A stretch of DNA of 64,000 nucleotides from Neptuniibacter pectenicola (GTDB lineage Bacteria > Pseudomonadota > Gammaproteobacteria > Pseudomonadales > Balneatricaceae), in contig NZ_LUTS01000003.1 in the NCBI RefSeq assembly GCF_001597735.1, positions 1 to 64,000 on the forward strand, in the 5' to 3' direction. The notes under the pieces were generated by a model. That model had not been told where the DNA came from. It saw only the letters and a list, made by a program, of their open reading frames with translations, and ran no database searches. This document shows, one piece after another, positions 1-64,000 of the stretch. How positions within the stretch are numbered: position 1 is the stretch's first letter; the number at the start of each line of letters is the position of its first letter. Position numbers and translations under genes: made by a program.

Positions 1-26
1 GTGAGAGTAGGTCATCGCCAAGCATT
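1..26 (+). rRNA. rrf: 5S ribosomal RNA, 3' end (partial)
   Basis: The first bases carry GAGAGTAGGTCATCGCCAAG, which matches the conserved 3' strand of gammaproteobacterial 5S rRNA (E. coli has GAGAGTAGGGAACTGCCAGG at the same place). A strong terminator follows at once. The rest of the rRNA operon lies to the left of the window. The exact 3' end is inferred. Confidence 0.8.
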
Positions 27-36
27 TATTTAGAGA

Positions 37-67
37 AACCCCGGTTACTACGTAGCCGGGGTTTTTT
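37..67 (+). terminator. rRNA operon rho-independent terminator
   Basis: AACCCCGG and CCGGGGTT form a GC-rich stem around a short loop and are followed by a T run. It sits directly behind the 5S rRNA end. Confidence 0.9.
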
Positions 68-190
68 GCGTCTGGGGGTTAGGTTTTGGCCTCTAGTCTT
101 TCTATATTTTTAATCGATATTGTCATTTATCTGTATTGTGCATGTGCGGTAATAGACGTTAGTATTAATCTATTTAGCAGGGAAGTTCTT

Positions 191-961
191 ATGTCCGACT
201 TATTTATGGCGGGAAAAAAAGTGCTGATTGTTGGCATAGCCAATGATAAAAGTATTGCATACGGTTGCGCCAAAAAGCTCAAAGAGCATGGCGCGGAGTT
301 AGCGATTACCTATTTAAATGAAAAAGCTAAGCGTTTCGTTCAGCCGTTAGCCGAGGAGCTTGGCGCCAGCATCTTTATGCCGTTGGACGTGACGGTTCCT
401 GGTGAGATGGCGGCGGTCTTTGCTGAGATTAAGCAGCAATGGGGCTCTCTAGATGGGGTTATCCATTCGTTGGCTTTCTGTCCCCTCGACGATCTACATG
501 CTCCGATCTCTGAGTGTTCAAGAGAGGGCTTTTTACAGGCGATGGATGTCTCCTGTTACTCCTTTATTGAAATGGCGGGGATGGCGAAAGCATTGATGCC
601 TAACGGTGGTTCTATGATTAACTTCTCATATTTGGGGAGTGCATTAGCGACCGGTGACTATAATATTATGGGGTGTGCTAAGGCATCACTGGAAGCGGCG
701 ACCCGTTACTTAGCTCGCGACCTTGGTCCGCAACATATTCGGGTTAACTGTATATCTCCAGGGACGATTGCTACCCGTGCAGCAGGGGGTATTAAGGATT
801 TCGATGCGATGCTGGAATACAATCGCCATAGAGCAGTCGATCAGTTGCTCCCAACAACCGAAGAGGTGGGTGGCGCAGCCCTTTATTATTTGAGTGACCT
901 ATCCCGTGGAGTCACCGGAACAACGCATTATGTTGATCACGGTGTTTGCATTGTAGGTTAA
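191..961 (+). CDS. fabI: Enoyl-ACP reductase, FabI type
   Basis: A 256-residue short-chain dehydrogenase/reductase of the FabI class, which reduces trans-2-enoyl-ACP with NAD(P)H in the last step of fatty acid elongation. The N-terminal cofactor loop reads GIANDKSIAYG (residues 15-25). The FabI catalytic pattern is present: a Tyr in NFSYLG, a second Tyr in DYNIMG, and the Lys of AKASLEA six residues later, with HSLAF in place of the usual HSIAF. The start at 191 is chosen over an upstream in-frame ATG because the homology begins there and a GGGA ribosome site precedes it. It is a single-gene unit between two terminators. A genome often has more than one FabI-like gene, so whether this is the main enzyme cannot be said. 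Confidence 0.85.
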   Translation: MSDLFMAGKKVLIVGIANDKSIAYGCAKKLKEHGAELAITYLNEKAKRFVQPLAEELGASIFMPLDVTVPGEMAAVFAEIKQQWGSLDGVIHSLAFCPLDDLHAPISECSREGFLQAMDVSCYSFIEMAGMAKALMPNGGSMINFSYLGSALATGDYNIMGCAKASLEAATRYLARDLGPQHIRVNCISPGTIATRAAGGIKDFDAMLEYNRHRAVDQLLPTTEEVGGAALYYLSDLSRGVTGTTHYVDHGVCIVG

Positions 962-998
962 TCCTTTTTGCGTGTTCCTTTTTTTGGTCTATTATAAA

Positions 999-1027
999 CC
1001 CAGAGCTATTCTGGGTTTTTTATTTTT
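999..1027 (+). terminator. Terminator after fabI
   Basis: CCCAGA-GCTAT-TCTGGG stem-loop followed by TTTTTTATTTTT, about 40 bp past the fabI stop codon. Confidence 0.85.
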
Positions 1028-1214
1028 CTGTCAAAACAATGTGATAGCCTACGTTATTCATCTATTTTCTATTAAGTAATTAGGTTTTCAGCCGATTACA
1101 TCAATTAGATAGGCTCTTTATGATAAATCTACCATTAAGTTATTGAATCACAAGTTTAAGCTAGGTAGATTTGTAGTTCGATATTTGAGTAAAAATAGCT
1201 CAGGAGTGAAAAGT

Positions 1215-2144
1215 TTGCTTTCACTGTTTAAAAAGAAAACAAAATCTGGGGGAATAACCTCAGTTGTATTCACTGGGAAAGGCGTTTCCTTTGCCCATAT
1301 TCAGCAAACAGCCTCCCAGCCAGAGCTATCATTCTGTGAACATATTCTTTCTCCCAACCCTTTTAAAGACACGGCTCGTTTTGCTGAGTTAATTAAAAGC
1401 AAAGGCTTGAATGGCACTAAAACATTGATTGTGATGCCCGAGTCGAGTTACCAAATACATTTGGTTGAAAGGCCCGCGGTTCCGGATGAAGAGATTGCGG
1501 ATGCTCTTCGTTGGAAAATCAAAGATTTAATTGATTTTGATATAGAGCACGCGGTTATTGATTACATTGAGTTGCCTGAGGATGCTTATCGTGGGCGTTC
1601 TCGAATGCTTTATGCGGTTGCAGCAGCCCGTAACGAAATTGATCGACGGGTCGCGTGGTGTGAGAGCATAGGCTTAGAGCCGATAGTTGTTGATGTGCCT
1701 GAGCTTGCATTACTTAATTTGACTGAAGACCTTGCGGATAGTGAAGCAGGTTTAGCTGCGTTCTTTTTAGGTGATGAAAGCAGTTCGATTAATTTATTAT
1801 CCGATTCATCCCTCTATTTTACACGTCATCTGCATTATAACCGCAAGGTGGATGCTGATGATGTAGGTGCTGCGGTACTTGAGTTGCAACGTTCGTTGGA
1901 TTATTACGAAAGCCAGGTAGGTAAGCCACCCTGTGTTCGGCTCTTGGTCATGCCGTTTCAGCCTGATGATACGCCTTTGATGACTGAGTTACGCCAAAGC
2001 CTGTATTTAGACATCCACTCTTTAAACCTTAATAACCTTATCTCTAGTTCGGTTGAGTTGTCTGATGATTTACAGCAATGGACTACGGTCGCGGTCGCAG
2101 CGGCCTTGAGAAGTGAAAGTTTAGAGTCGGAGGGGGTGATATGA
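1215..2144 (+). CDS. mshI: MSHA biogenesis protein MshI (PilM-like)
   Basis: PilM-like cytoplasmic actin-fold protein of the MSHA pilus alignment complex. It has the family pattern: an N-terminal SLFKKK stretch, a strand with GKGVSFAHI, and the helix EEIADALRWKIKDLIDF that PilM/MshI proteins share. I chose the TTG at 1215 (309 aa) because AGGAG lies 8 bp upstream; a TTG at 1143 gives a 333-residue form with a poor ribosome site, and a GTG at 1206 is too close to the AGGAG. It is the first gene of the 15-gene msh operon and overlaps the next gene by ATGA. No MshH (CsrD-like) gene precedes it. Family assignment is firm, start is uncertain. Confidence 0.8.
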   Translation: MLSLFKKKTKSGGITSVVFTGKGVSFAHIQQTASQPELSFCEHILSPNPFKDTARFAELIKSKGLNGTKTLIVMPESSYQIHLVERPAVPDEEIADALRWKIKDLIDFDIEHAVIDYIELPEDAYRGRSRMLYAVAAARNEIDRRVAWCESIGLEPIVVDVPELALLNLTEDLADSEAGLAAFFLGDESSSINLLSDSSLYFTRHLHYNRKVDADDVGAAVLELQRSLDYYESQVGKPPCVRLLVMPFQPDDTPLMTELRQSLYLDIHSLNLNNLISSSVELSDDLQQWTTVAVAAALRSESLESEGVI

Positions 2145-2740
2145 AACAACGGATTAACCTGTATAACCCCCACAAACCTAAACAGGCATTTGACCCGTTA
2201 AGTTATCGCGGTAGTTTAGCAATCGCTGCAACCGTGGCCGCTGTATTTTTCTTGCTCGGTTTGGGCTTAAGTTTTTACGCCGGTTACCAGCAGAGCCACG
2301 TGGCAGAGTTATCAAAAGAGAAAAAAAATATCGAAGCGGCTGTTATGGCTGAGCAAGCGCGTTTTGCCCATACGGAGGTGAATACGGAAATTCTCGCCGA
2401 ACAAAAACGATTACAAAATGAGATCACTTCACGCCAGCAGTTAAAAAATCTGTTGTATCGGATTCAACCGAGCCAAGGGGCGAGTTTCTCATCCTACCTT
2501 TATGCGTTAGCTGAGGCATCGTTGCCAGAGAGTTGGCTGATTGAATTCCAACTAGATAATACTCAACATAGCTTTATCGCTTTGGGTGCCGCGGTTGATG
2601 CTCCGGCTGTTCCTGTGTTGCTCGAAACGGTTTCTGCTACAGAAGCATTTCAAGGCATGAGCGTGAGTGAGCTTGACTTAGAATCAAGTGAGTCGGGTGT
2701 TCTCTTCAAGGTTACAGCGGAGTTACGTGCCTATGAGTAA
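2141..2740 (+). CDS. MSHA biogenesis PilN-like protein
   Basis: A 199-residue bitopic inner membrane protein of the PilN type (called MshI2 in some Vibrio annotations). It begins with the family signature RINLYNP, which in PilN binds the PilM groove, followed by one transmembrane helix (about residues 27-48), a coiled-coil stretch rich in Glu, Lys and Gln, and a small periplasmic domain. ATG overlaps the mshI stop as ATGA, so translation is probably coupled. It would link the cytoplasmic MshI to the periplasmic MshJ. Confidence 0.8.
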   Translation: MKQRINLYNPHKPKQAFDPLSYRGSLAIAATVAAVFFLLGLGLSFYAGYQQSHVAELSKEKKNIEAAVMAEQARFAHTEVNTEILAEQKRLQNEITSRQQLKNLLYRIQPSQGASFSSYLYALAEASLPESWLIEFQLDNTQHSFIALGAAVDAPAVPVLLETVSATEAFQGMSVSELDLESSESGVLFKVTAELRAYE

Positions 2741-3395
2741 GGTGGAGAGCAAATGGGACGCGCTGAGCACGCGAGAGCGTTCGTTAGTGCTGATAACGGC
2801 GGTGGTTGTGCCTATCGTCCTTATCTATATTGTCTTAATTGAACCGAGCATCATGAGCCTCAAACAGCAGCAGGCTAAGTTGGCTGGACTAGAAGCGAGT
2901 ATAGCGAGTCAAAATCAGGTGCTAACGCTTTTAAAGGCTAAAGAACCTGTTGATCCTAATATCGCTGCACGTGAAGGTTTAAAGCGCTTACGCCTAGAGT
3001 TAACGCAAGCCAATGATGAGATTAGACGGGCGGCAACGAACTTGGTCTCTCCTGATCAGATGTTGGCTATGCTCCGAGATGTTTTAAAAGGTGAGCAGGG
3101 TGTTGCTTTAGTCAGTGCTAGAAGCTTAGCGATTGAAACTTTGCAACTGGGTGCCGAGACCCAAAACGATGGGTCTGCCTCACCCGCACCACGTGCGTTG
3201 ATTTATGCCCACCCCTTTGAGATAGAGCTGGAAGGGAGTTATCAGGGTGTCTATGACTACTTACAAAAGATTGAACAATTAGAGGGCGTTTTCTTCTGGG
3301 ATACGCTGACTTATAAAGTTGATCAATACCCAACGGCGAAAGTAAAAATAAGAGTGCATACATTAAGCTCTGAAGCGAGGTGGCTAGGTGCGTAA
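2733..3395 (+). CDS. mshJ: MSHA biogenesis protein MshJ (PilO-like)
   Basis: A 220-residue PilO/GspM-like protein: a short cytoplasmic segment with WDALSTRERSL, one transmembrane helix (about residues 19-38, ending VLIYIVLIEP), a coiled coil, and a periplasmic ferredoxin-like domain. The start at 2733 gives an 8-bp overlap with the PilN-like gene and places the membrane helix normally; the longer reading from 2688 adds 15 residues without homology. It is expected to pair with the PilN-like protein as an inner membrane alignment subcomplex. Confidence 0.8.
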   Translation: MSKVESKWDALSTRERSLVLITAVVVPIVLIYIVLIEPSIMSLKQQQAKLAGLEASIASQNQVLTLLKAKEPVDPNIAAREGLKRLRLELTQANDEIRRAATNLVSPDQMLAMLRDVLKGEQGVALVSARSLAIETLQLGAETQNDGSASPAPRALIYAHPFEIELEGSYQGVYDYLQKIEQLEGVFFWDTLTYKVDQYPTAKVKIRVHTLSSEARWLGA

Positions 3396-3726
3396 ACTAC
3401 TGCTTTGTTTGTGTCTTATCGGTGTCTGGTCGTCTGCAATGGCTGAACGTTTGCCTGCTGACCCGACTCAACCTGCCGCAGGCATGTTTAACCTCTTGTC
3501 TGCTAAACCTGCCGTGTCTGCTTATACAATCAGTTCATTGGTTACTGGCAAGAAAAAGAATACAGCGGTGGTGAATGGCCAGCGTGTAGAAGTGGGAGAT
3601 TTAGTTGATAACGCCACAGTGCTATCAATTAGTCGTGAAGGTGTCATGCTTGATGTTGGAAATAAGCAACAGTTGATCTCTTTATCTGAGCGGAAAGGAT
3701 TCAGTAAAGTAAAGAGTGGGAAATAG
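3388..3726 (+). CDS. mshK: MSHA biogenesis protein MshK
   Basis: A 112-residue secreted protein. A signal peptide (residues 1-19, ending SSAMA) precedes a mature start ERLPADPTQP; the DPTQP motif is typical of MshK and of GspC/PilP-like proteins. The rest resembles the homology region of GspC/PilP (VVNGQRVEVGDLVDNATV) that contacts the secretin. Start is a GTG overlapping the end of mshJ by 8 bp. It probably bridges MshJ and the secretin MshL. Confidence 0.75.
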   Translation: MRKLLLCLCLIGVWSSAMAERLPADPTQPAAGMFNLLSAKPAVSAYTISSLVTGKKKNTAVVNGQRVEVGDLVDNATVLSISREGVMLDVGNKQQLISLSERKGFSKVKSGK

Positions 3727-3738
3727 GTCGAATTAGTT

Positions 3739-5316
3739 ATGAAATATATTTTCAATATCCACATCCTACTAAGTGTGCTTTTGTTAGGTGGTTGTCAGGG
3801 CATTGCGCCGATTGCTGGTTCAACGACCCAGCAGGAAGGGGTTGCGGCCCTTGAAGAAGCCATTGCAACGAATGAGCAGCAGCGGGATATACCTGTACCG
3901 CCGTCAGCTCCGATAGCGCTATTACCCCCCCTAAGTTTGGATGCATCGGCGTCCTCATCGGAGGAGCGTTTTGACATTACGGCTGAAGCGCTACCAGCTA
4001 AAGACTTCTTTATGGGCTTAGTTCAAGGAACGCCCTATAACATGATTGTGCATCAGGATGTAGGCGGTGCAATTTCGGTTGAGTTGAAAGATGTAACTGT
4101 TGATGAGGTCATGAATGCTATCCAGCGTGTCTATGGCTATGAATACACTCGCAGCGGTAATTTATACCAAGTGATGCCGGCGTCACTGCAAACGCAAATT
4201 TTCCAAATTAACTACCTTGATATCGACCGTCAGGGCAGCTCCGATACACAAGTGAGCGCAGGCTCAGTAAGTACATCGGGAGACAACTCTAGCTCTGAAG
4301 AGATTATTGGAACGCGCATTAGCACAAAAACATCGACTAATTTTTGGGGCAATCTGCAAGGAACCTTATCGACCATCGTGGCCGGGGAAGGTCGTAAAGT
4401 CGTGGTTACTCCTCAAACAGGCGTAGTGGTTGTACGTGCGCTACCTAGTGAGTTAGCGACCGTGCGCGATTATCTGGCGCAAGCGGAGCTTATTCTGCAT
4501 CGACAGGTTGTTATCGAGGCTAAAATCCTAGAAGTGACGCTTAACAATGGCTTCCAAGCGGGGGTGAATTGGACGGCACTAGGTGAAGTCGGCGCGGGTA
4601 AAACTGCCTTATTTAGTTTGTCGTCAGAAACGTTAACTAACAGTGATGATATTGGTGGGATCTTTAAAGCTGACTTGAGTTTAGGTGATTTCACGTCGGT
4701 TATTGAGCTGTTGGGTAGCCAAGGTGATGTTCAAGTGCTGTCTAGCCCACGGGTCTCCACAGTCAATAATCAAAAAGCGGTTATTAAAGTGGGTACCGAT
4801 GAGTTTTTCGTTACGGATGTTGAAAATACGACAACAACCGGTACCAGCACGACCTCCTCGCCCAGTATTGAATTAACGCCATTCTTCTCGGGCATTGCGT
4901 TAGATGTAACGCCACAGATCAGTGAAGATGGCGATATTGTTTTACATATTCACCCTACGGTTTCAGAAGTTGTCGACCAGCAAAAACAGATTAGTGTTGG
5001 GTCTGATGATTTTAATATTCCACTCGCATTAAGCTCTATCCGAGAATCAGACAGCATTGTTAGGGCTGAGAGTGGGCAGGTGATCGTGATTGGTGGATTA
5101 ATGAAATCAACGGATAGCGATACCGAAGCGCAAGCGCCCGGTTTAGCTGATCTTCCCGGAATCGGGAACTTATTTAAACAAAAGCGTCAGGCAGGTAGTA
5201 AAACCGAGCTCGTTATCATGTTGCGTCCCGTGTTAGCAAATCATGACAACTTGCAGAACGAACTAAAGCGTAGTCTTCGTTCGTTTAAGAATTTGCAGTC
5301 TACCCCTACGCAATAG
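3739..5316 (+). CDS. mshL: MSHA pilus secretin MshL (lipoprotein)
   Basis: Outer membrane secretin through which the MSHA pilus leaves the cell, 525 aa. The N-terminus is a lipoprotein signal with lipobox LLGGC (Cys near residue 19). Then come a secretin N-domain (residues about 80-145), a Ser/Thr-rich loop, a second N-domain (residues about 200-250) and the C-terminal secretin barrel with the family signature IVIGGLMKS and the closing region LPGIGNLFK ... ELVIMLRP. A Thr-rich loop (residues about 360-375) sits inside the barrel. It lies 12 bp after mshK and 13 bp before mshM. Confidence 0.9.
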   Translation: MKYIFNIHILLSVLLLGGCQGIAPIAGSTTQQEGVAALEEAIATNEQQRDIPVPPSAPIALLPPLSLDASASSSEERFDITAEALPAKDFFMGLVQGTPYNMIVHQDVGGAISVELKDVTVDEVMNAIQRVYGYEYTRSGNLYQVMPASLQTQIFQINYLDIDRQGSSDTQVSAGSVSTSGDNSSSEEIIGTRISTKTSTNFWGNLQGTLSTIVAGEGRKVVVTPQTGVVVVRALPSELATVRDYLAQAELILHRQVVIEAKILEVTLNNGFQAGVNWTALGEVGAGKTALFSLSSETLTNSDDIGGIFKADLSLGDFTSVIELLGSQGDVQVLSSPRVSTVNNQKAVIKVGTDEFFVTDVENTTTTGTSTTSSPSIELTPFFSGIALDVTPQISEDGDIVLHIHPTVSEVVDQQKQISVGSDDFNIPLALSSIRESDSIVRAESGQVIVIGGLMKSTDSDTEAQAPGLADLPGIGNLFKQKRQAGSKTELVIMLRPVLANHDNLQNELKRSLRSFKNLQSTPTQ

Positions 5317-5329
5317 CTGAGGCTAATGG

Positions 5330-6232
5330 ATGTACACGGATCATTTTGGTTTAAGCGAACTACCTTTTACGCTTACGCCTAACACGCATTTCTTTTTGAA
5401 TATGCCGACCCACCACGAAGCGCTTAACTTAATGTTGGTCGCTTTGGCGGGGGGAGATGGTTTTGTCAAAGTGGTGGGCGAAGTCGGTACAGGTAAAACA
5501 TTACTGTGCCGTAAGCTGCTTAATGCCTTAGATCAAGATGAGTATGTTACGGCATATATCCCCAACCCTTACTTAAGCCCCTATGAGTTTCGTAAAAGCT
5601 TTGCGCAAGAGATCGGACTGGATGTGAATGGGCTTGAGCACTTTGACCTACTGAATGCCATCAATCAGCGACTTATTGAACTCGCACAGAATAAGCGCAA
5701 GGTTGTACTGCTGGTTGATGAAGCGCAAGCGATTCCAGAAGAAACGATTGAGGCGCTAAGGCTGTTGACCAACCTCGAAACGGAAACAACCAAACTCTTT
5801 CAAGTGGTACTGTTTGGTCAGCCCGAACTCGATGAACTTTTGGGGCAGCAATCGTTAAGACAGTTACTGCAGCGGATCACCTTTAGCTATGAACTCAGTC
5901 GTCTCGATGATGAGGCGGTCGCGCACTATATCGATCAACGGGTGCAAAAAGCCGGTTTTAATGGGCTCTCACTTTTTAATAAAGATGCGGCACGTAAGAT
6001 AGCAAAAGCGTCCGCGGGGACCCCTCGTTTAATCAATATATTGGCCCATAAAGCGTTAATGGTGGCCTATGGTAAAGGCGACCTGAAAGTAGATAGCTCT
6101 CATGTAATGCGGGCGATCGAGGATACGCAAGGGATTGTAAAACCAAAAGATAACCGTTCGTTGTTATGGGGGGCTATAGGCGTACTTTTTGTGGCAACCT
6201 TGTGTTTGGTTTATATAGGGGTTAACCAATGA
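5330..6232 (+). CDS. mshM: MSHA biogenesis ATPase MshM (ExeA-like)
   Basis: AAA-type ATPase of the ExeA/GspA class, 300 aa. It opens with the family start FGLSELPFTLTP, has Walker A GEVGTGKT at residues 50-57 and Walker B VVLLVDEAQ near residue 125, a winged-helix-like region, and one C-terminal membrane helix (residues about 279-298). ExeA relatives help assemble the secretin through the peptidoglycan layer; no peptidoglycan-binding domain is seen here, as is usual for MshM. The stop overlaps the mshN start as ATGA. Confidence 0.88.
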   Translation: MYTDHFGLSELPFTLTPNTHFFLNMPTHHEALNLMLVALAGGDGFVKVVGEVGTGKTLLCRKLLNALDQDEYVTAYIPNPYLSPYEFRKSFAQEIGLDVNGLEHFDLLNAINQRLIELAQNKRKVVLLVDEAQAIPEETIEALRLLTNLETETTKLFQVVLFGQPELDELLGQQSLRQLLQRITFSYELSRLDDEAVAHYIDQRVQKAGFNGLSLFNKDAARKIAKASAGTPRLINILAHKALMVAYGKGDLKVDSSHVMRAIEDTQGIVKPKDNRSLLWGAIGVLFVATLCLVYIGVNQ

Positions 6233-7725
6233 GTTTGGTTAATGACATGCTAAGGGACCTTGAGCAGCGCAATGAAAGTACCGCTCATGTACCTGGGCAG
6301 CAATCTGGGGTGAAAGCCGCCCAGTATGTGGAAGAAAGCCCTGCGAGCAATGCACCGCGTATAGCACTGTGGTTGATAGGTATTGTGGCGGTTGTCACAA
6401 CGTGTTGGCTGTTATGGTTGGAAACGTCAACCGAGAACCGGTCGTCTGACTCTCAGGTAGATTCGGCCAGTAGTAGCCTTGCTGCTACCAAGGGGAAAGA
6501 TACCGCGCGCTTAACGGATACTAGCGGCCGTGTTGATACGCCGGATGTTAGTGTAGCTCCCGATGAGAAACGTGCTGGGAAAGACGTGGCAGCGATGGGT
6601 AGCATGCCTGTGGCCACGGCAGAGCTCACAGCGACAGTTGCGATCAGTGATATTAAATGGGCCGGTGCTGATTTTGGCGGTGATTTAGTGGTTAGGTTGA
6701 ATGGCGACGCGGATATTCAGGTTTTAAACCAGAAAGACAATGTGATCGTCGTGGCGATTGACGATGTTGCTTTAAAAACAACACTGCCTGCTATTACGAG
6801 TGACTATATCAACCGTTTAGATATAGCCGAAGACGCTGATCGTAATAGGACGTTACTCACGTTAACAACAACGCGCAAAAGTCAGTTTTCTTTTCGTGTC
6901 CAAACGTCACCGACCACGCTGATTCTTGGTGTTATTCCTGAAGAGGTGAGTCAGCCGGTTAAAGATATTACGGAGAGTGGCGCGGTGGCTAAGATCGAGC
7001 CTTCGACACCCCTTAAGCCCTTAACCGTGATTAATGTCAGCCCCGACAAACCAAGTATTCGTTCTGGGGCTGAGTTACAAGTTAATATGGCTGACGCATC
7101 AGCGCTTAACTCTGCGGTTGTTTCAAAACCGGTGAATAAGTCGACGAATGCGTTAACCGATCGTCAATTTTCAGATCGTGCACGACGCTTGATTACTAAA
7201 GGTCAGCGGGAAGCGGCGGAAACATTACTAACAAAAGGGATTGCTCAAAACCGATTAAAGGCTGAGCAATCAAGAGTGCTTTTATCCACCCTGTTGTTAT
7301 CAAAGGGGGAGACCGGGGCGGCCCAAATCCTTATTCAGCAGAGCCGTGACCTACACCCAGATAATAGTGATCTGAAAAAACTACAAGCTCGTATCTGGAT
7401 GGCTGAGGGTAAGGCTGATCAAGCGATCGACCTGCTTAGCACGCATGCACCGTTACTCAGCACTGATTTTGAGTACCATGAGTTGTTAGCAAGTGCTTAC
7501 CAGCAAGTAAATAATCCAGAGGAATCCGCTCGTATTTATTTCCAGTTGTTACAATCGAATAACAGCACTCCCCGATGGTGGATTGGAATGGGTTATGCGT
7601 TGGAGCAAGTAAAGCGTTATGCTGATGCGCGTAACGCTTATCAGAGTTCCTTACAGATACCGACGATTGATAGTCGTTTGAAAAGTTATGCTCGCCAGCG
7701 TATTAACGCGCTGTCGGGTCGTTAG
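6229..7725 (+). CDS. mshN: MSHA biogenesis protein MshN (TPR)
   Basis: A 498-residue inner membrane protein. It begins with MSLVNDMLRDLEQR, the recognisable MshN/GspB-type amphipathic start, then a membrane helix (about residues 46-64), a low-complexity linker, a beta-rich AMIN-like region (about 140-235) and at least four TPR-like helix pairs in the last 190 residues (for example SDLKKLQARIWMAEGKADQA). It probably works with MshM on the periplasmic side. A 4-bp overlap with mshM suggests coupled translation. Confidence 0.85.
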   Translation: MSLVNDMLRDLEQRNESTAHVPGQQSGVKAAQYVEESPASNAPRIALWLIGIVAVVTTCWLLWLETSTENRSSDSQVDSASSSLAATKGKDTARLTDTSGRVDTPDVSVAPDEKRAGKDVAAMGSMPVATAELTATVAISDIKWAGADFGGDLVVRLNGDADIQVLNQKDNVIVVAIDDVALKTTLPAITSDYINRLDIAEDADRNRTLLTLTTTRKSQFSFRVQTSPTTLILGVIPEEVSQPVKDITESGAVAKIEPSTPLKPLTVINVSPDKPSIRSGAELQVNMADASALNSAVVSKPVNKSTNALTDRQFSDRARRLITKGQREAAETLLTKGIAQNRLKAEQSRVLLSTLLLSKGETGAAQILIQQSRDLHPDNSDLKKLQARIWMAEGKADQAIDLLSTHAPLLSTDFEYHELLASAYQQVNNPEESARIYFQLLQSNNSTPRWWIGMGYALEQVKRYADARNAYQSSLQIPTIDSRLKSYARQRINALSGR

Positions 7726-7739
7726 GAGGACTGGGCGGC

Positions 7740-9518
7740 ATGGGCGCACCCAAGATGAAAATTCGTATTGGTGACTTGCTGGTTCAGAACGGTGTTCTTT
7801 CTGAAGCCCAACTAATGGAAGCGTTGGATAAGCAGAAACAGACGCGTCAGAAGTTGGGTAAAACATTGGTATCGATGGGGTATGTTAAGGAACAACAGTT
7901 TCTTGATTTTCTCTCCCAGCAATTGAACATCCCTCTCGTTGAACTGACTCACTACGCATTTAATCAGGAAGATGTACTACGGCTCCCTGAAACCCAAGCG
8001 CGACGTTTCCGCGCGCTAGTACTGAAGGAAGATGTTGACCATTTTCTCGTAGGGATGTCCGACCCAATGGATATCTTTGCGTTTGATGAACTGCAACGGG
8101 TATTGCCTAAGCCTATTGAGATCGCGGTTGTTTCCGAGGCTCAATTACTACAGTCAATGGACTTACTTTATCGTAAAACGAGCGATATAGAAGACTTAGC
8201 CGATCAGTTAAATGAAGAGATTGCAGATGATGCGTTTGATTTAGCCGCATTAACGGCAACCGACGAAGTTGATGTCCCAGTTGTTAAGCTACTTAAAAGT
8301 TTATTTGAAGATGCGGTTCAAGTCGGCGCCTCGGATATACATATTGAGCCCGATGAAAGCGTCTTACGTATTCGTCAGCGTATTGATGGTGTGCTTCATG
8401 AGCATGTTATGAAAGAGAAGCGTATCGCCTCGGCGCTTGTTCTGCGTCTAAAATTAATGGCCTCGTTGAATATATCGGAGAAACGTTTACCGCAAGATGG
8501 CCGTTTTAATATCAGCGTTAAAGGTCACAGTGTTGATGTGCGTATCTCAACGTTACCGATTCAGTTTGGTGAGTCGGTGGTTATGCGCTTATTGGACCAG
8601 TCGGGCGGCATTATCGGGTTAGAGAAAGCCGGCCTACCTAACAAGATGTTATTGCGGCTACGCAAAATGATTCATGAGCCCCATGGACTTTTGCTCGTTA
8701 CAGGCCCGACAGGGAGCGGTAAAACCACAACGCTCTATGGTGCTTTGAATGAGTTAAATAGCCATCAGAAGAAGATCATTACCGTAGAAGACCCAGTGGA
8801 ATACCGATTGCCCCGTGTGAACCAAGTACAAGTGCACCCGAATATCGGCTTAGATTTTTCTACTGTACTGCGTGCGACCTTACGTCAGGACCCTGATATT
8901 TTGTTAGTGGGTGAGATCCGAGACAAAGAAACGGCGGATATCGCGTTACGTGCTGCAATGACGGGCCACTTTGTACTGTCTACACTGCATACGAATGATG
9001 CGGTATCAAGCGCCATGCGTTTAACGGATATCGGCATAGAAGGCTATCTGGTTGCCTCAGCGCTGAATGGTATTTTGGCACAGCGCTTAGTACGTAAGAT
9101 TTGTGAGAACTGCACACAAGAGTATTTCTCCAGCGACGCTGAAAGATTATGGCTGGATGCACGGGGTGAGGAGCTGGGTCTGGATGAGATTAGCCTGCAA
9201 AAAGGGCGCGGATGTACCTATTGCAATAATACAGGCTATAAAGGGCGTACCGGTATATTTGAACTGCTAGAAATTAATGAACATATGGCCGATGCTTTGC
9301 GTCGGAATGATAGTGCGGCTTTTACTATTGCCGCTAAAACAGACCCTCACTACCAGCCTTTAGCTTATAGCGCACTGGAGCTCGCGATAGCGGGAAAAAC
9401 AACCTTAGATGAAGTTTTCCGTGTCACTGAGCAATTGGATGAATCTATCTATCTTGATGCGCCGGAGGTTGCTGCTGAGTCAAGCTCAATAGCGTCTGGC
9501 GGTTTAGAGCTTGAGTAA
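7740..9518 (+). CDS. mshE: MSHA pilus extension ATPase MshE with c-di-GMP-binding domain
   Basis: GspE/PilB-family hexameric ATPase that powers pilus extension, 592 aa. Walker A GPTGSGKT and Walker B DILLVGEIRD are intact, as are the His box and a CxxC...CxxC zinc site (CENC, CTYC). The N-terminus is an MshEN domain: RIGDLLVQNG...ALDKQ followed by LGKTLVSMGYV, the tandem motif that binds c-di-GMP. With the start at 7740, Arg9 and Gln32 fall where V. cholerae MshE has its key ligands (numbering from memory). AGGAGG lies 10 bp upstream. Pilus extension is therefore probably under c-di-GMP control. Confidence 0.92.
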   Translation: MGAPKMKIRIGDLLVQNGVLSEAQLMEALDKQKQTRQKLGKTLVSMGYVKEQQFLDFLSQQLNIPLVELTHYAFNQEDVLRLPETQARRFRALVLKEDVDHFLVGMSDPMDIFAFDELQRVLPKPIEIAVVSEAQLLQSMDLLYRKTSDIEDLADQLNEEIADDAFDLAALTATDEVDVPVVKLLKSLFEDAVQVGASDIHIEPDESVLRIRQRIDGVLHEHVMKEKRIASALVLRLKLMASLNISEKRLPQDGRFNISVKGHSVDVRISTLPIQFGESVVMRLLDQSGGIIGLEKAGLPNKMLLRLRKMIHEPHGLLLVTGPTGSGKTTTLYGALNELNSHQKKIITVEDPVEYRLPRVNQVQVHPNIGLDFSTVLRATLRQDPDILLVGEIRDKETADIALRAAMTGHFVLSTLHTNDAVSSAMRLTDIGIEGYLVASALNGILAQRLVRKICENCTQEYFSSDAERLWLDARGEELGLDEISLQKGRGCTYCNNTGYKGRTGIFELLEINEHMADALRRNDSAAFTIAAKTDPHYQPLAYSALELAIAGKTTLDEVFRVTEQLDESIYLDAPEVAAESSSIASGGLELE

Positions 9519-9534
9519 TTGGATAAATAATTAG

Positions 9535-10767
9535 ATGGCAACGTATAGTTATCGAGGTAGAAACAGAGACGGTGAGGAGGTGTCAGGCACGGTTGAGGCG
9601 GGGGCCGCAACGCATGCTGCGTCACAGCTATCGCTCGATGGCATCACCCCGATAAGCATTAATGAAACGGTTGCCGCTAAGGAAAGTTCATCTACTGGCA
9701 GTAAAGATATCAATTTCCAGCTGTTCCAAAAGATCACCGTTGATGAACTGATCATGTTTAGTCGCCAAATGTTTAGCTTAACTAAGGCGGGGGTGCCGAT
9801 TACGCGCGCTATGCGTGGTTTGGCTAATACTGTTAATAATATGTTATTAAAGGACACATTAGATGCGTTAGCTGATGAGCTAGAAAAGGGGAACGCACTC
9901 TCTTCTGCTTTAGCTAAACATCCCAAAGTATTTAGTGAACTTTATGTCAGTATGATCCATGTAGGCGAGAATACCGGGCAGTTGGATCAATCTTTTAAAC
10001 AGATGGCGGCATACCTAGAGCTTGAACGTCAGACTGTTCAAAATGTTAAGCAAGCGACCCGTTATCCTATCTTTGTGCTTGTCGCGATATCATTCGCCAT
10101 TGGCATTATTAACATGTTTGTTATTCCTGCATTTAAGTCGGTCTTTCTGAGTTTTGGCGGGGATATGCCTTGGCAAACTAAAGTCCTGATTTCGGTCTCC
10201 GATTTCACTGTTGATTGGTGGTGGGCCATTATCGCGGGCTTGGTTGTTCTGTTTGTTCTTTTTTATCGTTGGAAAAAAACAGACGCCGGTCGTATGACAT
10301 GGGATCGACGAAAGCTGAAATTTCCTATTGTTGGGTCTATATTTTATAGAGTGATCTTGGGACGTTTCTCGCGGACGTTCAGTATTGTGTTGAAAGCCGG
10401 TGTACCTATAGAGCAAGGTTTGTCCATTGTCTCCAATGCTGTTGGTAATCGTTATATTGGTCGTAAAGTGGCAAATATGCGTCAAGGTATTGAGCGTGGG
10501 GAGTCCTTTACTCAGACCGCACATCAGGCGGGCATGTTTAGTCCGCTCGTTATGCAGATGCTAGCGGTAGGTGAAGAAACCGGTCGGGTTGATGAGATGC
10601 TGGAAGAGGCTGCGGGCTTCTATGAGCAAGAAGTGGAATACGACCTTAAAAACCTGACCAGTGCTATTGAGCCTATTTTGATTGTGGCGATAGGGGGCAT
10701 GGTTTTAGTGTTGGCACTGGGTGTCTTCCTGCCTTTGTGGGAGCTGAGTACAACGATTAATGGTTAA
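9535..10767 (+). CDS. mshG: MSHA inner membrane platform protein MshG
   Basis: GspF/PilC-family polytopic platform protein, 410 aa. Two repeated T2SSF domains are visible: SRQMFSLTKAGVPITRAM (about residues 77-95) and SRTFSIVLKAGVPIEQGL (about 276-294). Each is followed by membrane helices, and the protein ends with the usual hydrophobic helix. It couples MshE to pilin assembly. It overlaps the next gene by 8 bp. Confidence 0.92.
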   Translation: MATYSYRGRNRDGEEVSGTVEAGAATHAASQLSLDGITPISINETVAAKESSSTGSKDINFQLFQKITVDELIMFSRQMFSLTKAGVPITRAMRGLANTVNNMLLKDTLDALADELEKGNALSSALAKHPKVFSELYVSMIHVGENTGQLDQSFKQMAAYLELERQTVQNVKQATRYPIFVLVAISFAIGIINMFVIPAFKSVFLSFGGDMPWQTKVLISVSDFTVDWWWAIIAGLVVLFVLFYRWKKTDAGRMTWDRRKLKFPIVGSIFYRVILGRFSRTFSIVLKAGVPIEQGLSIVSNAVGNRYIGRKVANMRQGIERGESFTQTAHQAGMFSPLVMQMLAVGEETGRVDEMLEEAAGFYEQEVEYDLKNLTSAIEPILIVAIGGMVLVLALGVFLPLWELSTTING

Positions 10768-11299
10768 TCTCGATAATCGGCTAAGGGTTATACAGCGAGG
10801 TTTCTCGCTACTTGAATTAGTTGTCACCCTTTTAATTATCTCTATTTTAATGGCGGTTGCGTACGCTAAGTTAGAGCAGTTGGCCGAAAAGGTAGAGCGT
10901 GTCTCCTTTGAGGGGAGCCGGAATAACATTCAGGCACAAGTCACATTGAAGGTGGCATACTGGTTTGCAGAGCAGCAACAACGTACCGCTGAACAGCTGG
11001 TAAAGGGTAATCCGATAGACCTTATTCAGCATATACCTGTGAATTATGCGGGTGAGCTGACCTACAGTGAGCTATGGGCCGCGCCGGGTGAGCATTGGTA
11101 CTTTATTTCTGATAAACAGTGGCTTGTGTATAAGGTCAAAAGGAATATTCATTTACAGAATGAATTTGAGCAGCACGACGTATTGCCTTTTCAATTAGAG
11201 GTGATGTTCCAAAATCAACATCAAGATAAAGGGTTGGTTGTTAGTGCAAAGTTACAACCACTTTACAAGTTTGGTTGGGAAGTGGATAGTGATGACTGA
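10760..11299 (+). CDS. mshF: MshF-position protein with a type IV prepilin signature
   Basis: A 179-residue protein at the mshF position. A short leader ends in Gly before FSLLELVVTLL, a class III prepilin cleavage and methylation motif with the conserved Glu5, followed by a single hydrophobic helix. The rest (KVAYWFAEQQ, NPIDLIQHIPVNYAGEL, WYFISDKQWLVYKVK) resembles MshF proteins. So it looks like an MshF that is also a minor pilin. The family is inferred from synteny and general architecture, so the symbol is tentative. Confidence 0.65.
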   Translation: MVNLDNRLRVIQRGFSLLELVVTLLIISILMAVAYAKLEQLAEKVERVSFEGSRNNIQAQVTLKVAYWFAEQQQRTAEQLVKGNPIDLIQHIPVNYAGELTYSELWAAPGEHWYFISDKQWLVYKVKRNIHLQNEFEQHDVLPFQLEVMFQNQHQDKGLVVSAKLQPLYKFGWEVDSDD

Positions 11300-11320
11300 G
11301 CTATACAATGCGGTCATAAT

Positions 11321-11352
11321 TTGTTAAAAATCAATTAATTGCAATTTAATAG
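11321..11352 (+). promoter_or_regulatory. Possible promoter before the major pilin gene
   Basis: The 71-bp gap before the pilin gene is AT-rich and contains TTGTTA about 17 bp ahead of a TTTAAT element. This could give the major pilin its own transcript in addition to the operon message. The match is weak. Confidence 0.25.
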
Positions 11353-11370
11353 CTAGGGGCAGAGAATTCC

Positions 11371-11892
11371 ATGAAAAAGCAAGCGGGTTTTACAATCATC
11401 GAGTTAGTAGTCGTTATTGCCCTATTAGGCATTTTAGCAGCGGTTGCTTTACCTCGTTTTATTAACGTTACGGATGATGCGCATAATGCAGCCGTTAAAG
11501 GTGCAGCGGGCGGTTTTGCGGCAGGTATTGCACTAGCCAAAGCTAAAGCCATTGTTGAAAATGCTGGCTCCGGTGCATCTATACAGTTAGATGGCGTTGC
11601 GGCGGTTGCTGTTAATGGGTCAGGTTATCCTGTGGGTGCATCTGGCGCAAATTCTACTATTGATAGCAATATTGAATGCGTTGAGGTTTGGAATAACGTG
11701 TTGCAAGGTAGCAGGCCGGTGGCTTCTGATGCTGACCCTTCGTTAGTGCCAGGGGTTGATTATCAGGCAACGTTTGATAGTGCTACTCAGTGTACGTTTA
11801 CTTACCGTCAAGCTGCACCATCAGGTGATGACCGTGAAATTGTTTACGATGCCGAATCGGGTAACGTAACCGTGAACGGTGCTGACGAGTAA
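11371..11892 (+). CDS. mshA: MSHA-type major prepilin (MshA/MshB)
   Basis: Type IV prepilin, 173 aa, with a short leader (residues 1-6, MKKQAG) cut before FTIIELVVVI, the conserved Glu5, and PRFINVTDDA as in MshA/MshB pilins. The globular part is Ala/Gly-rich and has two cysteines (in IECVEVW and TQCTFTY) that could form the D-loop disulfide. AGGGGCAG precedes the ATG. It is the only MshA/B-like pilin in the locus, so it is the best candidate for the main fibre subunit; an MshB role is the alternative. It has the largest gap of the operon in front of it. Confidence 0.8.
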   Translation: MKKQAGFTIIELVVVIALLGILAAVALPRFINVTDDAHNAAVKGAAGGFAAGIALAKAKAIVENAGSGASIQLDGVAAVAVNGSGYPVGASGANSTIDSNIECVEVWNNVLQGSRPVASDADPSLVPGVDYQATFDSATQCTFTYRQAAPSGDDREIVYDAESGNVTVNGADE

Positions 11893-11915
11893 TTAATCTC
11901 GCCGATCTGACGTCT

Positions 11916-12533
11916 ATGAGCAGTGAACCTTTATCATTAGCTAAAGATCGCTGCTCTCAATCTCGCCAGCGTGGTTTCACGTTGGTTGAGATTATTGTCG
12001 TCATCATTTTACTTGGCATTTTGTCTGCGGTGGCTATTCCCCGTATTGGCAATGTCTCAAGCTATCAAGAAGCCTCACTTCGTAGTTCAATTCTCGGATC
12101 GTTAAGGCTTGCGCAAAAAACAGCCTTGGCTCAACACGCATCCTCCGTGTATTGGGTACTTGAACGCTCGTCATTAGACCAATGGCAGATTAGTGTGTTG
12201 ATCGACCCTGACACTAACGATGGCAATCCGCCTGTCGATATATCACCAACCCAGTTACAAGCGCCGATTCCGGGCAATATCAGCCTATCTTATTCAGTTG
12301 CGCTGGATGCGGGTGGCCGCCTCGACGGTTCCCTTTCGGCGGGTGATAACGTAGTGATTTTGTACAATCAGTTGGGGGATATGGTGAGTGTTAAAAGCAA
12401 TATATCTTTAACCAGTGAGAGTGCTTTTCCTAACGCTGCGCAGCCTGTAAGTAGCAGTCTGCAGTTTAGCGATGGGCAGACGGACTTTTGTCTCTCTTTG
12501 ACGGGGTATAATTATGCATCGACCTGTCGTTGA
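11916..12533 (+). CDS. mshC: MSHA minor prepilin MshC
   Basis: A 205-residue GspH-like minor prepilin. A 20-residue leader ends RQRG before FTLVEIIVVIILLGILSAVAIPR. Two C-terminal cysteines (FCLSL and STCR) may pair. Order and length fit MshC. The 3' end overlaps mshD by 20 bp. Confidence 0.78.
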   Translation: MSSEPLSLAKDRCSQSRQRGFTLVEIIVVIILLGILSAVAIPRIGNVSSYQEASLRSSILGSLRLAQKTALAQHASSVYWVLERSSLDQWQISVLIDPDTNDGNPPVDISPTQLQAPIPGNISLSYSVALDAGGRLDGSLSAGDNVVILYNQLGDMVSVKSNISLTSESAFPNAAQPVSSSLQFSDGQTDFCLSLTGYNYASTCR

Positions 12534-13050
12534 GCGAGGCTTCTCGTTGGTTGAGGTTGTTATTACCATTGTTATTATTGGTATTGCATTAACGGCGGCC
12601 GTGGCAGGCTGGGGTAATATTGCACGGCATAGCTCCGATGTGATGTGGCAAACGCGGGTTTCTTATTTAGGCCAAGCCTATTTAGAGGAGATCTTATCGC
12701 GCCGTTATGATGAACTAACGCCCGCGGGTGGTAGCCCTATCTGTGCCCCGTGCTCAACCGAAGGGAGTTTTGGCCCCGACGACAGTGAAACACGAGAAAC
12801 CTTTGATGATGTTGATGATTATCATGGTTTAACGGAAAACGCGGTGGGGTTGTTTAACGTTTTGGTAACCGCGGGTGGCATCCAGTCGTATAACGGATAC
12901 CAAGTGAGCGTGCAGGTTAGGTATGTGGGTGGGGATTATTTTTCCGCGGGCAATGAAGAGCTGCTTAAGCAGATTGTCGTAACGGTTTCACCCCCGAAAA
13001 ATACCGGTCAAAGCCCCGTTCAATTTAGTGCGTTGCGGGGGAATTATTGA
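12514..13050 (+). CDS. mshD: MSHA minor prepilin MshD
   Basis: A 178-residue minor prepilin with leader MHRPVVERG cut before FSLVEVVITIVIIG. The middle carries a CAPC pair and the sequence SYLGQAYLEEILSRRYDE, typical of GspI/MshD-like proteins. Its start lies inside the end of mshC and its stop overlaps the mshO start as TGATG. Confidence 0.78.
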   Translation: MHRPVVERGFSLVEVVITIVIIGIALTAAVAGWGNIARHSSDVMWQTRVSYLGQAYLEEILSRRYDELTPAGGSPICAPCSTEGSFGPDDSETRETFDDVDDYHGLTENAVGLFNVLVTAGGIQSYNGYQVSVQVRYVGGDYFSAGNEELLKQIVVTVSPPKNTGQSPVQFSALRGNY

Positions 13051-13946
13051 TGGGGTTCTGTCGTAAACACACCTCGCAGTCAGGCTTTACGCTGATTGAG
13101 TTGATCGTTGTTATCACGCTACTGGGGATTATTTCGCTTGTTACTGTCGGCTTTATCACGTCGACCATGCAAGGGTATGCTGATCTGACGCGGCGAGATC
13201 AACTATCCTCCGCCGTTAGGGTTGCTATTGAACGTATGGCCCGCGAGATTAGGAATGCGCTGCCCAATAGTATTCGGGTCAATAGTGACGGGAGCTGCTT
13301 AGAATTTATCCCATCCCTTGCGGCATCGCGTTATATTTCTGTCCCTTTATCCGCGTCTTCCGCTCGTAGTAGTTTTGTGTCAGTGCCCTTTGCTGTCGAG
13401 CCGCCACAGGGACGCATCGCCGTGTATCCTATAGATACAAATAATGGTGATGAGCCCACACGTACCTCCAACCCTATTTATGATTTGGATAGTTGGTCCA
13501 TTATTTCACCGATGATGAGTGCGAGTAGTGTGTTAGCGGCTGAGTCTGGCACGGTGGATGTCATGTTGAGTGCGGTGCATGCTTTTCCAACGGACTCACC
13601 TTCACTGCGCTATTTTATAGTGGATGAGCCGGTTAGTTTTTGTGTGGTAGGGACTGACCTTTATCGCTTTCAAGGCGTTACCGCAAGTAACTATAGCTAT
13701 GCCATTGATCAACCCGATGGGGCGATATTGCTGTCCAGCCTGTCTGAGCCGCAAGCCGCGTTGTTAGCGAGTGATATTGTGTCTCCCGTAGGGAGTGCTT
13801 CCTTTAAATACAGTGATGCCACCTTGTTGCGCAATGGCATCGTATTATTTGATCTATTTGTACAAGACCAGCAGTTATCGGTCTCTGATCCAACCCAAGA
13901 GAGTATTCGTATTCAATTTGAGGTGCAGGTAAAAAATGTTCCCTAA
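13050..13946 (+). CDS. mshO: MSHA minor prepilin MshO
   Basis: A 298-residue GspJ-like minor prepilin. The leader MGFCRKHTSQSG is followed by FTLIELIVVITLLGI, and ERMAREIRNALPNS is the helix seen in MshO/GspJ proteins. ATG at 13050 overlaps the mshD stop (TGATG) and is preferred to the TTG three bases upstream. Likely part of a pilus tip complex with MshC, MshD and MshP. Confidence 0.8.
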   Translation: MGFCRKHTSQSGFTLIELIVVITLLGIISLVTVGFITSTMQGYADLTRRDQLSSAVRVAIERMAREIRNALPNSIRVNSDGSCLEFIPSLAASRYISVPLSASSARSSFVSVPFAVEPPQGRIAVYPIDTNNGDEPTRTSNPIYDLDSWSIISPMMSASSVLAAESGTVDVMLSAVHAFPTDSPSLRYFIVDEPVSFCVVGTDLYRFQGVTASNYSYAIDQPDGAILLSSLSEPQAALLASDIVSPVGSASFKYSDATLLRNGIVLFDLFVQDQQLSVSDPTQESIRIQFEVQVKNVP

Positions 13947-14412
13947 AATGACGAACACGCAAGACAAGCGCGCATCTCGGCACAGGCAGACCGGCCTAGG
14001 TTTGGTCTCTGCGATTTTTGTGATTACGGTCTTAGCGGTCATCATTGCGGGTATGGTGCGTTTTTTTTCTACTGGACAGAATGTAACTGCGCAAGAGTTT
14101 TTAGGGGCGAGGGCGATTACAGCGGCGCAAACGGGTATTGAACTCGAACTAACGTGCTTAGCGAATGGTTTATCCGGCTGTACGGCCTCGTCAGCCGTTG
14201 GTAGCGTACCTACCCGTTGGGATTACTGGCCGGGGCCAACCTCAAGTACACGTTTTTCTGTGACCGGTCTTAACGATTGTTATGCCGAGGTGTTCTACGC
14301 GACGGTGAGTTCGCCGGTGGGGAGTTTTTGGACCATTGATAGCACTGGGTTTTGTGGCGGTGATGGTCTGGACGGGGCCTCTCGACGGGTGGTGATTAGA
14401 GCTGCGCAATAA
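13936..14412 (+). CDS. mshP: MSHA biogenesis protein MshP
   Basis: A 158-residue PilX/GspK-like minor pilin: a long basic leader, QTGLGLVSAIFVITVLAVIIAGMV as the hydrophobic helix (no Glu5, as usual for MshP), AQTGIELELTCL, and four or more cysteines. It overlaps mshO by 11 bp and ends the msh operon. There is no MshQ gene after it. I see no clear terminator in the 33 bp before the convergent pyrE. Confidence 0.75.
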   Translation: MFPKMTNTQDKRASRHRQTGLGLVSAIFVITVLAVIIAGMVRFFSTGQNVTAQEFLGARAITAAQTGIELELTCLANGLSGCTASSAVGSVPTRWDYWPGPTSSTRFSVTGLNDCYAEVFYATVSSPVGSFWTIDSTGFCGGDGLDGASRRVVIRAAQ

Positions 14413-14445
14413 AAGCAGCGCTAATCTCCCCTGTTTTTCTGTGTG

Positions 14446-15093
14446 CTAGCCTTCAATACCGTATTCATCGCGGTATTTACGAATCGACGCTAGTTCGTCC
14501 GCTTTGTCGCCTTTCTCCGTTAAGTAATCGATTAGATCACTTAAGCTAACAATACTAATCACCGGCATACGGTAGTCACGCTCGACCTCTTGGATCGCGG
14601 ACAGTTCGCCTGTACCTTTTTCCTGACGGTTAAGTGCGATCACAACCCCTGCCGGTGTTGCGCCAGCTTGATCAATAATCGTCATTACTTCACGAATAGC
14701 GGTACCCGCAGTAATAACATCATCAATGATCATCACACCGCCTTCGAGTGCGGCTCCCACTAAACTGCCACCTTCGCCATGGGTTTTTGCTTCCTTACGG
14801 TTAAAAACATAAGGGACGTCATCCCCATGATGGTCCGCTAAAGCCACGGCTGTTGTTGCCGCTAAAGGAATGCCTTTATAGGCAGGGCCTAATAAAACAT
14901 CAAATGAAACCCCCGAGTTTTTGATCGCTTGGGCATAAAAACGGCCCAATTTGGCTAGCGCACTTCCTGTGTTGAATAGACCCGCATTAAAGAAGTAGGG
15001 GCTAGTACGGCCGGATTTAAGCGTGAACTCGCCAAAGCGCAACACATTTTGTTCGATAGCAAATTCAATAAACTCACGCTGATAATCCTGCAT
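14446..15093 (-). CDS. pyrE: Orotate phosphoribosyltransferase
   Basis: Joins orotate and PRPP to give OMP in pyrimidine synthesis; 215 aa (E. coli 213). The PRPP loop reads [13 protein letters not shown], and [16 protein letters not shown] near the N-terminus is the PyrE hallmark. The start at 15093 has GGAG 7 bp upstream; the longer in-frame reading to 15213 lacks homology. It is divergent from crc, the arrangement seen in Pseudomonas. Confidence 0.95.
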
Positions 15094-15279
15094 AGCAATC
15101 TCCGATGGATTGGGGGTTAAATAGGCAGGCGCTATTCTACCAGTGAGCGGCCTTAGGCTCCATTGTTCTAGCATGAAGCAAAAAATTTCATTTTTGCTCA
15201 CTTCGCTATACAATTCGACCCTCAGAGTAAAAATAATACTAATTTGCTATTGGTCTGCTTTCAGACAGGAACACACTCT

Positions 15280-16050
15280 ATGCGCGTCATCACCTTCAAT
15301 GCACAAGGTATTGAACAAGCTGCAGAAAACGGCTTCTTCGATTGGATGGTCCAACAGGACGCTGATGTTATTTGCTTGCAAGATTTGCGCGCAAAGGAAT
15401 ATCAGCTCGATGATGAACGTTACCATCCCGAAGGCTATCACCCATTCTTTTTCGATGCATGGGAAGATGGTTATAGCGGCGTGGCGATCTACACCCGCGA
15501 GCTACCTAAAGCGATCATGACGGGCTTAGGCTTTGAACTCTGCGATCAGCATGGTCGTTTTATTCAAGCCGATTTTGAGCACGTAAGTGTTTCATCCTTC
15601 TTTATTCCTTCGGGGCTGAAGAGTGAGGAAGCACAAGCAGAAAAAGAAGCGTTTATGGTCGACTTCCTCGGCCACTTTAATAAAACCTTACGTAAGCGCC
15701 GTGAATTTATCTTTTGTGGGACCACTAACATTGCCCATAAAACGGTCGATTTGAGTAACTGGTATGCAAACCAAACGGTGTCCGGCTTTTTACAAGTTGA
15801 GCGCGACTGGATGGCTGAGATCTTTGACGAAATGGGGTATGTGGATGCCTTTCGCCAGATCAACAAGGCTGAACGTCAATTTAGCTGGTGGCCTGCCTAC
15901 AACCGTGCGCGGAAACTCAATGAAGGTGCGCGTTTAGATTATCAGATCGCTACGGCAAATCTGCGTAAAACGGTTAAAAATGCTCAAATCTATCGTGATC
16001 AATCCTTTAGTGAACACGCCCCGATTATTATTGATTATGATATTGGCTAA
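15280..16050 (+). CDS. crc: Catabolite repression control protein Crc
   Basis: A 256-residue exonuclease III-fold protein matching Crc, which acts with Hfq to block translation of catabolic mRNAs. The exonuclease III motif GDxN is replaced by CGTTNIAH, and the C-terminal motif reads SEHAPIII. Loss of the catalytic Asp is what separates Crc from true nucleases. Position between pyrE and rph is the Pseudomonas context. ATG at 15280 begins MRVITFNAQGI, the expected fold start. Confidence 0.88.
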   Translation: MRVITFNAQGIEQAAENGFFDWMVQQDADVICLQDLRAKEYQLDDERYHPEGYHPFFFDAWEDGYSGVAIYTRELPKAIMTGLGFELCDQHGRFIQADFEHVSVSSFFIPSGLKSEEAQAEKEAFMVDFLGHFNKTLRKRREFIFCGTTNIAHKTVDLSNWYANQTVSGFLQVERDWMAEIFDEMGYVDAFRQINKAERQFSWWPAYNRARKLNEGARLDYQIATANLRKTVKNAQIYRDQSFSEHAPIIIDYDIG

Positions 16051-16065
16051 CGGCGTAGCACAATT

Positions 16066-16095
16066 AAAAAAAGGAGCTTAATCGCTCCTTTTTTT
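16066..16095. terminator. Bidirectional terminator between crc and rph
   Basis: AAAAAAAGGAGC and GCTCCTTTTTTT form a perfect 12-bp stem with a 6-base loop between the convergent crc and rph genes, giving a T run on either strand. Confidence 0.92.
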
Positions 16096-16111
16096 GTGCG
16101 CTAACGAACGG

Positions 16112-16882
16112 TTATTCAGCCAATGCTATTTTTTGCGCTTCAACCAACTCATTAATCCCTTTTCGGGCAAGATCGAGCATCGCGTTCAACTCTTCCTGAG
16201 AATAAGGTGCGCCTTCAGCGGTGCCTTGAACCTCAATAAAGCCGCCTTTACTGGTCATCACTACGTTCATGTCGGTTTCCGCTTTGCTATCCTCCGCATA
16301 ATCGAGGTCAAGCACCGCCTCACCGTCATAAATACCGACGGACACAGCGGCAATCGCCTGGACAACCGGGTCACCTTTCATCGCGCCATGCTTATCTTTC
16401 TTCAATACATTAATGGCATCCTGTAACGCCACAAAAGCACCGGTGATCGATGCCGTACGCGTGCCGCCATCGGCCTGTAATACATCACAATCGATTGTAA
16501 TGGTATTTTCGCCCATCTTCTTAAGGTTCAGCGCTGCACGTAAAGAGCGGCCAATCAGACGTTGAATCTCTACAGTACGGCCACTCTGTTTACCGCGGGC
16601 CGCTTCACGGCCTGTACGGCTGGTGGTTGCACGGGGCAGCATACCGTATTCAGCTGTTACCCAACCTTGACCCGAGCCACGAAGAAAGCGAGGTACGCCA
16701 CGCTCAACCGTTGCCGTACAAAGGACTTTAGTATCTCCAAACTCAACTAATACAGAGCCTTCCGCATGCATAGTAAAGCTACGAGTGATCTTAACCTCAC
16801 GCATCTGATCGTTTTCACGTCCACTTGGACGATGTTTGCTGATACCAAGATTTTGCAGTTGTTCTGAGATAGATGAAGTCAT
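16112..16882 (-). CDS. rph: Ribonuclease PH
   Basis: Phosphorolytic 3'-5' exoribonuclease that trims tRNA 3' ends. The core from RPSGREND onward, with [16 protein letters not shown] and [16 protein letters not shown] (phosphate and catalytic region), is complete. The protein is 256 aa, about 18 residues longer at the N-terminus than typical RNase PH (near 238): homologues start at M-RPSGR, whereas here the His-Arg codons are not starts and the ATG at 16882 has AAGGA 6 bp upstream. It is divergent from yicC. Confidence 0.93.
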
Positions 16883-16984
16883 GCCGGTCCTTTAATCAAT
16901 TTTCTAGTCAGTCATGGCGTGGCAGAGCGGCGCCAGACTGTTACAATTGTATTTAATAACGCATTTTAATCGAGAATGGATCAT

Positions 16985-17848
16985 ATGACACGCAGCATGA
17001 CAGCTTTTGCTCGACAGGAAGCCGAGCATGAATGGGGTTCCCTGAGTTGGGAGATCAGATCAGTTAACCATCGCTACCTAGAACCTCACTTGCGTTTGCC
17101 TGAAAACCTGAAAGAACTCGAAGGTTTTCTGCGCGAAAAACTGCGCAAAGCCGTTAGCCGCGGAAAAGTTGAATGTACACTGCGATTTAATCCTGAAGCC
17201 ACAGAGCAACAACTTGTGGTTAATAAACCTTATGCTAAAGAAGTTATTCAGGCCGCTGAGTCGTTACAAGCGATGGTTGAGAATCACCAACCTTTAGACG
17301 CTTTAGAGTTGTTACGTTGGCCTGGCGTTCTACAAGACACCAAATTAGATATGGATCTCGTTAAGAACTCAGCAAAAGCACTTTTTACCAAAGCGCTGGA
17401 TGACATGCTGGAAGGGCGAGGGCGTGAAGGTGTCGAGCTCGCGACATTAATCAATCAACGGTTAGACGCGATTAGCGCCATCGTGGCAGAAGTGCGCGAA
17501 AGCATGCCTAAAATCCTACAAAATCAGCGAGAAAACTTAGCCCAGCGCCTTGCTGAACTAAAAGCTGACCTAGATGAAGGTAGGTTAGAGCAAGAGATTG
17601 CATTACTGGCGCAAAAAGCTGACGTAGACGAAGAGATGGATCGTTTAGACACCCATGTTCAAGAAGTGCGCCGTGTTTTAAAACAGAAGGGGCCCGTCGG
17701 CCGCCGTTTAGACTTCCTTATGCAGGAGCTTAACCGGGAAGCGAACACACTCTCTTCAAAATCAATTGTCGCCAGCACTACCCAATGCGCAGTTGAACTT
17801 AAAGTGCTTATTGAACAGATGCGAGAGCAGATTCAAAACATCGAATAG
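16985..17848 (+). CDS. yicC: YicC family endoribonuclease
   Basis: A 287-residue YicC protein, the same length as E. coli YicC, a family now linked to RNA cleavage. The N-terminus RSMTAFARQE and WEIRSVNHRYLE and the C-terminal DUF1732 region (GRRLDFLMQELNREANTLSSK) are typical. The start at 16985 matches E. coli; a second ATG 9 bases upstream is possible. The last seven codons, encoding EQIQNIE, are the attachment site of the island that follows. The gene is intact at this left junction, so integration preserved the protein. In related genomes yicC is often close to gmk; here 15 kb separates them. Confidence 0.93.
   Translation: MTRSMTAFARQEAEHEWGSLSWEIRSVNHRYLEPHLRLPENLKELEGFLREKLRKAVSRGKVECTLRFNPEATEQQLVVNKPYAKEVIQAAESLQAMVENHQPLDALELLRWPGVLQDTKLDMDLVKNSAKALFTKALDDMLEGRGREGVELATLINQRLDAISAIVAEVRESMPKILQNQRENLAQRLAELKADLDEGRLEQEIALLAQKADVDEEMDRLDTHVQEVRRVLKQKGPVGRRLDFLMQELNREANTLSSKSIVASTTQCAVELKVLIEQMREQIQNIE
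17825..17847 (+). repeat. Left attachment repeat (23 bp), inside the end of yicC
   Basis: Identical to 24290-24312. It encodes the last seven residues of YicC plus the first two bases of the stop codon. Confidence 0.85.
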
Positions 17849-17885
17849 GTTTCTTGGTAGAAAGTTACCCGTCCAAGAATGTCTT

Positions 17886-17937
17886 AAAAGCCCCGTATTA
17901 CCTTGTGAAGAGCATTGAAAATACAGGGCTTTTTTTA
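17886..17937 (+). terminator. Terminator after yicC / at the island left edge
   Basis: AAAAGCCC-CGTATT pairs with AATAC-A-GGGCTTTT with one mismatch, followed by a T run. It lies about 40 bp into the island and could serve yicC or the convergent helicase gene. Nearby, CCCGTCCAA occurs twice (17868-17876 and 17943-17951). Confidence 0.7.
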
Positions 17938-18049
17938 TTTTTCCCGTCCAAATCGGTTTGCAGTTGTCCGTTATCTGCTGCTGTTTAAGTGGTGCCAGCT
18001 ATTTTTGCCTCCTCCATTATTTCAGAAACTTTAGAACCATCCATGATAG

Positions 18050-21000
18050 TTACCCCACAGCCAACTTAGCCGCCTGCTGCCACATAAAGTGAGGCATTGG
18101 CTCTTTTAACTGCCAAGTAATGCTCATCGGTTGTGAGCCTGTATGCGATACGTATTCCACTTCACCATAATTAACAAAACCCATAGTGCGGCCGTATTCA
18201 TCTTTGGTTTGTTCACGCACAAATAAAAACAGACGTTTACCAATATTTTGATGCTTGATGTACTCCAAACCACGCCCTTTGTCGGGCCTTGCGCTATTTT
18301 GCGACTGCCAGTGAAAGAGGTGTTCGTTAATCGCGTAATCGTGATACATAGTGGTGGGCGAAAATTGCTTTTCATTTTTGTTCAAGGTGACAAACATCAG
18401 TTCAATATTTTGAGCTTTAAGCGCAAACACACCTTCACGTGCTGGAGGTTGGCGCTCAAACGTAGTCGCACCAAATGCCACCAATATTTGCTCACGCGCA
18501 TAGCGAGCATGCAACTTTAATGAAACTTCAGGCAAGGCCTGCATTGTTGGTTGCTCATGCTTGGTTTTTGCTAGTTGCCAATTTAAGACATCCAATAATT
18601 CTGCTTTTAATTCACAAGAATTTAGTTTCGCTAAGCTCTGATCAATGGAATCGAATCCACATTCAGGCCCCGTTGTCTGCCAAAAATCATAATGGCACAT
18701 TAAGGCATAACGAGGGCTGCCGCCGTTAAGCATAAATTGAGTTTGGCAAAGCTGTTTTAAAAAACTTAAATAGGCATAATCATCACAGGTCAAAATTCGA
18801 TTATGGATGGCCTTTCTAAATATGTTCAGCAGATTTTCACCAAACGTATTTTCGTTGATTTCATCTTTGGCTTGCTGAACCAGCTGCGACCAGCTGCCTC
18901 GCTTATAAAGTTCATTCAAGTCGATATGAGGGTTTAGAGTTAAGAAATTCGCCAGCGTTAACGGCAGTGTGGAATGCTCTGGATACTGCCGGATCATCGC
19001 AACTAAACGCTTTAAGGTTAACGAAGCTTGGCGAATATTGCTGAGCACCATTTCTTGCGTGCGCTTGCTTAATTCAATGCGGCAACCCAGTGGCGCATGA
19101 GGGAAGCCTTGCTTTATTTCATCAGTGATCGCGCGATGACTTTTACCGACTAGAGCTCTAAATTTATTGGCAAAATCATATTCAGGACGTGAATTGCCAA
19201 CAAAATCCAACACGGTACAACATTCTTTGCCTTCGGCTAAGCGCAAACCACGGCCAAGCTGTTGCAAGAAAATGGTTAAACTTTCTGTCGGTCGTAAAAA
19301 CAGTAAGGTATCGACTTCGGGAATATCGACACCTTCGTTGAAGATATCGACCACACAGAGCACATTGATGCTGCCAGATCGAATAGCTTGTTGCTTTTGT
19401 TGCCGCTCATGGCTGTTATCACTGGTCAACACATCTGCGTTAACGCCCTTCAACAATAACTGGTGCGCCATATATTGAGCATGATCACGACTGACACAAA
19501 ACGCCAAGGCTTTCATTTGACTTATGTCGGTGACGATCTCCTGCAAACTCAGTAGTATTTTATCGAAACGCGCTTGGTTATGAGTATAAAGATTAGTGAG
19601 CTGCGCGATATCATAACGCCCACGACTCCAAGGGATCTTGCGCAGGTCGGTATCATCATCTATACCAAAATACTGAAAGGGGCAAAGATGGCGACGGTTA
19701 ATCGCTTCGGGCAAGCGAATTTCTGCCGCAATCACACCGCCAAAATCCGCTAAAATATCCCCCCCATCATGGCGCTCTGGTGTGGCAGTAAGGCCGAGTA
19801 ATATAACCGGTGAAAAATGCGCAAGCAGTGGGCGATAGCTTGATGCGGCAATATGGTGCACCTCATCAATCACAATGTAGTCATAATAGTCAGCCGTCAG
19901 GTTAAGCTGAGCAAGCTGATTGTTCAGCGTTTGAATAGACACAAACAATTGACGGTAGTGCTCTGGCGTATGCCCACCCACCCAAAGTTCACCAAAAGCG
20001 CCGTTGCGCAATACACCACGATACGCCGCTCTGGCTTGTTGTAATATTTCTTCGCGGTGTGCCACAAATAAAAAAGTGGCTTGCGGTTTTTGTTTAATAA
20101 AACGCGCAAAATCAAAGGCGGAAATCAGGGTTTTCCCTGTACCGGTTGCCGCAACCACTAAATTGCGAAAGCGCTGGTGCACACTGCGCTCAACGGCCAG
20201 TTGTTCCAATATGTCACTTTGGTGAGGAAACGGCGAGATATCAAAGAAATGCGTTGGGCTGGCCTCATAATCACCGCGCTGCTGGCTCAACGCTTTTTTG
20301 AGTTTTTCGCTACATTTTGCATCATCACTAAAATGCTCAAAATCATTAGAAGCCCAATAGGTTTCAAAGGTACTCAACGACTTATTGATAATGTGTGGAA
20401 TTTCTTGCGAAGTGATTTTTAAATTCCACTCTAAGCCATTGGTTAGTGCGGAACGCGACAGGTTAGACGAGCCTATGTAGCCAGTGTGATAGCCGGTGTT
20501 GCGCAAAAATAAATAGCTCTTAGCATGTAAACGTTCACGCTCAGTGTTGTAGCTCAGCTTCACTTGGGTATTGGGCAAACTGGCCAAATACTCCACGGCT
20601 TTGGCATCAGTCGCCCCCATATATGACGTGGTAATTATTTTTAGCTCGCGGCCGCTTGAGGTAAATTCTTCTAGCTCTTTGCGAAAAATCCGTATCCCCG
20701 CCCACTTAATAAACGACACCAACCAATAAATGGTATCCGCGGATAGAATCTCTCTTTTTAATTCAGATTCAAGGGACAAACCGGCATTGCTACCACAAAA
20801 CAGCTCACTTTGCGTTAAACCAGTTAGGGGGGAAATGTCCTTAATGTAATTTTTAAAATCGGCTGAGACCGGATTTTCGAGCTCATAGAGTGCGGTCAGA
20901 ATTTTACCTTGGCTAACAAGCAAATTGTCTTCGATAAAATCCTTATCTTGAATTTGTGTTTTTAACCATAGTAACAGCTGATTAGACAAAGCAATTTGTT

Positions 21001-21190
21001 GTTGCAATCGATCATCAGCGGCTGGAATGGAATCAATGGCGTGTTCAATAATGTGCGAGAGGAAACGAGATAACCAAGTCGATGCTTCACTGCTATTGAG
21101 CTCTCGTTCACCTACAAAGAATCGCTCACGGTCAATTCGACTAGCAATGAGCTGTGTTATTAGCTGTTCATAAATTCCTATTTGTTGCAT
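18050..21190 (-). CDS. PLD nuclease - SF2 helicase - DUF3427 protein
   Basis: A 1046-residue fusion. Residues about 140-290 form a phospholipase D-type domain with one HKD motif (LHAKSYLFLRNTG ... IGSSNLSRSAL). Residues about 320-700 are a superfamily II helicase: motif I ATGTGKT, motif II IDEVHH, motif III GLTATPER, and motif VI QQLGRGLRL. The last 300 residues match the DUF3427 region found in such proteins (COG3886/COG1061 fusions). These domains suggest DNA cleavage driven or guided by translocation, as in restriction-type defence; the target is unknown. It is 11 bp downstream of a wHTH gene and forms a two-gene unit in the island. The reading frame is intact, which argues against decay of this part. 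The biological role is inferred. Confidence 0.85.
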   Translation of the reverse strand: MQQIGIYEQLITQLIASRIDRERFFVGERELNSSEASTWLSRFLSHIIEHAIDSIPAADDRLQQQIALSNQLLLWLKTQIQDKDFIEDNLLVSQGKILTALYELENPVSADFKNYIKDISPLTGLTQSELFCGSNAGLSLESELKREILSADTIYWLVSFIKWAGIRIFRKELEEFTSSGRELKIITTSYMGATDAKAVEYLASLPNTQVKLSYNTERERLHAKSYLFLRNTGYHTGYIGSSNLSRSALTNGLEWNLKITSQEIPHIINKSLSTFETYWASNDFEHFSDDAKCSEKLKKALSQQRGDYEASPTHFFDISPFPHQSDILEQLAVERSVHQRFRNLVVAATGTGKTLISAFDFARFIKQKPQATFLFVAHREEILQQARAAYRGVLRNGAFGELWVGGHTPEHYRQLFVSIQTLNNQLAQLNLTADYYDYIVIDEVHHIAASSYRPLLAHFSPVILLGLTATPERHDGGDILADFGGVIAAEIRLPEAINRRHLCPFQYFGIDDDTDLRKIPWSRGRYDIAQLTNLYTHNQARFDKILLSLQEIVTDISQMKALAFCVSRDHAQYMAHQLLLKGVNADVLTSDNSHERQQKQQAIRSGSINVLCVVDIFNEGVDIPEVDTLLFLRPTESLTIFLQQLGRGLRLAEGKECCTVLDFVGNSRPEYDFANKFRALVGKSHRAITDEIKQGFPHAPLGCRIELSKRTQEMVLSNIRQASLTLKRLVAMIRQYPEHSTLPLTLANFLTLNPHIDLNELYKRGSWSQLVQQAKDEINENTFGENLLNIFRKAIHNRILTCDDYAYLSFLKQLCQTQFMLNGGSPRYALMCHYDFWQTTGPECGFDSIDQSLAKLNSCELKAELLDVLNWQLAKTKHEQPTMQALPEVSLKLHARYAREQILVAFGATTFERQPPAREGVFALKAQNIELMFVTLNKNEKQFSPTTMYHDYAINEHLFHWQSQNSARPDKGRGLEYIKHQNIGKRLFLFVREQTKDEYGRTMGFVNYGEVEYVSHTGSQPMSITWQLKEPMPHFMWQQAAKLAVG

Positions 21191-21201
21191 AAAAGTCCCT
21201 T

Positions 21202-21534
21202 TTATTCTAATGGCTGGATTAACAGCAGCATCGATTGATATTGCAGTTTTACCGCTAACCCATTTTGTGACTTGCGCATTTCAACTAAGTTGTACTTGCC
21301 TAGTGTTTTCAGTGTTCTCGATACATTACTCACTGCTCGTCCCGTGAGCCTAGCCAGTTCAGTTACCGACTGCGGTTGTTGTTCTGCAATCACTTTTAAT
21401 AGGTGCTGGTTTTCTTTTGATAGCACATTGGCAACCGATTTAAGTGAGTCAAACCAAATATCGACAGGGTAATCAGGGTTGGGCGTTTGACCTTTAATGC
21501 CTATTACGCAACGCGATTGTTTGACGTTTTTCAT
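21202..21534 (-). CDS. Winged-helix transcriptional regulator (COG4190/HVO_A0114-like)
   Basis: A 110-residue protein with a MarR/ArsR-like winged helix: PQSVTELARLTGRAVSNVSRTLKTLGKYNLVEMRK is split as a helix-turn-helix (about residues 54-75) plus a wing. It resembles the small HVO_A0114/COG4190 group often placed ahead of toxin-like or nuclease genes. The ATG at 21534 is chosen; a TTG at 21552 would add six residues. The helicase gene starts 11 bp after its stop, so it probably controls this operon. Confidence 0.7.
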   Translation of the reverse strand: MKNVKQSRCVIGIKGQTPNPDYPVDIWFDSLKSVANVLSKENQHLLKVIAEQQPQSVTELARLTGRAVSNVSRTLKTLGKYNLVEMRKSQNGLAVKLQYQSMLLLIQPLE

Positions 21535-21552
21535 ATTCTGTTTATTTCTCAA

Positions 21553-21971
21553 AAGCTTAGTAATACGTTACAAAGGTATACAGATAGATAAGCGACACAT
21601 CTTATCAGCCGTTGATAATCGAGCAAGTTTATTTTCTGGTTTTAATGTCCATATAGGGTAAACGAAAAATCGTTGCTGGCGACTTTGGTTTGTTACTGTT
21701 GTAGCTGAGTGGCTGGGGTCATTCTTTATTTCCTCACTGATCTGTTAAGTGCAGCTAGGAGTTTGCATGACCATTATTAGGAGTTAAACGGACGCAGTAG
21801 GCAGATAAATGCCCAGATCGTGCAGCTTTCTGAGGGTATTGCTAACAACCTGCCCCAAAAGCCCAAGGGGTAAGTGGAGTGTTAAAACACATGGAGTATG
21901 AGGCAAAGCATAAAAGTGAAACTATAACTTCTTTATCTGCTGAAAAATGAAAATATAGTTTCACTGACTCA
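21553..21971. other. Intergenic region between the wHTH-helicase unit and hipA
   Basis: About 420 bp without a convincing gene. An in-frame stretch at 21781-21873 on the plus strand encodes 30 residues ending IANNLPQKPKG and stop, perhaps the tail of a lost gene. GTAATACGTTAC at 21560-21571 is a possible operator for the wHTH gene. The right end holds a 12-bp inverted repeat listed separately. Confidence 0.5.
21915..21965. repeat. 12-bp inverted repeat downstream of hipA
   Basis: AGTGAAACTATA (21915-21926) and TATAGTTTCACT (21954-21965) are perfect inverted copies around a 27-base loop, ending 6 bp from the hipA stop codon. It may end the hipBA transcript, but there is no T run. A terminal-repeat remnant is the alternative. 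Confidence 0.7.
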
Positions 21972-23237
21972 TTAAACGTTAAACGCCGATTCTTTCATGG
22001 CCTGCTGTGCTCGGCTGATCCCTAGGCGCTTAGCAACGGTTTGCCATTGCTTAACCGCCATTAATACTTCATCGTAAATTTGCGTGGCTTGGGTTTGCGA
22101 AAGTCGGAAGAAGTCTTTCACATCAAAGGCTAGCTGGTAGTCTAAGGCGTTGTCTGCATCGGTAATATTCAGATGCAGGCCATGCTTACCCACTATCGGA
22201 TTTAAATCATAAGCGGGTGATAACTTCCAACCCTTCTTGGTTAATAAAAATCCATGATTACGCAGGTGATCATCGGTGTTGGACACCGCAATATTAAACA
22301 CGATACGTCGCCATAACTGTGCTAAATCGGCTTCGGTTTGTGCACCAGAATTGGAAATAAATTCAGCAATTTCTAAGTAGCTGGCACCTTGAGATTGTTC
22401 ACCATCATACTTTTCGTCTACAAAATGGCGAAGCTGTGTCATGGCCGATGAAAAATGCAGCCGTTTTTCACCGTCGCGGTCAAACCGTTTGGTTAAAAAG
22501 GTATGGTGCTGTGACGAAAATTGCCTGATCTCACTTGGATACATGTCAATCCCTGCCGCCAACGCCAATTCATAACAGACCATCTCCCACGCGCCCACAT
22601 CATGGGTATCGTTTAAATTGGGAAACTTAGCAATCCACAAGTGGCCTTGTTCATCTGCCACACAAGCCTTGGGCCTAGCACCGCCTAGTGATGAGCCTGG
22701 AGAAATCAGCATTTTCAACCAGCGGTAATACTCGTCACTGTCGATGTTATCGTCTTTTTCAATCTGCATTGCTGCGTGCTCTAGTTCTCGCAAATAAGCC
22801 ATTGGCGGCGCAGCAAACTCAGCGTTGTCATCTAAGAACGCAGCCGAGCCTGTTCGCTTAAATCGAATACCACCCATCCGGTAAGAGTCGTGCACGCCCA
22901 GCAGGTAATCTAGCTCGTTTAATCGACTTGTTGCTCGAATGCCTTTGCGCGCTTCAATGGCTGCACGCCGCTGCATTAAAATACGCCCCCATCTATCAGG
23001 CGATGAATCAAGAAATGCACGAAAGTTTTTATTGGCTTCATCGTTGTAGAGTTCACCGGAGTGAAGCGTCAGAATTGGATCAATTTGCAAGCGATAGGCT
23101 GAAGTTAAAAATACTTTATCGTAGGCAAAACTAAACACACCACCTCGGCTTGAATCGCTGTAAGAAAGCAGCCCTATTAGCAAAGGCGCCTCAATTGGCT
23201 GCCAGTCGGCATAGACTTCGACGATTTCACGGCTCAT
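21972..23237 (-). CDS. hipA: HipA family serine/threonine kinase toxin
   Basis: A 421-residue HipA-like kinase. The N-subdomain holds IGLLSYSDSSRGGVFSFAYD; the Gly/Ser loop is SPGSSLGGARPKA; the catalytic loop is NTDDHLRNHGFLL (Asp and Asn as in E. coli HipA NTDRHLKNF); the metal-binding motif is LSPAYDLNP. HipA kinases phosphorylate targets such as glutamyl-tRNA synthetase and halt growth; the substrate here is unknown. All catalytic motifs are present, so it is probably active. It overlaps hipB by ATGA. Confidence 0.9.
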   Translation of the reverse strand: MSREIVEVYADWQPIEAPLLIGLLSYSDSSRGGVFSFAYDKVFLTSAYRLQIDPILTLHSGELYNDEANKNFRAFLDSSPDRWGRILMQRRAAIEARKGIRATSRLNELDYLLGVHDSYRMGGIRFKRTGSAAFLDDNAEFAAPPMAYLRELEHAAMQIEKDDNIDSDEYYRWLKMLISPGSSLGGARPKACVADEQGHLWIAKFPNLNDTHDVGAWEMVCYELALAAGIDMYPSEIRQFSSQHHTFLTKRFDRDGEKRLHFSSAMTQLRHFVDEKYDGEQSQGASYLEIAEFISNSGAQTEADLAQLWRRIVFNIAVSNTDDHLRNHGFLLTKKGWKLSPAYDLNPIVGKHGLHLNITDADNALDYQLAFDVKDFFRLSQTQATQIYDEVLMAVKQWQTVAKRLGISRAQQAMKESAFNV

Positions 23238-23539
23238 CTTGAACCTTCCAGCAATTTTATATTTTGCAGCTTGATGCCGACTTCATCATGGGCGGCCATT
23301 TCTGCAAAATTACTCTCCATGCCAAGAACGGCCATAACCTTTAAGTAAGTGCCTATGGCAACGCCCGGATCACCTGCGAAGACTTTGTTCACGGTTTTAT
23401 GGTCAAAACCAGTACGTTCACACAGCAGCTTTTTGGTAAAACCACGTCTTTTCATCGCCAACAGTAAGTCCTCACCAAAATGAGTCAGGATTTTGCGCTG
23501 CTTTGGAAACAGTACATTGTGCAAATCACGCTTAGCCAT
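23234..23539 (-). CDS. hipB: HipB-like antitoxin, Xre family
   Basis: A 101-residue Xre-type helix-turn-helix protein (LLCERTGFDHKTVNKVFAGD, about residues 38-57) upstream of hipA with a 4-bp overlap, the standard antitoxin-first order. It is expected to bind and neutralise HipA and repress its own promoter through the three operators at 23553-23648. The helix-turn-helix follows a longer N-terminal arm than in E. coli HipB. Confidence 0.82.
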   Translation of the reverse strand: MAKRDLHNVLFPKQRKILTHFGEDLLLAMKRRGFTKKLLCERTGFDHKTVNKVFAGDPGVAIGTYLKVMAVLGMESNFAEMAAHDEVGIKLQNIKLLEGSR

Positions 23540-23552
23540 ATCACCAACCCAG

Positions 23553-23648
23553 GGGACTATATTCCCATTATTTAATCATTACTGGGAATATAGTCCAACT
23601 TTGAAGTCCAGACAACTCTAACATGTGAAATAAGGGACTATATTCCCA
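23553..23648. promoter_or_regulatory. Three hipBA operator copies
   Basis: GGGACTATATTCCCA occurs at 23553-23567 and 23634-23648 and, reversed with one end base changed, at 23583-23597. Each is a near-palindrome (GGGA...TCCC). Centres are 30 and 51 bp apart, near whole helical turns, so bound antitoxin dimers could sit on one DNA face. The first copy is 13 bp ahead of the hipB start codon. Confidence 0.85.
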
Positions 23649-23753
23649 CTTTACTGAATATTATCGGATTAATATCCCGCTTTTAGATTTGGTTTGCGCG
23701 TTGGCCAAGGCGATGATGTGAATCCCTGAATGCCAAAGGCCATCAAATTACAC

Positions 23754-23804
23754 TTTTATGCGCATAAAAATGTAAAACTCTGCACTTTTCTGCGCGCAAA
23801 AGTG
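23754..23804. promoter_or_regulatory. Pair of similar palindromes, orphan operator
   Basis: TTTTATGCGCATAAAA (with flanking ACAC and ATGT) and CACTTTT-CTGCGCGC-AAAAGTG share the form ACTTTT-TGCGC-AAAA and lie with centres 32 bp apart. Tandem palindromes three turns apart usually mark a repressor-controlled promoter. No gene starts next to them now. Confidence 0.5.
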
Positions 23805-23944
23805 TGAAAAGCAAGTTGAACACTCATCAGTGTATTTTACTGAACGGGCAAATGCAGCGGTTAGACATCTACGCAAGGTGACTTTAAAGGTAACAATCTG
23901 TAGATCTTGATGCCTGATATTCGACACTTAGTCTTATTTCTATT

Positions 23945-24001
23945 GGATACCATTGTATCCATATCGAGCTTATATCTATTAAAATGGATGCCATAATGTC
24001 C
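23945..24001. promoter_or_regulatory. Two related 16-bp near-palindromes
   Basis: GGATACCATTGTATCC and GGATGCCATAATGTCC match at 12 of 16 positions, each with GGAT/TCC ends, and their centres are 41 bp apart (four turns). Probably binding sites of one regulator. Confidence 0.5.
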
Positions 24002-24198
24002 ATTTCAGGCTAGGTGAGCTTTCTGCTGACTCATTACTATCGCGTAGAACCAGTAAAAAAATAGCAAAGCTATGTTGACGGAAATCGTGCTCGATAAAGC
24101 CCTTCAAAACTGCTATTTTTAGATCCTAACAGCAAGCATAAAAACGGCGTTGTTTTTCCATTGCTAACCACTAAGATTTAGTAAAAGCCAGAGGCAAG

Positions 24199-24219
24199 TG
24201 GTGGGCAGTTTGGTGGGCA
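24199..24219 (+). repeat. Two TGGTGGGCA direct repeats, possible integrase arm sites
   Basis: TGGTGGGCA at 24199-24207 and 24211-24219, 12 bp apart, about 70 bp inside the right attachment repeat. Spacing and position resemble arm-type binding sites of tyrosine recombinases. Confidence 0.45.
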
Positions 24220-24252
24220 AACAAGCATTTTTGAACGGTTTCTTTTCGATAA

Positions 24253-24292
24253 CTCATTGAGTTTGTTAGGGTCTAGACCGCTACTCAATGAG
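24253..24292. repeat. Nested palindrome abutting the right attachment repeat
   Basis: CTCATTGAGT (24253-24262) and ACTCAATGAG (24283-24292) are perfect inverted copies. The loop between them contains the perfect palindrome GGTCTAGACC. The right arm overlaps the first three bases of the attachment repeat. Confidence 0.65.
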
Positions 24293-24312
24293 CAGATTCA
24301 AAACATCGAATA
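24290..24312 (+). repeat. Right attachment repeat (23 bp)
   Basis: Perfect copy of 17825-17847. Followed by A rather than G, so the yicC frame would still stop here (TAA). Confidence 0.85.
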
Positions 24313-24335
24313 ACCACAAGCTGACCTGAGCGCAA

Positions 24336-24363
24336 AAAAACGCACCCATAGGATGCGTTTTTT
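24336..24363. terminator. Bidirectional terminator after the right island edge
   Basis: AAAAACGCA and TGCGTTTTT arms around CCCATAGGA, giving T runs on both strands. It serves the dat gene and is probably the original yicC terminator displaced by the island. Confidence 0.82.
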
Positions 24364-24381
24364 ACGATAGACGATACCTAC

Positions 24382-25245
24382 TTAGAAGTCATATTTCGTA
24401 TCGGTATAGATCTGGAACGCTTTTTCCCAAACTTCGCCCACTTCACCGTCGCCTACCGGTTTGCCGTCAAGTTGAGTCACGGGTGCGATCTCTTTTGATG
24501 AGCTGGTAATCCATAGCTCATCTGCATTGCGGACTTCGTCCATTGTGACCACACGCTCTTCTACTTTTAGCGAGCCGTCAGCTCTTAGACTGTCCAAAAT
24601 AATACGGCGGGTAATACCCGGTAGGATTTGGTTGTCCTGAATCGGTGTGATGACGACGCCATCTTTTACGATAAAGGCATTACATGAGCTGCCTTCTGTT
24701 AATTCGCCGTCGGCGTTGTACAGTAGGGCTTCATCATTTCCGGACGAGTAGCCTTCTTGGAAATGAATCACGTTACCTAGTAGCGCAGTCGATTTGATGT
24801 GGCAGCGCTGCCAGCGAAGATCTTCAGTGCTGATCATACTGTATTGAGTTACTTTCGCGCGATCTACAGGCTCTGGATCTTTAATTGGGAAGGTGAAAGC
24901 AAAGACCGTTGGTTCAACATTCTCTGGGTAGGCGTGGTAGCGCTTTACGTCAGTTCCGCGTGAGATATGAACATAGACACCTAGGTTAGCTGCTAAGTCG
25001 CTGTTGCGTGCAACAAGGTCGTCTAGAAGGGCTTTCCACTCATCGGCTGTTTTAGTGCATTTGATTTCAATTGCTGCAAGGCCATTGATCATGCGTTCGA
25101 TGTGGGGCATTAAGCCGACAGACTTACCGTTGTAGTAAGGGATAACTTCGTAGATGCCATCACCGAATAGAAAGCCTCGGTCTAGAGGAGAAATTCGTGC
25201 TTCTGACAGAGGTTGATATTCGCCATTCAGGTATGAAATGCTCAT
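24382..25245 (-). CDS. dat: D-amino acid aminotransferase
   Basis: A 287-residue class IV PLP aminotransferase of the D-alanine transaminase type, which interconverts D-alanine and 2-oxoglutarate with pyruvate and D-glutamate. The N-terminus PLDRGFLFGDGIYEVIP and the PLP-lysine motif CHIKSTALLGNV are diagnostic, as is ELTEGSSCNAFIV. Start has AAGGAAAG upstream. It is monocistronic but neighbours the D-glutamate cyclase operon, which suggests a shared role in D-glutamate balance. Branched-chain or aminodeoxychorismate activity is less likely from these motifs. Confidence 0.88.
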   Translation of the reverse strand: MSISYLNGEYQPLSEARISPLDRGFLFGDGIYEVIPYYNGKSVGLMPHIERMINGLAAIEIKCTKTADEWKALLDDLVARNSDLAANLGVYVHISRGTDVKRYHAYPENVEPTVFAFTFPIKDPEPVDRAKVTQYSMISTEDLRWQRCHIKSTALLGNVIHFQEGYSSGNDEALLYNADGELTEGSSCNAFIVKDGVVITPIQDNQILPGITRRIILDSLRADGSLKVEERVVTMDEVRNADELWITSSSKEIAPVTQLDGKPVGDGEVGEVWEKAFQIYTDTKYDF

Positions 25246-25621
25246 ACTAACTTTCCTTCCACTGATATTCGTATGGGGTCTTTCTGCTTCGTTACTGCCT
25301 ACTCAGTATAGTATGGGGTGGTAAATGGGTTTAAGTCGAGTTGGCTCGTAAGTCAATCACATGATTTACATGTGTTGGATAACCGTTAAGTTGATCCGTT
25401 GAATCTGGTGCAGCCGTTAAGCGGTGGCACAGACCGTTGGGGTGAAGCAGTAATGGGCGAAGTTTCTAGTAAAAGTTTATTTCTTTCAATACCCTAAAAA
25501 AAATAAGGCAATAATCTTGTTTGGTTGAAATATAGAGTTTTTATTTCTTCTTTTATTTGTTTTTGTAGGTTATTCGACTTTTTTTCAGGATTGTTATCTT
25601 GGCGACGGGGGCGCAGCAGGC
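25246..25621. other. Intergenic region between dat and the LysR gene
   Basis: About 375 bp without a supported gene. AT-rich towards the LysR stop codon. CACATG-ATTTA-CATGTG near 25362-25378 is the only notable inverted repeat and might be a regulator site for dat. Confidence 0.4.
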
Positions 25622-26500
25622 TTAGCCGGTAATGATTTTTCGCCCGCTATCGGCGAGTAGTTTAGGTAATATGCGGTCGTCATCTAAGCGCCAGTTGCAG
25701 CTAAATCCAAGCTCAGGGGGCGCTTGTTCGAGGTCTAGTTTAATCAGGCGTCCTTGCGTAAGGGAGGCTTCAATAACTGGCTCTGGAAGGAGTGCCACAC
25801 CGACTGCGTGTTGGGCTAAGGTGAGTAGGTTGATGACAGAGCTACAGGTGTGAAACAGGAGTTGGTCTTCGTAGGGGCGGAACAGTTGCTGGAGGTATTC
25901 CCACGGGCGAGTATCTGGTGGAAAGCTGAGAATCGAGTAGTGCGTGAGATCCGCGAGGCGTGTGATTTTATCGGCATTAGGTAGCGCCGGTGAGGCAACC
26001 CAATGTTGTGGATAACTACATAGGGGCTCACTCACTAACTTAGGATTTGATGTGAAGTTTTCCACTGTCAGAGCGAGGTCGAGTTGATACTCTTCAAGTT
26101 GTTTGGTGAGGGTGGTCGTTACGTCACTGATCAGCTCAAATGAGATGAGTGGGTGTTGTTCTTGCCAGTGTTTTAGCAGTTTTGGGAGCCATAAGTAGGA
26201 GAGGGTATCGGTAATACCGATTCTTAAGGTGCCTTTTTGGGGGTTCTCTTCGCTAACTTGTTCTTTCATCTCTTGGCTGATAGCCAAAATCTTTTCCGCA
26301 TAAGGGAGCAGTTGGATACCCCGTGGCGAGAGGCAAGTGCCACTTTTGTCGCGGATGAACAGTTGTACGCCTAGCTCGTTTTCAAGGGCATTAATGCGTG
26401 CGGATATGGCGGGCTGTGTTGCATGTAGTTGTTGGGCGGCTGCATGAAAACTGCCGAGCCTCGCAACGTTAACAAATGTATTTAGGTTTCTTAGCCGCAT
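25622..26500 (-). CDS. LysR family transcriptional regulator
   Basis: A 292-residue LTTR: N-terminal helix-turn-helix (LGSFHAAAQQLHATQPAISARINALENELGVQLF is the recognisable region, residues about 16-49) and a C-terminal LysR substrate-binding domain. The start at 26500 has GGAGG upstream; an ATG at 26527 would add nine residues. It follows the 5-oxoprolinase/D-glutamate cyclase operon on the same strand behind a terminator, so it probably controls that operon or dat. Its inducer is unknown. Confidence 0.85.
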   Translation of the reverse strand: MRLRNLNTFVNVARLGSFHAAAQQLHATQPAISARINALENELGVQLFIRDKSGTCLSPRGIQLLPYAEKILAISQEMKEQVSEENPQKGTLRIGITDTLSYLWLPKLLKHWQEQHPLISFELISDVTTTLTKQLEEYQLDLALTVENFTSNPKLVSEPLCSYPQHWVASPALPNADKITRLADLTHYSILSFPPDTRPWEYLQQLFRPYEDQLLFHTCSSVINLLTLAQHAVGVALLPEPVIEASLTQGRLIKLDLEQAPPELGFSCNWRLDDDRILPKLLADSGRKIITG

Positions 26501-26569
26501 AGCGCGTACCCCTCCAAGCGAAGCCATTCACTATAGCGAAGTACGTTGAGCCAATCTAGCGGAATAAAT

Positions 26570-26591
26570 AAAGCCACGGCTCCGTGGCTTT
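26570..26591 (-). terminator. Terminator after the D-glutamate cyclase operon
   Basis: AAAGCCACGG-CT-CCGTGGCTTT, a 10-bp perfect stem with a 2-base centre, 12 bp past the stop codon of the DUF4392 gene, followed by a T-rich stretch on the minus strand. Confidence 0.75.
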
Positions 26592-26603
26592 AGGTTTATG
26601 GGT

Positions 26604-27458
26604 TTAGACGTTATAGCCGATCAGGCGACGTAGCTCGGCAATGATGCTATCCCCTTCAGAGACGGGTAGGCCATCTTCTGTGAGCTCGTTTTCACGGGTA
26701 ACACCGTCGACACTGCCCAGTTTTGACAGGTATTTTAAAATCTCTATCGGTTTGATGTCACCGAGGAGGTCTTTGTCATTCCACAGGCTCAAAAAGGCGA
26801 TAATACCGTAGGCGCCCCAGTTAGAGACGTCGGCGATAAGGAGCTCATCTACTTGTGTGGCTGAGGCTTTAATATCTAATGCTTTTAGGGCCTCTTGGAT
26901 ATTGCCCATACCGATCTCATTGCCGCCATCGCCAATCCCGATGGTTGGACATTTGGCATTACGGACAAAGGTATCAAAACAGGCGGTGCGGTCGCTGATG
27001 CTTTCTCCGCGCATGTTGTAATAACCACCGTCTTCGGCCTGGCCTGGGCGCTCAATGGATAACACTGCATCAGGGTTGTAGTTATACAGCGCTTTAAACG
27101 CTTCAAGCGTGCGCTCTTGATGCTCCCCGACACGGATTTCATGCACACGATATGTATCCATAAGTGCATCAGATACCGGTGGGCCACATACAATGACCGG
27201 TGTGGCGCCCAAGGCTTCTAAGGCTTGATACAACGCGATCGCACCGACGGGGCCATCTGTTTCGAAGGTATCAACAACGGGAAAGCCGGTTCCGATGAGC
27301 ACGTGGCCTCTGCACTTGTTGAGGGTGCGTGCGGCCCGAAGGTAGTAGCCGCTGGCTAACGCGGGTTGTATTGTCTTCATCCCACGTAAGTTACGCGCCA
27401 CCAATAGATCTTCAATTTGCTTACTTAATACGGTTTCGTTGATCGAATTGTTTTGCAT
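26604..27458 (-). CDS. D-glutamate cyclase, C-terminal type (DUF4392)
   Basis: A 284-residue DUF4392 protein. Visible family features: GHVLIGTGFPV, ETDGPVGAIALYQALEALGA, a central ISIERPG-like stretch (LSIERPGQAEDGGYYNMRG), and TIGIGDGGNEIGMG. In human DGLUCY the same domain is the C-terminal half of the enzyme that converts D-glutamate to 5-oxo-D-proline. Here it is a separate gene, last in the pxpABC operon, while the other half (DUF1445) is the first gene. The start at 27458 has GGAAA upstream; a TTG at 27473 is possible. Confidence 0.82.
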   Translation of the reverse strand: MQNNSINETVLSKQIEDLLVARNLRGMKTIQPALASGYYLRAARTLNKCRGHVLIGTGFPVVDTFETDGPVGAIALYQALEALGATPVIVCGPPVSDALMDTYRVHEIRVGEHQERTLEAFKALYNYNPDAVLSIERPGQAEDGGYYNMRGESISDRTACFDTFVRNAKCPTIGIGDGGNEIGMGNIQEALKALDIKASATQVDELLIADVSNWGAYGIIAFLSLWNDKDLLGDIKPIEILKYLSKLGSVDGVTRENELTEDGLPVSEGDSIIAELRRLIGYNV

Positions 27459-27525
27459 AGGTTTTGTTTCCAAAATTATGTTGACCCGCAGGCAGGCTGC
27501 GAACGCGTATCTGTCGCTTACGGTG

Positions 27526-28467
27526 CTATTTGCCTAGGTCTTCCGGCTCTGTACGTTCAAATTTGACGTGGGCAAGGCAGTGTAAATTATGGGCTTCATC
27601 AATACTGATCTCTTCAAACGAGACTTTAGATCCCGGTAGTTGCTGCGCCATGCGCGCGGTATCTATAGAGATCATTGAGCCTATTTTTGGATAACCACCA
27701 ATCGTTTGGCGGTCATTCAGCAAGACAATAGGTTGGCCATCGGCGGGAATCTGGATCGCACCGTGGCAGATACCCTCTGACAAAATGCCCTCCATTGACG
27801 CTTTTATTTCTGGGCCGGATAGGCGGTATCCCATACGGTCGGCACGGTCGGTGACTTCATATTCACTGCTAAAAAACATGCGCTTATCAACATCACTAAA
27901 CGCTTGCTGCTGGTATCCAGTAATCACACGTAGGTTGATGTTGTCTTGATACTGTGGACGGTGCTGTTCTGCTAACCGGAATGATTGCCCCTTGGTATTT
28001 GAGGAGCAGGGTAGGTAATCCCCCGGCTGAAGCTTACCGCCATTCAGGCCGCCAATGCCCTCGCGTGAGACAGTCGCACTGCTGGAAAAGTCATGTTGAA
28101 TATCAAACCCATCGGTGACCGCGAGGTACGCTCTGGCTCCCTGTTTAGAAAAGCCCAGTTCGATACGATCCCCTTGGCGAATGCGATGTGCATGCCAGCG
28201 ATCCTGCTCGACGCCGTTAATCTTTAATGGCATCTCTGCGCCCGTCACGACGAGGAATGTGTCCACTTCCGATGCTAATACCAGCCCACCAATACTCACT
28301 TCGAGCAGGGTGCTATTAAGTGGATTACCCAATAAGCGATTGGCCCACTTAAAGGCTTGCATGTCTAAAGGGCCGCCATTAGTGAGGCCGATACGATGGT
28401 GACCAAAACGGCCAGCATCTTGAATGAGGGTTAATAGGCCGGGTTGGAGTACTTTAAAACCACTCAT
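27526..28467 (-). CDS. pxpC: 5-oxoprolinase subunit PxpC (biotin-dependent carboxyltransferase-like)
   Basis: A 313-residue KipA/PxpC protein with the AHS2-type fold: FKVLQPGLLTLIQDAGRFGHHRIGLTNGGPLD at the start, GAEMPLKING, and the late motif PADGQPIVLLNDRQTIGGYPKIG. With PxpA and PxpB it cleaves 5-oxoproline to glutamate using ATP. It overlaps pxpB by 4 bp. It lies between the pxpB gene and the DUF4392 gene. Confidence 0.9.
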   Translation of the reverse strand: MSGFKVLQPGLLTLIQDAGRFGHHRIGLTNGGPLDMQAFKWANRLLGNPLNSTLLEVSIGGLVLASEVDTFLVVTGAEMPLKINGVEQDRWHAHRIRQGDRIELGFSKQGARAYLAVTDGFDIQHDFSSSATVSREGIGGLNGGKLQPGDYLPCSSNTKGQSFRLAEQHRPQYQDNINLRVITGYQQQAFSDVDKRMFFSSEYEVTDRADRMGYRLSGPEIKASMEGILSEGICHGAIQIPADGQPIVLLNDRQTIGGYPKIGSMISIDTARMAQQLPGSKVSFEEISIDEAHNLHCLAHVKFERTEPEDLGK

Positions 28468-29141
28468 AGCTCACCTCCCAGCTCGATAAACCGTTCACGA
28501 CTAATGGGTTCAAACTTAACGCGGTCGCCGACTTGTACCGGCATGGTAGGTTCTGCTTTCGGGTCAAACATGGGGGTAGGGCAGAGACCGATTAAATTCC
28601 AGCCGCCGGGTGACACGGCAGGATAGACAGCGGTTTGCTGGTCCGCGATAGCCACCGCGCCTTTAGGTACTTTCTGGCGTGGTGTTGCGAGGCGCGGTGC
28701 CGCAATACGGGGATCAACTTGGCCGAGATAGGCAAATCCGGGGGCGAACCCGATAGCATAGACTCGGTACTCTATCTCGCTATGGATGTTAATCACCTCG
28801 TCTATGCTGAGTTGGGCCCGTTTTGCTAAAGCTGCAAGGTCGGGGCCGGACTCTGTGCTGTAGTAAGCAGGTAAGGTTACTATTTTACCTGATACAGCAT
28901 TGGTTTCTTCGAGCTGGCCAAGGAGCTTGCGTAATTGACTACGCATCTCCAAGTGGTCACAGCGGAGCATGTCATAGATCACTAAGAGTGAGGCGTATGA
29001 GGGCACCATGTCGATCAGTTTGTCAGCCAACTCAGTCTCTAAAATAGTGACCGATTGCTGCACTTTGGCGGAGGTTGCTGGGTCTGTTTGTTCACCAAAA
29101 TAGATGATAAGTGCATTCTCGCCCGCTATTTCAATGTTCAT
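28464..29141 (-). CDS. pxpB: 5-oxoprolinase subunit PxpB
   Basis: A 225-residue KipI/PxpB protein (AHS1 type). The motif YAIGFAPGFAYLG followed by RLATPRQKVPKGAVAIAD and PGGWNLIG is diagnostic. ATGA overlaps at both ends (with pxpA and pxpC) show tight translational coupling of the three subunits. Confidence 0.92.
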   Translation of the reverse strand: MNIEIAGENALIIYFGEQTDPATSAKVQQSVTILETELADKLIDMVPSYASLLVIYDMLRCDHLEMRSQLRKLLGQLEETNAVSGKIVTLPAYYSTESGPDLAALAKRAQLSIDEVINIHSEIEYRVYAIGFAPGFAYLGQVDPRIAAPRLATPRQKVPKGAVAIADQQTAVYPAVSPGGWNLIGLCPTPMFDPKAEPTMPVQVGDRVKFEPISRERFIELGGEL

Positions 29142-29872
29142 GATCTGATGAGCTCGCGGATCTGCTGGATTGCATTGACGCCATCCATGTTGTCACCGTG
29201 GACACATAGGGTGTCAGCCCGTAAGTGAAGTGTTGTGCCGCTTACGGTGGTGACCGTGCCGCTGTCTTTTAACTGTTTAACCTGTGCGAGCATCTTCTCT
29301 TTGTTATGCACCGCACCCTCTTTACTGCGCGCAAGTAGCTTTCCATCATCGTCATAACAGCGGTCAGCAAAGATTTCGAACCAAAGCGCAATACCTAAAT
29401 CATTGGCTTCTTGCTGGTGCTGATCTGCACTGGGTGTGCTTTGTAGCATTAAGGTTAACGGGCGGTGATAATCCGCGATAGCCTGCATCACTACCGCACG
29501 CACCGCGCTGTCAGCCATCATGTCGTTATACATAGCGCCGTGAGGTTTAACGTACGCTAAGGTTAAACCGACCGATGCGGCCATCCCATCCATGGCGGCA
29601 ATTTGGTAGGTCAGCATCGCTTTTAATTCCTCAGCACTGGTTTTTATGCTGCGGCGGCCAAAACCGACGAGGTCGGGGTAGCCCGGGTGTGCGCCGATCA
29701 TGACATTATGCTGCTTGGCGAGTGCCAGCGTTTTCTGCATGACTAATGGGTCCCCTGCATGGAAACCACAGGCGATATTCGCTTGGTCTATATGGGGCAT
29801 AACTGCTTCATCAAGGCCCATTTTCCAAGCGCCGAAGCTTTCACCAAGATCACAGTTCAAGCGTAATGACAT
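29138..29872 (-). CDS. pxpA: 5-oxoprolinase subunit PxpA (LamB/YcsF family)
   Basis: A 244-residue LamB/YcsF protein: LNCDLGESFGAWKMG at the start, NIACGFHAGDP, IGAHPGYPDLVGFGRR, VKPHGAMYN and LCVHGDN, all metal- or substrate-site motifs of the family. AGGAG precedes the ATG. It starts 15 bp after the DUF1445 gene and overlaps pxpB. Confidence 0.93.
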   Translation of the reverse strand: MSLRLNCDLGESFGAWKMGLDEAVMPHIDQANIACGFHAGDPLVMQKTLALAKQHNVMIGAHPGYPDLVGFGRRSIKTSAEELKAMLTYQIAAMDGMAASVGLTLAYVKPHGAMYNDMMADSAVRAVVMQAIADYHRPLTLMLQSTPSADQHQQEANDLGIALWFEIFADRCYDDDGKLLARSKEGAVHNKEKMLAQVKQLKDSGTVTTVSGTTLHLRADTLCVHGDNMDGVNAIQQIRELIRS

Positions 29873-29887
29873 AGATAAGCTCCTTAT

Positions 29888-30676
29888 TTAAAGTATCGCC
29901 AAACGGGAATTGGGTAGATCCGTTACGATCATATGGCCAGGGCTATGGGTAATGCAAAACGGAGGTTTTGCCTGTTCGATGGCGACTTGAGGCGTGACAC
30001 CACACGCCCAAAATACAGGCAGTTCACCCTCGTTAATGGTGACCGCGTCTCCAAAGTCAGGGGTGTTGATATCAGTAATGCCGATCTGTGATGGATCGCC
30101 TAAGTGTAAGGGGGCGCCATGTACAGAAGGGAAGCGTGTACAGATCTGGACTGCGCGAATCGCATCAGCGGCTTTCATTGGTCGCATACTGACAACGGTT
30201 GTACCACTAAAGCGCCCCGCGGGGCGACATTCAATGTTGGTTCTATACATCGGAACATTGACGCCTTCGGTAATATTTCGTATTTCAAGGCCGTCAGCTA
30301 GCAGGGCTTCTTCAAAAGAAAATGAGCAGCCGAGAACAAACGTGACAAGGTCATCGCGCCAAACATCTGAAACATCATTGAGCTCTTGCGTCATGATGCC
30401 GTGTTCATAGATGCGGTATTTAGGAATGTCGCGACGGATATCTAAGTCTTCACCTAGATCCGGCAGCATAAACTCACCGGGCGTGCTGGACATGCCAATA
30501 ATAGGGCAGGGTTTAGGGTTGAGCTGGCAAAATTGCAAAAAGTCATTTGCCCATTCTTGCGGCATGATGGCTAAATTACCTTGCACAAAGCCTTGCGCTA
30601 GACCGGAAGTATTCGCGTTATGCTCACCACGACGAATCATCTGGCGAATCTGTAAAGGCGTTTTATCTGAATTCAT
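29888..30676 (-). CDS. D-glutamate cyclase-like protein (DUF1445)
   Basis: A 262-residue DUF1445/YcsI protein, often called putative hydro-lyase. Family motifs: [41 protein letters not shown] and [12 protein letters not shown]. This domain forms the N-terminal half of human DGLUCY. It is the first gene of the operon with pxpABC and the DUF4392 gene, so it is likely to act on D-glutamate or 5-oxoproline. ATG at 30676 is chosen; the upstream extension to 30727 is unlike the family. Confidence 0.85.
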
Positions 30677-30838
30677 AGCTAACCCTGTTAATCGTGAGTT
30701 GTAACGATATCGATGACTGTTATGCATCTGCCCGATTAAACCGTCAGGCTTAATGGGTGCAAGACCTCCGCCGTTGATGAAGGTCGCCGACGTTTAAAGC
30801 GTACGCTTACAACCAAATAGAGCGGTAAGAATAGGTTG

Positions 30839-31036
30839 TTATTGCGCGGTTATCCATTGCTGAGCGGCTTCTTCTGTATAGGCAAAAAAGACAACACGGG
30901 ATTGGGTACTTAATTTGCCATTTCTATCGACAGAGCGGCGTTGCACCCACCAGCTATTTTCATCCGCTTTAATGATTTCATCAACATGACGGACACGAAG
31001 AAACTGATCCAATGGCATTGTGTTGTTCTGACTCAT
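30839..31036 (-). CDS. Small protein of unknown function (65 aa)
   Basis: A 65-residue soluble protein with a high share of charged residues and Trp (SWWVQRR, QQWITAQ). No family recognised. It stands alone between the DUF1445 gene and mepM with AAGG ahead of the ATG, and its codon use resembles its neighbours. Probably real, function unknown. Confidence 0.55.
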   Translation of the reverse strand: MSQNNTMPLDQFLRVRHVDEIIKADENSWWVQRRSVDRNGKLSTQSRVVFFAYTEEAAQQWITAQ

Positions 31037-31216
31037 TTTACTAAGGCCTTTTCCTTTCAGCGCTGAATGTATTGTAATAATCGCTGAAGGAGGGGGGAGC
31101 GTCTAATCAATAATTGATCACAGTGCTGATAAATAAAACTTATCAGGCCGGGTGGGGTATGAGGGCTGACCGGCTTGGGTGTCGATACGGCAAACCTTAA
31201 CCTGTTGGGCTGGTGG

Positions 31217-31257
31217 ACAGAATAGAGGACGCGCTATGACGCGATACTCTATTCTGT
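31217..31257. repeat. Inverted repeat downstream of mepM
   Basis: ACAGAATAGAG and CTCTATTCTGT are perfect 11-bp arms with a GC-rich loop. It may stop mepM transcription, though no T run follows on the minus strand. Confidence 0.5.
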
Positions 31258-31277
31258 GTGTGATGGGGGGTTATCGA

Positions 31278-32657
31278 TTAAAGGGTCGATGTGTCTGCGT
31301 TTTGCTTATTGAGTACCAGTTGTTGTTTATTGGCGGTTTCGATTTTGGCCAAATAATCTTTTAACTGGCGCTGGAACGCTTCTTTTTTCTTGCCGGTAAG
31401 GGATACTGCAATCGGTATTTTAGCGGTCATCGCATTGACGGGGCGGCCATTCACATGCAACTCAAAATGTAGGTGAGCGCCAGTGGATCGACCGGTATTA
31501 CCTGATTTAGCGATGCGTTCTCCGCGTTTTACCCGTTGTCCTTTAACCACATATGATTTGCTCAAATGCAGGTAACGCGTTTTATAGCTTTGGCCATGCT
31601 GGATCTCAATGTAGAGCCCTGCATATTTATGGCGAACAACGCGAGATACGATGCCATCGCCAATACTTACAACGGGAGAGCCTACGCGCATCGCGAAATC
31701 AGTACCATTATGAGGCCTAATTAAGCCTGTAATTGGGTGGCGTCGTTTGGGGTTAAAGTTAGAGGAAAGGCGGTATTTTCCATTGAATGGATAACGTTGA
31801 AAGGCTTTCTCTAAATTACGGCCTTTCTCGTCGTAATAGTTATCTTCAAACAGGAAAGCATTGATCTCATGGCGACGATTTTTAATACGGATCGCCTCGA
31901 TTTTATTATTGCCGGTGGCTTCATTATCTATATATTGACGTGACAGTAGGACCTCAAACTTATCTCCTTTTTGGATGTCACGGCGAAAATCAACGCGCTG
32001 CTTGAGCAGTTCGGTAATGGTTTGTGCTTCCCATTGGCTAAGGCCCGCCTGTTTACCTGAACCGGTAAAACTATAAAGGATCTCGCCACTAATGAGCTTT
32101 TGTTGCCAGTCGCCGTCGAGCTGAACTTCGTTGAACTCAAAGCCGTCGCCTTCTTTGCGTTGATACACCACTTTATGGGCAAGGCTAAACTGTAGCTCTA
32201 AACGTTGTAGCAGCTGATCCTGCTTTTCAAACACCAACGTGTGACCTGGTTTTAGGTTATCTAACGCAAGGACGTTGAGGTCGGCTTCCAGTAGTTGATA
32301 CATGGTTTTTTGCGGCAGCTGTAAGCGCTCAAAAATGCTGCTTAGGGTATCGCCTGTACGCACAATATACTGATAACTGTTACGTTGGCCGCCCATAGGT
32401 ACTAATAAGGTTTCGTTGTCAGGTACGGTATCAAATGCCCAAGGGGCTTTTAATTGACGAATGCTGAACTTAGGGACCTCGAATAGCGGCGCATCGGTAT
32501 CAACAATATGATCCAGTGGTAGCGGTGTGCTAACCGAACTATTAGAGGAGGGCAGAAGAAACGCCACCAGTAGCAGCACAGCTAAAGAGGCGAGCGCTTT
32601 GCGGTGGATTTTTGGCAGTGCCGTGACAAAATTTGCTGAGAAAGAGATCCAGCGCAT
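31278..32657 (-). CDS. mepM: Murein DD-endopeptidase MepM-like (LysM + peptidase M23)
   Basis: A 459-residue peptidoglycan hydrolase of the MepM/YebA type, which cuts peptide cross-links so the sacculus can grow. One N-terminal membrane anchor (residues about 22-38), an OapA/LysM region with YIVRTGDTLSSIFERL, and a C-terminal M23 domain with zinc ligands in RPHNGTDF and GAHLHFELHVNG. The N-terminus FVTALPKIHRKALASLAVL resembles E. coli MepM. The start at 32657 is preferred over a TTG at 32675. Confidence 0.88.
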   Translation of the reverse strand: MRWISFSANFVTALPKIHRKALASLAVLLLVAFLLPSSNSSVSTPLPLDHIVDTDAPLFEVPKFSIRQLKAPWAFDTVPDNETLLVPMGGQRNSYQYIVRTGDTLSSIFERLQLPQKTMYQLLEADLNVLALDNLKPGHTLVFEKQDQLLQRLELQFSLAHKVVYQRKEGDGFEFNEVQLDGDWQQKLISGEILYSFTGSGKQAGLSQWEAQTITELLKQRVDFRRDIQKGDKFEVLLSRQYIDNEATGNNKIEAIRIKNRRHEINAFLFEDNYYDEKGRNLEKAFQRYPFNGKYRLSSNFNPKRRHPITGLIRPHNGTDFAMRVGSPVVSIGDGIVSRVVRHKYAGLYIEIQHGQSYKTRYLHLSKSYVVKGQRVKRGERIAKSGNTGRSTGAHLHFELHVNGRPVNAMTAKIPIAVSLTGKKKEAFQRQLKDYLAKIETANKQQLVLNKQNADTSTL

Positions 32658-32887
32658 CAATTTACCATCATACAAAAGATTAGAGTTATATTGAGTTAAT
32701 CATATATGATTAATGCCTGAAAGGCCCGTATTTGCTCGTTATAACTCTGCGCGCGGTCACTGTTTTAGTGATAAAATAATAATTAATGTGACTTTTGGGG
32801 TCTATTTTGGCTGAGTGTTAGGGTAATTTATCCGACGGACTTTATTAATTAGAGATCGGCGAATGGACCGGTCTCAAGCGTATCTGA

Positions 32888-33523
<636 letters not shown>

Positions 33524-33585
33524 TATCGATCTATCGGTACACTGTCCGGTCTTTCAATATACCCAAAATTTTCGAGGTTTTACCG

Positions 33586-33798
33586 ATGGCACGAGTTACA
33601 GTTGAAGATTGCCTGGAAAATGTAGATAACCGTTTCCAGTTAGTAATGGTTGCTGCTAAGCGCGCACGTCAGCTGGCTACTGGCGGTAAAGAAGCAAAGG
33701 TAGAGTGGGAAAACGATAAGCCCACGGTTGTGGCATTGCGTGAAATCGCTGAAGGCCATATCGGTCGCTCTATTTTGGATGAAATCGAACGCGATTAA
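33586..33798 (+). CDS. rpoZ: RNA polymerase omega subunit
   Basis: A 70-residue omega subunit beginning [29 protein letters not shown], split here by the highly conserved NRFQLV and AAKRARQL. It stabilises beta-prime folding and contributes to the ppGpp site. Lies between gmk and spoT, the usual order. Confidence 0.96.
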
Positions 33799-33821
33799 TC
33801 GCTCGGTTCTGACGTTCTTTT

Positions 33822-33850
33822 TAAACGCCCTGATTTATCAGGGCGTTTTC
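33822..33850 (+). terminator. Terminator after rpoZ
   Basis: AACGCCCTGA-TTTA-TCAGGGCGTTTTC, a 10-bp stem and short T run 24 bp after rpoZ, 75 bp before spoT. It probably reduces read-through into spoT. Confidence 0.8.
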
Positions 33851-33923
33851 GTTATTAAAGACTTTTCCTAGTCGCGTTATTACGGCATTATTTCTGTAGA
33901 GACGCACGTAGTATGGAGAGGCA

Positions 33924-36059
33924 ATGCAAACAATAGACGCACTATCACAACGCTTAAGCGATTACTTGGATCCTATGCAGATCCAACAGGTGCGTCGTTC
34001 CTATTTTTACGCGGAACAGGCCCATGATGGCCAGAAACGTAAAAGTGGTGAGCCTTATGTTACCCACCCTCTAGCGGCCGCTAATGTGCTGGCCGAGCTA
34101 CGCATGGACCATCAGAGTCTAATGGCGGCAATGCTCCACGATGTGATTGAAGATACCGATATTAGTTATGAAGGTATTGAGTCGCAGTTTGGTAAATCTG
34201 TGGCTGACATTGTTGATGGTGTTTCCAAACTAACCCACCTTGAATTTGAAACCAAAGCCGAAGCGCAGGCAAGTAACTTCCAGAAGATGGTCTTGGCCAT
34301 GGCGGAAGATATTCGCGTTATTTTGGTTAAGTTAGCCGATCGTCTTCACAATATGCGCACCTTGGGAGCAATGCCGCCCCATAAACAGCGCCGTATTGCC
34401 CGTGAAACCTTAGATATTTATGCACCGATTGCTGCCCGTTTAGGTATGCGTGATGTTCAGGTCGAGCTAGAAGATCTGGCGTTTCAGTCCCATTATCCGA
34501 TGCGTGCTAAATATATACGTCGTGCTGTTGTTCAGGCGCGAGGGCAGCGTAAGGATATTATTAGTTCCATTCAGGAAACGATTGAAAAACGGTTAGAGAA
34601 AGAGGGCTTAAGCGGTACCGTTACGGGGCGTGAAAAGCATCTATATAGCATCTACTCTAAGATGAAAGCGCAGCGTAAATCGTTTTCTGAAATTATGGAT
34701 GTGTTCGCATTCCGTATCGTGACTGATAATGTGGATGATTGTTATCGCACGCTCGGGGCTGTGCATAACTTATATAAGCCTGTCCATGGACGTTTTAAAG
34801 ATTACATCGCCATTCCTAAAGCCAATGGCTACCAATCCTTACATACCGACCTCTTTGGTGCGCGAGATATTACGATCGAAGTACAGATCCGCACCCATGA
34901 GATGGATGTGGTCGCGAGCCAAGGGATCGCGGAGCATAGTCACTATAAGAATGATGATGGTAGTGATGCTTCGGAGAGCGCTTTAGGTTCTTATAAGCGC
35001 GCCCGCAAGTGGGTTAAAGGCCTGCTGGAGATGCATCAAAGCGCCGGTAACTCCATGGAGTTTATCGATAGCGTTAAGACCGATCTCTTTCCTGATGAAG
35101 TATATATCTTTACTCCCCTCGGTAAGATCATGGAGTTGCCGAGTGGTGCGACAGCGGTTGATTTTGCTTACGCGGTACACACCGATGTGGGTAATTCCTG
35201 CGTATCTTGCCGAATTAATCGCCGCTTAGCGCCGTTGTCCCAGCCTTTAGAGAATGGTCAAACGGTCGAGGTGATTACAACGCCTAGCGCACAGCCGAAT
35301 ATGGCATGGTTAAACTTTGTTGTCACCGGTAAGGCGCGAACCGCGATTCGACACTACCTGAAAAACCAGCAACGACATGAGTCTGTCGAGCTTGGTCAAC
35401 GCCTGTTAAACCAGTTCCTCGCTAATTATGGCACCTCAGTGAATGATATAGATCCGTTTAAATTGCGTGATCTGCTGCATGAAGCTGAGCTTGCGAACCT
35501 AGATGATCTGCTTGAAGACATTGGTTTAGGCAACCGGATGGCTTATGTTGTGGCACGACGTTTACGTCCTGAGCAACCGGCGAATAATGATGAAACGGGA
35601 AGTGAGCGCTTACGTAACCAAAAACCGATGTCCATTAAAGGGACAGAAGGTATGGTGCTGCAATATGCGAAATGCTGTTTACCGATTCCGGGCGATAAAA
35701 TCATCGGGCATATTAGTACAGGTCGAGGTTTAGTGATCCATCAAACGGATTGCCGGAACATTGGCTATCTACGTGATGACCCGGAAAAATGTATCTACCT
35801 TGAGTGGTCCGATAAGCTGGAAGAGGAGTTCAGTGTAAACCTGAAGACCGAGGTGGAATCCCATCGCGGTATTATTGCTGAATTAGCCACAACTGCTGCC
35901 AGTGCTGGTGCTGATGTGGTCGCCATTGATATAGGTGACCACGAAGGTCCGTTAGCCAATGTGCATATTGAAGTGACTGTGGCGGACCGTATTCATTTAG
36001 CAAGGGTAATGAAGAAGCTACGTAACCTGAAAAGTGTTAATCGTATCGCGCGTGAATAA
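33924..36059 (+). CDS. spoT: Bifunctional (p)ppGpp synthetase/hydrolase SpoT
   Basis: A 711-residue RelA/SpoT homologue. The HD hydrolase domain is intact (HDVIEDTD, KLADRLHNMRTLGAM), then the synthetase domain (YSIYSKMKAQ, FAFRIVTDNVDDCYRTLGAVH, YIAIPKANGYQSLHT), TGS (IFTPLGKIMELPSGATAVDFAYAVH) and a C-terminal ACT domain. Both activities are expected. Ends 12 bp before the convergent ggt. Confidence 0.95.
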   Translation: MQTIDALSQRLSDYLDPMQIQQVRRSYFYAEQAHDGQKRKSGEPYVTHPLAAANVLAELRMDHQSLMAAMLHDVIEDTDISYEGIESQFGKSVADIVDGVSKLTHLEFETKAEAQASNFQKMVLAMAEDIRVILVKLADRLHNMRTLGAMPPHKQRRIARETLDIYAPIAARLGMRDVQVELEDLAFQSHYPMRAKYIRRAVVQARGQRKDIISSIQETIEKRLEKEGLSGTVTGREKHLYSIYSKMKAQRKSFSEIMDVFAFRIVTDNVDDCYRTLGAVHNLYKPVHGRFKDYIAIPKANGYQSLHTDLFGARDITIEVQIRTHEMDVVASQGIAEHSHYKNDDGSDASESALGSYKRARKWVKGLLEMHQSAGNSMEFIDSVKTDLFPDEVYIFTPLGKIMELPSGATAVDFAYAVHTDVGNSCVSCRINRRLAPLSQPLENGQTVEVITTPSAQPNMAWLNFVVTGKARTAIRHYLKNQQRHESVELGQRLLNQFLANYGTSVNDIDPFKLRDLLHEAELANLDDLLEDIGLGNRMAYVVARRLRPEQPANNDETGSERLRNQKPMSIKGTEGMVLQYAKCCLPIPGDKIIGHISTGRGLVIHQTDCRNIGYLRDDPEKCIYLEWSDKLEEEFSVNLKTEVESHRGIIAELATTAASAGADVVAIDIGDHEGPLANVHIEVTVADRIHLARVMKKLRNLKSVNRIARE

Positions 36060-36071
36060 CCTGGTCTAGGT

Positions 36072-37823
36072 TTACTCGCCTAAGGCCAGCCCCTCTCTTC
36101 GATTGTCGACCCCGCTCTCCCACAGGCCGTTATCGGTACGGCGAAACGCATGTAATCCACTGTTTAAATCACGTATTTTTATTTCATGGCCCATGTTGCT
36201 TAATGGCTCTGCCAGCTGCTCTGCGGCCGTGTCCGCCTCTAATTCGGTAATGCCATTACGGTTACTGACGTGGGGGGTGTTGATCGCTTGCTGAAGCGGT
36301 AGGTCTGTATTCAGCATCATTAATAAGCTTTCTGCGACATAGTTAATGATACGGCTGCCGCCGGGCGAACCCACTGCCGCATATAAGTTCCCCTCCGCAT
36401 CAAAAACCATAAAAGGCGACATGGAGCTACGGGGGCGTTTCCCCGGCTGTACTCTATTCGCAATGAGCTGACCTTGTTTCTCAGGTGTGAATGAGAAATC
36501 GGTTAACTGATTGTTGAGTAGAAAGCCGCCCACCATGAGGGTTGAGCCAAATGCCATCTCAATACTGCTGGTCATTGAGGCTGCATTACCCCATTGGTCG
36601 ACAACGACAAAATGGCTGGTGGAGGGGAGTTCCGGTGATTGGTCATCTCGCCACGCGCTATTCATGCCTTCAGGCTGGCCTGGTGCGATCGTACCCGCAT
36701 CCTGCGTAGATTGGATCAATGTGGCCCGCTGCTGGATATAGTCTGCATTTAAAAGTCCCTCGACAGGGACATCGACAAAATCGCTATCAGCGAGGTAGCG
36801 GCCCCGATCGGCATATGCGAGGCGTGATGCTTGGGTAAATAGGTGTTTTGCGAGCGGACTGTGGGGCGGAAGGGCTGAGTAATCGGTATGTTCTAATAAG
36901 GTTAATATCTGTAATACAGTTACGCCACCCGAGGTTGGTGGCGGAAAGCCGCAAACCTTATAGGTTTTATAAGGCTGACAGATGGGGGTGCGCTCTATCG
37001 CTTGATACTGTGCTAGGTCGCGACTACTGAGTAGCCCCGGGTTGTCTTTGATTTCCTGTATACGGGCAACAATCTTTTTGCCTAAAGTGCCTTGGTAGAA
37101 GGCCGAACTGCCCTGTTGAGCAATCAGTTTTAAGCTGCTGGCTAAGGCGGGGTTTTTACGTAGAAAGCCGACCGGAAGCGGAGAGCCATCTTCGGCATAA
37201 AAGTAATTGCGTGCTTCAGGGTATCGGTTTAAACCGGGGTTGATACCGCTGGCGATCAGTTTATGTAGCCGTGGGCTGACCTTAAACCCTTTTTCGGCTT
37301 GTACGATGGCACCTTTAAACAAAGGCTTCCACGGCAGCTTCCCGTGTTTAGTGTGTGCTAGTTCCAGCATTTTCAGCACGCCGGGCGTGCCGACTGAGCG
37401 ACCTCCTACGAGTGCATCAACCCAGCGCATCGGCTCTTTATTGCGATAGAAGAGTTTCTCATCCGCCGCGAGGGGCGCTGTTTCCCTACCATCTAACGCG
37501 GTTAGTTTGTTCTCCGCCTGGTCCCAATAGAGTAAAAATGCGCCACCGCCAATACCCGATGATTGGGGTTCGACTAAGGTGAGCATGGCCTGAATTGCAA
37601 CCGCAGCATCGGCGGCACTCCCGCCCTGTTGTAATATGCTTAAACCGACACGGGTCGCAAGGGGGTTTGCGGTTACAACAAGCGAGGGGTAAGCATTTGA
37701 TGCTATATTGGTTTGTCGCCCAGTGGCGTTTTCGGGTGCGAGATCTTCATCAACTGCATAGGCACTTGAAAGCGACAATGGAACAATGCAGAGTAGGGCG
37801 CGAAGTATATGCAGTAATTTCAT
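36072..37823 (-). CDS. ggt: Gamma-glutamyltransferase
   Basis: A 583-residue periplasmic enzyme that transfers or hydrolyses gamma-glutamyl groups of glutathione. It has a signal peptide (residues 1-23, ending SSAYA). The autoprocessing Thr is in STSHFVVVDQWGNAASMTSSIE; the Gly-rich GSPGGSRIINYV and SSGIGGGAFLLYWD regions are also present. It would supply cysteinylglycine and glutamate and can feed the 5-oxoproline pathway encoded nearby, though a direct link is inference. Confidence 0.93.
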   Translation of the reverse strand: MKLLHILRALLCIVPLSLSSAYAVDEDLAPENATGRQTNIASNAYPSLVVTANPLATRVGLSILQQGGSAADAAVAIQAMLTLVEPQSSGIGGGAFLLYWDQAENKLTALDGRETAPLAADEKLFYRNKEPMRWVDALVGGRSVGTPGVLKMLELAHTKHGKLPWKPLFKGAIVQAEKGFKVSPRLHKLIASGINPGLNRYPEARNYFYAEDGSPLPVGFLRKNPALASSLKLIAQQGSSAFYQGTLGKKIVARIQEIKDNPGLLSSRDLAQYQAIERTPICQPYKTYKVCGFPPPTSGGVTVLQILTLLEHTDYSALPPHSPLAKHLFTQASRLAYADRGRYLADSDFVDVPVEGLLNADYIQQRATLIQSTQDAGTIAPGQPEGMNSAWRDDQSPELPSTSHFVVVDQWGNAASMTSSIEMAFGSTLMVGGFLLNNQLTDFSFTPEKQGQLIANRVQPGKRPRSSMSPFMVFDAEGNLYAAVGSPGGSRIINYVAESLLMMLNTDLPLQQAINTPHVSNRNGITELEADTAAEQLAEPLSNMGHEIKIRDLNSGLHAFRRTDNGLWESGVDNRREGLALGE

Positions 37824-37944
37824 AGTTGAAAGGGTAAAAAGTACACGAATAAGTGAATAATCGGTTAAGAACTTTGCTTTCCGAAAGTGTTACTAATAAT
37901 CTACCCTTAACATTAAGCTAAGACTAGCATTTGGAGAAAGGAAA

Positions 37945-39255
37945 TTGTCAGTAGGTGTATGCGTGTTGGAAAATCGCGGTGAGCTACCGCAGTTTCGTTT
38001 AGTGTTGTTACATGACGCTGAAGGAAAAGCATTAGCTATATTGCCTGCTAATTCGCTACTTAATTTGGTGGCGATTTGGAAACAGACAGAGCGCCAACTT
38101 CAGCCGGTGAAGAGTGAGGACGCGAAACGCTATTTTGGCCAAGAAGCGTTGCGATTTCCTGATGGCCAAGCAAAGCTGCTCTCCTTAAAATTACTGATCT
38201 CTCCTGAATGTTTAGAGCATGCGCAGCTCGAATTGATCGAACCTCACTCCGGTTTAAGCATTGTGGCTATTTCTGAACAGTTGCAGTTAGGCCAGCGTCT
38301 TGACCTTGGGTTAACACTGCCACAGATCGCTGAAATGCAGCCTGAGGGGGGGGATGACACGGCGGTTATCTCTAAAGCGGTAGAGCGTTTTACCGTTTTG
38401 CGTATCCAGCAGCGGCTTGAAGATACTTTAGGCTTGCCCTCGTTACCGCCCACCGTTAAAAAAATTATCATGCTGCGTTCTGATCCCGAGGCGAGTGTTA
38501 AGGAGTTAGTCCCTGTTGTTAAGGTCGACCCGAGTCTATCGGCTCAAGTGATGAGCTGGGCGGCGTCGCCTTATTACGCCGCGCCGGGTAATGTAAGTTC
38601 AATAGACGATGCGGTTATTCGTGTCCTTGGTTTTGATCTTGTGATCAATATGGCCTTAGGTACGGCGATGGGGCAGATGCTGAAAATACCGGATGATCTG
38701 CCTCGCGGTGCCACACCTTACTGGATGCAGGCGGTTTATAATGCCAGCCTTGCAGAAAAGCTGTGCCGGATGATGCCGGGGAATGATCAGCGTCCACTAC
38801 CGGGTTTAGTGTACCTGTCAGCTCTGTTGCATAATTTTGGCTATTTAGTGTTAGCGCACCTATTTCCACCACACTTTTCGTTGCTTTCTCGCTATATTGA
38901 GGCGAACCCTCACTTTGCATTGGATGCGATAGAGCAGCAAATACTGAGCGTTACCCGTGAGCAAATCGGAAGTTGGCTACTGACAAGCTGGGACCTTCCT
39001 AAGCCTGTGACGGTTGCGATTAGGCAGCAAAACAGCCTTGATTACGCAGGTGAGCATCACCAGTATGCAAAACTACTTTATCTCTCTAATCGTTTACTGC
39101 GTCAGCAGGGACTCAGTGATGGCCCTGTGAGCCAAATACCTGACGAGTTGTATCTATCCCTAGGGTTAAACGAGGGCGAGGTTGCAGCCGCGTTACGCGA
39201 GCTAATGAGTAATGATAGCGATATTAAAGAATTGACGGCTCTGCTAGGAGACTAG
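37945..39255 (+). CDS. HDOD domain protein with a partial YbaK-like N-terminus
   Basis: A 436-residue protein. Residues about 150-360 form an HDOD domain (LPSLPPTVKKIIML, DPSLSAQVMSWAASPYYA, SIDDAVIRVLGFDLVINMALG, YLSALLHNFGYLVL). The first 80 residues (FRLVLLHDAEGKALAILPANSLLNL) resemble the middle of the YbaK deacylase domain that Pseudomonas homologues carry, but the usual first strand and helix are absent. The start codon is TTG with GGAGAAAGG 6 bp ahead; no upstream frame extends it. A c-di-GMP/stress signalling role is common for HDOD proteins but unproven here. Confidence 0.8.
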   Translation: MSVGVCVLENRGELPQFRLVLLHDAEGKALAILPANSLLNLVAIWKQTERQLQPVKSEDAKRYFGQEALRFPDGQAKLLSLKLLISPECLEHAQLELIEPHSGLSIVAISEQLQLGQRLDLGLTLPQIAEMQPEGGDDTAVISKAVERFTVLRIQQRLEDTLGLPSLPPTVKKIIMLRSDPEASVKELVPVVKVDPSLSAQVMSWAASPYYAAPGNVSSIDDAVIRVLGFDLVINMALGTAMGQMLKIPDDLPRGATPYWMQAVYNASLAEKLCRMMPGNDQRPLPGLVYLSALLHNFGYLVLAHLFPPHFSLLSRYIEANPHFALDAIEQQILSVTREQIGSWLLTSWDLPKPVTVAIRQQNSLDYAGEHHQYAKLLYLSNRLLRQQGLSDGPVSQIPDELYLSLGLNEGEVAAALRELMSNDSDIKELTALLGD

Positions 39256-39261
39256 AGGGCG

Positions 39262-39296
39262 ATATAGCCACGGTATAGTGCATACCGTGGCTATAT
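39262..39296. terminator. Long hairpin between convergent genes
   Basis: ATATAGCCACGGTAT and ATACCGTGGCTATAT are perfect 15-bp arms with a 5-base loop, centred between the HDOD gene and the ABC-F gene. It lacks a T run but its position suggests a bidirectional stop. Confidence 0.7.
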
Positions 39297-39299
39297 GAA

Positions 39300-41240
39300 C
39301 TAGGTTTCTAATTCGCTGAGTTCCTCTTCCAGCGTTTCGAGTGCTTCCTGCTGCTCCATCCATTCCAACTCGGTTGCTTCCGCTTGTTGTTTAAGACGTG
39401 CTTGCTGTTGTAAGAGATCTTTTAGTTTGTCTTTGTTTTCCGCTTCATAGAGGGTGCTTTCGCTGAGCGCGGCCTCTATCTCGGTTAACGTTTTGTGTTG
39501 TGTTTCCATATCGGCATCAAGCTGTTCGATCCGTTTTTTGATGGGGCGAAGTTGATTTCTACGCTCCGCCGCTAAACGTTTTTGCTCTTTTCGCTCGGTT
39601 GCCGACAGGGATTTTTTTTCATCCGGTTGTGCCGTCGAGAAGGCATCCGCTTCTGTTTTTTGCTCTTGGCGTTTTTGTTCTAAAAGCCACGCCTGATAAT
39701 CCTCTAGGTCTCCTTTGAACTCCGCAACCTGACCGTTCGCAACCAGTAGAAACTCATCCACTGTGTTACGCAGCAAGTGGCGGTCATGGGAGACCAGAAT
39801 AAGCACCCCTTCAAAGGATTGTAGCGCCAGCGTAAGTGCATGGCGTACCTCAAGGTCAAGGTGGTTGGTCGGCTCATCCATCAAGAGTAGATTCGGCTTC
39901 TGCCACGCAATCATCGATAGGGCCACGCGCGCTTTTTCGCCACCTGAGAAGTTTTGCACCGGTTCGAGTGCTCGATCACCGATAAAACCAAAGGAGCCTA
40001 AGAAGTTGCGAATCTCTTGTTCTGACGCACTGGGTGTTATGCGTTTGATATGAAGCAGAGGTGATGCCGCCATATCTAATGCTTCGAGCTGGTGCTGGGC
40101 AAAATAGCCGATCTTTAAATTATCGCTTTCATGACGTTCCCCGTTACAGAGGGTTAAATCGCCCACTAAGGTTTTAACTAAGGTGGATTTCCCCGCGCCA
40201 TTCGGGCCAAGTAAGCCAATACGTGTTCCGGGTGTAAGTGAAAGAGAACTTTTATTTAGAACGGTTTTGCCTTCATACCCACACTCTGCATCAGATAAGG
40301 TGAGTAGGGGGGAGGACATTTTGTCAGAGGAGCAAAACTGAAAACTAAAGGGGCTATCAATATGCGCAGGTGCAATTTTTTCCATGCGCTCGAGCTCTTT
40401 GATACGGCTTTGGGCTTGTTTTGCTTTTGTGGCCTTGGCGCGAAAACGACGGACAAAATCTTCAACTTCGCTGATACGTTGTTGCTGTTTGACGAAGGCG
40501 GCCTGTTGCTGGGCTAAACGCTCGGCTCTTTGGCGTTCAAAGGCCGAATACCCACCTTTGTAGAGCAGTAGTTTTTTCTGTTCAACATGGGTGATATGGG
40601 TGACAACATTATCTAGAAAATCACGGTCATGGGAGATAAGAATCAGCATGCCGGGGTATTGTCTAAGCCACTGTTCTAGCCAGATCGTTGCATCTAAATC
40701 TAAATGGTTGGTTGGCTCATCGAGTAACAGCAGGTCAGAGGGGCACATCAGTGCCTGAGCGAGGTTTAAACGGATTCTCCAGCCCCCTGAGAACTCTTTC
40801 ACGCCGCGTGTGATGTCGGTATGGCTAAAGCCGAGCCCTGACAATAGCTGGGCGGCACGGGATTCCGCCGTATAACCATCGAGGTTGTCGAGTTCGGCAT
40901 GCAGTTCGCCAATGCGAGCATGTTGGTGCTCTTGTTCTGCGCGGGCTAACTGCTGTTGGACCTTGCGTAGTTCAATATCACCGTCTAACACATACTCCAG
41001 TGCGGAGCGGTCCGATGTAGGGACCTCCTGAGCCATATGGGACATGCGTAAACCGCCCGGTAGCTCTAAGTCACCGCTATCACAATGGAGCTCGCCTAAG
41101 ATGAGCTTAAAGAGTGAGGTTTTGCCTGCACCATTGGCGCCAACAAGCCCTACTTTCCAACCAGGGTGTAGTGTTAAATCGGCCTGCTCTAGCAAAATGT
41201 TATGGCCGCGTTGTAAGCTTACTTTTTGTAATTGAATCAT
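39300..41240 (-). CDS. yheS: ABC-F family ATPase YheS-like
   Basis: A 646-residue soluble ABC-F protein with two ATPase cassettes: Walker A GANGAGKTSL and GPNGAGKSTL, signatures FSGGWRIRL and FSGGEKARV, Walker B LLLLDEPTNHLD and LLLMDEPTNHLD. A long charged linker and a C-terminal coiled coil follow. N-terminal sequence and length match E. coli YheS (637 aa). ABC-F proteins act on the ribosome. The ATG at 41240 overlaps on the opposite strand with a possible start of the next gene (see findings). Confidence 0.9.
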   Translation of the reverse strand: MIQLQKVSLQRGHNILLEQADLTLHPGWKVGLVGANGAGKTSLFKLILGELHCDSGDLELPGGLRMSHMAQEVPTSDRSALEYVLDGDIELRKVQQQLARAEQEHQHARIGELHAELDNLDGYTAESRAAQLLSGLGFSHTDITRGVKEFSGGWRIRLNLAQALMCPSDLLLLDEPTNHLDLDATIWLEQWLRQYPGMLILISHDRDFLDNVVTHITHVEQKKLLLYKGGYSAFERQRAERLAQQQAAFVKQQQRISEVEDFVRRFRAKATKAKQAQSRIKELERMEKIAPAHIDSPFSFQFCSSDKMSSPLLTLSDAECGYEGKTVLNKSSLSLTPGTRIGLLGPNGAGKSTLVKTLVGDLTLCNGERHESDNLKIGYFAQHQLEALDMAASPLLHIKRITPSASEQEIRNFLGSFGFIGDRALEPVQNFSGGEKARVALSMIAWQKPNLLLMDEPTNHLDLEVRHALTLALQSFEGVLILVSHDRHLLRNTVDEFLLVANGQVAEFKGDLEDYQAWLLEQKRQEQKTEADAFSTAQPDEKKSLSATERKEQKRLAAERRNQLRPIKKRIEQLDADMETQHKTLTEIEAALSESTLYEAENKDKLKDLLQQQARLKQQAEATELEWMEQQEALETLEEELSELET

Positions 41241-41262
41241 GGCGGCGGATTTTAACATACAG

Positions 41263-41745
41263 ATGCAATTGAAAAACGATCTATGGGACTTTGCGCTCAA
41301 TTTTTATCAACAACCTGAGGTTGAGCCCACTTGCCTGTTGCTGCAAGCGCAGTTTGGCGTGAGCATTAATCGGCTCATCTATGCGGTCTGGTGTGGTTGT
41401 CGAGGTGAGCAAGCGGTTGACGGGGCCTCGCAGGGGGCTGATCGATGGCAGCGTGAAGTGACCCATGCACTGAGAGCCATACGTTTTAATGTACGGGAGA
41501 AACGAGCTGAATTAGATGGATTGGATGCCTGTTATCGCCAATTAAGGCAGGCTGAACTTGCCTGTGAGCAGGTTGAGTTGGCCATGCTCTATCAGCAACC
41601 ACGGGTGAGTATGCATGATCAAGATATTCGCGCGTTGGTGTTGAGCAATATTAAACGTTATCTGGTCGAGTCGAATGTTGCGTTTGATGCCGCGTTAGAA
41701 GTAGCACTTCAGCCTATATTATCAGCGATAAATCACTACTTATGA
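41263..41745 (+). CDS. TIGR02444 family protein
   Basis: A 160-residue protein of the TIGR02444 family, cytoplasmic and of unknown function: DLWDFALNFYQQPEVEPTCLLLQAQFG, with the LQ...GVSINRLIYAVW core. The family usually begins close to the DLW motif, which favours the ATG at 41263; an in-frame ATG at 41239 would overlap the divergent yheS start codon by 2 bases. Neither start has a strong ribosome site. Confidence 0.72.
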   Translation: MQLKNDLWDFALNFYQQPEVEPTCLLLQAQFGVSINRLIYAVWCGCRGEQAVDGASQGADRWQREVTHALRAIRFNVREKRAELDGLDACYRQLRQAELACEQVELAMLYQQPRVSMHDQDIRALVLSNIKRYLVESNVAFDAALEVALQPILSAINHYL

Positions 41746-41918
41746 ACAAATGGGGCGGTTTGGGGTGGTTTGAGAGTGAACTTTGCGGTTTAATCGTGGA
41801 CTAAGAAGCGAGAGAGTGAACCTGAAATATCTTTTCTCTGGCCGATAAATAGCTTGATTATTAGGAAGAGAACCATAGTTATTGGCTTCCGTTGAATGAC
41901 AAATAAGGATAAGAACAG

Positions 41919-42635
41919 ATGAAACAAACTTTGCTAGCGGTTGCTCTTGGTGCCGCATTAATCTCTCCAACTGTTACCGCAGTGGAACTAAAAACTGAAG
42001 AGCAGAAAGTTAGCTACAGTGTTGGTTTGATGGTAGGTGAACAGCTTAAAACGATTCCTAATCTTGATTTTGATACGTTTATTGCTGCAGCTAAAACAAC
42101 CTACGCGGGTGAAGAGCCACAGCTTACACCTGATCAAGTGGGTGATGTGATGAAAGCCTTCCAAGAGCGTCAAGTTGCAGAACAGAAAAAGAAATTTGAT
42201 CAGCTAAGCCAAGACAATCTGGATAAAGGTACAAAATACCTAGCTGAAAACGGTAAAAAGAAAGGCGTTGTAACAACTAAGTCTGGTTTGCAGTATCAAG
42301 AACTAACGGCGGGTAAAGGCAAAAAACCTACCGCTGAAGATATCGTGAAAGTTCACTACCGTGGCACGTTGATTGACGGTACTGAGTTTGATAGTTCTTA
42401 TGCCCGTAACGAGCCTGTTTCTTTCCCTCTAAGTGGCGTTATCCCTGGTTGGACTGAAGGTCTACAGCTGATTAAAGAGGGTGGTAAAGCACGTTTAGTG
42501 ATTCCATCTGAACTTGCTTACGGCCCAGGTGGTATGGGCGGTGCTATTGGACCGAACGAAACACTGATCTTTGAAGTTGAGCTACTGGAAATTAACCCAG
42601 AAGCTGAGCAAGCAGCAGAAGAAGGCGCTAAGTAA
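41919..42635 (+). CDS. fkpA: FKBP-type peptidyl-prolyl isomerase (FkpA/Mip-like)
   Basis: A 238-residue periplasmic prolyl isomerase. Signal peptide residues 1-21 (ending TVTA), an N-terminal dimerisation helix bundle (residues 22-110), and an FKBP domain with VKVHYRGTLIDGTEFDSS, VIPGWTEGLQ and ELAYGPGGMGGAIGPNETLIFEVELL. It assists folding of exported proteins. AAGGATAAG upstream; followed by a strong terminator. FklB is the close alternative. Confidence 0.9.
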   Translation: MKQTLLAVALGAALISPTVTAVELKTEEQKVSYSVGLMVGEQLKTIPNLDFDTFIAAAKTTYAGEEPQLTPDQVGDVMKAFQERQVAEQKKKFDQLSQDNLDKGTKYLAENGKKKGVVTTKSGLQYQELTAGKGKKPTAEDIVKVHYRGTLIDGTEFDSSYARNEPVSFPLSGVIPGWTEGLQLIKEGGKARLVIPSELAYGPGGMGGAIGPNETLIFEVELLEINPEAEQAAEEGAK

Positions 42636-42660
42636 TAACGTCTTTATCGGGTATTAATAA

Positions 42661-42693
42661 AAAGGCCGCTACATAACTGTAGCGGCCTTTTTG
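42661..42693. terminator. Bidirectional terminator after fkpA
   Basis: AAAGGCCGCTAC-(6)-GTAGCGGCCTTT with A and T runs outside, between the convergent fkpA and WD40 genes. Confidence 0.93.
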
Positions 42694-42720
42694 TTTGTCT
42701 TGACCCGTTATGGGTGGGGG

Positions 42721-43698
42721 TTATTGCAGTTCGTTCATAAAGCCATTAGAGCCGAGAGCGTAATATTTGTCTTGGCCAAAGCCAACGGCGTAAACCCCAG
42801 CTTGTACTGGGCCATAGGCGTCTCTACGATGCACTCTCCAGCTTTTAAGTTGTTCGCCTGTCGTTACATCCCATAGTTGCACTAAGCCTGATGCGGTACC
42901 TGTGAGTAGCTGCTGGCTATCAGGGGAGAAGCGGGCGCTGAGGTAGCTGATTCTTTTTTGGGAGAAGCTAGCGATGTCACTGAGGATATGCATTTCGGTA
43001 CCGGAATCGATATCCCAAATAACGGCTTTATCTAAGCTGCCTGCACTAAATGCGGTTTTCATATTGGGTGAGAGGGCGACAGTATCGACCACATTGCCTA
43101 AGCTAAGTTCTTTTAATAGCTCGCCGGTTTCAACGCTCCAGAGTTTTACTTTGTAAGCGTCTGAGCCTGTTAATGCTAATGAACCATCGTCACTTAGATC
43201 AACACTACGGACTCGGGCTTCATGGCGGAAGGTGCGTTTGACTCCCCCCTGTTTTACATCAAAATATACGGCGGTATGGTTAGCTAACCCTAAAAGGGCG
43301 TAATCCCCATTGGGAGAGAGATCCATCTGCATAATTTCTGCGGGTGAACTCCAAAACCCTTCCGCTTGACCGTTACGTAAGTTCCACAGCACTAAGTCTT
43401 GTTGATTTGCGGTGGCGGCGTACTTCTCCTCGGGTGAAAACGCAGTGGCGGCGATAATTGAAAAGGTTTTGGCCTTATGGTTCCAATTATAGAGGCGCTC
43501 ATTGTTTTCCAGTGTCCATAAGCTTCCGCCATGATCAAACGAGCCGATTGCACTATAAGTACCCGTAGACGATATGCTGGCTGTATACGCGCCCCTAAGC
43601 GCGTATTCAGACCAGGAGGTAGGCGCGTCGCTGCTGTCACAGCCCGCCAGAGAGAGTAATCCACCCGCAAGGAGTACGTAAGTTACGGCATGACGCAT
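42721..43698 (-). CDS. WD40-repeat lipoprotein
   Basis: A 325-residue protein with a lipoprotein signal (lipobox LAGC, Cys about residue 20) and at least five WD40 blades, visible as repeated units ending in LWNL, LWSV, IWDI and LWDV. Such lipoproteins are widespread in Pseudomonas and Oceanospirillum relatives without a known function. It starts 10 bp after rsd on the same strand and is probably cotranscribed. Confidence 0.8.
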   Translation of the reverse strand: MRHAVTYVLLAGGLLSLAGCDSSDAPTSWSEYALRGAYTASISSTGTYSAIGSFDHGGSLWTLENNERLYNWNHKAKTFSIIAATAFSPEEKYAATANQQDLVLWNLRNGQAEGFWSSPAEIMQMDLSPNGDYALLGLANHTAVYFDVKQGGVKRTFRHEARVRSVDLSDDGSLALTGSDAYKVKLWSVETGELLKELSLGNVVDTVALSPNMKTAFSAGSLDKAVIWDIDSGTEMHILSDIASFSQKRISYLSARFSPDSQQLLTGTASGLVQLWDVTTGEQLKSWRVHRRDAYGPVQAGVYAVGFGQDKYYALGSNGFMNELQ

Positions 43699-43708
43699 AT
43701 TTCAATTC

Positions 43709-44182
43709 CTACTCAACTACAACCGAATCACGATGAGAGGTATGTAAAACGGCGATCATTTTATCTTCTAGCTCAAAGCGTTCTTCCAACGCCTCACCTA
43801 GGTGGGATAAATGTTCAGAAAACTCTCTAATTGTCTGTACCGTTGGTTCAGATAGGGTAGAAAAATCATCATTAAAATCTAAGGCAATGTCGGTGCTGAC
43901 CTGTATTTTTGGTAACAGCTCTTGCCCCTCTTGTAAGCTGCCATCGGCAAAATCTCGACCTTCGAGTAACAATTGCTCGTAAACTTCAAAATGGCCGGAT
44001 GAAAGATAATCCATCATGACTTGGCAGAACATTTGAACGCGACCGTTGAGTTCGTCGTTGATCGGCTGTTCGGGTAAATGGACAAATAAGCTGATGAGTT
44101 TTTGTCGCCCTTCTAGCCAGTTATCGATTATTTCGCTTACTCCGCCCCAGCGTTCTTTAGCGCTCTTACATTTTTCTAACAT
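43709..44182 (-). CDS. rsd: Rsd/AlgQ family anti-sigma-70 regulator
   Basis: A 157-residue helical protein of the Rsd/AlgQ family: MLEKCKSAKERWGG, then GHFEVYEQLLLEG, and ALDFNDDF, the same core as AlgQ of Pseudomonas. It binds region 4 of sigma-70 and shifts RNA polymerase use in stationary phase. Transcribed with the WD40 lipoprotein gene. Confidence 0.85.
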   Translation of the reverse strand: MLEKCKSAKERWGGVSEIIDNWLEGRQKLISLFVHLPEQPINDELNGRVQMFCQVMMDYLSSGHFEVYEQLLLEGRDFADGSLQEGQELLPKIQVSTDIALDFNDDFSTLSEPTVQTIREFSEHLSHLGEALEERFELEDKMIAVLHTSHRDSVVVE

Positions 44183-44449
44183 TTGCGCACCTCTGCTGCC
44201 TTTAATTTAGGCAGTCATATAAGTCTAAGCTTGAAACAAGCGTTAGTGTTGCTCTCTGATTAACTATCATCATATTCCTAAGCTGTTTCAGGGTGCAACA
44301 GCCGTTTTCTGAAAAACGGGCTTTTATTAATTATCTAATGGTAGAACGTCGTTTTTGCCGGGATGAGTAAAAATATTTTTATGAGCGACTGTTGAGCCTT
44401 ACGTGAGCACGCTATACTCGGAATATTGTTAGATCTTACGGGGCGATAA
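44183..44449. other. Divergent promoter region of rsd and the FliL-like gene
   Basis: About 265 bp without a gene. A TATACT -10-like element lies at 44413-44418, some 30 bp before the FliL-like start. No clear -35 at the usual distance. Confidence 0.35.
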
Positions 44450-44848
44450 ATGTTTAAACGACTGGTTTTATTAATGGTAATGATTTTCTCTGTGCAGTTT
44501 GCAGCGGCAGAAACAGAGAAAACAGTTGAAGATTATGTGAACTATATCGAGTTGAAGTCATTTACAACCAATCTAGATGGCGTAGGCAAACCGCGTTTTC
44601 TTAAATGTGAGGTGACAATTCAAGTGTCGAGTGAGTCGGCGCACCATGCGGTGAACGCGCATATGCCACAGATCAGAAATGATTTAGTCTTCCTGCTCAG
44701 TTCGCAAAGTGATGAGACGGTGGGTACGGTTGATGCGCAAAATAGGCTGGCGAAAAAGGCATTAGAGGCGGTCAAAAAGGTACTGATGGAAGAGGAAGGT
44801 GAAAGCTTTGTCTCAGACCTGTTTTTTACCAGCTTTGTGGTGCAATAG
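44450..44848 (+). CDS. FliL-like basal body-associated protein
   Basis: A 132-residue protein with a signal peptide or anchor (residues 1-20, ending FAAA), then a FliL-type domain: YIELKSFTTNL, PRFLKCEVTIQV, HMPQIRNDLVFLLSSQS, and a C-terminal VSDLFFTSFVVQ. It is not in a flagellar operon; Pseudomonas has a similar solitary FliL homologue. Its actual partner is unknown. Confidence 0.75.
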   Translation: MFKRLVLLMVMIFSVQFAAAETEKTVEDYVNYIELKSFTTNLDGVGKPRFLKCEVTIQVSSESAHHAVNAHMPQIRNDLVFLLSSQSDETVGTVDAQNRLAKKALEAVKKVLMEEEGESFVSDLFFTSFVVQ

Positions 44849-44874
44849 GGCCGGTTGATCGCGCGATAAAGTTA

Positions 44875-44909
44875 TATAAAAAATGCAGGCTTGGCCTGCA
44901 TTTTTTATA
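44875..44909. terminator. Bidirectional terminator between the FliL-like gene and gshA
   Basis: TATAAAAAATGCAGGC-TTG-GCCTGCATTTTTTATA, a perfect 16-bp stem with T runs on both strands. Confidence 0.93.
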
Positions 44910-44926
44910 GCTGAACAATGGCGTTG

Positions 44927-46507
44927 TTAATTGGCCATGTACTCAGTAAGGTAGCTGTCGAAATCCTTCTGGTCAGCTGCTTCAATATCCTGTTGCTGCT
45001 GTAATGAGTTGCCGCGCATCGCTGCCAATTTGATCTGCATAGCCTGATCAATAGGTGTGGATAGCAGGGTCTCCCGGTGCAGTTTCGCTTGCTGCATTAC
45101 AAACTCCCCGTGGCTCAAGTTTTGTGTGCGCATTGCGTTAAGTACTTGTGCCGAAGGCGTTAGCTCAGGGTCATCCAGTTTTTTCTGTTGCGCTTGAACC
45201 GACGCTGAATAGCGGGTGCAGCCGTTCGCTTCATCAAGCAGTACGGCGGTCTGCTGTATTTCGCTTAGCAGGTCACTGCCCCATTGATGCAGGGATATAT
45301 GTTGATCATCTTTAATCAGCGTTAAACCGGGTTCGCGCCCACGGGTGACCACGCGTTGATGGTTCTCGCTAATTTGTTCACACTCCTCTGTACTGATCTC
45401 GCGTTCTTCCATCAGTAAGCAGGTGAGTAGAAAGGCATCTAAGAAATCAGCTTGGCATTGGTCCATGCCGAGGGGGAGGAATGGGTTGATGTCGGTATTG
45501 CGCACCTCAATATACTCTACGCCACGGGCGATCAACGCATGTACGGGCTTTTCGCCAGATTGAGTAACGCGTTTAGGCCGAATATCGCTGTAGTATTCAT
45601 TTTCAATTTGCAGAACATTGGCGTTTAGCTGCTTATATTCCCCATTGACTTTGACGCCTAGTTTTTCATACGGCGTGTAGGGTGTGCGAATCGCACGATT
45701 AAGCGAACTCGCGTAAGTCGCTAGGTGGTTAAAGCAGATATTGAGATCGGCTTGAGCCTTGTTTGAATAGCCTAAGTCACTCATGCGTAGCGATGTGGCA
45801 TAAGGGAGATAGAGGGTGCCTTCAGACAAGGTTTCGAGTGTGTGCTGTTTACCCTTGAGGAATGAGCCACATAACGCAGGGGACGCGCCAAACAGGTACA
45901 TAAGCAGCCAAGAGTAGCGGCGGAAGTTTCTGATAAGGCTAAAATAGGACGCGGAGCGAAACTCCTGTAATGACCCTGTGTTTTTGCTATAGCGTTGCAG
46001 TAGCGGCCAGAAAGCCGTCGGCATGGATACGTTATAGTGGATCCCTGCAATGGTTTGCATCATCTTGCCGTAGCGGTTTTCTAATCCGACACGGTAGATA
46101 TATTTCATCTTGCCTACGTTTGAGTCGCCGTAATGGGCGATAGGAATCGCTGACTCATTGAGTAGGTGACATGGCATGCTGGCTGGCCAGATGAGTTCTT
46201 CATCTAAATTTTGATAAGTATAGCGATGTAGATCAGCCAAAAACTGTAATGCGTCCGATGATTGTTCAAAGACAGGGGTAATAAACTCCAGCAAGGCTTC
46301 AGAGTAGTCTGTAGTGATATGCTCATGTGTTAGAGCGGACCCTAGCGCTTCCGGATGGGGCGTTTGTGCGAGCTCTTGATCAAGATCTACGCGTAAACCC
46401 TCTTTTTCTAATCCGTGTTGAAGCTGAGTTAATAGTCCAGTATGGCCATTTTCTTTTAGCCAGCTGAGCTTCTGCTGTAGTTGAGAAGTCGATGTAGTGG
46501 AAGACAA
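44927..46507 (-). CDS. gshA: Glutamate-cysteine ligase
   Basis: First step of glutathione synthesis, ATP-dependent; 526 aa. Family motifs: GLEKEGLRV at the N-terminus, TTDYSEALLEFITP, PASMPCHL, GLENRYGKMMQTIAGIHYN, and EYIEVRNTDINPF. The start codon is a TTG with AAGGA 8 bp upstream, and the reading agrees with E. coli GshA length (518 aa). Monocistronic. Confidence 0.93.
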   Translation of the reverse strand: MSSTTSTSQLQQKLSWLKENGHTGLLTQLQHGLEKEGLRVDLDQELAQTPHPEALGSALTHEHITTDYSEALLEFITPVFEQSSDALQFLADLHRYTYQNLDEELIWPASMPCHLLNESAIPIAHYGDSNVGKMKYIYRVGLENRYGKMMQTIAGIHYNVSMPTAFWPLLQRYSKNTGSLQEFRSASYFSLIRNFRRYSWLLMYLFGASPALCGSFLKGKQHTLETLSEGTLYLPYATSLRMSDLGYSNKAQADLNICFNHLATYASSLNRAIRTPYTPYEKLGVKVNGEYKQLNANVLQIENEYYSDIRPKRVTQSGEKPVHALIARGVEYIEVRNTDINPFLPLGMDQCQADFLDAFLLTCLLMEEREISTEECEQISENHQRVVTRGREPGLTLIKDDQHISLHQWGSDLLSEIQQTAVLLDEANGCTRYSASVQAQQKKLDDPELTPSAQVLNAMRTQNLSHGEFVMQQAKLHRETLLSTPIDQAMQIKLAAMRGNSLQQQQDIEAADQKDFDSYLTEYMAN

Positions 46508-46661
46508 ACGCGAGTCCTTAAAATCACCATTGAAGGAGGGCTATTATAATTGAGCCATTGTTAAATTGCTGCAACGAAACGAAGAGTTCGCGATTTTGAC
46601 CGGATTCGGGCGAAATAATTCATGGGGGCCGGTAAAAAATACCGACGCCCATGGTGTGTGG

Positions 46662-48098
46662 TCAGGATACGCACAAGACTTGCATTGAGTTGGTGCCGCC
46701 ATGTTGTCCTAAGGTTGCGCCTCGGGTCAGTATGACAAGGTCTCCGGTTTGGAGCAGATTACGGGCTTTAAGTCCGGCTAGTACCTCGGTATTGAGCTTT
46801 TCTTCACTGATTTGGGTCGCATCAAAAAAGATAGGTTCAACACCACGGTAAAGAGCAGTACGGCGCATGGTTCTTTCATTACGGGTGAGAGCAAAGATCG
46901 GTAGACCTGAACGTATACGGGACATCCATAACGGTGTTGATCCCGACTCGGTTAGACAGATGATCGCTTTAACCCCAATCAGATGGTTGGCGGTATACAT
47001 GGCTGAGAGGGCTATGGTTTCGTCAAAGCGGTCTAGCTTAACGGAGATGTTGGTTTCCATCGGACGGGCGATCTGGTGCTTTTCTGCGCCTTGGCAGATA
47101 GAGGTCATGGATTTAACCACTTCGACGGGGTGTTTTCCTGCCGCAGTTTCTGCCGAGAGCATTACGGCATCGGTGCCATCAAGGATAGCATTCGCTACAT
47201 CAAATACCTCTGCCCGTGTAGGCATCGGGTTTTCGATCATGGACTCCATCATCTGTGTTGCAGTGATAACAAAGCGGTTCAGTTCTCGGGAGCGTTGAAT
47301 GATATGTTTTTGCACACCAATTAACTCCGCATCACCAATCTCTACCCCTAGATCGCCTCGGGCAACCATAATGCCGTCGCAGGCAAGAATGATTTTGTCG
47401 AGCGCGTCATGGTTTGCAACGGTCTCAGCCCGTTCGATTTTTGCAATGATCTCTGCGCGGCTACCGGCCTCATCCAGTAATTTACGTGCTTCATGCAGAT
47501 CTTCGGCACAGCGAGGGAAGGAGACGGCGATATAATCCATGTCGATTTCGCCCGCTACTTTAATGTCTCGGCGGTCTTTCTCCGTTAGGGCGGCTGCGGA
47601 TAGACCACCGCCTTGGCGGTTAATGCCTTTATTGTTGGACAGAGGGCCCCCAATAATGACTTCGGTCAGAATTTTACTGCCATCAATGCTTAATACCTTG
47701 AGCTGTACTCGACCGTCATCTAATAAAAGAATATCACCCGCGGAGCTGTCTTCAGGTAGGGCTTTATAATCGATACCCACTTGATGCTGGTCACCCTCTT
47801 GGTTACCTAGTTGGGCATCCAACGTAAACGAGTCACCTGTATTTAAGGTGATACGATCGTTCTTAAAACGAGCAATGCGGATCTTTGGGCCTTGGAGATC
47901 ACCCAAAATAGCGATAGAGAGGCCTAACTTACGCGCTATTTTTCTAACCTCACTCGCTCGTTTGCGATGATCGGCGGCGCTACCGTGAGAAAAGTTCAGC
48001 CGAACAGTGTTTACCCCATTACGTAGAATATCTTCCAAGACACCCGGCTGATCAGTGGATGGACCTAAGGTAGCGACGATTTTTGTACGTTTCAACAT
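46662..48098 (-). CDS. pyk: Pyruvate kinase
   Basis: Converts phosphoenolpyruvate and ADP to pyruvate and ATP; 478 aa, like E. coli PykA (480). [13 protein letters not shown] at the start, IARFKND, the active-site stretch IIAKIERAE...[14 protein letters not shown], and [19 protein letters not shown] are all present. Divergent from dctB across 137 bp that contain the palindrome CTAGTA-TAGTGC-TACTAG near 48133. Confidence 0.95.
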
Positions 48099-48235
48099 GA
48101 GAAAAACTTGCTCCGTATTTGAGAAACATTAGACTCTAGTATAGTGCTACTAGGTGTACGAATTAAGTATTTCTCGATACTAAGTATAAAAAGAGCTTTA
48201 ATAAACGAGTAGTTAACCTAACCGGCGTTAAATTT

Positions 48236-50494
48236 ATGTCTTATATGTTGTCGACGACATGGCGTCGTTATCGGTTCCTTTTTTTTATTATTTTAGCCTT
48301 TACGTTTGTGTTGGTGGTTGGGCAAACAACACTGATTAGCCGCTCTCAAGGCCTTGAACAGCTGCAACATCGCTCAAGTGCCGATTTAAATCGTTACCTT
48401 TTGAGCCTGCAGCAAAAGCTCGATCGTTATAAAGACCTGCCCGGGCTTTTATCAACCCATTCCACCTTAACCGACGCCCTACAACAGCAAGACGATCCGT
48501 TTTTAGTGCAACGTGCAAATACCTATCTTGAGCAGGTCAATCAGACCATTAATGCTGCCGACGTCTATTTGATGAATAACAGTGGGGATACCCTTGCTGC
48601 CAGTAACTGGGCAGATGATCGCTCTTTTGTTGGCAACAATTATGCGTTTAGACCCTACTTTAAGGACGCCATGAAAGGGAAAGCCGGGCGTTATTTCGCA
48701 CTGGGCTCCGTATCTAAAAAGCGAGGCTACTATTTTTCGTACCCGGTTTATAACGTGGGTGAAATTATCGGTGTTGTCGTTTTAAAAATTGATCTTAATG
48801 AGATCGAGTCGGATTGGACCGATCCTGATCTGGACATCGTTGTGACCGATGAAGATGGGGTTATCTTTATTTCAACCCAGACCGATTGGAAGTTCAGAAC
48901 ACTTCGTCCTTTGTCTCAGCAGGGCATTCAGCGGATAGCTGAAAGTTTAAGGTACGGTGACCATCAGCTAACCGCGTTAGATATTGTTGAGCAGAAAGAG
49001 CGAGAAGAGGGCGGGACACTCGTGACGCTGGTGGACGGTAAACGCATCAATAATGAAGCGCTTGATGGGGTTAAGGCCAAAGAGTTTCTACTTCTCAGTC
49101 GTGAGTTAGCGGGCAGCGGCCTCACGGTGGTTGTCTTGGCGAGCACTAAACCGGTCAAGGTGCGGATGTTTTATACCGCGTTAACGATAGGGTTTATCTT
49201 TAGTGCATTAGTGCTGTTGGTTATGGTGTTACTGACGCGTCAGCGCATTACGCGGGAACGTGTACGTTTTAAGCTACTGGAAACTAAAGCGCTGGAAGCC
49301 AACGAAGCGAGGGTCAGGGCGATTATTGATAATACCCGTGCGGGGTTAATCACCTTGGATGCCCAAGGGCGGATTGAAAGCATGAACTCCATGGCTGAAA
49401 AACTGTTTGGTTATGGTGAAGCAAACGTTAAGTATGACTATATAAGTAAGCTGTTAGCGCAAGCGGATAGGGCGATCTGCTGGCGTCACATTACGGCGTC
49501 CGATGCGGATCGCCAAGAGGAGTTGTTTACTGAAGCGCAAGGCTTACGACAAGATGGCTCTGTGTTTCCTATTGAGTTAATCATTGGGCATATGGATTAT
49601 GGTGCGATTAAGCGCTTTATTGTCACCATTCACGATATCACCCAGCGTAAGCAATACGAAGAGGAACTACAGCATGCACGTGAGCTACTTGAGCATCGTG
49701 TTGAGGAGCGAACCGTAGACCTGACTGACGCTAACAGAAAGCTGCTAGAGGAGGTCGAAAAGCATAAAAACACACAAGATGAGTTGATTCAGACGGCGAA
49801 GCTTGCGGTATTAGGGCAGATGTCGGCAGGGATTAACCACGAGTTGAATCAGCCGTTAACGGCGATTCGCACTTATGCGGATAATGCTAATGCCTTCTTG
49901 GCGATGGGCCGCATGGAGACTGTCCAAAAAAACTTGAATGAAATTAGTCAGCTGACGGAGAGAATGGCTAAAATCATCCATCCATTAAAAGAATTTTCAC
50001 GTAAGACCTCTGGCAACGCTGAACCGGTGTGTTTAAAAAATGTGCATGATGGTGCGATGTCTATTATGTATGGCCGCCTTAGTAAGGTAAAAGCACAGGT
50101 TAATTGGCCCGATGGGTTAGAGTACAATTATGTGATGGGTGATACTGTCCGTCTTGAGCAGGTGCTAGTTAACATGATTAGTAACGCGTTACAGGCCATG
50201 GAAAAGCAAGTAACCCCGGTGATTGATATCGCGCTACACTGCGACGAACAGTGGGCGGTCTTGCTTGTGAGAGACCACGGTCCGGGGATTCCTCGCGACG
50301 ATGTGAACCGTGTTTTTGAGCCGTTTTATACCACTAAAAAAGCGGGACAAGGTTTGGGACTAGGGTTGTCGATCTCCTACCGAATTATTGAGAGTATGGG
50401 TGGGTTGTTATCGGTGGAAAACCACCCTCAAGGGGGCGCGGTCTTTAAGATCTGTTTACCTAGAGCTCAAACCCCTGATAATGTTATTTCTTAA
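48236..50494 (+). CDS. dctB: C4-dicarboxylate sensor histidine kinase DctB
   Basis: A 752-residue sensor kinase: one N-terminal membrane helix (about residues 15-35), a periplasmic double-Cache domain (to about residue 310), a second helix (about 315-337), a PAS domain (RAIIDNTRAGLITLDAQGRIESMN), a coiled coil, HisKA with GQMSAGINHELNQPLTAI, and an ATPase domain with N box ISNALQAM and GLGLGLSIS. It senses dicarboxylates and phosphorylates DctD. It precedes dctD by 20 bp. Confidence 0.92.
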   Translation: MSYMLSTTWRRYRFLFFIILAFTFVLVVGQTTLISRSQGLEQLQHRSSADLNRYLLSLQQKLDRYKDLPGLLSTHSTLTDALQQQDDPFLVQRANTYLEQVNQTINAADVYLMNNSGDTLAASNWADDRSFVGNNYAFRPYFKDAMKGKAGRYFALGSVSKKRGYYFSYPVYNVGEIIGVVVLKIDLNEIESDWTDPDLDIVVTDEDGVIFISTQTDWKFRTLRPLSQQGIQRIAESLRYGDHQLTALDIVEQKEREEGGTLVTLVDGKRINNEALDGVKAKEFLLLSRELAGSGLTVVVLASTKPVKVRMFYTALTIGFIFSALVLLVMVLLTRQRITRERVRFKLLETKALEANEARVRAIIDNTRAGLITLDAQGRIESMNSMAEKLFGYGEANVKYDYISKLLAQADRAICWRHITASDADRQEELFTEAQGLRQDGSVFPIELIIGHMDYGAIKRFIVTIHDITQRKQYEEELQHARELLEHRVEERTVDLTDANRKLLEEVEKHKNTQDELIQTAKLAVLGQMSAGINHELNQPLTAIRTYADNANAFLAMGRMETVQKNLNEISQLTERMAKIIHPLKEFSRKTSGNAEPVCLKNVHDGAMSIMYGRLSKVKAQVNWPDGLEYNYVMGDTVRLEQVLVNMISNALQAMEKQVTPVIDIALHCDEQWAVLLVRDHGPGIPRDDVNRVFEPFYTTKKAGQGLGLGLSISYRIIESMGGLLSVENHPQGGAVFKICLPRAQTPDNVIS

Positions 50495-50514
50495 ATAGAT
50501 AGTTGGAATCTTAT

Positions 50515-51879
50515 ATGAGCGATCAGAGTCCCCTGCCCATTATTCTTGTTGATGATGAGAAACATATCCGTTTGGCAGCGGGGCAAGCGCTAGAGCTTGG
50601 TGGGTATGAAGTCACAACCTTAGAAACCGCCGAACAAGCATTAAAAATAATCACGGCCGATTGGCCGGGTATTTTGATTACGGATATTAACCTGCCGGGT
50701 ATGGATGGTTTAGATCTGATGAAACAGGTGGTGGCGTTAGATGCGACTCTGCCGGTGATCTTGATTACAGGGCACGGCGATATCTCCATGGCCGTTAGTG
50801 CGATGCGAGATGGCGCTTATGACTTTATCGAGAAACCCTTCTCCTCTGAACTTCTACTCGATGTGGTACGTCGCGCAATAGAAAAGCGTCACCTGATTAT
50901 CGAAAACCGCCGCCTCAAGCAGGAGCTTGAAGCGCAAAGCGTACCTGGCCCGCGCATTATTGGTAAAACGGCGCCAATCGCGCACGTGCGCAACCTTGTG
51001 CACACCATCGCCGATACCCCCGCTGATATTTTGATCTTAGGTGAAACGGGCACAGGTAAAGACCTGCTGGCCCGTTATATCCATGAACACAGCAACCGTA
51101 GTGATAAAAACTTTGTGGCGATTAACTGTGGTGCCGTGCCTGAAAACTTAATTGAATCGGAACTTTTTGGACATGAAAAGGGCGCGTTTACCGATGCAAA
51201 AGCGCGCCGTATCGGTAAGTTTGAATATGCGAATGAAGGCACACTCTTTCTTGATGAGATAGAGAGTATGCCCATGACCTTGCAGATAAAATTGCTTCGC
51301 GTGTTAGAAGATCGATCGATTGAACGCTTAGGTGCCAATGAGATTATACCGTTGGATCTACGGGTTATTGCAGCGACAAAAGTTGATTTAAAAGAAGCAT
51401 CAGAACGGGGCGAGTTTAGGGAAGATCTTTACTATCGCTTAAATGTTGTTCGTGTCGATATCCCAGCCTTACGAGAACGTCGAGACGATGTGGGTATGTT
51501 GTTCCAGCATTTCGCGCTTATCGCCTCGTCCCAATATGGGCGAGAAGTCCCGCTACTTTCACCGGAGCGGATGCATAGCTTAATGATGCATGATTGGCCG
51601 GGTAATGTCCGTGAGTTGCGTAACTTAGCGGAACGTTATGTCTTATTGGGAGAAAGCTGCTCTTTTGATTTTGAAAACCGCCCGATCACGGATGTTAACG
51701 CCAGTAATCATATGACACTGCCTGATAAGGTGGATCAATTTGAACGGATGTTGATCCAAGCTGAGCTCTCTCGTTGTGGTGGTTCAATTAAGGAAACGCT
51801 AACGAGTTTAGGCTTACCGCGAAAAACACTTTACGACAAAATGAAAAAGTACGGTTTAGATAAAAAAGACTTTAAATAG
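50515..51879 (+). CDS. dctD: Sigma-54-dependent response regulator DctD
   Basis: A 454-residue enhancer-binding protein: receiver domain (VDDEKHIR, phospho-Asp in ITDINLPGMDG, Lys in IEKPF), AAA+ domain with Walker A GETGTGKD and Walker B TLFLDEIESM, and a Fis-type helix-turn-helix at the end (GSIKETLTSLGLPRKTLYDKMKKYG). The sigma-54 loop reads GAFTDA rather than the canonical GAFTGA. Its probable target is the sigma-54 promoter before dctP. ATG at 50515 is preferred to a TTG 12 bases upstream. Confidence 0.92.
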   Translation: MSDQSPLPIILVDDEKHIRLAAGQALELGGYEVTTLETAEQALKIITADWPGILITDINLPGMDGLDLMKQVVALDATLPVILITGHGDISMAVSAMRDGAYDFIEKPFSSELLLDVVRRAIEKRHLIIENRRLKQELEAQSVPGPRIIGKTAPIAHVRNLVHTIADTPADILILGETGTGKDLLARYIHEHSNRSDKNFVAINCGAVPENLIESELFGHEKGAFTDAKARRIGKFEYANEGTLFLDEIESMPMTLQIKLLRVLEDRSIERLGANEIIPLDLRVIAATKVDLKEASERGEFREDLYYRLNVVRVDIPALRERRDDVGMLFQHFALIASSQYGREVPLLSPERMHSLMMHDWPGNVRELRNLAERYVLLGESCSFDFENRPITDVNASNHMTLPDKVDQFERMLIQAELSRCGGSIKETLTSLGLPRKTLYDKMKKYGLDKKDFK

Positions 51880-51920
51880 CCGGTTATATGGCGCCTGCCG
51901 TGCGTTATTAGATAAAACGA

Positions 51921-51957
51921 AAACGCCCCAGACTCACAAATCTGGGGCGTTTTTTTT
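51921..51957. terminator. Terminator between dctD and the chemoreceptor gene
   Basis: AAACGCCCCAGA-(8)-TCTGGGGCGTTTTTTTT between two convergent genes. Confidence 0.93.
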
Positions 51958-51977
51958 GTTGCGTTATTGTAACTAAG

Positions 51978-53588
51978 TTACAGCTTGAATTTTTGCACCA
52001 TTGATTCCAGCTGGCTGGCTAGTGTGTTGAGCTCATGGGCCACTTGGTTGAGTGTTCCTGCACGGGACGAGGTTTGTGCGGCGGTGCCTGCAATCTCTTG
52101 GACGCTTTTCTCGACACTACTTGCCATTGCCGCCTGCTCCTGTGCGGATGAAGAGACCATATGATTCATATCGTTAATCATCTGGACTTCGCTGGATATC
52201 TTGGTCAACGCTTCGGCGGTTTCTTGAACTTTAGCCACGCCTAGCTCTGCACTGGTGTGGGCTTGGTTCATTACTTCGACAGCGTCTTGAGCATCCTGTT
52301 GCAGTTCTTCGATAATGGCATCGATCTCTTCTGTTGAGGTGCGGGTTTTGCTGGCTAAGTTTCGTACTTCGTCTGCGACCACAGAGAACCCGCGGCCATG
52401 TTCTCCTGCACGGGCGGCTTCAATGGCGGCGTTCAGTGCGAGGAGGTTAGTTTGCTCCGCAATTTTTTGAATAACTTCCAGTACGGTGCCAACGTTTTGG
52501 CTTTGTTGGTCGAGCTTGGTGATCACACCTAGCGCGCGGTCGATATTATTTCTGAGCTGCTCAATTGCTTCTGTTGCTTGCTGAGTGATAAGGGTGCCGT
52601 TTCGACTCTGCTGCAATGCCATGTCCGATGCTGCAACGGTGTTACTGGCATTATCCTCTACATGCTTAGTGGAGACTTCCATCTGCTCCATGGCAACGGC
52701 GACCGCATCGGTTTGTATCTGTTGGCTATGCACCGCGTTATTGGCTAAATCGGCAATATCATTAATGGATATACTTGAGGTGCTGAGCTGGTGAACTGTT
52801 GAGCTGACTTTACTTAAGCTGCTGTGAAAATCTTCCAACATCACATTGAGTGAGTTGGACATCATGCCAATTTCATCTTTTGAGTTGACGTCGATTCTAA
52901 GCTTTAGATCGGAGTTGTTGTGGATCGTATTAATGGTTTTGCCCATTCTGCGGACAGGGCGCACAACAAGGTGGCCGAGTAGCAAGCTGATGAGAATAAG
53001 GCCACCAATAAATAAGATCAGTTCAGTCACGGCGACGCTTATTAAGTTGCTACGGATGGTGTTATCTAAGTTTTCAAAAGAGTAGGTGACGCGCACAGCT
53101 CCTAAAACATTACCCTCTTGTGTTTGGTGGCAGAGTAAGCAATTTGTGCCTTTATAGTCGGGCAGGGCTTTCATTGGCGTGACAATCGTGAGGCGATGGC
53201 CTTGCTCGTCATTGATCTCTTCGACGATATGCTCACCCTCCATCGCTCTGCGGTCGAGGTCATCTTCAATTTTTGAGTCAGGTGTACCCGGGCCGTAAAC
53301 ACTGGCAACAATATCTCCGCGGATGATGCGGGCTTCTAGTACGTCAGGGTTGGCGAGAATCTTTTTTTGCAGGGTTTCACGGTTGGACATCGCTCCGCTC
53401 AGCATCAGTATATTGATGCTATCAAAATAGGAGTCTGCGGTATCAGCGGTGTTCTTTTTTATAACCTCGGAGACCAGCCCTGATTCGCTGCGATAGATCG
53501 CAGTGAGTGAGCTGACTAAGATAATAATAAAAACAGCAGCTAACGAAAGGTTTACTTTTGTTTGAATTGAAAGGCCATTCAGTTTCAC
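51978..53588 (-). CDS. Methyl-accepting chemotaxis protein with periplasmic heme c motif
   Basis: A 536-residue chemoreceptor: membrane helix 1 (residues about 11-33), a periplasmic domain, helix 2 (about 184-207), HAMP, and a cytoplasmic signalling domain with the hairpin tip [21 protein letters not shown]. The periplasmic domain contains Cys150-x-x-Cys153-His154 (CLLCH), a c-type heme attachment motif, within a PAS/Cache-like region. Heme-c chemoreceptors are known in Geobacter, where they sense redox or ligands. It lies inside the dct locus, convergent to dctD and divergent from dctP. Confidence 0.9.
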
Positions 53589-53788
53589 ACCTTAGCTCCT
53601 GTTTTATCGAGGTTCGGCAATCATAGTAGTCGTTTAGTTATAATAAGGTGAAGTGCCATGTAGGTACACCCCCTTATGGCTCAACTAGATAGATGTAGGT
53701 CAAGCAAAGCAGAGGATGTGTATCGAGGGTAGCAGATCGTACAAAAAAGGGTCAGTATCCCCCTTATTATTTGTTTGAATGTGTGGAA

Positions 53789-53815
53789 ATCCGCCACTTT
53801 TGAGTGGAGGCGGAT
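53789..53815. promoter_or_regulatory. Possible DctD upstream activator site
   Basis: ATCCGCC (53789-53795) and GGCGGAT (53809-53815) are perfect inverted 7-bp arms, with further pairing of CCAC and GTGG inside. The centre is about 100 bp upstream of the sigma-54 -24 box, the usual place for enhancer-binding sites. Confidence 0.5.
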
Positions 53816-53897
53816 GTTTTTATATCGGGTGGCGTTGAGTGTCTTCGGTACTTGTTATGGGCGGTTCAGCCATGTCCTGTTGTTATTTTCTTAAATT

Positions 53898-53913
53898 GGC
53901 CCCCTTCTTGCTC
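53898..53913 (+). promoter_or_regulatory. Sigma-54 promoter of dctPQM
   Basis: TGGCCC-CCTTC-TTGCT has GG at -24 and GC at -12 with the exact consensus spacing. It is about 107 bp upstream of dctP and matches the sigma-54-dependent regulator DctD encoded nearby. Confidence 0.8.
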
Positions 53914-53995
53914 TAATGCTTCTATGGATTCAGATAAGTCTGTGAGCGAAAAAAACAGAAAACGAGCTGAGTTTAATAACAACAATGATAAATAA

Positions 53996-55008
<1,013 letters not shown>

Positions 55009-55025
55009 TACGTTGAGACCCTCCG

Positions 55026-55051
55026 TCGGGTAGAAGGTATCTTCTACCCGA
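55026..55051 (+). terminator. Hairpin between dctP and dctQ
   Basis: TCGGGTAGAAG-GTAT-CTTCTACCCGA, an 11-bp perfect stem without a T run. It probably stabilises the dctP message or attenuates read-through into dctQM, so the binding protein is made in excess. Confidence 0.65.
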
Positions 55052-55173
55052 TATCTACCTCTCCCACATTCAGAGGAGAGCTTCAGACAGGTCAATCAGT
55101 AGATTGGAGCTGTCCTGTGAATGTTGTCTCATTACTCATTATTCTAACGACGTGAGTCGCTGCGGGGACCGTT

Positions 55174-55755
55174 ATGGTACGTAATCTCATAACTAAACTG
55201 GAAGAGGGCTTTTTGTCTGTTCTTCTAGTCTCAATGACCTTGCTTGTATTTGCTGAAGTGATCGCGCGCTTTGGCTTTAATGCAGGTATCCACTGGGCGC
55301 AGGAAGTGACACTGCTTCTTGCCGCTTGGTTTGTTCTTTTTGGTGCCTCTTATGGCGTTAAAGTAGGTGCTCACATCGGTGTTGATGTGTTCGTGAAACT
55401 CCTACCTCAAAACACACACCGCTTTATTACATTAGTCGCGGTGGGATTATGCTTGGTGTATTGCGGGCTGTTTTTATACGGTTCTTGGATCTACCTCAGC
55501 AAAATGAAAATGATCGGTATTGAGTTAGAGGACCTTCCTATTCCTAAGTGGATCCCTATGAGTATTCTGGTGATCGGTTTTGTTTTACTGATTATCCGTT
55601 TCTTACAACTGGGCTGGAAGGTTGTGACGAATCAAGCAGATGGTTTTCATTTTGCTGATGAAGCGGAAGAATCCATGGAGATCGCTAAAGGGCTAAAAGA
55701 AACGGTGCTTGGCGAAGATCAACCTCAGAAGGCTGCTAAAGAGGGGGATAAATAA
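55174..55755 (+). CDS. dctQ: TRAP transporter small permease DctQ
   Basis: A 193-residue membrane protein with four helices and the DctQ pattern FAEVIARFGFN...WAQEVTLLLAAWFVLFGASYGVKVGAHIGVDV. Forms the membrane complex with DctM. Its stop overlaps the dctM start (TAATG). A charged C-terminal tail is a little longer than usual. Confidence 0.92.
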   Translation: MVRNLITKLEEGFLSVLLVSMTLLVFAEVIARFGFNAGIHWAQEVTLLLAAWFVLFGASYGVKVGAHIGVDVFVKLLPQNTHRFITLVAVGLCLVYCGLFLYGSWIYLSKMKMIGIELEDLPIPKWIPMSILVIGFVLLIIRFLQLGWKVVTNQADGFHFADEAEESMEIAKGLKETVLGEDQPQKAAKEGDK

Positions 55756-57152
55756 TGACTATCGCCGTACTATTTATCACACTTTTCGGCTGCATGTTGA
55801 TCGGTATGCCGATCGCTATTGCGTTGGGTTTATCCTCGGTAACGACGATTCTGCTGTTTTCAAATGATTCGCTTGCATCCATTTCATTGAAGCTATTTGA
55901 AGCGACATCCGAGCACTATACGTTACTGGCGATTCCATTCTTTATTTTATCTTCATCGTTCCTATCGACCGGTGGTGTTGCTAAACGATTGATTAACTTT
56001 GCGGTTGATACGGTTGGCCACATTCGTGGTGGTTTGGCGATGGCATCCGTCATGGCGTGTATGCTCTTTGCGGCTGTATCGGGTTCATCACCTGCCACCG
56101 TGGCGGCTATCGGGACTATCTGTATCGCGGGTATGGTGCGCTCGGGTTATCCACAGTCCTTTGCGGCAGGCGTTATAGCTAATGCGGGTACGTTAGGTAT
56201 TTTGATACCGCCTTCGATTGTTATGCTGGTTTATGCTGCTGCGACTGAAGTATCTGCGTCCCGTATGTTTATGGCCGGTTTTATTCCTGGCTTAATGATG
56301 GGGCTTATTTTAATGATCGCAATTTACATTGTTGCGAGAGTTAAAGGTCTTCCTTCTCAGCCATTCCCTGGCTTTAAAGCGCTTGCGAAATCAGGATTGA
56401 TTGCGCTAGGTGGCTTGATGCTTATTATCATCGTATTGGGTTCTATATACGGTGGTGTGGCATCGCCAACGGAGGCGGCGGCGGTAGCGGCTGTGTATGG
56501 TTACTTTATTGCGGTAATGGGATACCGAGATATAGGGCCTATGAAAGGGATCCCTTGGCAGAAGTCGGGGGAAAACATCATTTCTGCAGCGGTACGTAAC
56601 GTTGTGCAGATGATTATCGCGATCCCTAAATCGGTGAGCGACCCTGAAGTCCGTAAAGTGCTGCTGGATGCGTCAAAAGTATCCATGATGCTGCTCTTCA
56701 TCATTGCGAATGCGATGTTGTTTGCTCACGTTCTAACGACAGAGCGTATACCACACACGATTGCAGAACAGATTATTGCATGGGGCTTACCTGCGTGGGG
56801 CTTCCTGATTGTGGTCAATATTCTGCTGTTGATTGCGGGTAACTTTATGGAGCCTTCAGCAATCTTGTTGATTATGGCGCCTATCTTGTTCCCGATTGCG
56901 ATGAAGCTGGGTATCGACCCTATTCATCTAGGTATCATCATGGTGGTAAATATGGAGATCGGGATGTTAACCCCGCCTGTGGGGCTCAATCTCTTTGTCA
57001 CCGCCGGGATAACCGGGCAGAACATGATATGGGTGATCAAAGCCTGTCTCCCTTGGTTGTGTTTGCTCTTAGGTTTCTTAATGTTGATTACATACGTTCC
57101 TCAGATCTCGCTCTTCTTGCCAGAGTATATCGATCAGTTGAACGGGTATTAA
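55755..57152 (+). CDS. dctM: TRAP transporter large permease DctM
   Basis: A 465-residue polytopic symporter subunit that uses a sodium gradient to import C4-dicarboxylates. Typical DctM stretches: AIPFFILSSSFLSTGGVAKRL, AVSGSSPATVAAIG, GTLGILIPPSIVMLVYA, YGGVASPTEAAAVAAVYG and MEIGMLTPPVGLNLFVTAG. With dctP frameshifted, this permease may lack its partner. Confidence 0.94.
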   Translation: MTIAVLFITLFGCMLIGMPIAIALGLSSVTTILLFSNDSLASISLKLFEATSEHYTLLAIPFFILSSSFLSTGGVAKRLINFAVDTVGHIRGGLAMASVMACMLFAAVSGSSPATVAAIGTICIAGMVRSGYPQSFAAGVIANAGTLGILIPPSIVMLVYAAATEVSASRMFMAGFIPGLMMGLILMIAIYIVARVKGLPSQPFPGFKALAKSGLIALGGLMLIIIVLGSIYGGVASPTEAAAVAAVYGYFIAVMGYRDIGPMKGIPWQKSGENIISAAVRNVVQMIIAIPKSVSDPEVRKVLLDASKVSMMLLFIIANAMLFAHVLTTERIPHTIAEQIIAWGLPAWGFLIVVNILLLIAGNFMEPSAILLIMAPILFPIAMKLGIDPIHLGIIMVVNMEIGMLTPPVGLNLFVTAGITGQNMIWVIKACLPWLCLLLGFLMLITYVPQISLFLPEYIDQLNGY

Positions 57153-57166
57153 TTAATCTCGTCCTA

Positions 57167-57190
57167 GGGAGACTTCCCTTAAAGTCTCCC
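57167..57190 (+). repeat. Inverted repeat after dctM
   Basis: GGGAGACTT-(6)-AAGTCTCCC stem-loop, 14 bp after the dctM stop, without a T run; the true terminator follows at 57218. Confidence 0.6.
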
Positions 57191-57217
57191 GCCCCTAATC
57201 TGTTGATTAGTGCATTT

Positions 57218-57245
57218 AACCACCGTTTACGGTGGTTTTTTTTTG
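57218..57245 (+). terminator. Terminator of the dctPQM operon
   Basis: AACCACCGT-TT-ACGGTGGTT with an unbroken T run after it. Confidence 0.9.
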
Positions 57246-57274
57246 TCTATAAGAATTTTCGTTACTTAGCACTA

Positions 57275-57304
57275 TTGGGTAGTTCAGCTGGTAACAGGTA
57301 TAAT
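57275..57304 (+). promoter_or_regulatory. Possible sigma-70 promoter
   Basis: TTGGGT (57275-57280), an 18-bp spacer and TATAAT (57299-57304) lie 19 bp before the next start codon. Confidence 0.4.
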
Positions 57305-57322
57305 CCGCGCTTCAATCTATTT

Positions 57323-57844
57323 ATGACAAAAAGAGATACTAGGGTGTTAGGTTATTTAGCAGCGGTGTGGGGTATTACCGGTATTGGCCTATTGTTGGGC
57401 AGTGCTATCTATCGTTTAAGCTCGATAGGTTGGCAAACGTTCTCCTATCAATTGGATTGGTATCATTGGTTAGCTATGGCGGTTTGTGTTGCCTTTATGG
57501 GGTTTGCCGAAGGTTATCGTGGCTTTCAACAAGCATGGTCGCCACGCGTTGCTGCGCGTATCTTGTACTTGTCGAAGAATGTATCCCCTTTACGTTTGCT
57601 ATTTGCACCGTTGTTTTGCATGGGTTTTTTCTCCATTGTACGTAAACGTATGATTGTGACCTACTGCCTAACATTAGGCATTATCGGTATGGTGCTTTTA
57701 GTGCATCAGTTGGAACAGCCTTGGCGCGGTATTATCGACCTAGGGGTCGTGACTGGATTAATTTGGGGCGTTACTTCGCTGATCCTCTTTACCTTGCAAG
57801 CCTTTTTCGGTCAGCGTTTTAATCACTCGCCTGAGATGCCTTAA
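57323..57844 (+). CDS. Conserved membrane protein, unknown function
   Basis: A 173-residue protein with four predicted membrane helices (about residues 9-30, 47-65, 90-108 area and two near 115-165), including VCVAFMGFAEGYRGFQ. No functional family recognised. The open frame extends upstream into dctM, but homology-like membrane topology and the nearby promoter favour the start at 57323. It ends 8 bp before the pseudouridine synthase gene and is probably cotranscribed with it. Confidence 0.7.
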   Translation: MTKRDTRVLGYLAAVWGITGIGLLLGSAIYRLSSIGWQTFSYQLDWYHWLAMAVCVAFMGFAEGYRGFQQAWSPRVAARILYLSKNVSPLRLLFAPLFCMGFFSIVRKRMIVTYCLTLGIIGMVLLVHQLEQPWRGIIDLGVVTGLIWGVTSLILFTLQAFFGQRFNHSPEMP

Positions 57845-57852
57845 GTGCATCT

Positions 57853-58782
57853 ATGACCGCCGAGTCCGCGCCGTTCTGCCTAACCTTTAAGGTATTTCAT
57901 TCTGAAATATCGCTAACTCAGTTTCTTGCCGCTCGCCTGGTGGATGCCCATCAGGTGAGGCTACCGACACTTTTCTCCCAAGGGTTCATTTTAGTTGATG
58001 GCCAGACAGCGCGATCAGAACAAGGGGTAAGCCTTGGACAGACGGTGAAGGTTTACTTGCCGGGGCATCAGGAAGCAGCGGTTGATACCCGATGGCGCCG
58101 GGTCTGGGAAAATGAGGAGCTGTTGGCGCTGTATAAGCCCCACCTGCTGCCCGTAAGCCGCACTACGCGTAACCTGTACCATACGCTGATCTCCCTTGTT
58201 CGGCGTGAAACGCCTTATACTGAATGTCAGCTGTTACACCGGTTAGATACGGAAACGGCTGGGCTTATTGTGCTGGCTAAAGATAAAGCGGCAGACCGGA
58301 AGTGGAAGCCGTTACTTAACCAATTGATGGTTGAGAAGATCTATTATGCGTGGGTCAGTGGTGAGCCTGAATGGGCGCATAAGGAGTACGCGTGTGAACT
58401 GTCCGAGAAAAAAGGCAGTTTAATTCGTAGTCAGGTCTATGTTGTTGAGCCGCAAGCGTCTGCGCTGTTCCTTAAACCAAAATACAGTAAAACAGCGTTT
58501 AGCGTTGTGCAGCGAGAACCCGGACGCGCGCTTATAGAGTGCCAACTCTTTACTGGACGTAAACATCAAATTCGTGCCCAGTTAGCGCATTTAGGTCACC
58601 CTTTACTAGGGGATAAGATATACGCACATCAAGGCTGGTATTATTTGCAGCGCTTAGAACGGGCGCTATCAGAACAGGATTACCAGCGACTGACGAGCCG
58701 ATATCAGCGTTTAGAGGCTGTAAAATTGGTGTTGTCGTTACCTGAGAGAGTTGAGATAACGACTGATACCTATCGATACTAG
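57853..58782 (+). CDS. RluA family pseudouridine synthase
   Basis: A 309-residue RNA pseudouridine synthase with the catalytic motif HRLDTETAG and the later RluA motifs FTGRKHQIRAQLAHLGHPLLGD. An S4-like N-terminal region is reduced. Its target (rRNA or tRNA position) cannot be told from sequence; it resembles the RluA-like proteins called YqcB/TruC or Rsu-A family relatives in Pseudomonas. Convergent with ilvA. Confidence 0.87.
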   Translation: MTAESAPFCLTFKVFHSEISLTQFLAARLVDAHQVRLPTLFSQGFILVDGQTARSEQGVSLGQTVKVYLPGHQEAAVDTRWRRVWENEELLALYKPHLLPVSRTTRNLYHTLISLVRRETPYTECQLLHRLDTETAGLIVLAKDKAADRKWKPLLNQLMVEKIYYAWVSGEPEWAHKEYACELSEKKGSLIRSQVYVVEPQASALFLKPKYSKTAFSVVQREPGRALIECQLFTGRKHQIRAQLAHLGHPLLGDKIYAHQGWYYLQRLERALSEQDYQRLTSRYQRLEAVKLVLSLPERVEITTDTYRY

Positions 58783-58802
58783 TAGTTATTCAAGGGGTGG
58801 CG

Positions 58803-60320
58803 CTACCCTAAAAACAGTTTATACGCTGTATTATCTGTTTCTTCCCAGTAGTTGTAGCCAATTTCAGACAGAAACTCACCCACTTGGGCCCGTTCAGAAT
58901 CGGGAACCTGCATGCCGACCAATACACGACCATAGGCCGCGCCATGGTTGCGGTAGTGAAACATTGAAATATTCCACTTGCCACCCAGTTTACTGAGGAA
59001 GTTCATCAAAGCGCCCGGACGTTCAGGGAACTCAAAGCGGTAGATCACTTCATTGGTGAGGCTTTTAGGTGAGTGACCGCCGACCATATAGCGCACATGG
59101 AGTTTAGCGATCTCATTCTCTGTAAGGTCTTCGACCTCATAGGCTTGATCACGCAACTCTTTGAGCAGTTCATCACGGCCATTTCCGCCTGAGGTGAGCT
59201 GAATACCCGCGAAAACAATTGCGTTGTTGTCATCACTGTAACGGTAATTGAACTCCGTGATATTACGTTTACCTAAGGCCGAGCAAAACTTCTTGAAGCT
59301 GCCTGCTTTTTCAGGAATACGCGCGGCAATAATCGCTTCACGTTTTTCCCCTAACTCCGAACGCTCAGCAATATGTCGTAAGCGATCAAAGTTAACGTTG
59401 GCACCTGAGTCGATAGCGATTAATGTTTTTTCGCGACAGGCTTCGCGAGCAACATACTTCTTCATACCGGCTACACCAAGTGCGCCGGCAGGTTCACAGA
59501 TCGAGCGAGTGTCATCGTAAATATCTTTGATGGCGGCACAGATCTCATCAGTGGAGACCGTGATCACTTCATCGACATATTTTTTTGCGACCTCAAAGGT
59601 GTTTTCACCAATGATGGCAACGGCAACACCGTCAGCAAAAATGCCCACTTGGTCGAGGGTCACTCGCTTACCTGCATCTAGGGCTGCTTTTAGGCACGCG
59701 GAATCTTCCGATTCGACACCGATCACTTTGGTCTCGGGGCGAAGGTATTTCACATAGGCGGCAATACCTGCGATTAAACCGCCCCCGCCAACAGGGACAA
59801 AAATCGCATCAATAGGGCCTGATTCTTGACGCAGAATCTCCATTGCCACGGTGCCTTGGCCCGCGATCACATCAGGGTCATCAAATGGATGGACATAGGT
59901 CATGCCCTTTTCTTTAACAAGCTTCTGCGCATAGGCGGCCGCATCATCATAAGCATCCCCGTGCAAAACAACTTTGCCACCTAAGCGGCGAACATTGTTT
60001 ACTTTTACATCAGGGGTTGTTTTTGGCATGACGATGGTGGCTTTGACGCCTAAGTATTTAGCCGACATGGCTAAACCTTGTGCATGGTTGCCTGCGGACG
60101 CGGCAACAACGCCACAGTCTCGCTGTGCTTGGCTCAGTTGAGCCATCTTGTTGTACGCGCCGCGAATTTTAAATGAGAAGACGGGCTGCTTATCTTCGCG
60201 CTTAAGTAAAATTCGATTTTCCAGACGTTCGGAGAGGCCTTTGGCTTCATCCAAGGGGGTTTCTATTGCCACGTCGTAAACACGTGCTTCTAAAATTTTC
60301 TTTATATAACGGTCTGGCAT
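58803..60320 (-). CDS. ilvA: Threonine ammonia-lyase, biosynthetic
   Basis: First step of isoleucine synthesis: threonine to 2-oxobutanoate and ammonia. 505 aa (E. coli 514). PLP lysine in SFKIRGAYNKM, phosphate loop VGGGGLIAG, and two C-terminal ACT-like regulatory domains (from about residue 325) that bind isoleucine and valine. Divergent from rpiA, the arrangement common in gammaproteobacteria. Confidence 0.95.
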   Translation of the reverse strand: MPDRYIKKILEARVYDVAIETPLDEAKGLSERLENRILLKREDKQPVFSFKIRGAYNKMAQLSQAQRDCGVVAASAGNHAQGLAMSAKYLGVKATIVMPKTTPDVKVNNVRRLGGKVVLHGDAYDDAAAYAQKLVKEKGMTYVHPFDDPDVIAGQGTVAMEILRQESGPIDAIFVPVGGGGLIAGIAAYVKYLRPETKVIGVESEDSACLKAALDAGKRVTLDQVGIFADGVAVAIIGENTFEVAKKYVDEVITVSTDEICAAIKDIYDDTRSICEPAGALGVAGMKKYVAREACREKTLIAIDSGANVNFDRLRHIAERSELGEKREAIIAARIPEKAGSFKKFCSALGKRNITEFNYRYSDDNNAIVFAGIQLTSGGNGRDELLKELRDQAYEVEDLTENEIAKLHVRYMVGGHSPKSLTNEVIYRFEFPERPGALMNFLSKLGGKWNISMFHYRNHGAAYGRVLVGMQVPDSERAQVGEFLSEIGYNYWEETDNTAYKLFLG

Positions 60321-60482
60321 AGGGATAACTTCATCTGAAAAACCAAATAGGGTAGAAATGGTAAAGGCAAAGCGGTATTGCGTCTACACGATGGAGGCGA
60401 TGCAGCGTATAATTTACGCAGAAATTAACATTTATTAGCAAATACGGGTGTTTTAACCGCCCGTTAAGCACAGGTGCCAATC

Positions 60483-61154
60483 ATGACGCAGGATGAGATG
60501 AAAAAAGCAGTTGCCGAAGCTGCTGTGGAATACATCAAACCTAAACTGAATAAAGAGAGCATTGTGGGTGTAGGTACAGGCTCCACTGCAAATTTCTTTA
60601 TCGATGCACTTGCTGAAATAAAGCATATGTTTGATGGTGCTGTTGCAAGTTCAGAAGCGACCGCTGAGCGGTTGAAAGCGCAGGGAATCGAGGTGTTCGA
60701 TTTGAACGCGGTGTCTGAAATGGATGTGTATGTTGATGGTGCTGATGAATTTGATTCCGGTTTGAACCTTGTTAAAGGGGGAGGTGGCGCATTAACACGC
60801 GAGAAGATCGTTGCTGCCGTGGCGAAAGAGTTTGTGTGTATTGTTGATAGCACTAAAAAAGTGGGTGTACTCGGCGCATTCCCTTTGCCTGTAGAAGTGA
60901 TCCCTATGGCACGTTCATATGTGGCCCGTGAGATTGTTAAATTAGACGGTATGCCTGAATGGCGAGAAGGCTTCGTTACTGATAATGGTAATCTGATCCT
61001 TGATGTTCATGATATGGAAATCATGCACGCTAAAGCGTTAGAAACGCAGCTCAATAATATTGTGGGTGTTGTCACTAATGGTTTGTTTGCTAACCGCGGC
61101 GCGGATGTTGTCTTGATGGGCACGCCGGACGGCGTTGAAACGATCGCGCTATAA
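60483..61154 (+). CDS. rpiA: Ribose-5-phosphate isomerase A
   Basis: Interconverts ribose 5-phosphate and ribulose 5-phosphate; 223 aa. [44 protein letters not shown] and [13 protein letters not shown] are diagnostic, with the catalytic Asp and Glu pair in DGADE and REKI. The start at 60483 matches E. coli MTQDE; a GTG 9 bases upstream overlaps the ribosome site. Confidence 0.96.
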
Positions 61155-61174
61155 GCGATGTCTCGCTCGTTATT

Positions 61175-61204
61175 AAAAGCCTCGCGTTTGCGGGGCTTTT
61201 TTGA
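61175..61204. terminator. Terminator after rpiA
   Basis: AAAAGCC-CGC and GCG-GGCTTTT arms with a T run, between the convergent rpiA and a small membrane gene. Confidence 0.85.
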
Positions 61205-61216
61205 TTGCGTGCGGCC

Positions 61217-61507
61217 TTACTCTGTTTGGCCTGCTTTCTTTGTTCTATCGGTACAGCGCCATCCACCCATGATTGCAAGCCCAACAAATAGAAGTGCCGT
61301 CATCTCTATACTGTTGCTGACGAGCATTAGTTTGGCATGGTAAAGGCTTGATGCGCCAAGTACTAAACCTGCACTAATCACACAGGTTACCGCCCCGATT
61401 AAAAACGCAATGTAAGTTGGCTGCTCTCGTTTTGCACACCATTTAGCTAATAAGCCAATGGTAAGCCAGTAGCTGAGTAAGATGGCAATCGCGGTTAAAT
61501 TTTCCAT
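61217..61507 (-). CDS. Small membrane protein (96 aa)
   Basis: A 96-residue protein with three hydrophobic segments (about residues 5-22, 32-50 and 60-80). No family recognised with certainty. The ATG at 61507 is used; the frame extends to a TTG at 61546. No ribosome site stands out. Confidence 0.6.
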   Translation of the reverse strand: MENLTAIAILLSYWLTIGLLAKWCAKREQPTYIAFLIGAVTCVISAGLVLGASSLYHAKLMLVSNSIEMTALLFVGLAIMGGWRCTDRTKKAGQTE

Positions 61508-61783
61508 GGGTTTCCAGATGGTTGCTATAATTGGGCTCAGGCTCAATAAACCGGTTGGTCATTGTATCAGGGCTTTATGACACCGGGGTTAAATGATGGG
61601 TCGATATCCCTGTTTTTAAAAAATCGCATTTATTCTGTTTATTCCTATCCTTGTTAATCTGTTGTAGTTAGCGTATTTCGCGGCGCCCGTTGCTTTCCTT
61701 ATTAAATGACGGCTCATTTTTCTGCCCATCTGTCTTTCTAGATAATAGATATGATTGATAAATTGAGATCAAGGTGGATACCC

Positions 61784-61876
61784 ATGACGAAAGAAGCAGA
61801 CGTAATAAATATCGCTGTATTAATTGTTCATGGCACTCAGGTTTTAGATATAACGGGGCGTGTTGTCGCTAGATAA
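61784..61876 (+). pseudogene. Fragment of a DJ-1/PfpI-type (GATase1-like) protein
   Basis: AAGGTGG and an ATG lead into 30 codons reading INIAVLIVHGTQVLDITG, which matches the first strand and turn of DJ-1/PfpI proteins and GlxA-type AraC regulators (compare VLLFPGVQVLDVTGP). A stop follows. In another frame the next codons read PDFFALNV, similar to the expected continuation (DVFALAN), so a frameshift and then loss of the rest of the gene is likely. What remains is only the first tenth of such a protein. Confidence 0.6.
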
Positions 61877-62046
61877 CGCCTGATTTTTTTGCGCTTAATG
61901 TTAAAAAGAGGGTGGTGTAGCAGGGAGAATCGGGTGTGTTTATCGAGCACTGAGCAGTGGTTGTTATCGCCCGATAAATATTGAGCTGTTTTTATGGATG
62001 TAGATGTAAAAACAGCTCAATGCTTTTTGCAGTTTTCCTTAGACGC
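61877..62046. repeat. Gene-free stretch with a 14-bp inverted repeat
   Basis: ATTGAGCTGTTTTT (61980-61993) and AAAAACAGCTCAAT (62008-62021) are perfect inverted copies around a 14-base loop. The T run lies inside the arms, not after them, so it is not a standard terminator. It is 25 bp past the stop of the small gene at 62047. Confidence 0.65.
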
Positions 62047-62169
62047 TTAGAACGTCATCCGGCTAACGGCAATGCTCGCAGGCATGGTAATCCAAGCCAT
62101 AGCGATTAAATTAATGATGATCCAAGCGAAGCCAGAAGAGTCGCGGAAGTTTTCGTTATGTTCTGCCAT
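62047..62169 (-). CDS. Small single-pass membrane protein (40 aa)
   Basis: A 40-codon gene with AGGGGTGA ahead of its ATG: MAEHNENFRDSSGFAW, then a hydrophobic stretch with IIINLIAMAWITMPASIAV, ending SRMTF. A soluble acidic head plus one membrane helix is typical of small accessory subunits of membrane complexes, but no specific family is recognised. It stands alone. The good ribosome site and the clean hydrophobic helix argue that it is real. Confidence 0.6.
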   Translation of the reverse strand: MAEHNENFRDSSGFAWIIINLIAMAWITMPASIAVSRMTF

Positions 62170-62583
62170 GGTAGTCACCCCTTATTTAAGACATAACGGT
62201 GCCAACCTATTCAGCGAAGTAAATGATCTATTACTTCAACCCTATTCGCCTGAACCTTTAAGGTTTCTTTTGGCCGGGTATCGTGAACGGTTAGAACCGT
62301 AGTTAATATGCATAGAACTGTCTTGGTTTGTCTGTAATAGACGCGCCCAATGGCGCGGGATTTTAACAGGGTTGGTTAAAATTTAATAGATAATTTATAT
62401 GAGCTACTTATGATGTAATAGCGGCGCTATATCATTACTTTTTATATGGTTTTAGTAGGCGGTTGCCAATTAATTAAGTATTCGTGAGCAATATGTTGGT
62501 TTTTTATGGAATGTTCGGCCCCTATTCATAAAATTCGATTATGATTAAACGATTAGTGTTATGTAAATGGGCGAAAAATAATT
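62170..62583. other. Intergenic region before the DUF748 gene
   Basis: About 415 bp, AT-rich, with no supported gene. GCGCCCAATGGCGCGGGATTTTAA near 62343 includes a weak GCGCC/GGCGC hairpin. It presumably holds the promoters of the flanking divergent genes. Confidence 0.4.
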
Positions 62584-64000
62584 ATGGTACGTTTTCTTCT
62601 TATCATCCTCGTTGCAATGGCTCTGTTATTGCACAACCTTCCGTACCTTGTACGGGATCAGGTTGTTATTTGGTTATTGAATAATGGCGCTGAGACGGCA
62701 GAGTTAAAAGCGATTAACGTGGATTGGTTTGATGGGCGCTTAAGTATCGAAGGGCTTAAGGCTTCTGCGGAGGGTAAGCCCGCGCTTGCGGTTGATCAGC
62801 TCAGTGTGGCGCTGGATTATGCCCAGCTAGCCGACGAGAGAGTACTATTAACGGCGGTTGAGCTGGCGGGTATCAATGTGGGTATCCGAGAGCAAGATAA
62901 ACAGTTGTGGCTTGGGCCTCTCGATCTGAACCAATTGACCCAGAGTGATAAGACCGTAGAGGCGGAACCCGACGCGGAAGAGGGCAGCTCTAATTGGAGT
63001 TTTGGACTGAAGGAGTTGCAGTTACGTGATATTAATTGGCGGGCCGAAGTTGCAGGACAAAAACACCATTTAACCTTAAGCACGGGGCGTGTAGCGGATT
63101 TCTACCAATGGGATCAGGATCAATTGGTAGCGGTCGACTTAGAGGGTACCTTAAATGATGCACCTATTTTGCTCTCGTCCAACTCTCGCCCGTTACCAGA
63201 AGAGAAAAGCTCAGAGCTCAAAGTTAAACTCAAAAACTTCCCCCTACACAGCGTTACCGCTGTCTTTTTGCCAACGTTGCGCGCACATATCGATCTTGAT
63301 TTAAGTATTAAGGCGCAAAGTAATAGTGGTAGCCATTTAACCTCTATTGTTCAAAGCGGTTCGGTTCGCGTGAGAAACCTGAGTTATGCGCAAGAGGGGC
63401 TACAGGTTAAAGAGCAAAGCTTGGCGTGGAATGGCGGTGTTAATGTGGCGCTACTTGGCAGTGAGTTAAAATCGCTCAAAACCAAAGGCGAGTTGGCCCT
63501 GCAAGGGTTGGCTCTGACCCAAGCCGGTAGCCAGGTTTCATTGGACAGTCTTAAGGTGAACTCTGCTATTAATTTGCAGGGGTTAACGTCGTTGAATCTG
63601 TCCGCTCTGGTGCTTGATGCCAAAAAGCTGCAGCTCTCCCAAGCTGCTCAGGCGATGAATGCGGATGACCTTCACCTCACGGCCGATGCCATTAACCTAC
63701 AGGATCTAACGCAACTCAGCCTGTCTGGGCTATTGCTCGATGTGAATCAATTGCAGCTGTCTCAAGCGAAGCAGCGTGTACAGGTCAGTAGGTTACAGTT
63801 GTCCGCAGGTGCTGAAACTCAAGATATGCAGATATGGCAAGCCACGGTTCCAACGTTAACGCTCGCGGATATTGATCTATCGGCGGCGGGCGAGTCGCTC
63901 GTGACCTTGAAAGGTTTAACGCTGAAATCAGCGGTTGTGCAACATACCGATAAAATCTCTCTGGCCGAGTTAGAGGCTGATCAGTTAGTCGTTGAAGGTG
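62584..64000 (+). CDS. AsmA-like/DUF748 protein, N-terminal part
   Basis: An open frame from the ATG at 62584 to the window end (472 codons, no stop), so the gene continues to the right. It has an N-terminal membrane anchor (residues about 3-20, FLLIILVAMALLLHNLPYLV), then a DUF748/AsmA-type beta-rich repeat protein: INVDWFDGRLSIEGL, LSVALDYAQLADERVLLTAVELAGI. The later part contains several repeats of the form L-x-LSGLLLDVNQLQLSQA. Such proteins span the periplasm and help move lipids or maintain the outer membrane. The exact family is inferred from the fold pattern. Confidence 0.75.
   Translation, partial: MVRFLLIILVAMALLLHNLPYLVRDQVVIWLLNNGAETAELKAINVDWFDGRLSIEGLKASAEGKPALAVDQLSVALDYAQLADERVLLTAVELAGINVGIREQDKQLWLGPLDLNQLTQSDKTVEAEPDAEEGSSNWSFGLKELQLRDINWRAEVAGQKHHLTLSTGRVADFYQWDQDQLVAVDLEGTLNDAPILLSSNSRPLPEEKSSELKVKLKNFPLHSVTAVFLPTLRAHIDLDLSIKAQSNSGSHLTSIVQSGSVRVRNLSYAQEGLQVKEQSLAWNGGVNVALLGSELKSLKTKGELALQGLALTQAGSQVSLDSLKVNSAINLQGLTSLNLSALVLDAKKLQLSQAAQAMNADDLHLTADAINLQDLTQLSLSGLLLDVNQLQLSQAKQRVQVSRLQLSAGAETQDMQIWQATVPTLTLADIDLSAAGESLVTLKGLTLKSAVVQHTDKISLAELEADQLVVEG

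Follow-up and report, generated by a model that had tools for sequence, protein, structure and literature searches.

Two perfect copies of a 23-bp repeat, GAGCAGATTCAAAACATCGAATA, enclose a block of accessory genes behind yicC in the window (the whole 64-kb stretch of DNA analysed here), and no recombinase gene lies between them. The question is therefore what this block is and whether it can still move. The original prediction left two answers, a decayed island or a small element that borrows its integrase. Comparison with related loci points to the former; the 6.5-kb block is very probably a relic, resembling a cis-mobilizable element (CIME), of a yicC-specific integrative island.

The host target gene, yicC (16976–17848, plus strand), encodes a protein of 290 aa with YicC-like N and C domains. 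The first repeat copy (17825–17847, plus strand) covers the 23 bp of the gene that precede its final base, and yicC stops there with TAG (17846–17848). The second copy (24290–24312, plus strand) lies 6465 bp further on, is identical at 23/23 positions and continues as GAATAACC; read on in the yicC frame, it would end with a stop codon (TAA), as had been claimed. With up to 3 mismatches allowed, the repeat occurs at two sites in the whole 3.63-Mb genome, while the same search with a reversed control pattern gave zero; about 2e-5 chance pairs of this length are expected in 64 kb by a rough uniform-base estimate. These copies represent the attL and attR cores of an island specific to yicC. The attR core is placed alike, relative to the right end and the host flank, in G004 (37206) and Escherichia coli E14 (67034), and in G004 it is followed by host flank as in the window. 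This flank (24313–25245, minus strand) carries the class IV aminotransferase gene daat (24382–25245), which is 97–98 % identical in G003 and G004, and a terminator-like repeat can be read by eye after attR. No tRNA genes were found within the 64-kb window, and predicted promoters and terminators in the window were near the shuffled expectation.

At this yicC–daat junction, the closest relatives, G003 and G004, hold island DNA of approximately 34 kb, with an intact integrase in G004 and one broken by a stop in G003. Among 11 genomes searched, this neighbourhood was found only in these two, both occupied; no empty site was thus found in this species, which counts against a relic. In E. coli, comparison of K-12 MG1655 (empty) with E14 (occupied) did give the core and host flank expected of an empty site. 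The G004 cores have 4 and 5 mismatches to the core in the window; set against these diverged cores, the 23/23 identity could mean recent activity, an observation that likewise counts against a relic. The block is absent at yicC in 8 other fetched genomes of the same genus (G001, G002, G005–G010).

Intact islands of the parent type are widespread. G097, G014, E. coli E14 and, in G004, the first unit all show the order yicC, core, left end, int, cargo, alpA, right end, core, and the integrase follows yicC in 9/9 fetched integrase-bearing regions. Spongiibacter marinus, Marinobacterium lacunae and E. coli E14 have near-identical integrases next to yicC. The yicC target proposed beforehand held up. 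The island of E. coli E14, E15, E16 and E32 has an integrase 97 % identical in amino acids and 95.6 % in DNA to that of G004, and a left end, alpA and right end of the same type; it differs in being intact, at approximately 23 kb, and in its cargo of type I restriction genes with HigB-like and HipA-like pairs. G097 carries the same restriction and winged-helix genes as the window alongside an intact integrase and alpA. Among 10 G004 parent proteins given to Pfam, none came out as a relaxase.

Comparison with these intact relatives reveals decay of the block by deletion, in two scars, one in the left arm and integrase and the other in alpA. The outer left end (17848–17967), in which a terminator-like inverted repeat can be read by eye, matches those of G003 (117/118), G004 (102/107) and Amphritea opalescens (100/117). 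It is followed by a collapsed left arm with a remnant of the integrase leader (17968–18039), from which all integrase codons are gone, at a net loss of approximately 144 bp compared with G003. The left-arm repeat GGTGRGCA is present 0 times in this left end versus 5 times in most intact islands (seven other left ends). The inner left end aligns at 62/66 positions ungapped to A. opalescens and at 54/63 with gaps to G003, G004, G097 and G299 (figures from pairwise realignment, alignment at the deletion edge being arbitrary).

The second scar lies at about 21656–21860 (minus strand), where a degraded coding start and upstream region align with the 5′ part of the excisionase-like alpA of G097 and G003. 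Matches to the window start at 21656 in G402, G323, G035 and E. coli E14, and in G004 AlpA has a Pfam match. Of the excisionase (RDF/AlpA), only this degraded 5′ remnant is left. The right end (23868–24289) is kept in G014, G131, G150 and both right ends of G004; it holds two GGTGGGCA repeats (24200–24207 and 24212–24219), and positions 24090–24314 are 91 % identical in E. coli E14. A missing ATPase gene was considered as a third scar and rejected, as the gap is also seen beside intact integrases. In G022, G150 and E. coli E14 a gene for an ATP-binding protein lies between the matches to 23806 and 23868, whereas in both G004 units, in G003 and in G131 the match to the window runs through this point without such a gene; the absence is thus a difference in modules.

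The absence of a recombinase gene between the repeats held up, as no Phage_integrase match lies in the window and only the leader remnant is left there. Five matches occur elsewhere in the genome, at C127:287.5k and C127:343.7k, on C149, and two on C24 that are short or broken reading frames. The proposed genome search for a matching tyrosine recombinase gave no close relative of the family integrase; the best, at 26 % (C127:287676), belongs to a different element with its own AlpA-like gene, and a trans-acting integrase from the same genome was rejected on these grounds. Of the two answers first offered, decay is thus supported by the two scars, and borrowing is weakened since the genome has no close integrase and the left-arm repeats and AlpA are gone, although the recurrence of this left end without integrase in a second genus leaves it some probability.

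The accessory content named beforehand (winged-helix protein, nuclease-helicase, hipBA) was confirmed with Pfam and PADLOC, and all of these genes are kept as full-length frames. The gene at 18050–21190 (minus strand) encodes 1046 aa in which a PLD nuclease, an SF2 helicase and DUF3427 occur together (PLDc-ResIII-helicase-DUF3427, Pfam). It matches PADLOC mREase_IV PDLC03659 (E=9.4e-222) and is predicted to be a type IV (modification-dependent) restriction enzyme that would act against phages and cleave modified DNA. Full-length relatives in G097 and G405 are 91 % identical, with dN/dS of ~0.05 versus G097. The adjoining gene (21202–21552, minus strand) encodes a MarR-like winged-helix protein (HVO_A0114, E=1.6e-20), a probable regulator, and is 93 % identical in G097 and 88 % in G405. 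The toxin kinase gene hipA (21972–23237, minus strand; 421 aa, full length; HipA_C, E=1e-53) is 95 % identical to G003 and G004, with dN 0.022, dS 0.18 and dN/dS of ~0.12 versus G004. It overlaps by 4 bp with the antitoxin gene hipB (23234–23539, minus strand; 101 aa), whose HTH_26 match scores 20.7 bits, slightly under the cut-off of 22; hipB is 99–100 % identical to G003, G004, G402, G405 and G467, with dN 0 versus G004 and G405. A HipA kinase domain and an adjacent HTH antitoxin gene, as in HipBA systems, are thus both found.

These sequence comparisons make it very probable that the block is what is left of a widespread type of mobile island after loss of its mobility genes. Deletions removed the integrase gene with the left-arm repeats, as well as most of alpA and whatever adjoined it, as the integrase leader and alpA remnants show; the type IV restriction module and the HipBA pair are left over, full-length and at low dN/dS. 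The island would no longer be able to excise by itself, HipBA and restriction activity may favour its retention, and an incoming yicC integrase may at most mobilize it weakly, in trans or in a tandem array.

CIMEs are defined in PMC5704250 as ICE- or IME-derived elements that have lost integration and transfer genes, have kept attL and attR and can be mobilized in cis or trans. Likewise, the integration genes are lost here, both att cores are kept beside shared ends, and related units occur in tandem (G004, G150); the island differs in that left-arm sites are also lost and that its parent is an integrase-bearing island. By that definition (PMC5704250) the island would work like a CIME, its mobilization being suggested by analogy. 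It is inserted at the yicC 3′ end with a repeated core, as yicC islands are, and lacks a yicC-specific tyrosine integrase of its own. As far as PMC8978831 describes them, the yicC islands GI21, GISpuPO1, GISspANA3 (Shewanella) and GIPspSM9913 share the yicC target, restriction cargo and a HipA-HipB pair adjoining attR, and have, like the parents of the island here, an integrase and an AlpA-type excisionase, both gone in the window. Compared by description, GI21 has hipA before hipB and a HipA of 448 aa (PMC8978831), while in the window the order is reversed, with hipB first and a HipA of 421 aa. The yicC 3′ end is also the site of MGIVflInd1, MGIVchUSA1 and other Vibrio MGIs, and of SGI1-like IEs; as described in PMC8409611 and PMC5704250, they are mobilized by SXT/R391 or IncC elements and resemble the island's parents in a yicC-specific tyrosine integrase family.

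A possible but doubtful alternative to the relic is a domesticated defence locus, whose restriction and HipBA genes are retained by the host lineage for their benefit, with integrase loss favoured because it fixes them. Intact frames and low dN/dS would fit, as would the eight loci with the restriction gene and yicC on one stretch (G000, which is the window's genome, G022, G097, G155, G286, G367, G405 and G467), of which only G097 has the family integrase type; at the yicC of G405 and G155, the restriction and winged-helix genes stand together with HipBA, and int is missing. However, purifying selection mostly predates the loss and is no sign of current use, and retention is not strict, as G467 has a broken hipA and a shortened winged-helix gene and A. 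opalescens keeps the latter only as a fragment.

It is rather unlikely that the unit is non-autonomous but mobile, moving by means of Int and excisionase supplied by related islands at yicC, either in trans or inside a tandem array. This reading draws on A. opalescens, whose own yicC is followed by a left end collapsed in the same way, ungapped across the deletion and with at least 6 substitutions shared versus intact left ends, despite a DNA identity of just 68.7 % between the two yicC genes. The collapsed form occurs in only 2/116 family genomes, G000 and G420, the latter with the coordinates of A. opalescens. In G004 a unit without integrase lies between two cores, behind one that bears an integrase, G150 has two truncated-integrase units in tandem, and the two cores in the window are identical. 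Against mobility, left-arm repeats and AlpA are gone, no close integrase was found in either G000 or A. opalescens, and the A. opalescens contig showed no right core over the 19.9 of its 23.1 kb that were read. Divergence between the restriction genes of G000 and A. opalescens is large (dS 3.3, saturated), which leaves the left end as the one part that seems recently shared, and homologous recombination could have moved it.

The integrase-less left end in A. opalescens counts against a relic in that purely local decay does not explain it, and the integrase-less form was probably exchanged between the genera. Vertical descent of the relic from a Neptuniibacter–Amphritea ancestor is not favoured, given the eight same-genus genomes without the block and the two collapsed left ends in 116; it is kept in consideration because the restriction genes are as distant as old orthologues. 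That the repeat arose from the yicC end by chance or gene conversion, the block being ordinary core genome, for which the absent integrase is the sole point, is refuted to near certainty by ends common to integrase-bearing islands of other families and E. coli, and the block is missing in the same eight genomes.

As a relic, the locus would illustrate clearly how a mobile defence island turns into a fixed chromosomal locus, as parents, intermediates and relics can be seen next to one another: integrase, arm sites and excisionase are lost while restriction and toxin-antitoxin genes remain. Members of the integrase family occur both in marine Oceanospirillales-type bacteria and in chicken E. coli, at 95.6 % DNA identity, and the yicC site thus links very different hosts. 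Should the integrase-less unit itself spread between Neptuniibacter and Amphritea by using Int and AlpA from yicC islands already resident or newly arriving, which seems improbable, the site would host both autonomous islands and defence-bearing parasites, in tandem as in G004 and G150. With the collapsed left end present in a second genus, whether relics still travel becomes a directly testable question.

The island reads as a CIME-like relic of a yicC-specific island from which the integrase and most of the excisionase-like gene alpA have been deleted. The predicted 23-bp repeat of the yicC 3′ end is perfect, with the copies at 17825–17847 (attL) and 24290–24312 (attR) spaced by 6465 bp at 100 % identity, and no third core was found in the 3.63-Mb genome with up to three mismatches allowed. 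The yicC stop within the first core region is TAG; the second core, as proposed, closes the frame again, with ACC after the copy leading to a would-be TAA. The YicC protein is 90 % identical to that of Neptuniibacter caesariensis MED92. At the empty site of Escherichia coli K-12 MG1655, yicC continues into GAATAACTCGTAAC, whereas occupied strain E14 has GAATAG plus the island left end at attL and GAGTAACTCGTAAC at attR; the window shows this same arrangement, with TAG at attL and TAA at attR. Separately, contig G241:C32 (L221, 3778) carries a core-like sequence and left end although the stretch examined does not include yicC; this may be a secondary site or a rearrangement.

Between the cores, all on the minus strand, lie genes for a PLD nuclease, SF2 helicase and DUF3427 protein (1046 aa), a winged-helix protein (116 aa), HipA (421 aa) and HipB (101 aa), which agrees with the accessory content originally predicted. 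By PADLOC prediction (E=9.4e-222), the 1046-aa protein belongs to the type IV, modification-dependent restriction enzymes. No integrase is found anywhere in the window. Upstream of hipB, 23553–23648 holds two copies of GGGACTATATTCCCA and one inverted copy, probably a HipB operator; GGGACTATATTCCCA elements also occur after hipB in G405 and G155. A palindromic pair of TTTTATGCGCATAAAA type lies at 23742–23812. Such a pair precedes an ATP-binding protein gene, missing from the window, in G022, G150 and E. coli E14.

In the closest relatives, G003 and G004 (yicC 99 and 98 % identical to the window), ~34 kb separates yicC from the aminotransferase gene also found in the window. Immediately after yicC both have a 434-aa tyrosine integrase frame, intact in G004 and with one stop in G003. 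The window aligns to them unbroken through yicC and the outer left end, then again at hipBA and the right end. G004 is a tandem of core (3121), integrase unit, core (23136), integrase-less hipBA unit, core (37206) and host flank, its last two cores having 4 and 5 differences from the window core. G003 gave a single core only, the expected attR place being taken by ~12.5 kb of other DNA. The integrase-less second unit of G004 (L142) holds a cluster of defence-like character, coding for Z1, DUF4420, AIPR, HATPase and C5-methylase proteins, and relatives of this unit also lie downstream of yicC in G035.

Five GGTGRGCA repeats occur in the intact left ends of G003, G004, Spongiibacter marinus DSM 17750 (G097), G299, Marinobacterium lacunae AK27 (G014), G402 and the first G150 unit, four in G323, three in the second G150 unit and one in G131; none occurs in the left ends of the window and Amphritea opalescens. 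Since the G004-type integrase has the arm-DNA-binding domain PF13356, these repeats are probably integrase arm sites. In the window the integrase gene is reduced to its leader, upstream of the start residue; the E14 RefSeq start and relatives whose alignments begin at residue 18 both back that start. Likewise, 21656–21860 aligns to the alpA start and upstream region, with the coding part degraded. Comparable truncations occur in G131 (integrase residues 3–140, alpA 1–23) and G150 (integrase residues 1–168 and 3–83). The missing ATPase gene was dropped as a third scar; G003, G131 and both G004 units match across without it. The ends, the target, the loss of int and alpA and the intact cargo frames are all directly visible, and the two deletion scars uphold the decayed-island alternative.

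Relatives of the G004 integrase occur in 63 of 390 genomes of the order at 1e-30 or better, as full-length frames at 98–99 % in G299, G097, G014, G402 and G003 (the last with one stop) and at 84 % in G323, and as fragments in G150 (two) and G131. All nine examined regions carrying a G004-type integrase (49–100 % identity) have it after yicC. E. coli E14, E15, E16 and E32 (chicken) carry an integrase 95.6 % identical in DNA (4/5426 genomes, coverage at least 80 %); in E14, yicC is followed by the left end, the integrase, alpA and the right end over ~23 kb. G097 is the nearest parent type as to cargo: yicC, core, left end, integrase, restriction gene (91 %), winged-helix gene (93 %), intact alpA and a second core with 5 mismatches, ~16 kb in all, with no hipBA match. 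Other integrases noted were one in the Neptuniibacter pectenicola genome (G000:C127:286263-288620) that has no relation to yicC and is accompanied by an AlpA-like gene of its own, and a tyrosine integrase gene adjoining yicC in E. coli strain 165 (NZ_CP020509.1:84422-85681).

The restriction gene is present in 18 of the 390 genomes (threshold 1e-200), and its surroundings were examined in 12 of the 17 others, leaving G074, G222, G281, G300 and G389 outside. yicC shares the stretch in six (G022, G097, G155, G286, G367, G405) and is not on the examined stretch in six (G020, G150, G199, G238, G241, G359). Among eight yicC-linked copies (these six, the window and G467), a G004-type integrase accompanies G097 only. 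HipBA is retained along with the restriction and winged-helix genes in G405 and G155; G405 has its restriction gene directly against yicC and two transposase-like frames ahead of hipA. In G222:C17 (L211, reversed), near-identical nucleotidyltransferase-like genes at 10843–11220 and 15202–15579 flank an island-like block downstream of yicC.

The yicC of A. opalescens ANRC-JH13 (L042, G413) carries the left end, including the collapsed arm and integrase leader; the apparent insertion falls where the contig breaks off, with the remainder of the restriction gene on a different one. The window's inner left end (17968–18039) matches A. opalescens at 62/66 ungapped versus 54/63 gapped to G003, with at least six substitutions common to window and A. 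opalescens, whereas the outer left end (17848–17967) matches G003 at 117/118 and A. opalescens at 100/117; the window left end therefore looks mosaic. Among 116 family genomes the left end occurs in eight, its collapsed form only in G000 and G420 (the A. opalescens contig place). No integrase match was found in the A. opalescens genome. Given this distribution and a yicC DNA identity of 68.7 %, Neptuniibacter and Amphritea have probably exchanged the left end that lacks the integrase. Synonymous divergence between the two restriction genes is saturated (dS 3.3), and the window copy is closer to those of G405 (dS 0.78) and G097 (dS 0.94), which speaks against recent transfer of the whole block.

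Such an island would not excise itself and, because the arm is lost, would respond weakly or not at all to a foreign integrase. HipBA may help to retain the island, as HipAB does in GI21, where it is reported to stabilise a composite island (PMC8978831). Other reports describe yicC islands with defence cargo in Shewanella, Alteromonas and Proteus (PMC12016545) and outline a scenario of decay to a CIME followed by tandem accretion (PMC5704250); literature titles and abstract openings yielded no description of a yicC-integrase island family in these hosts.
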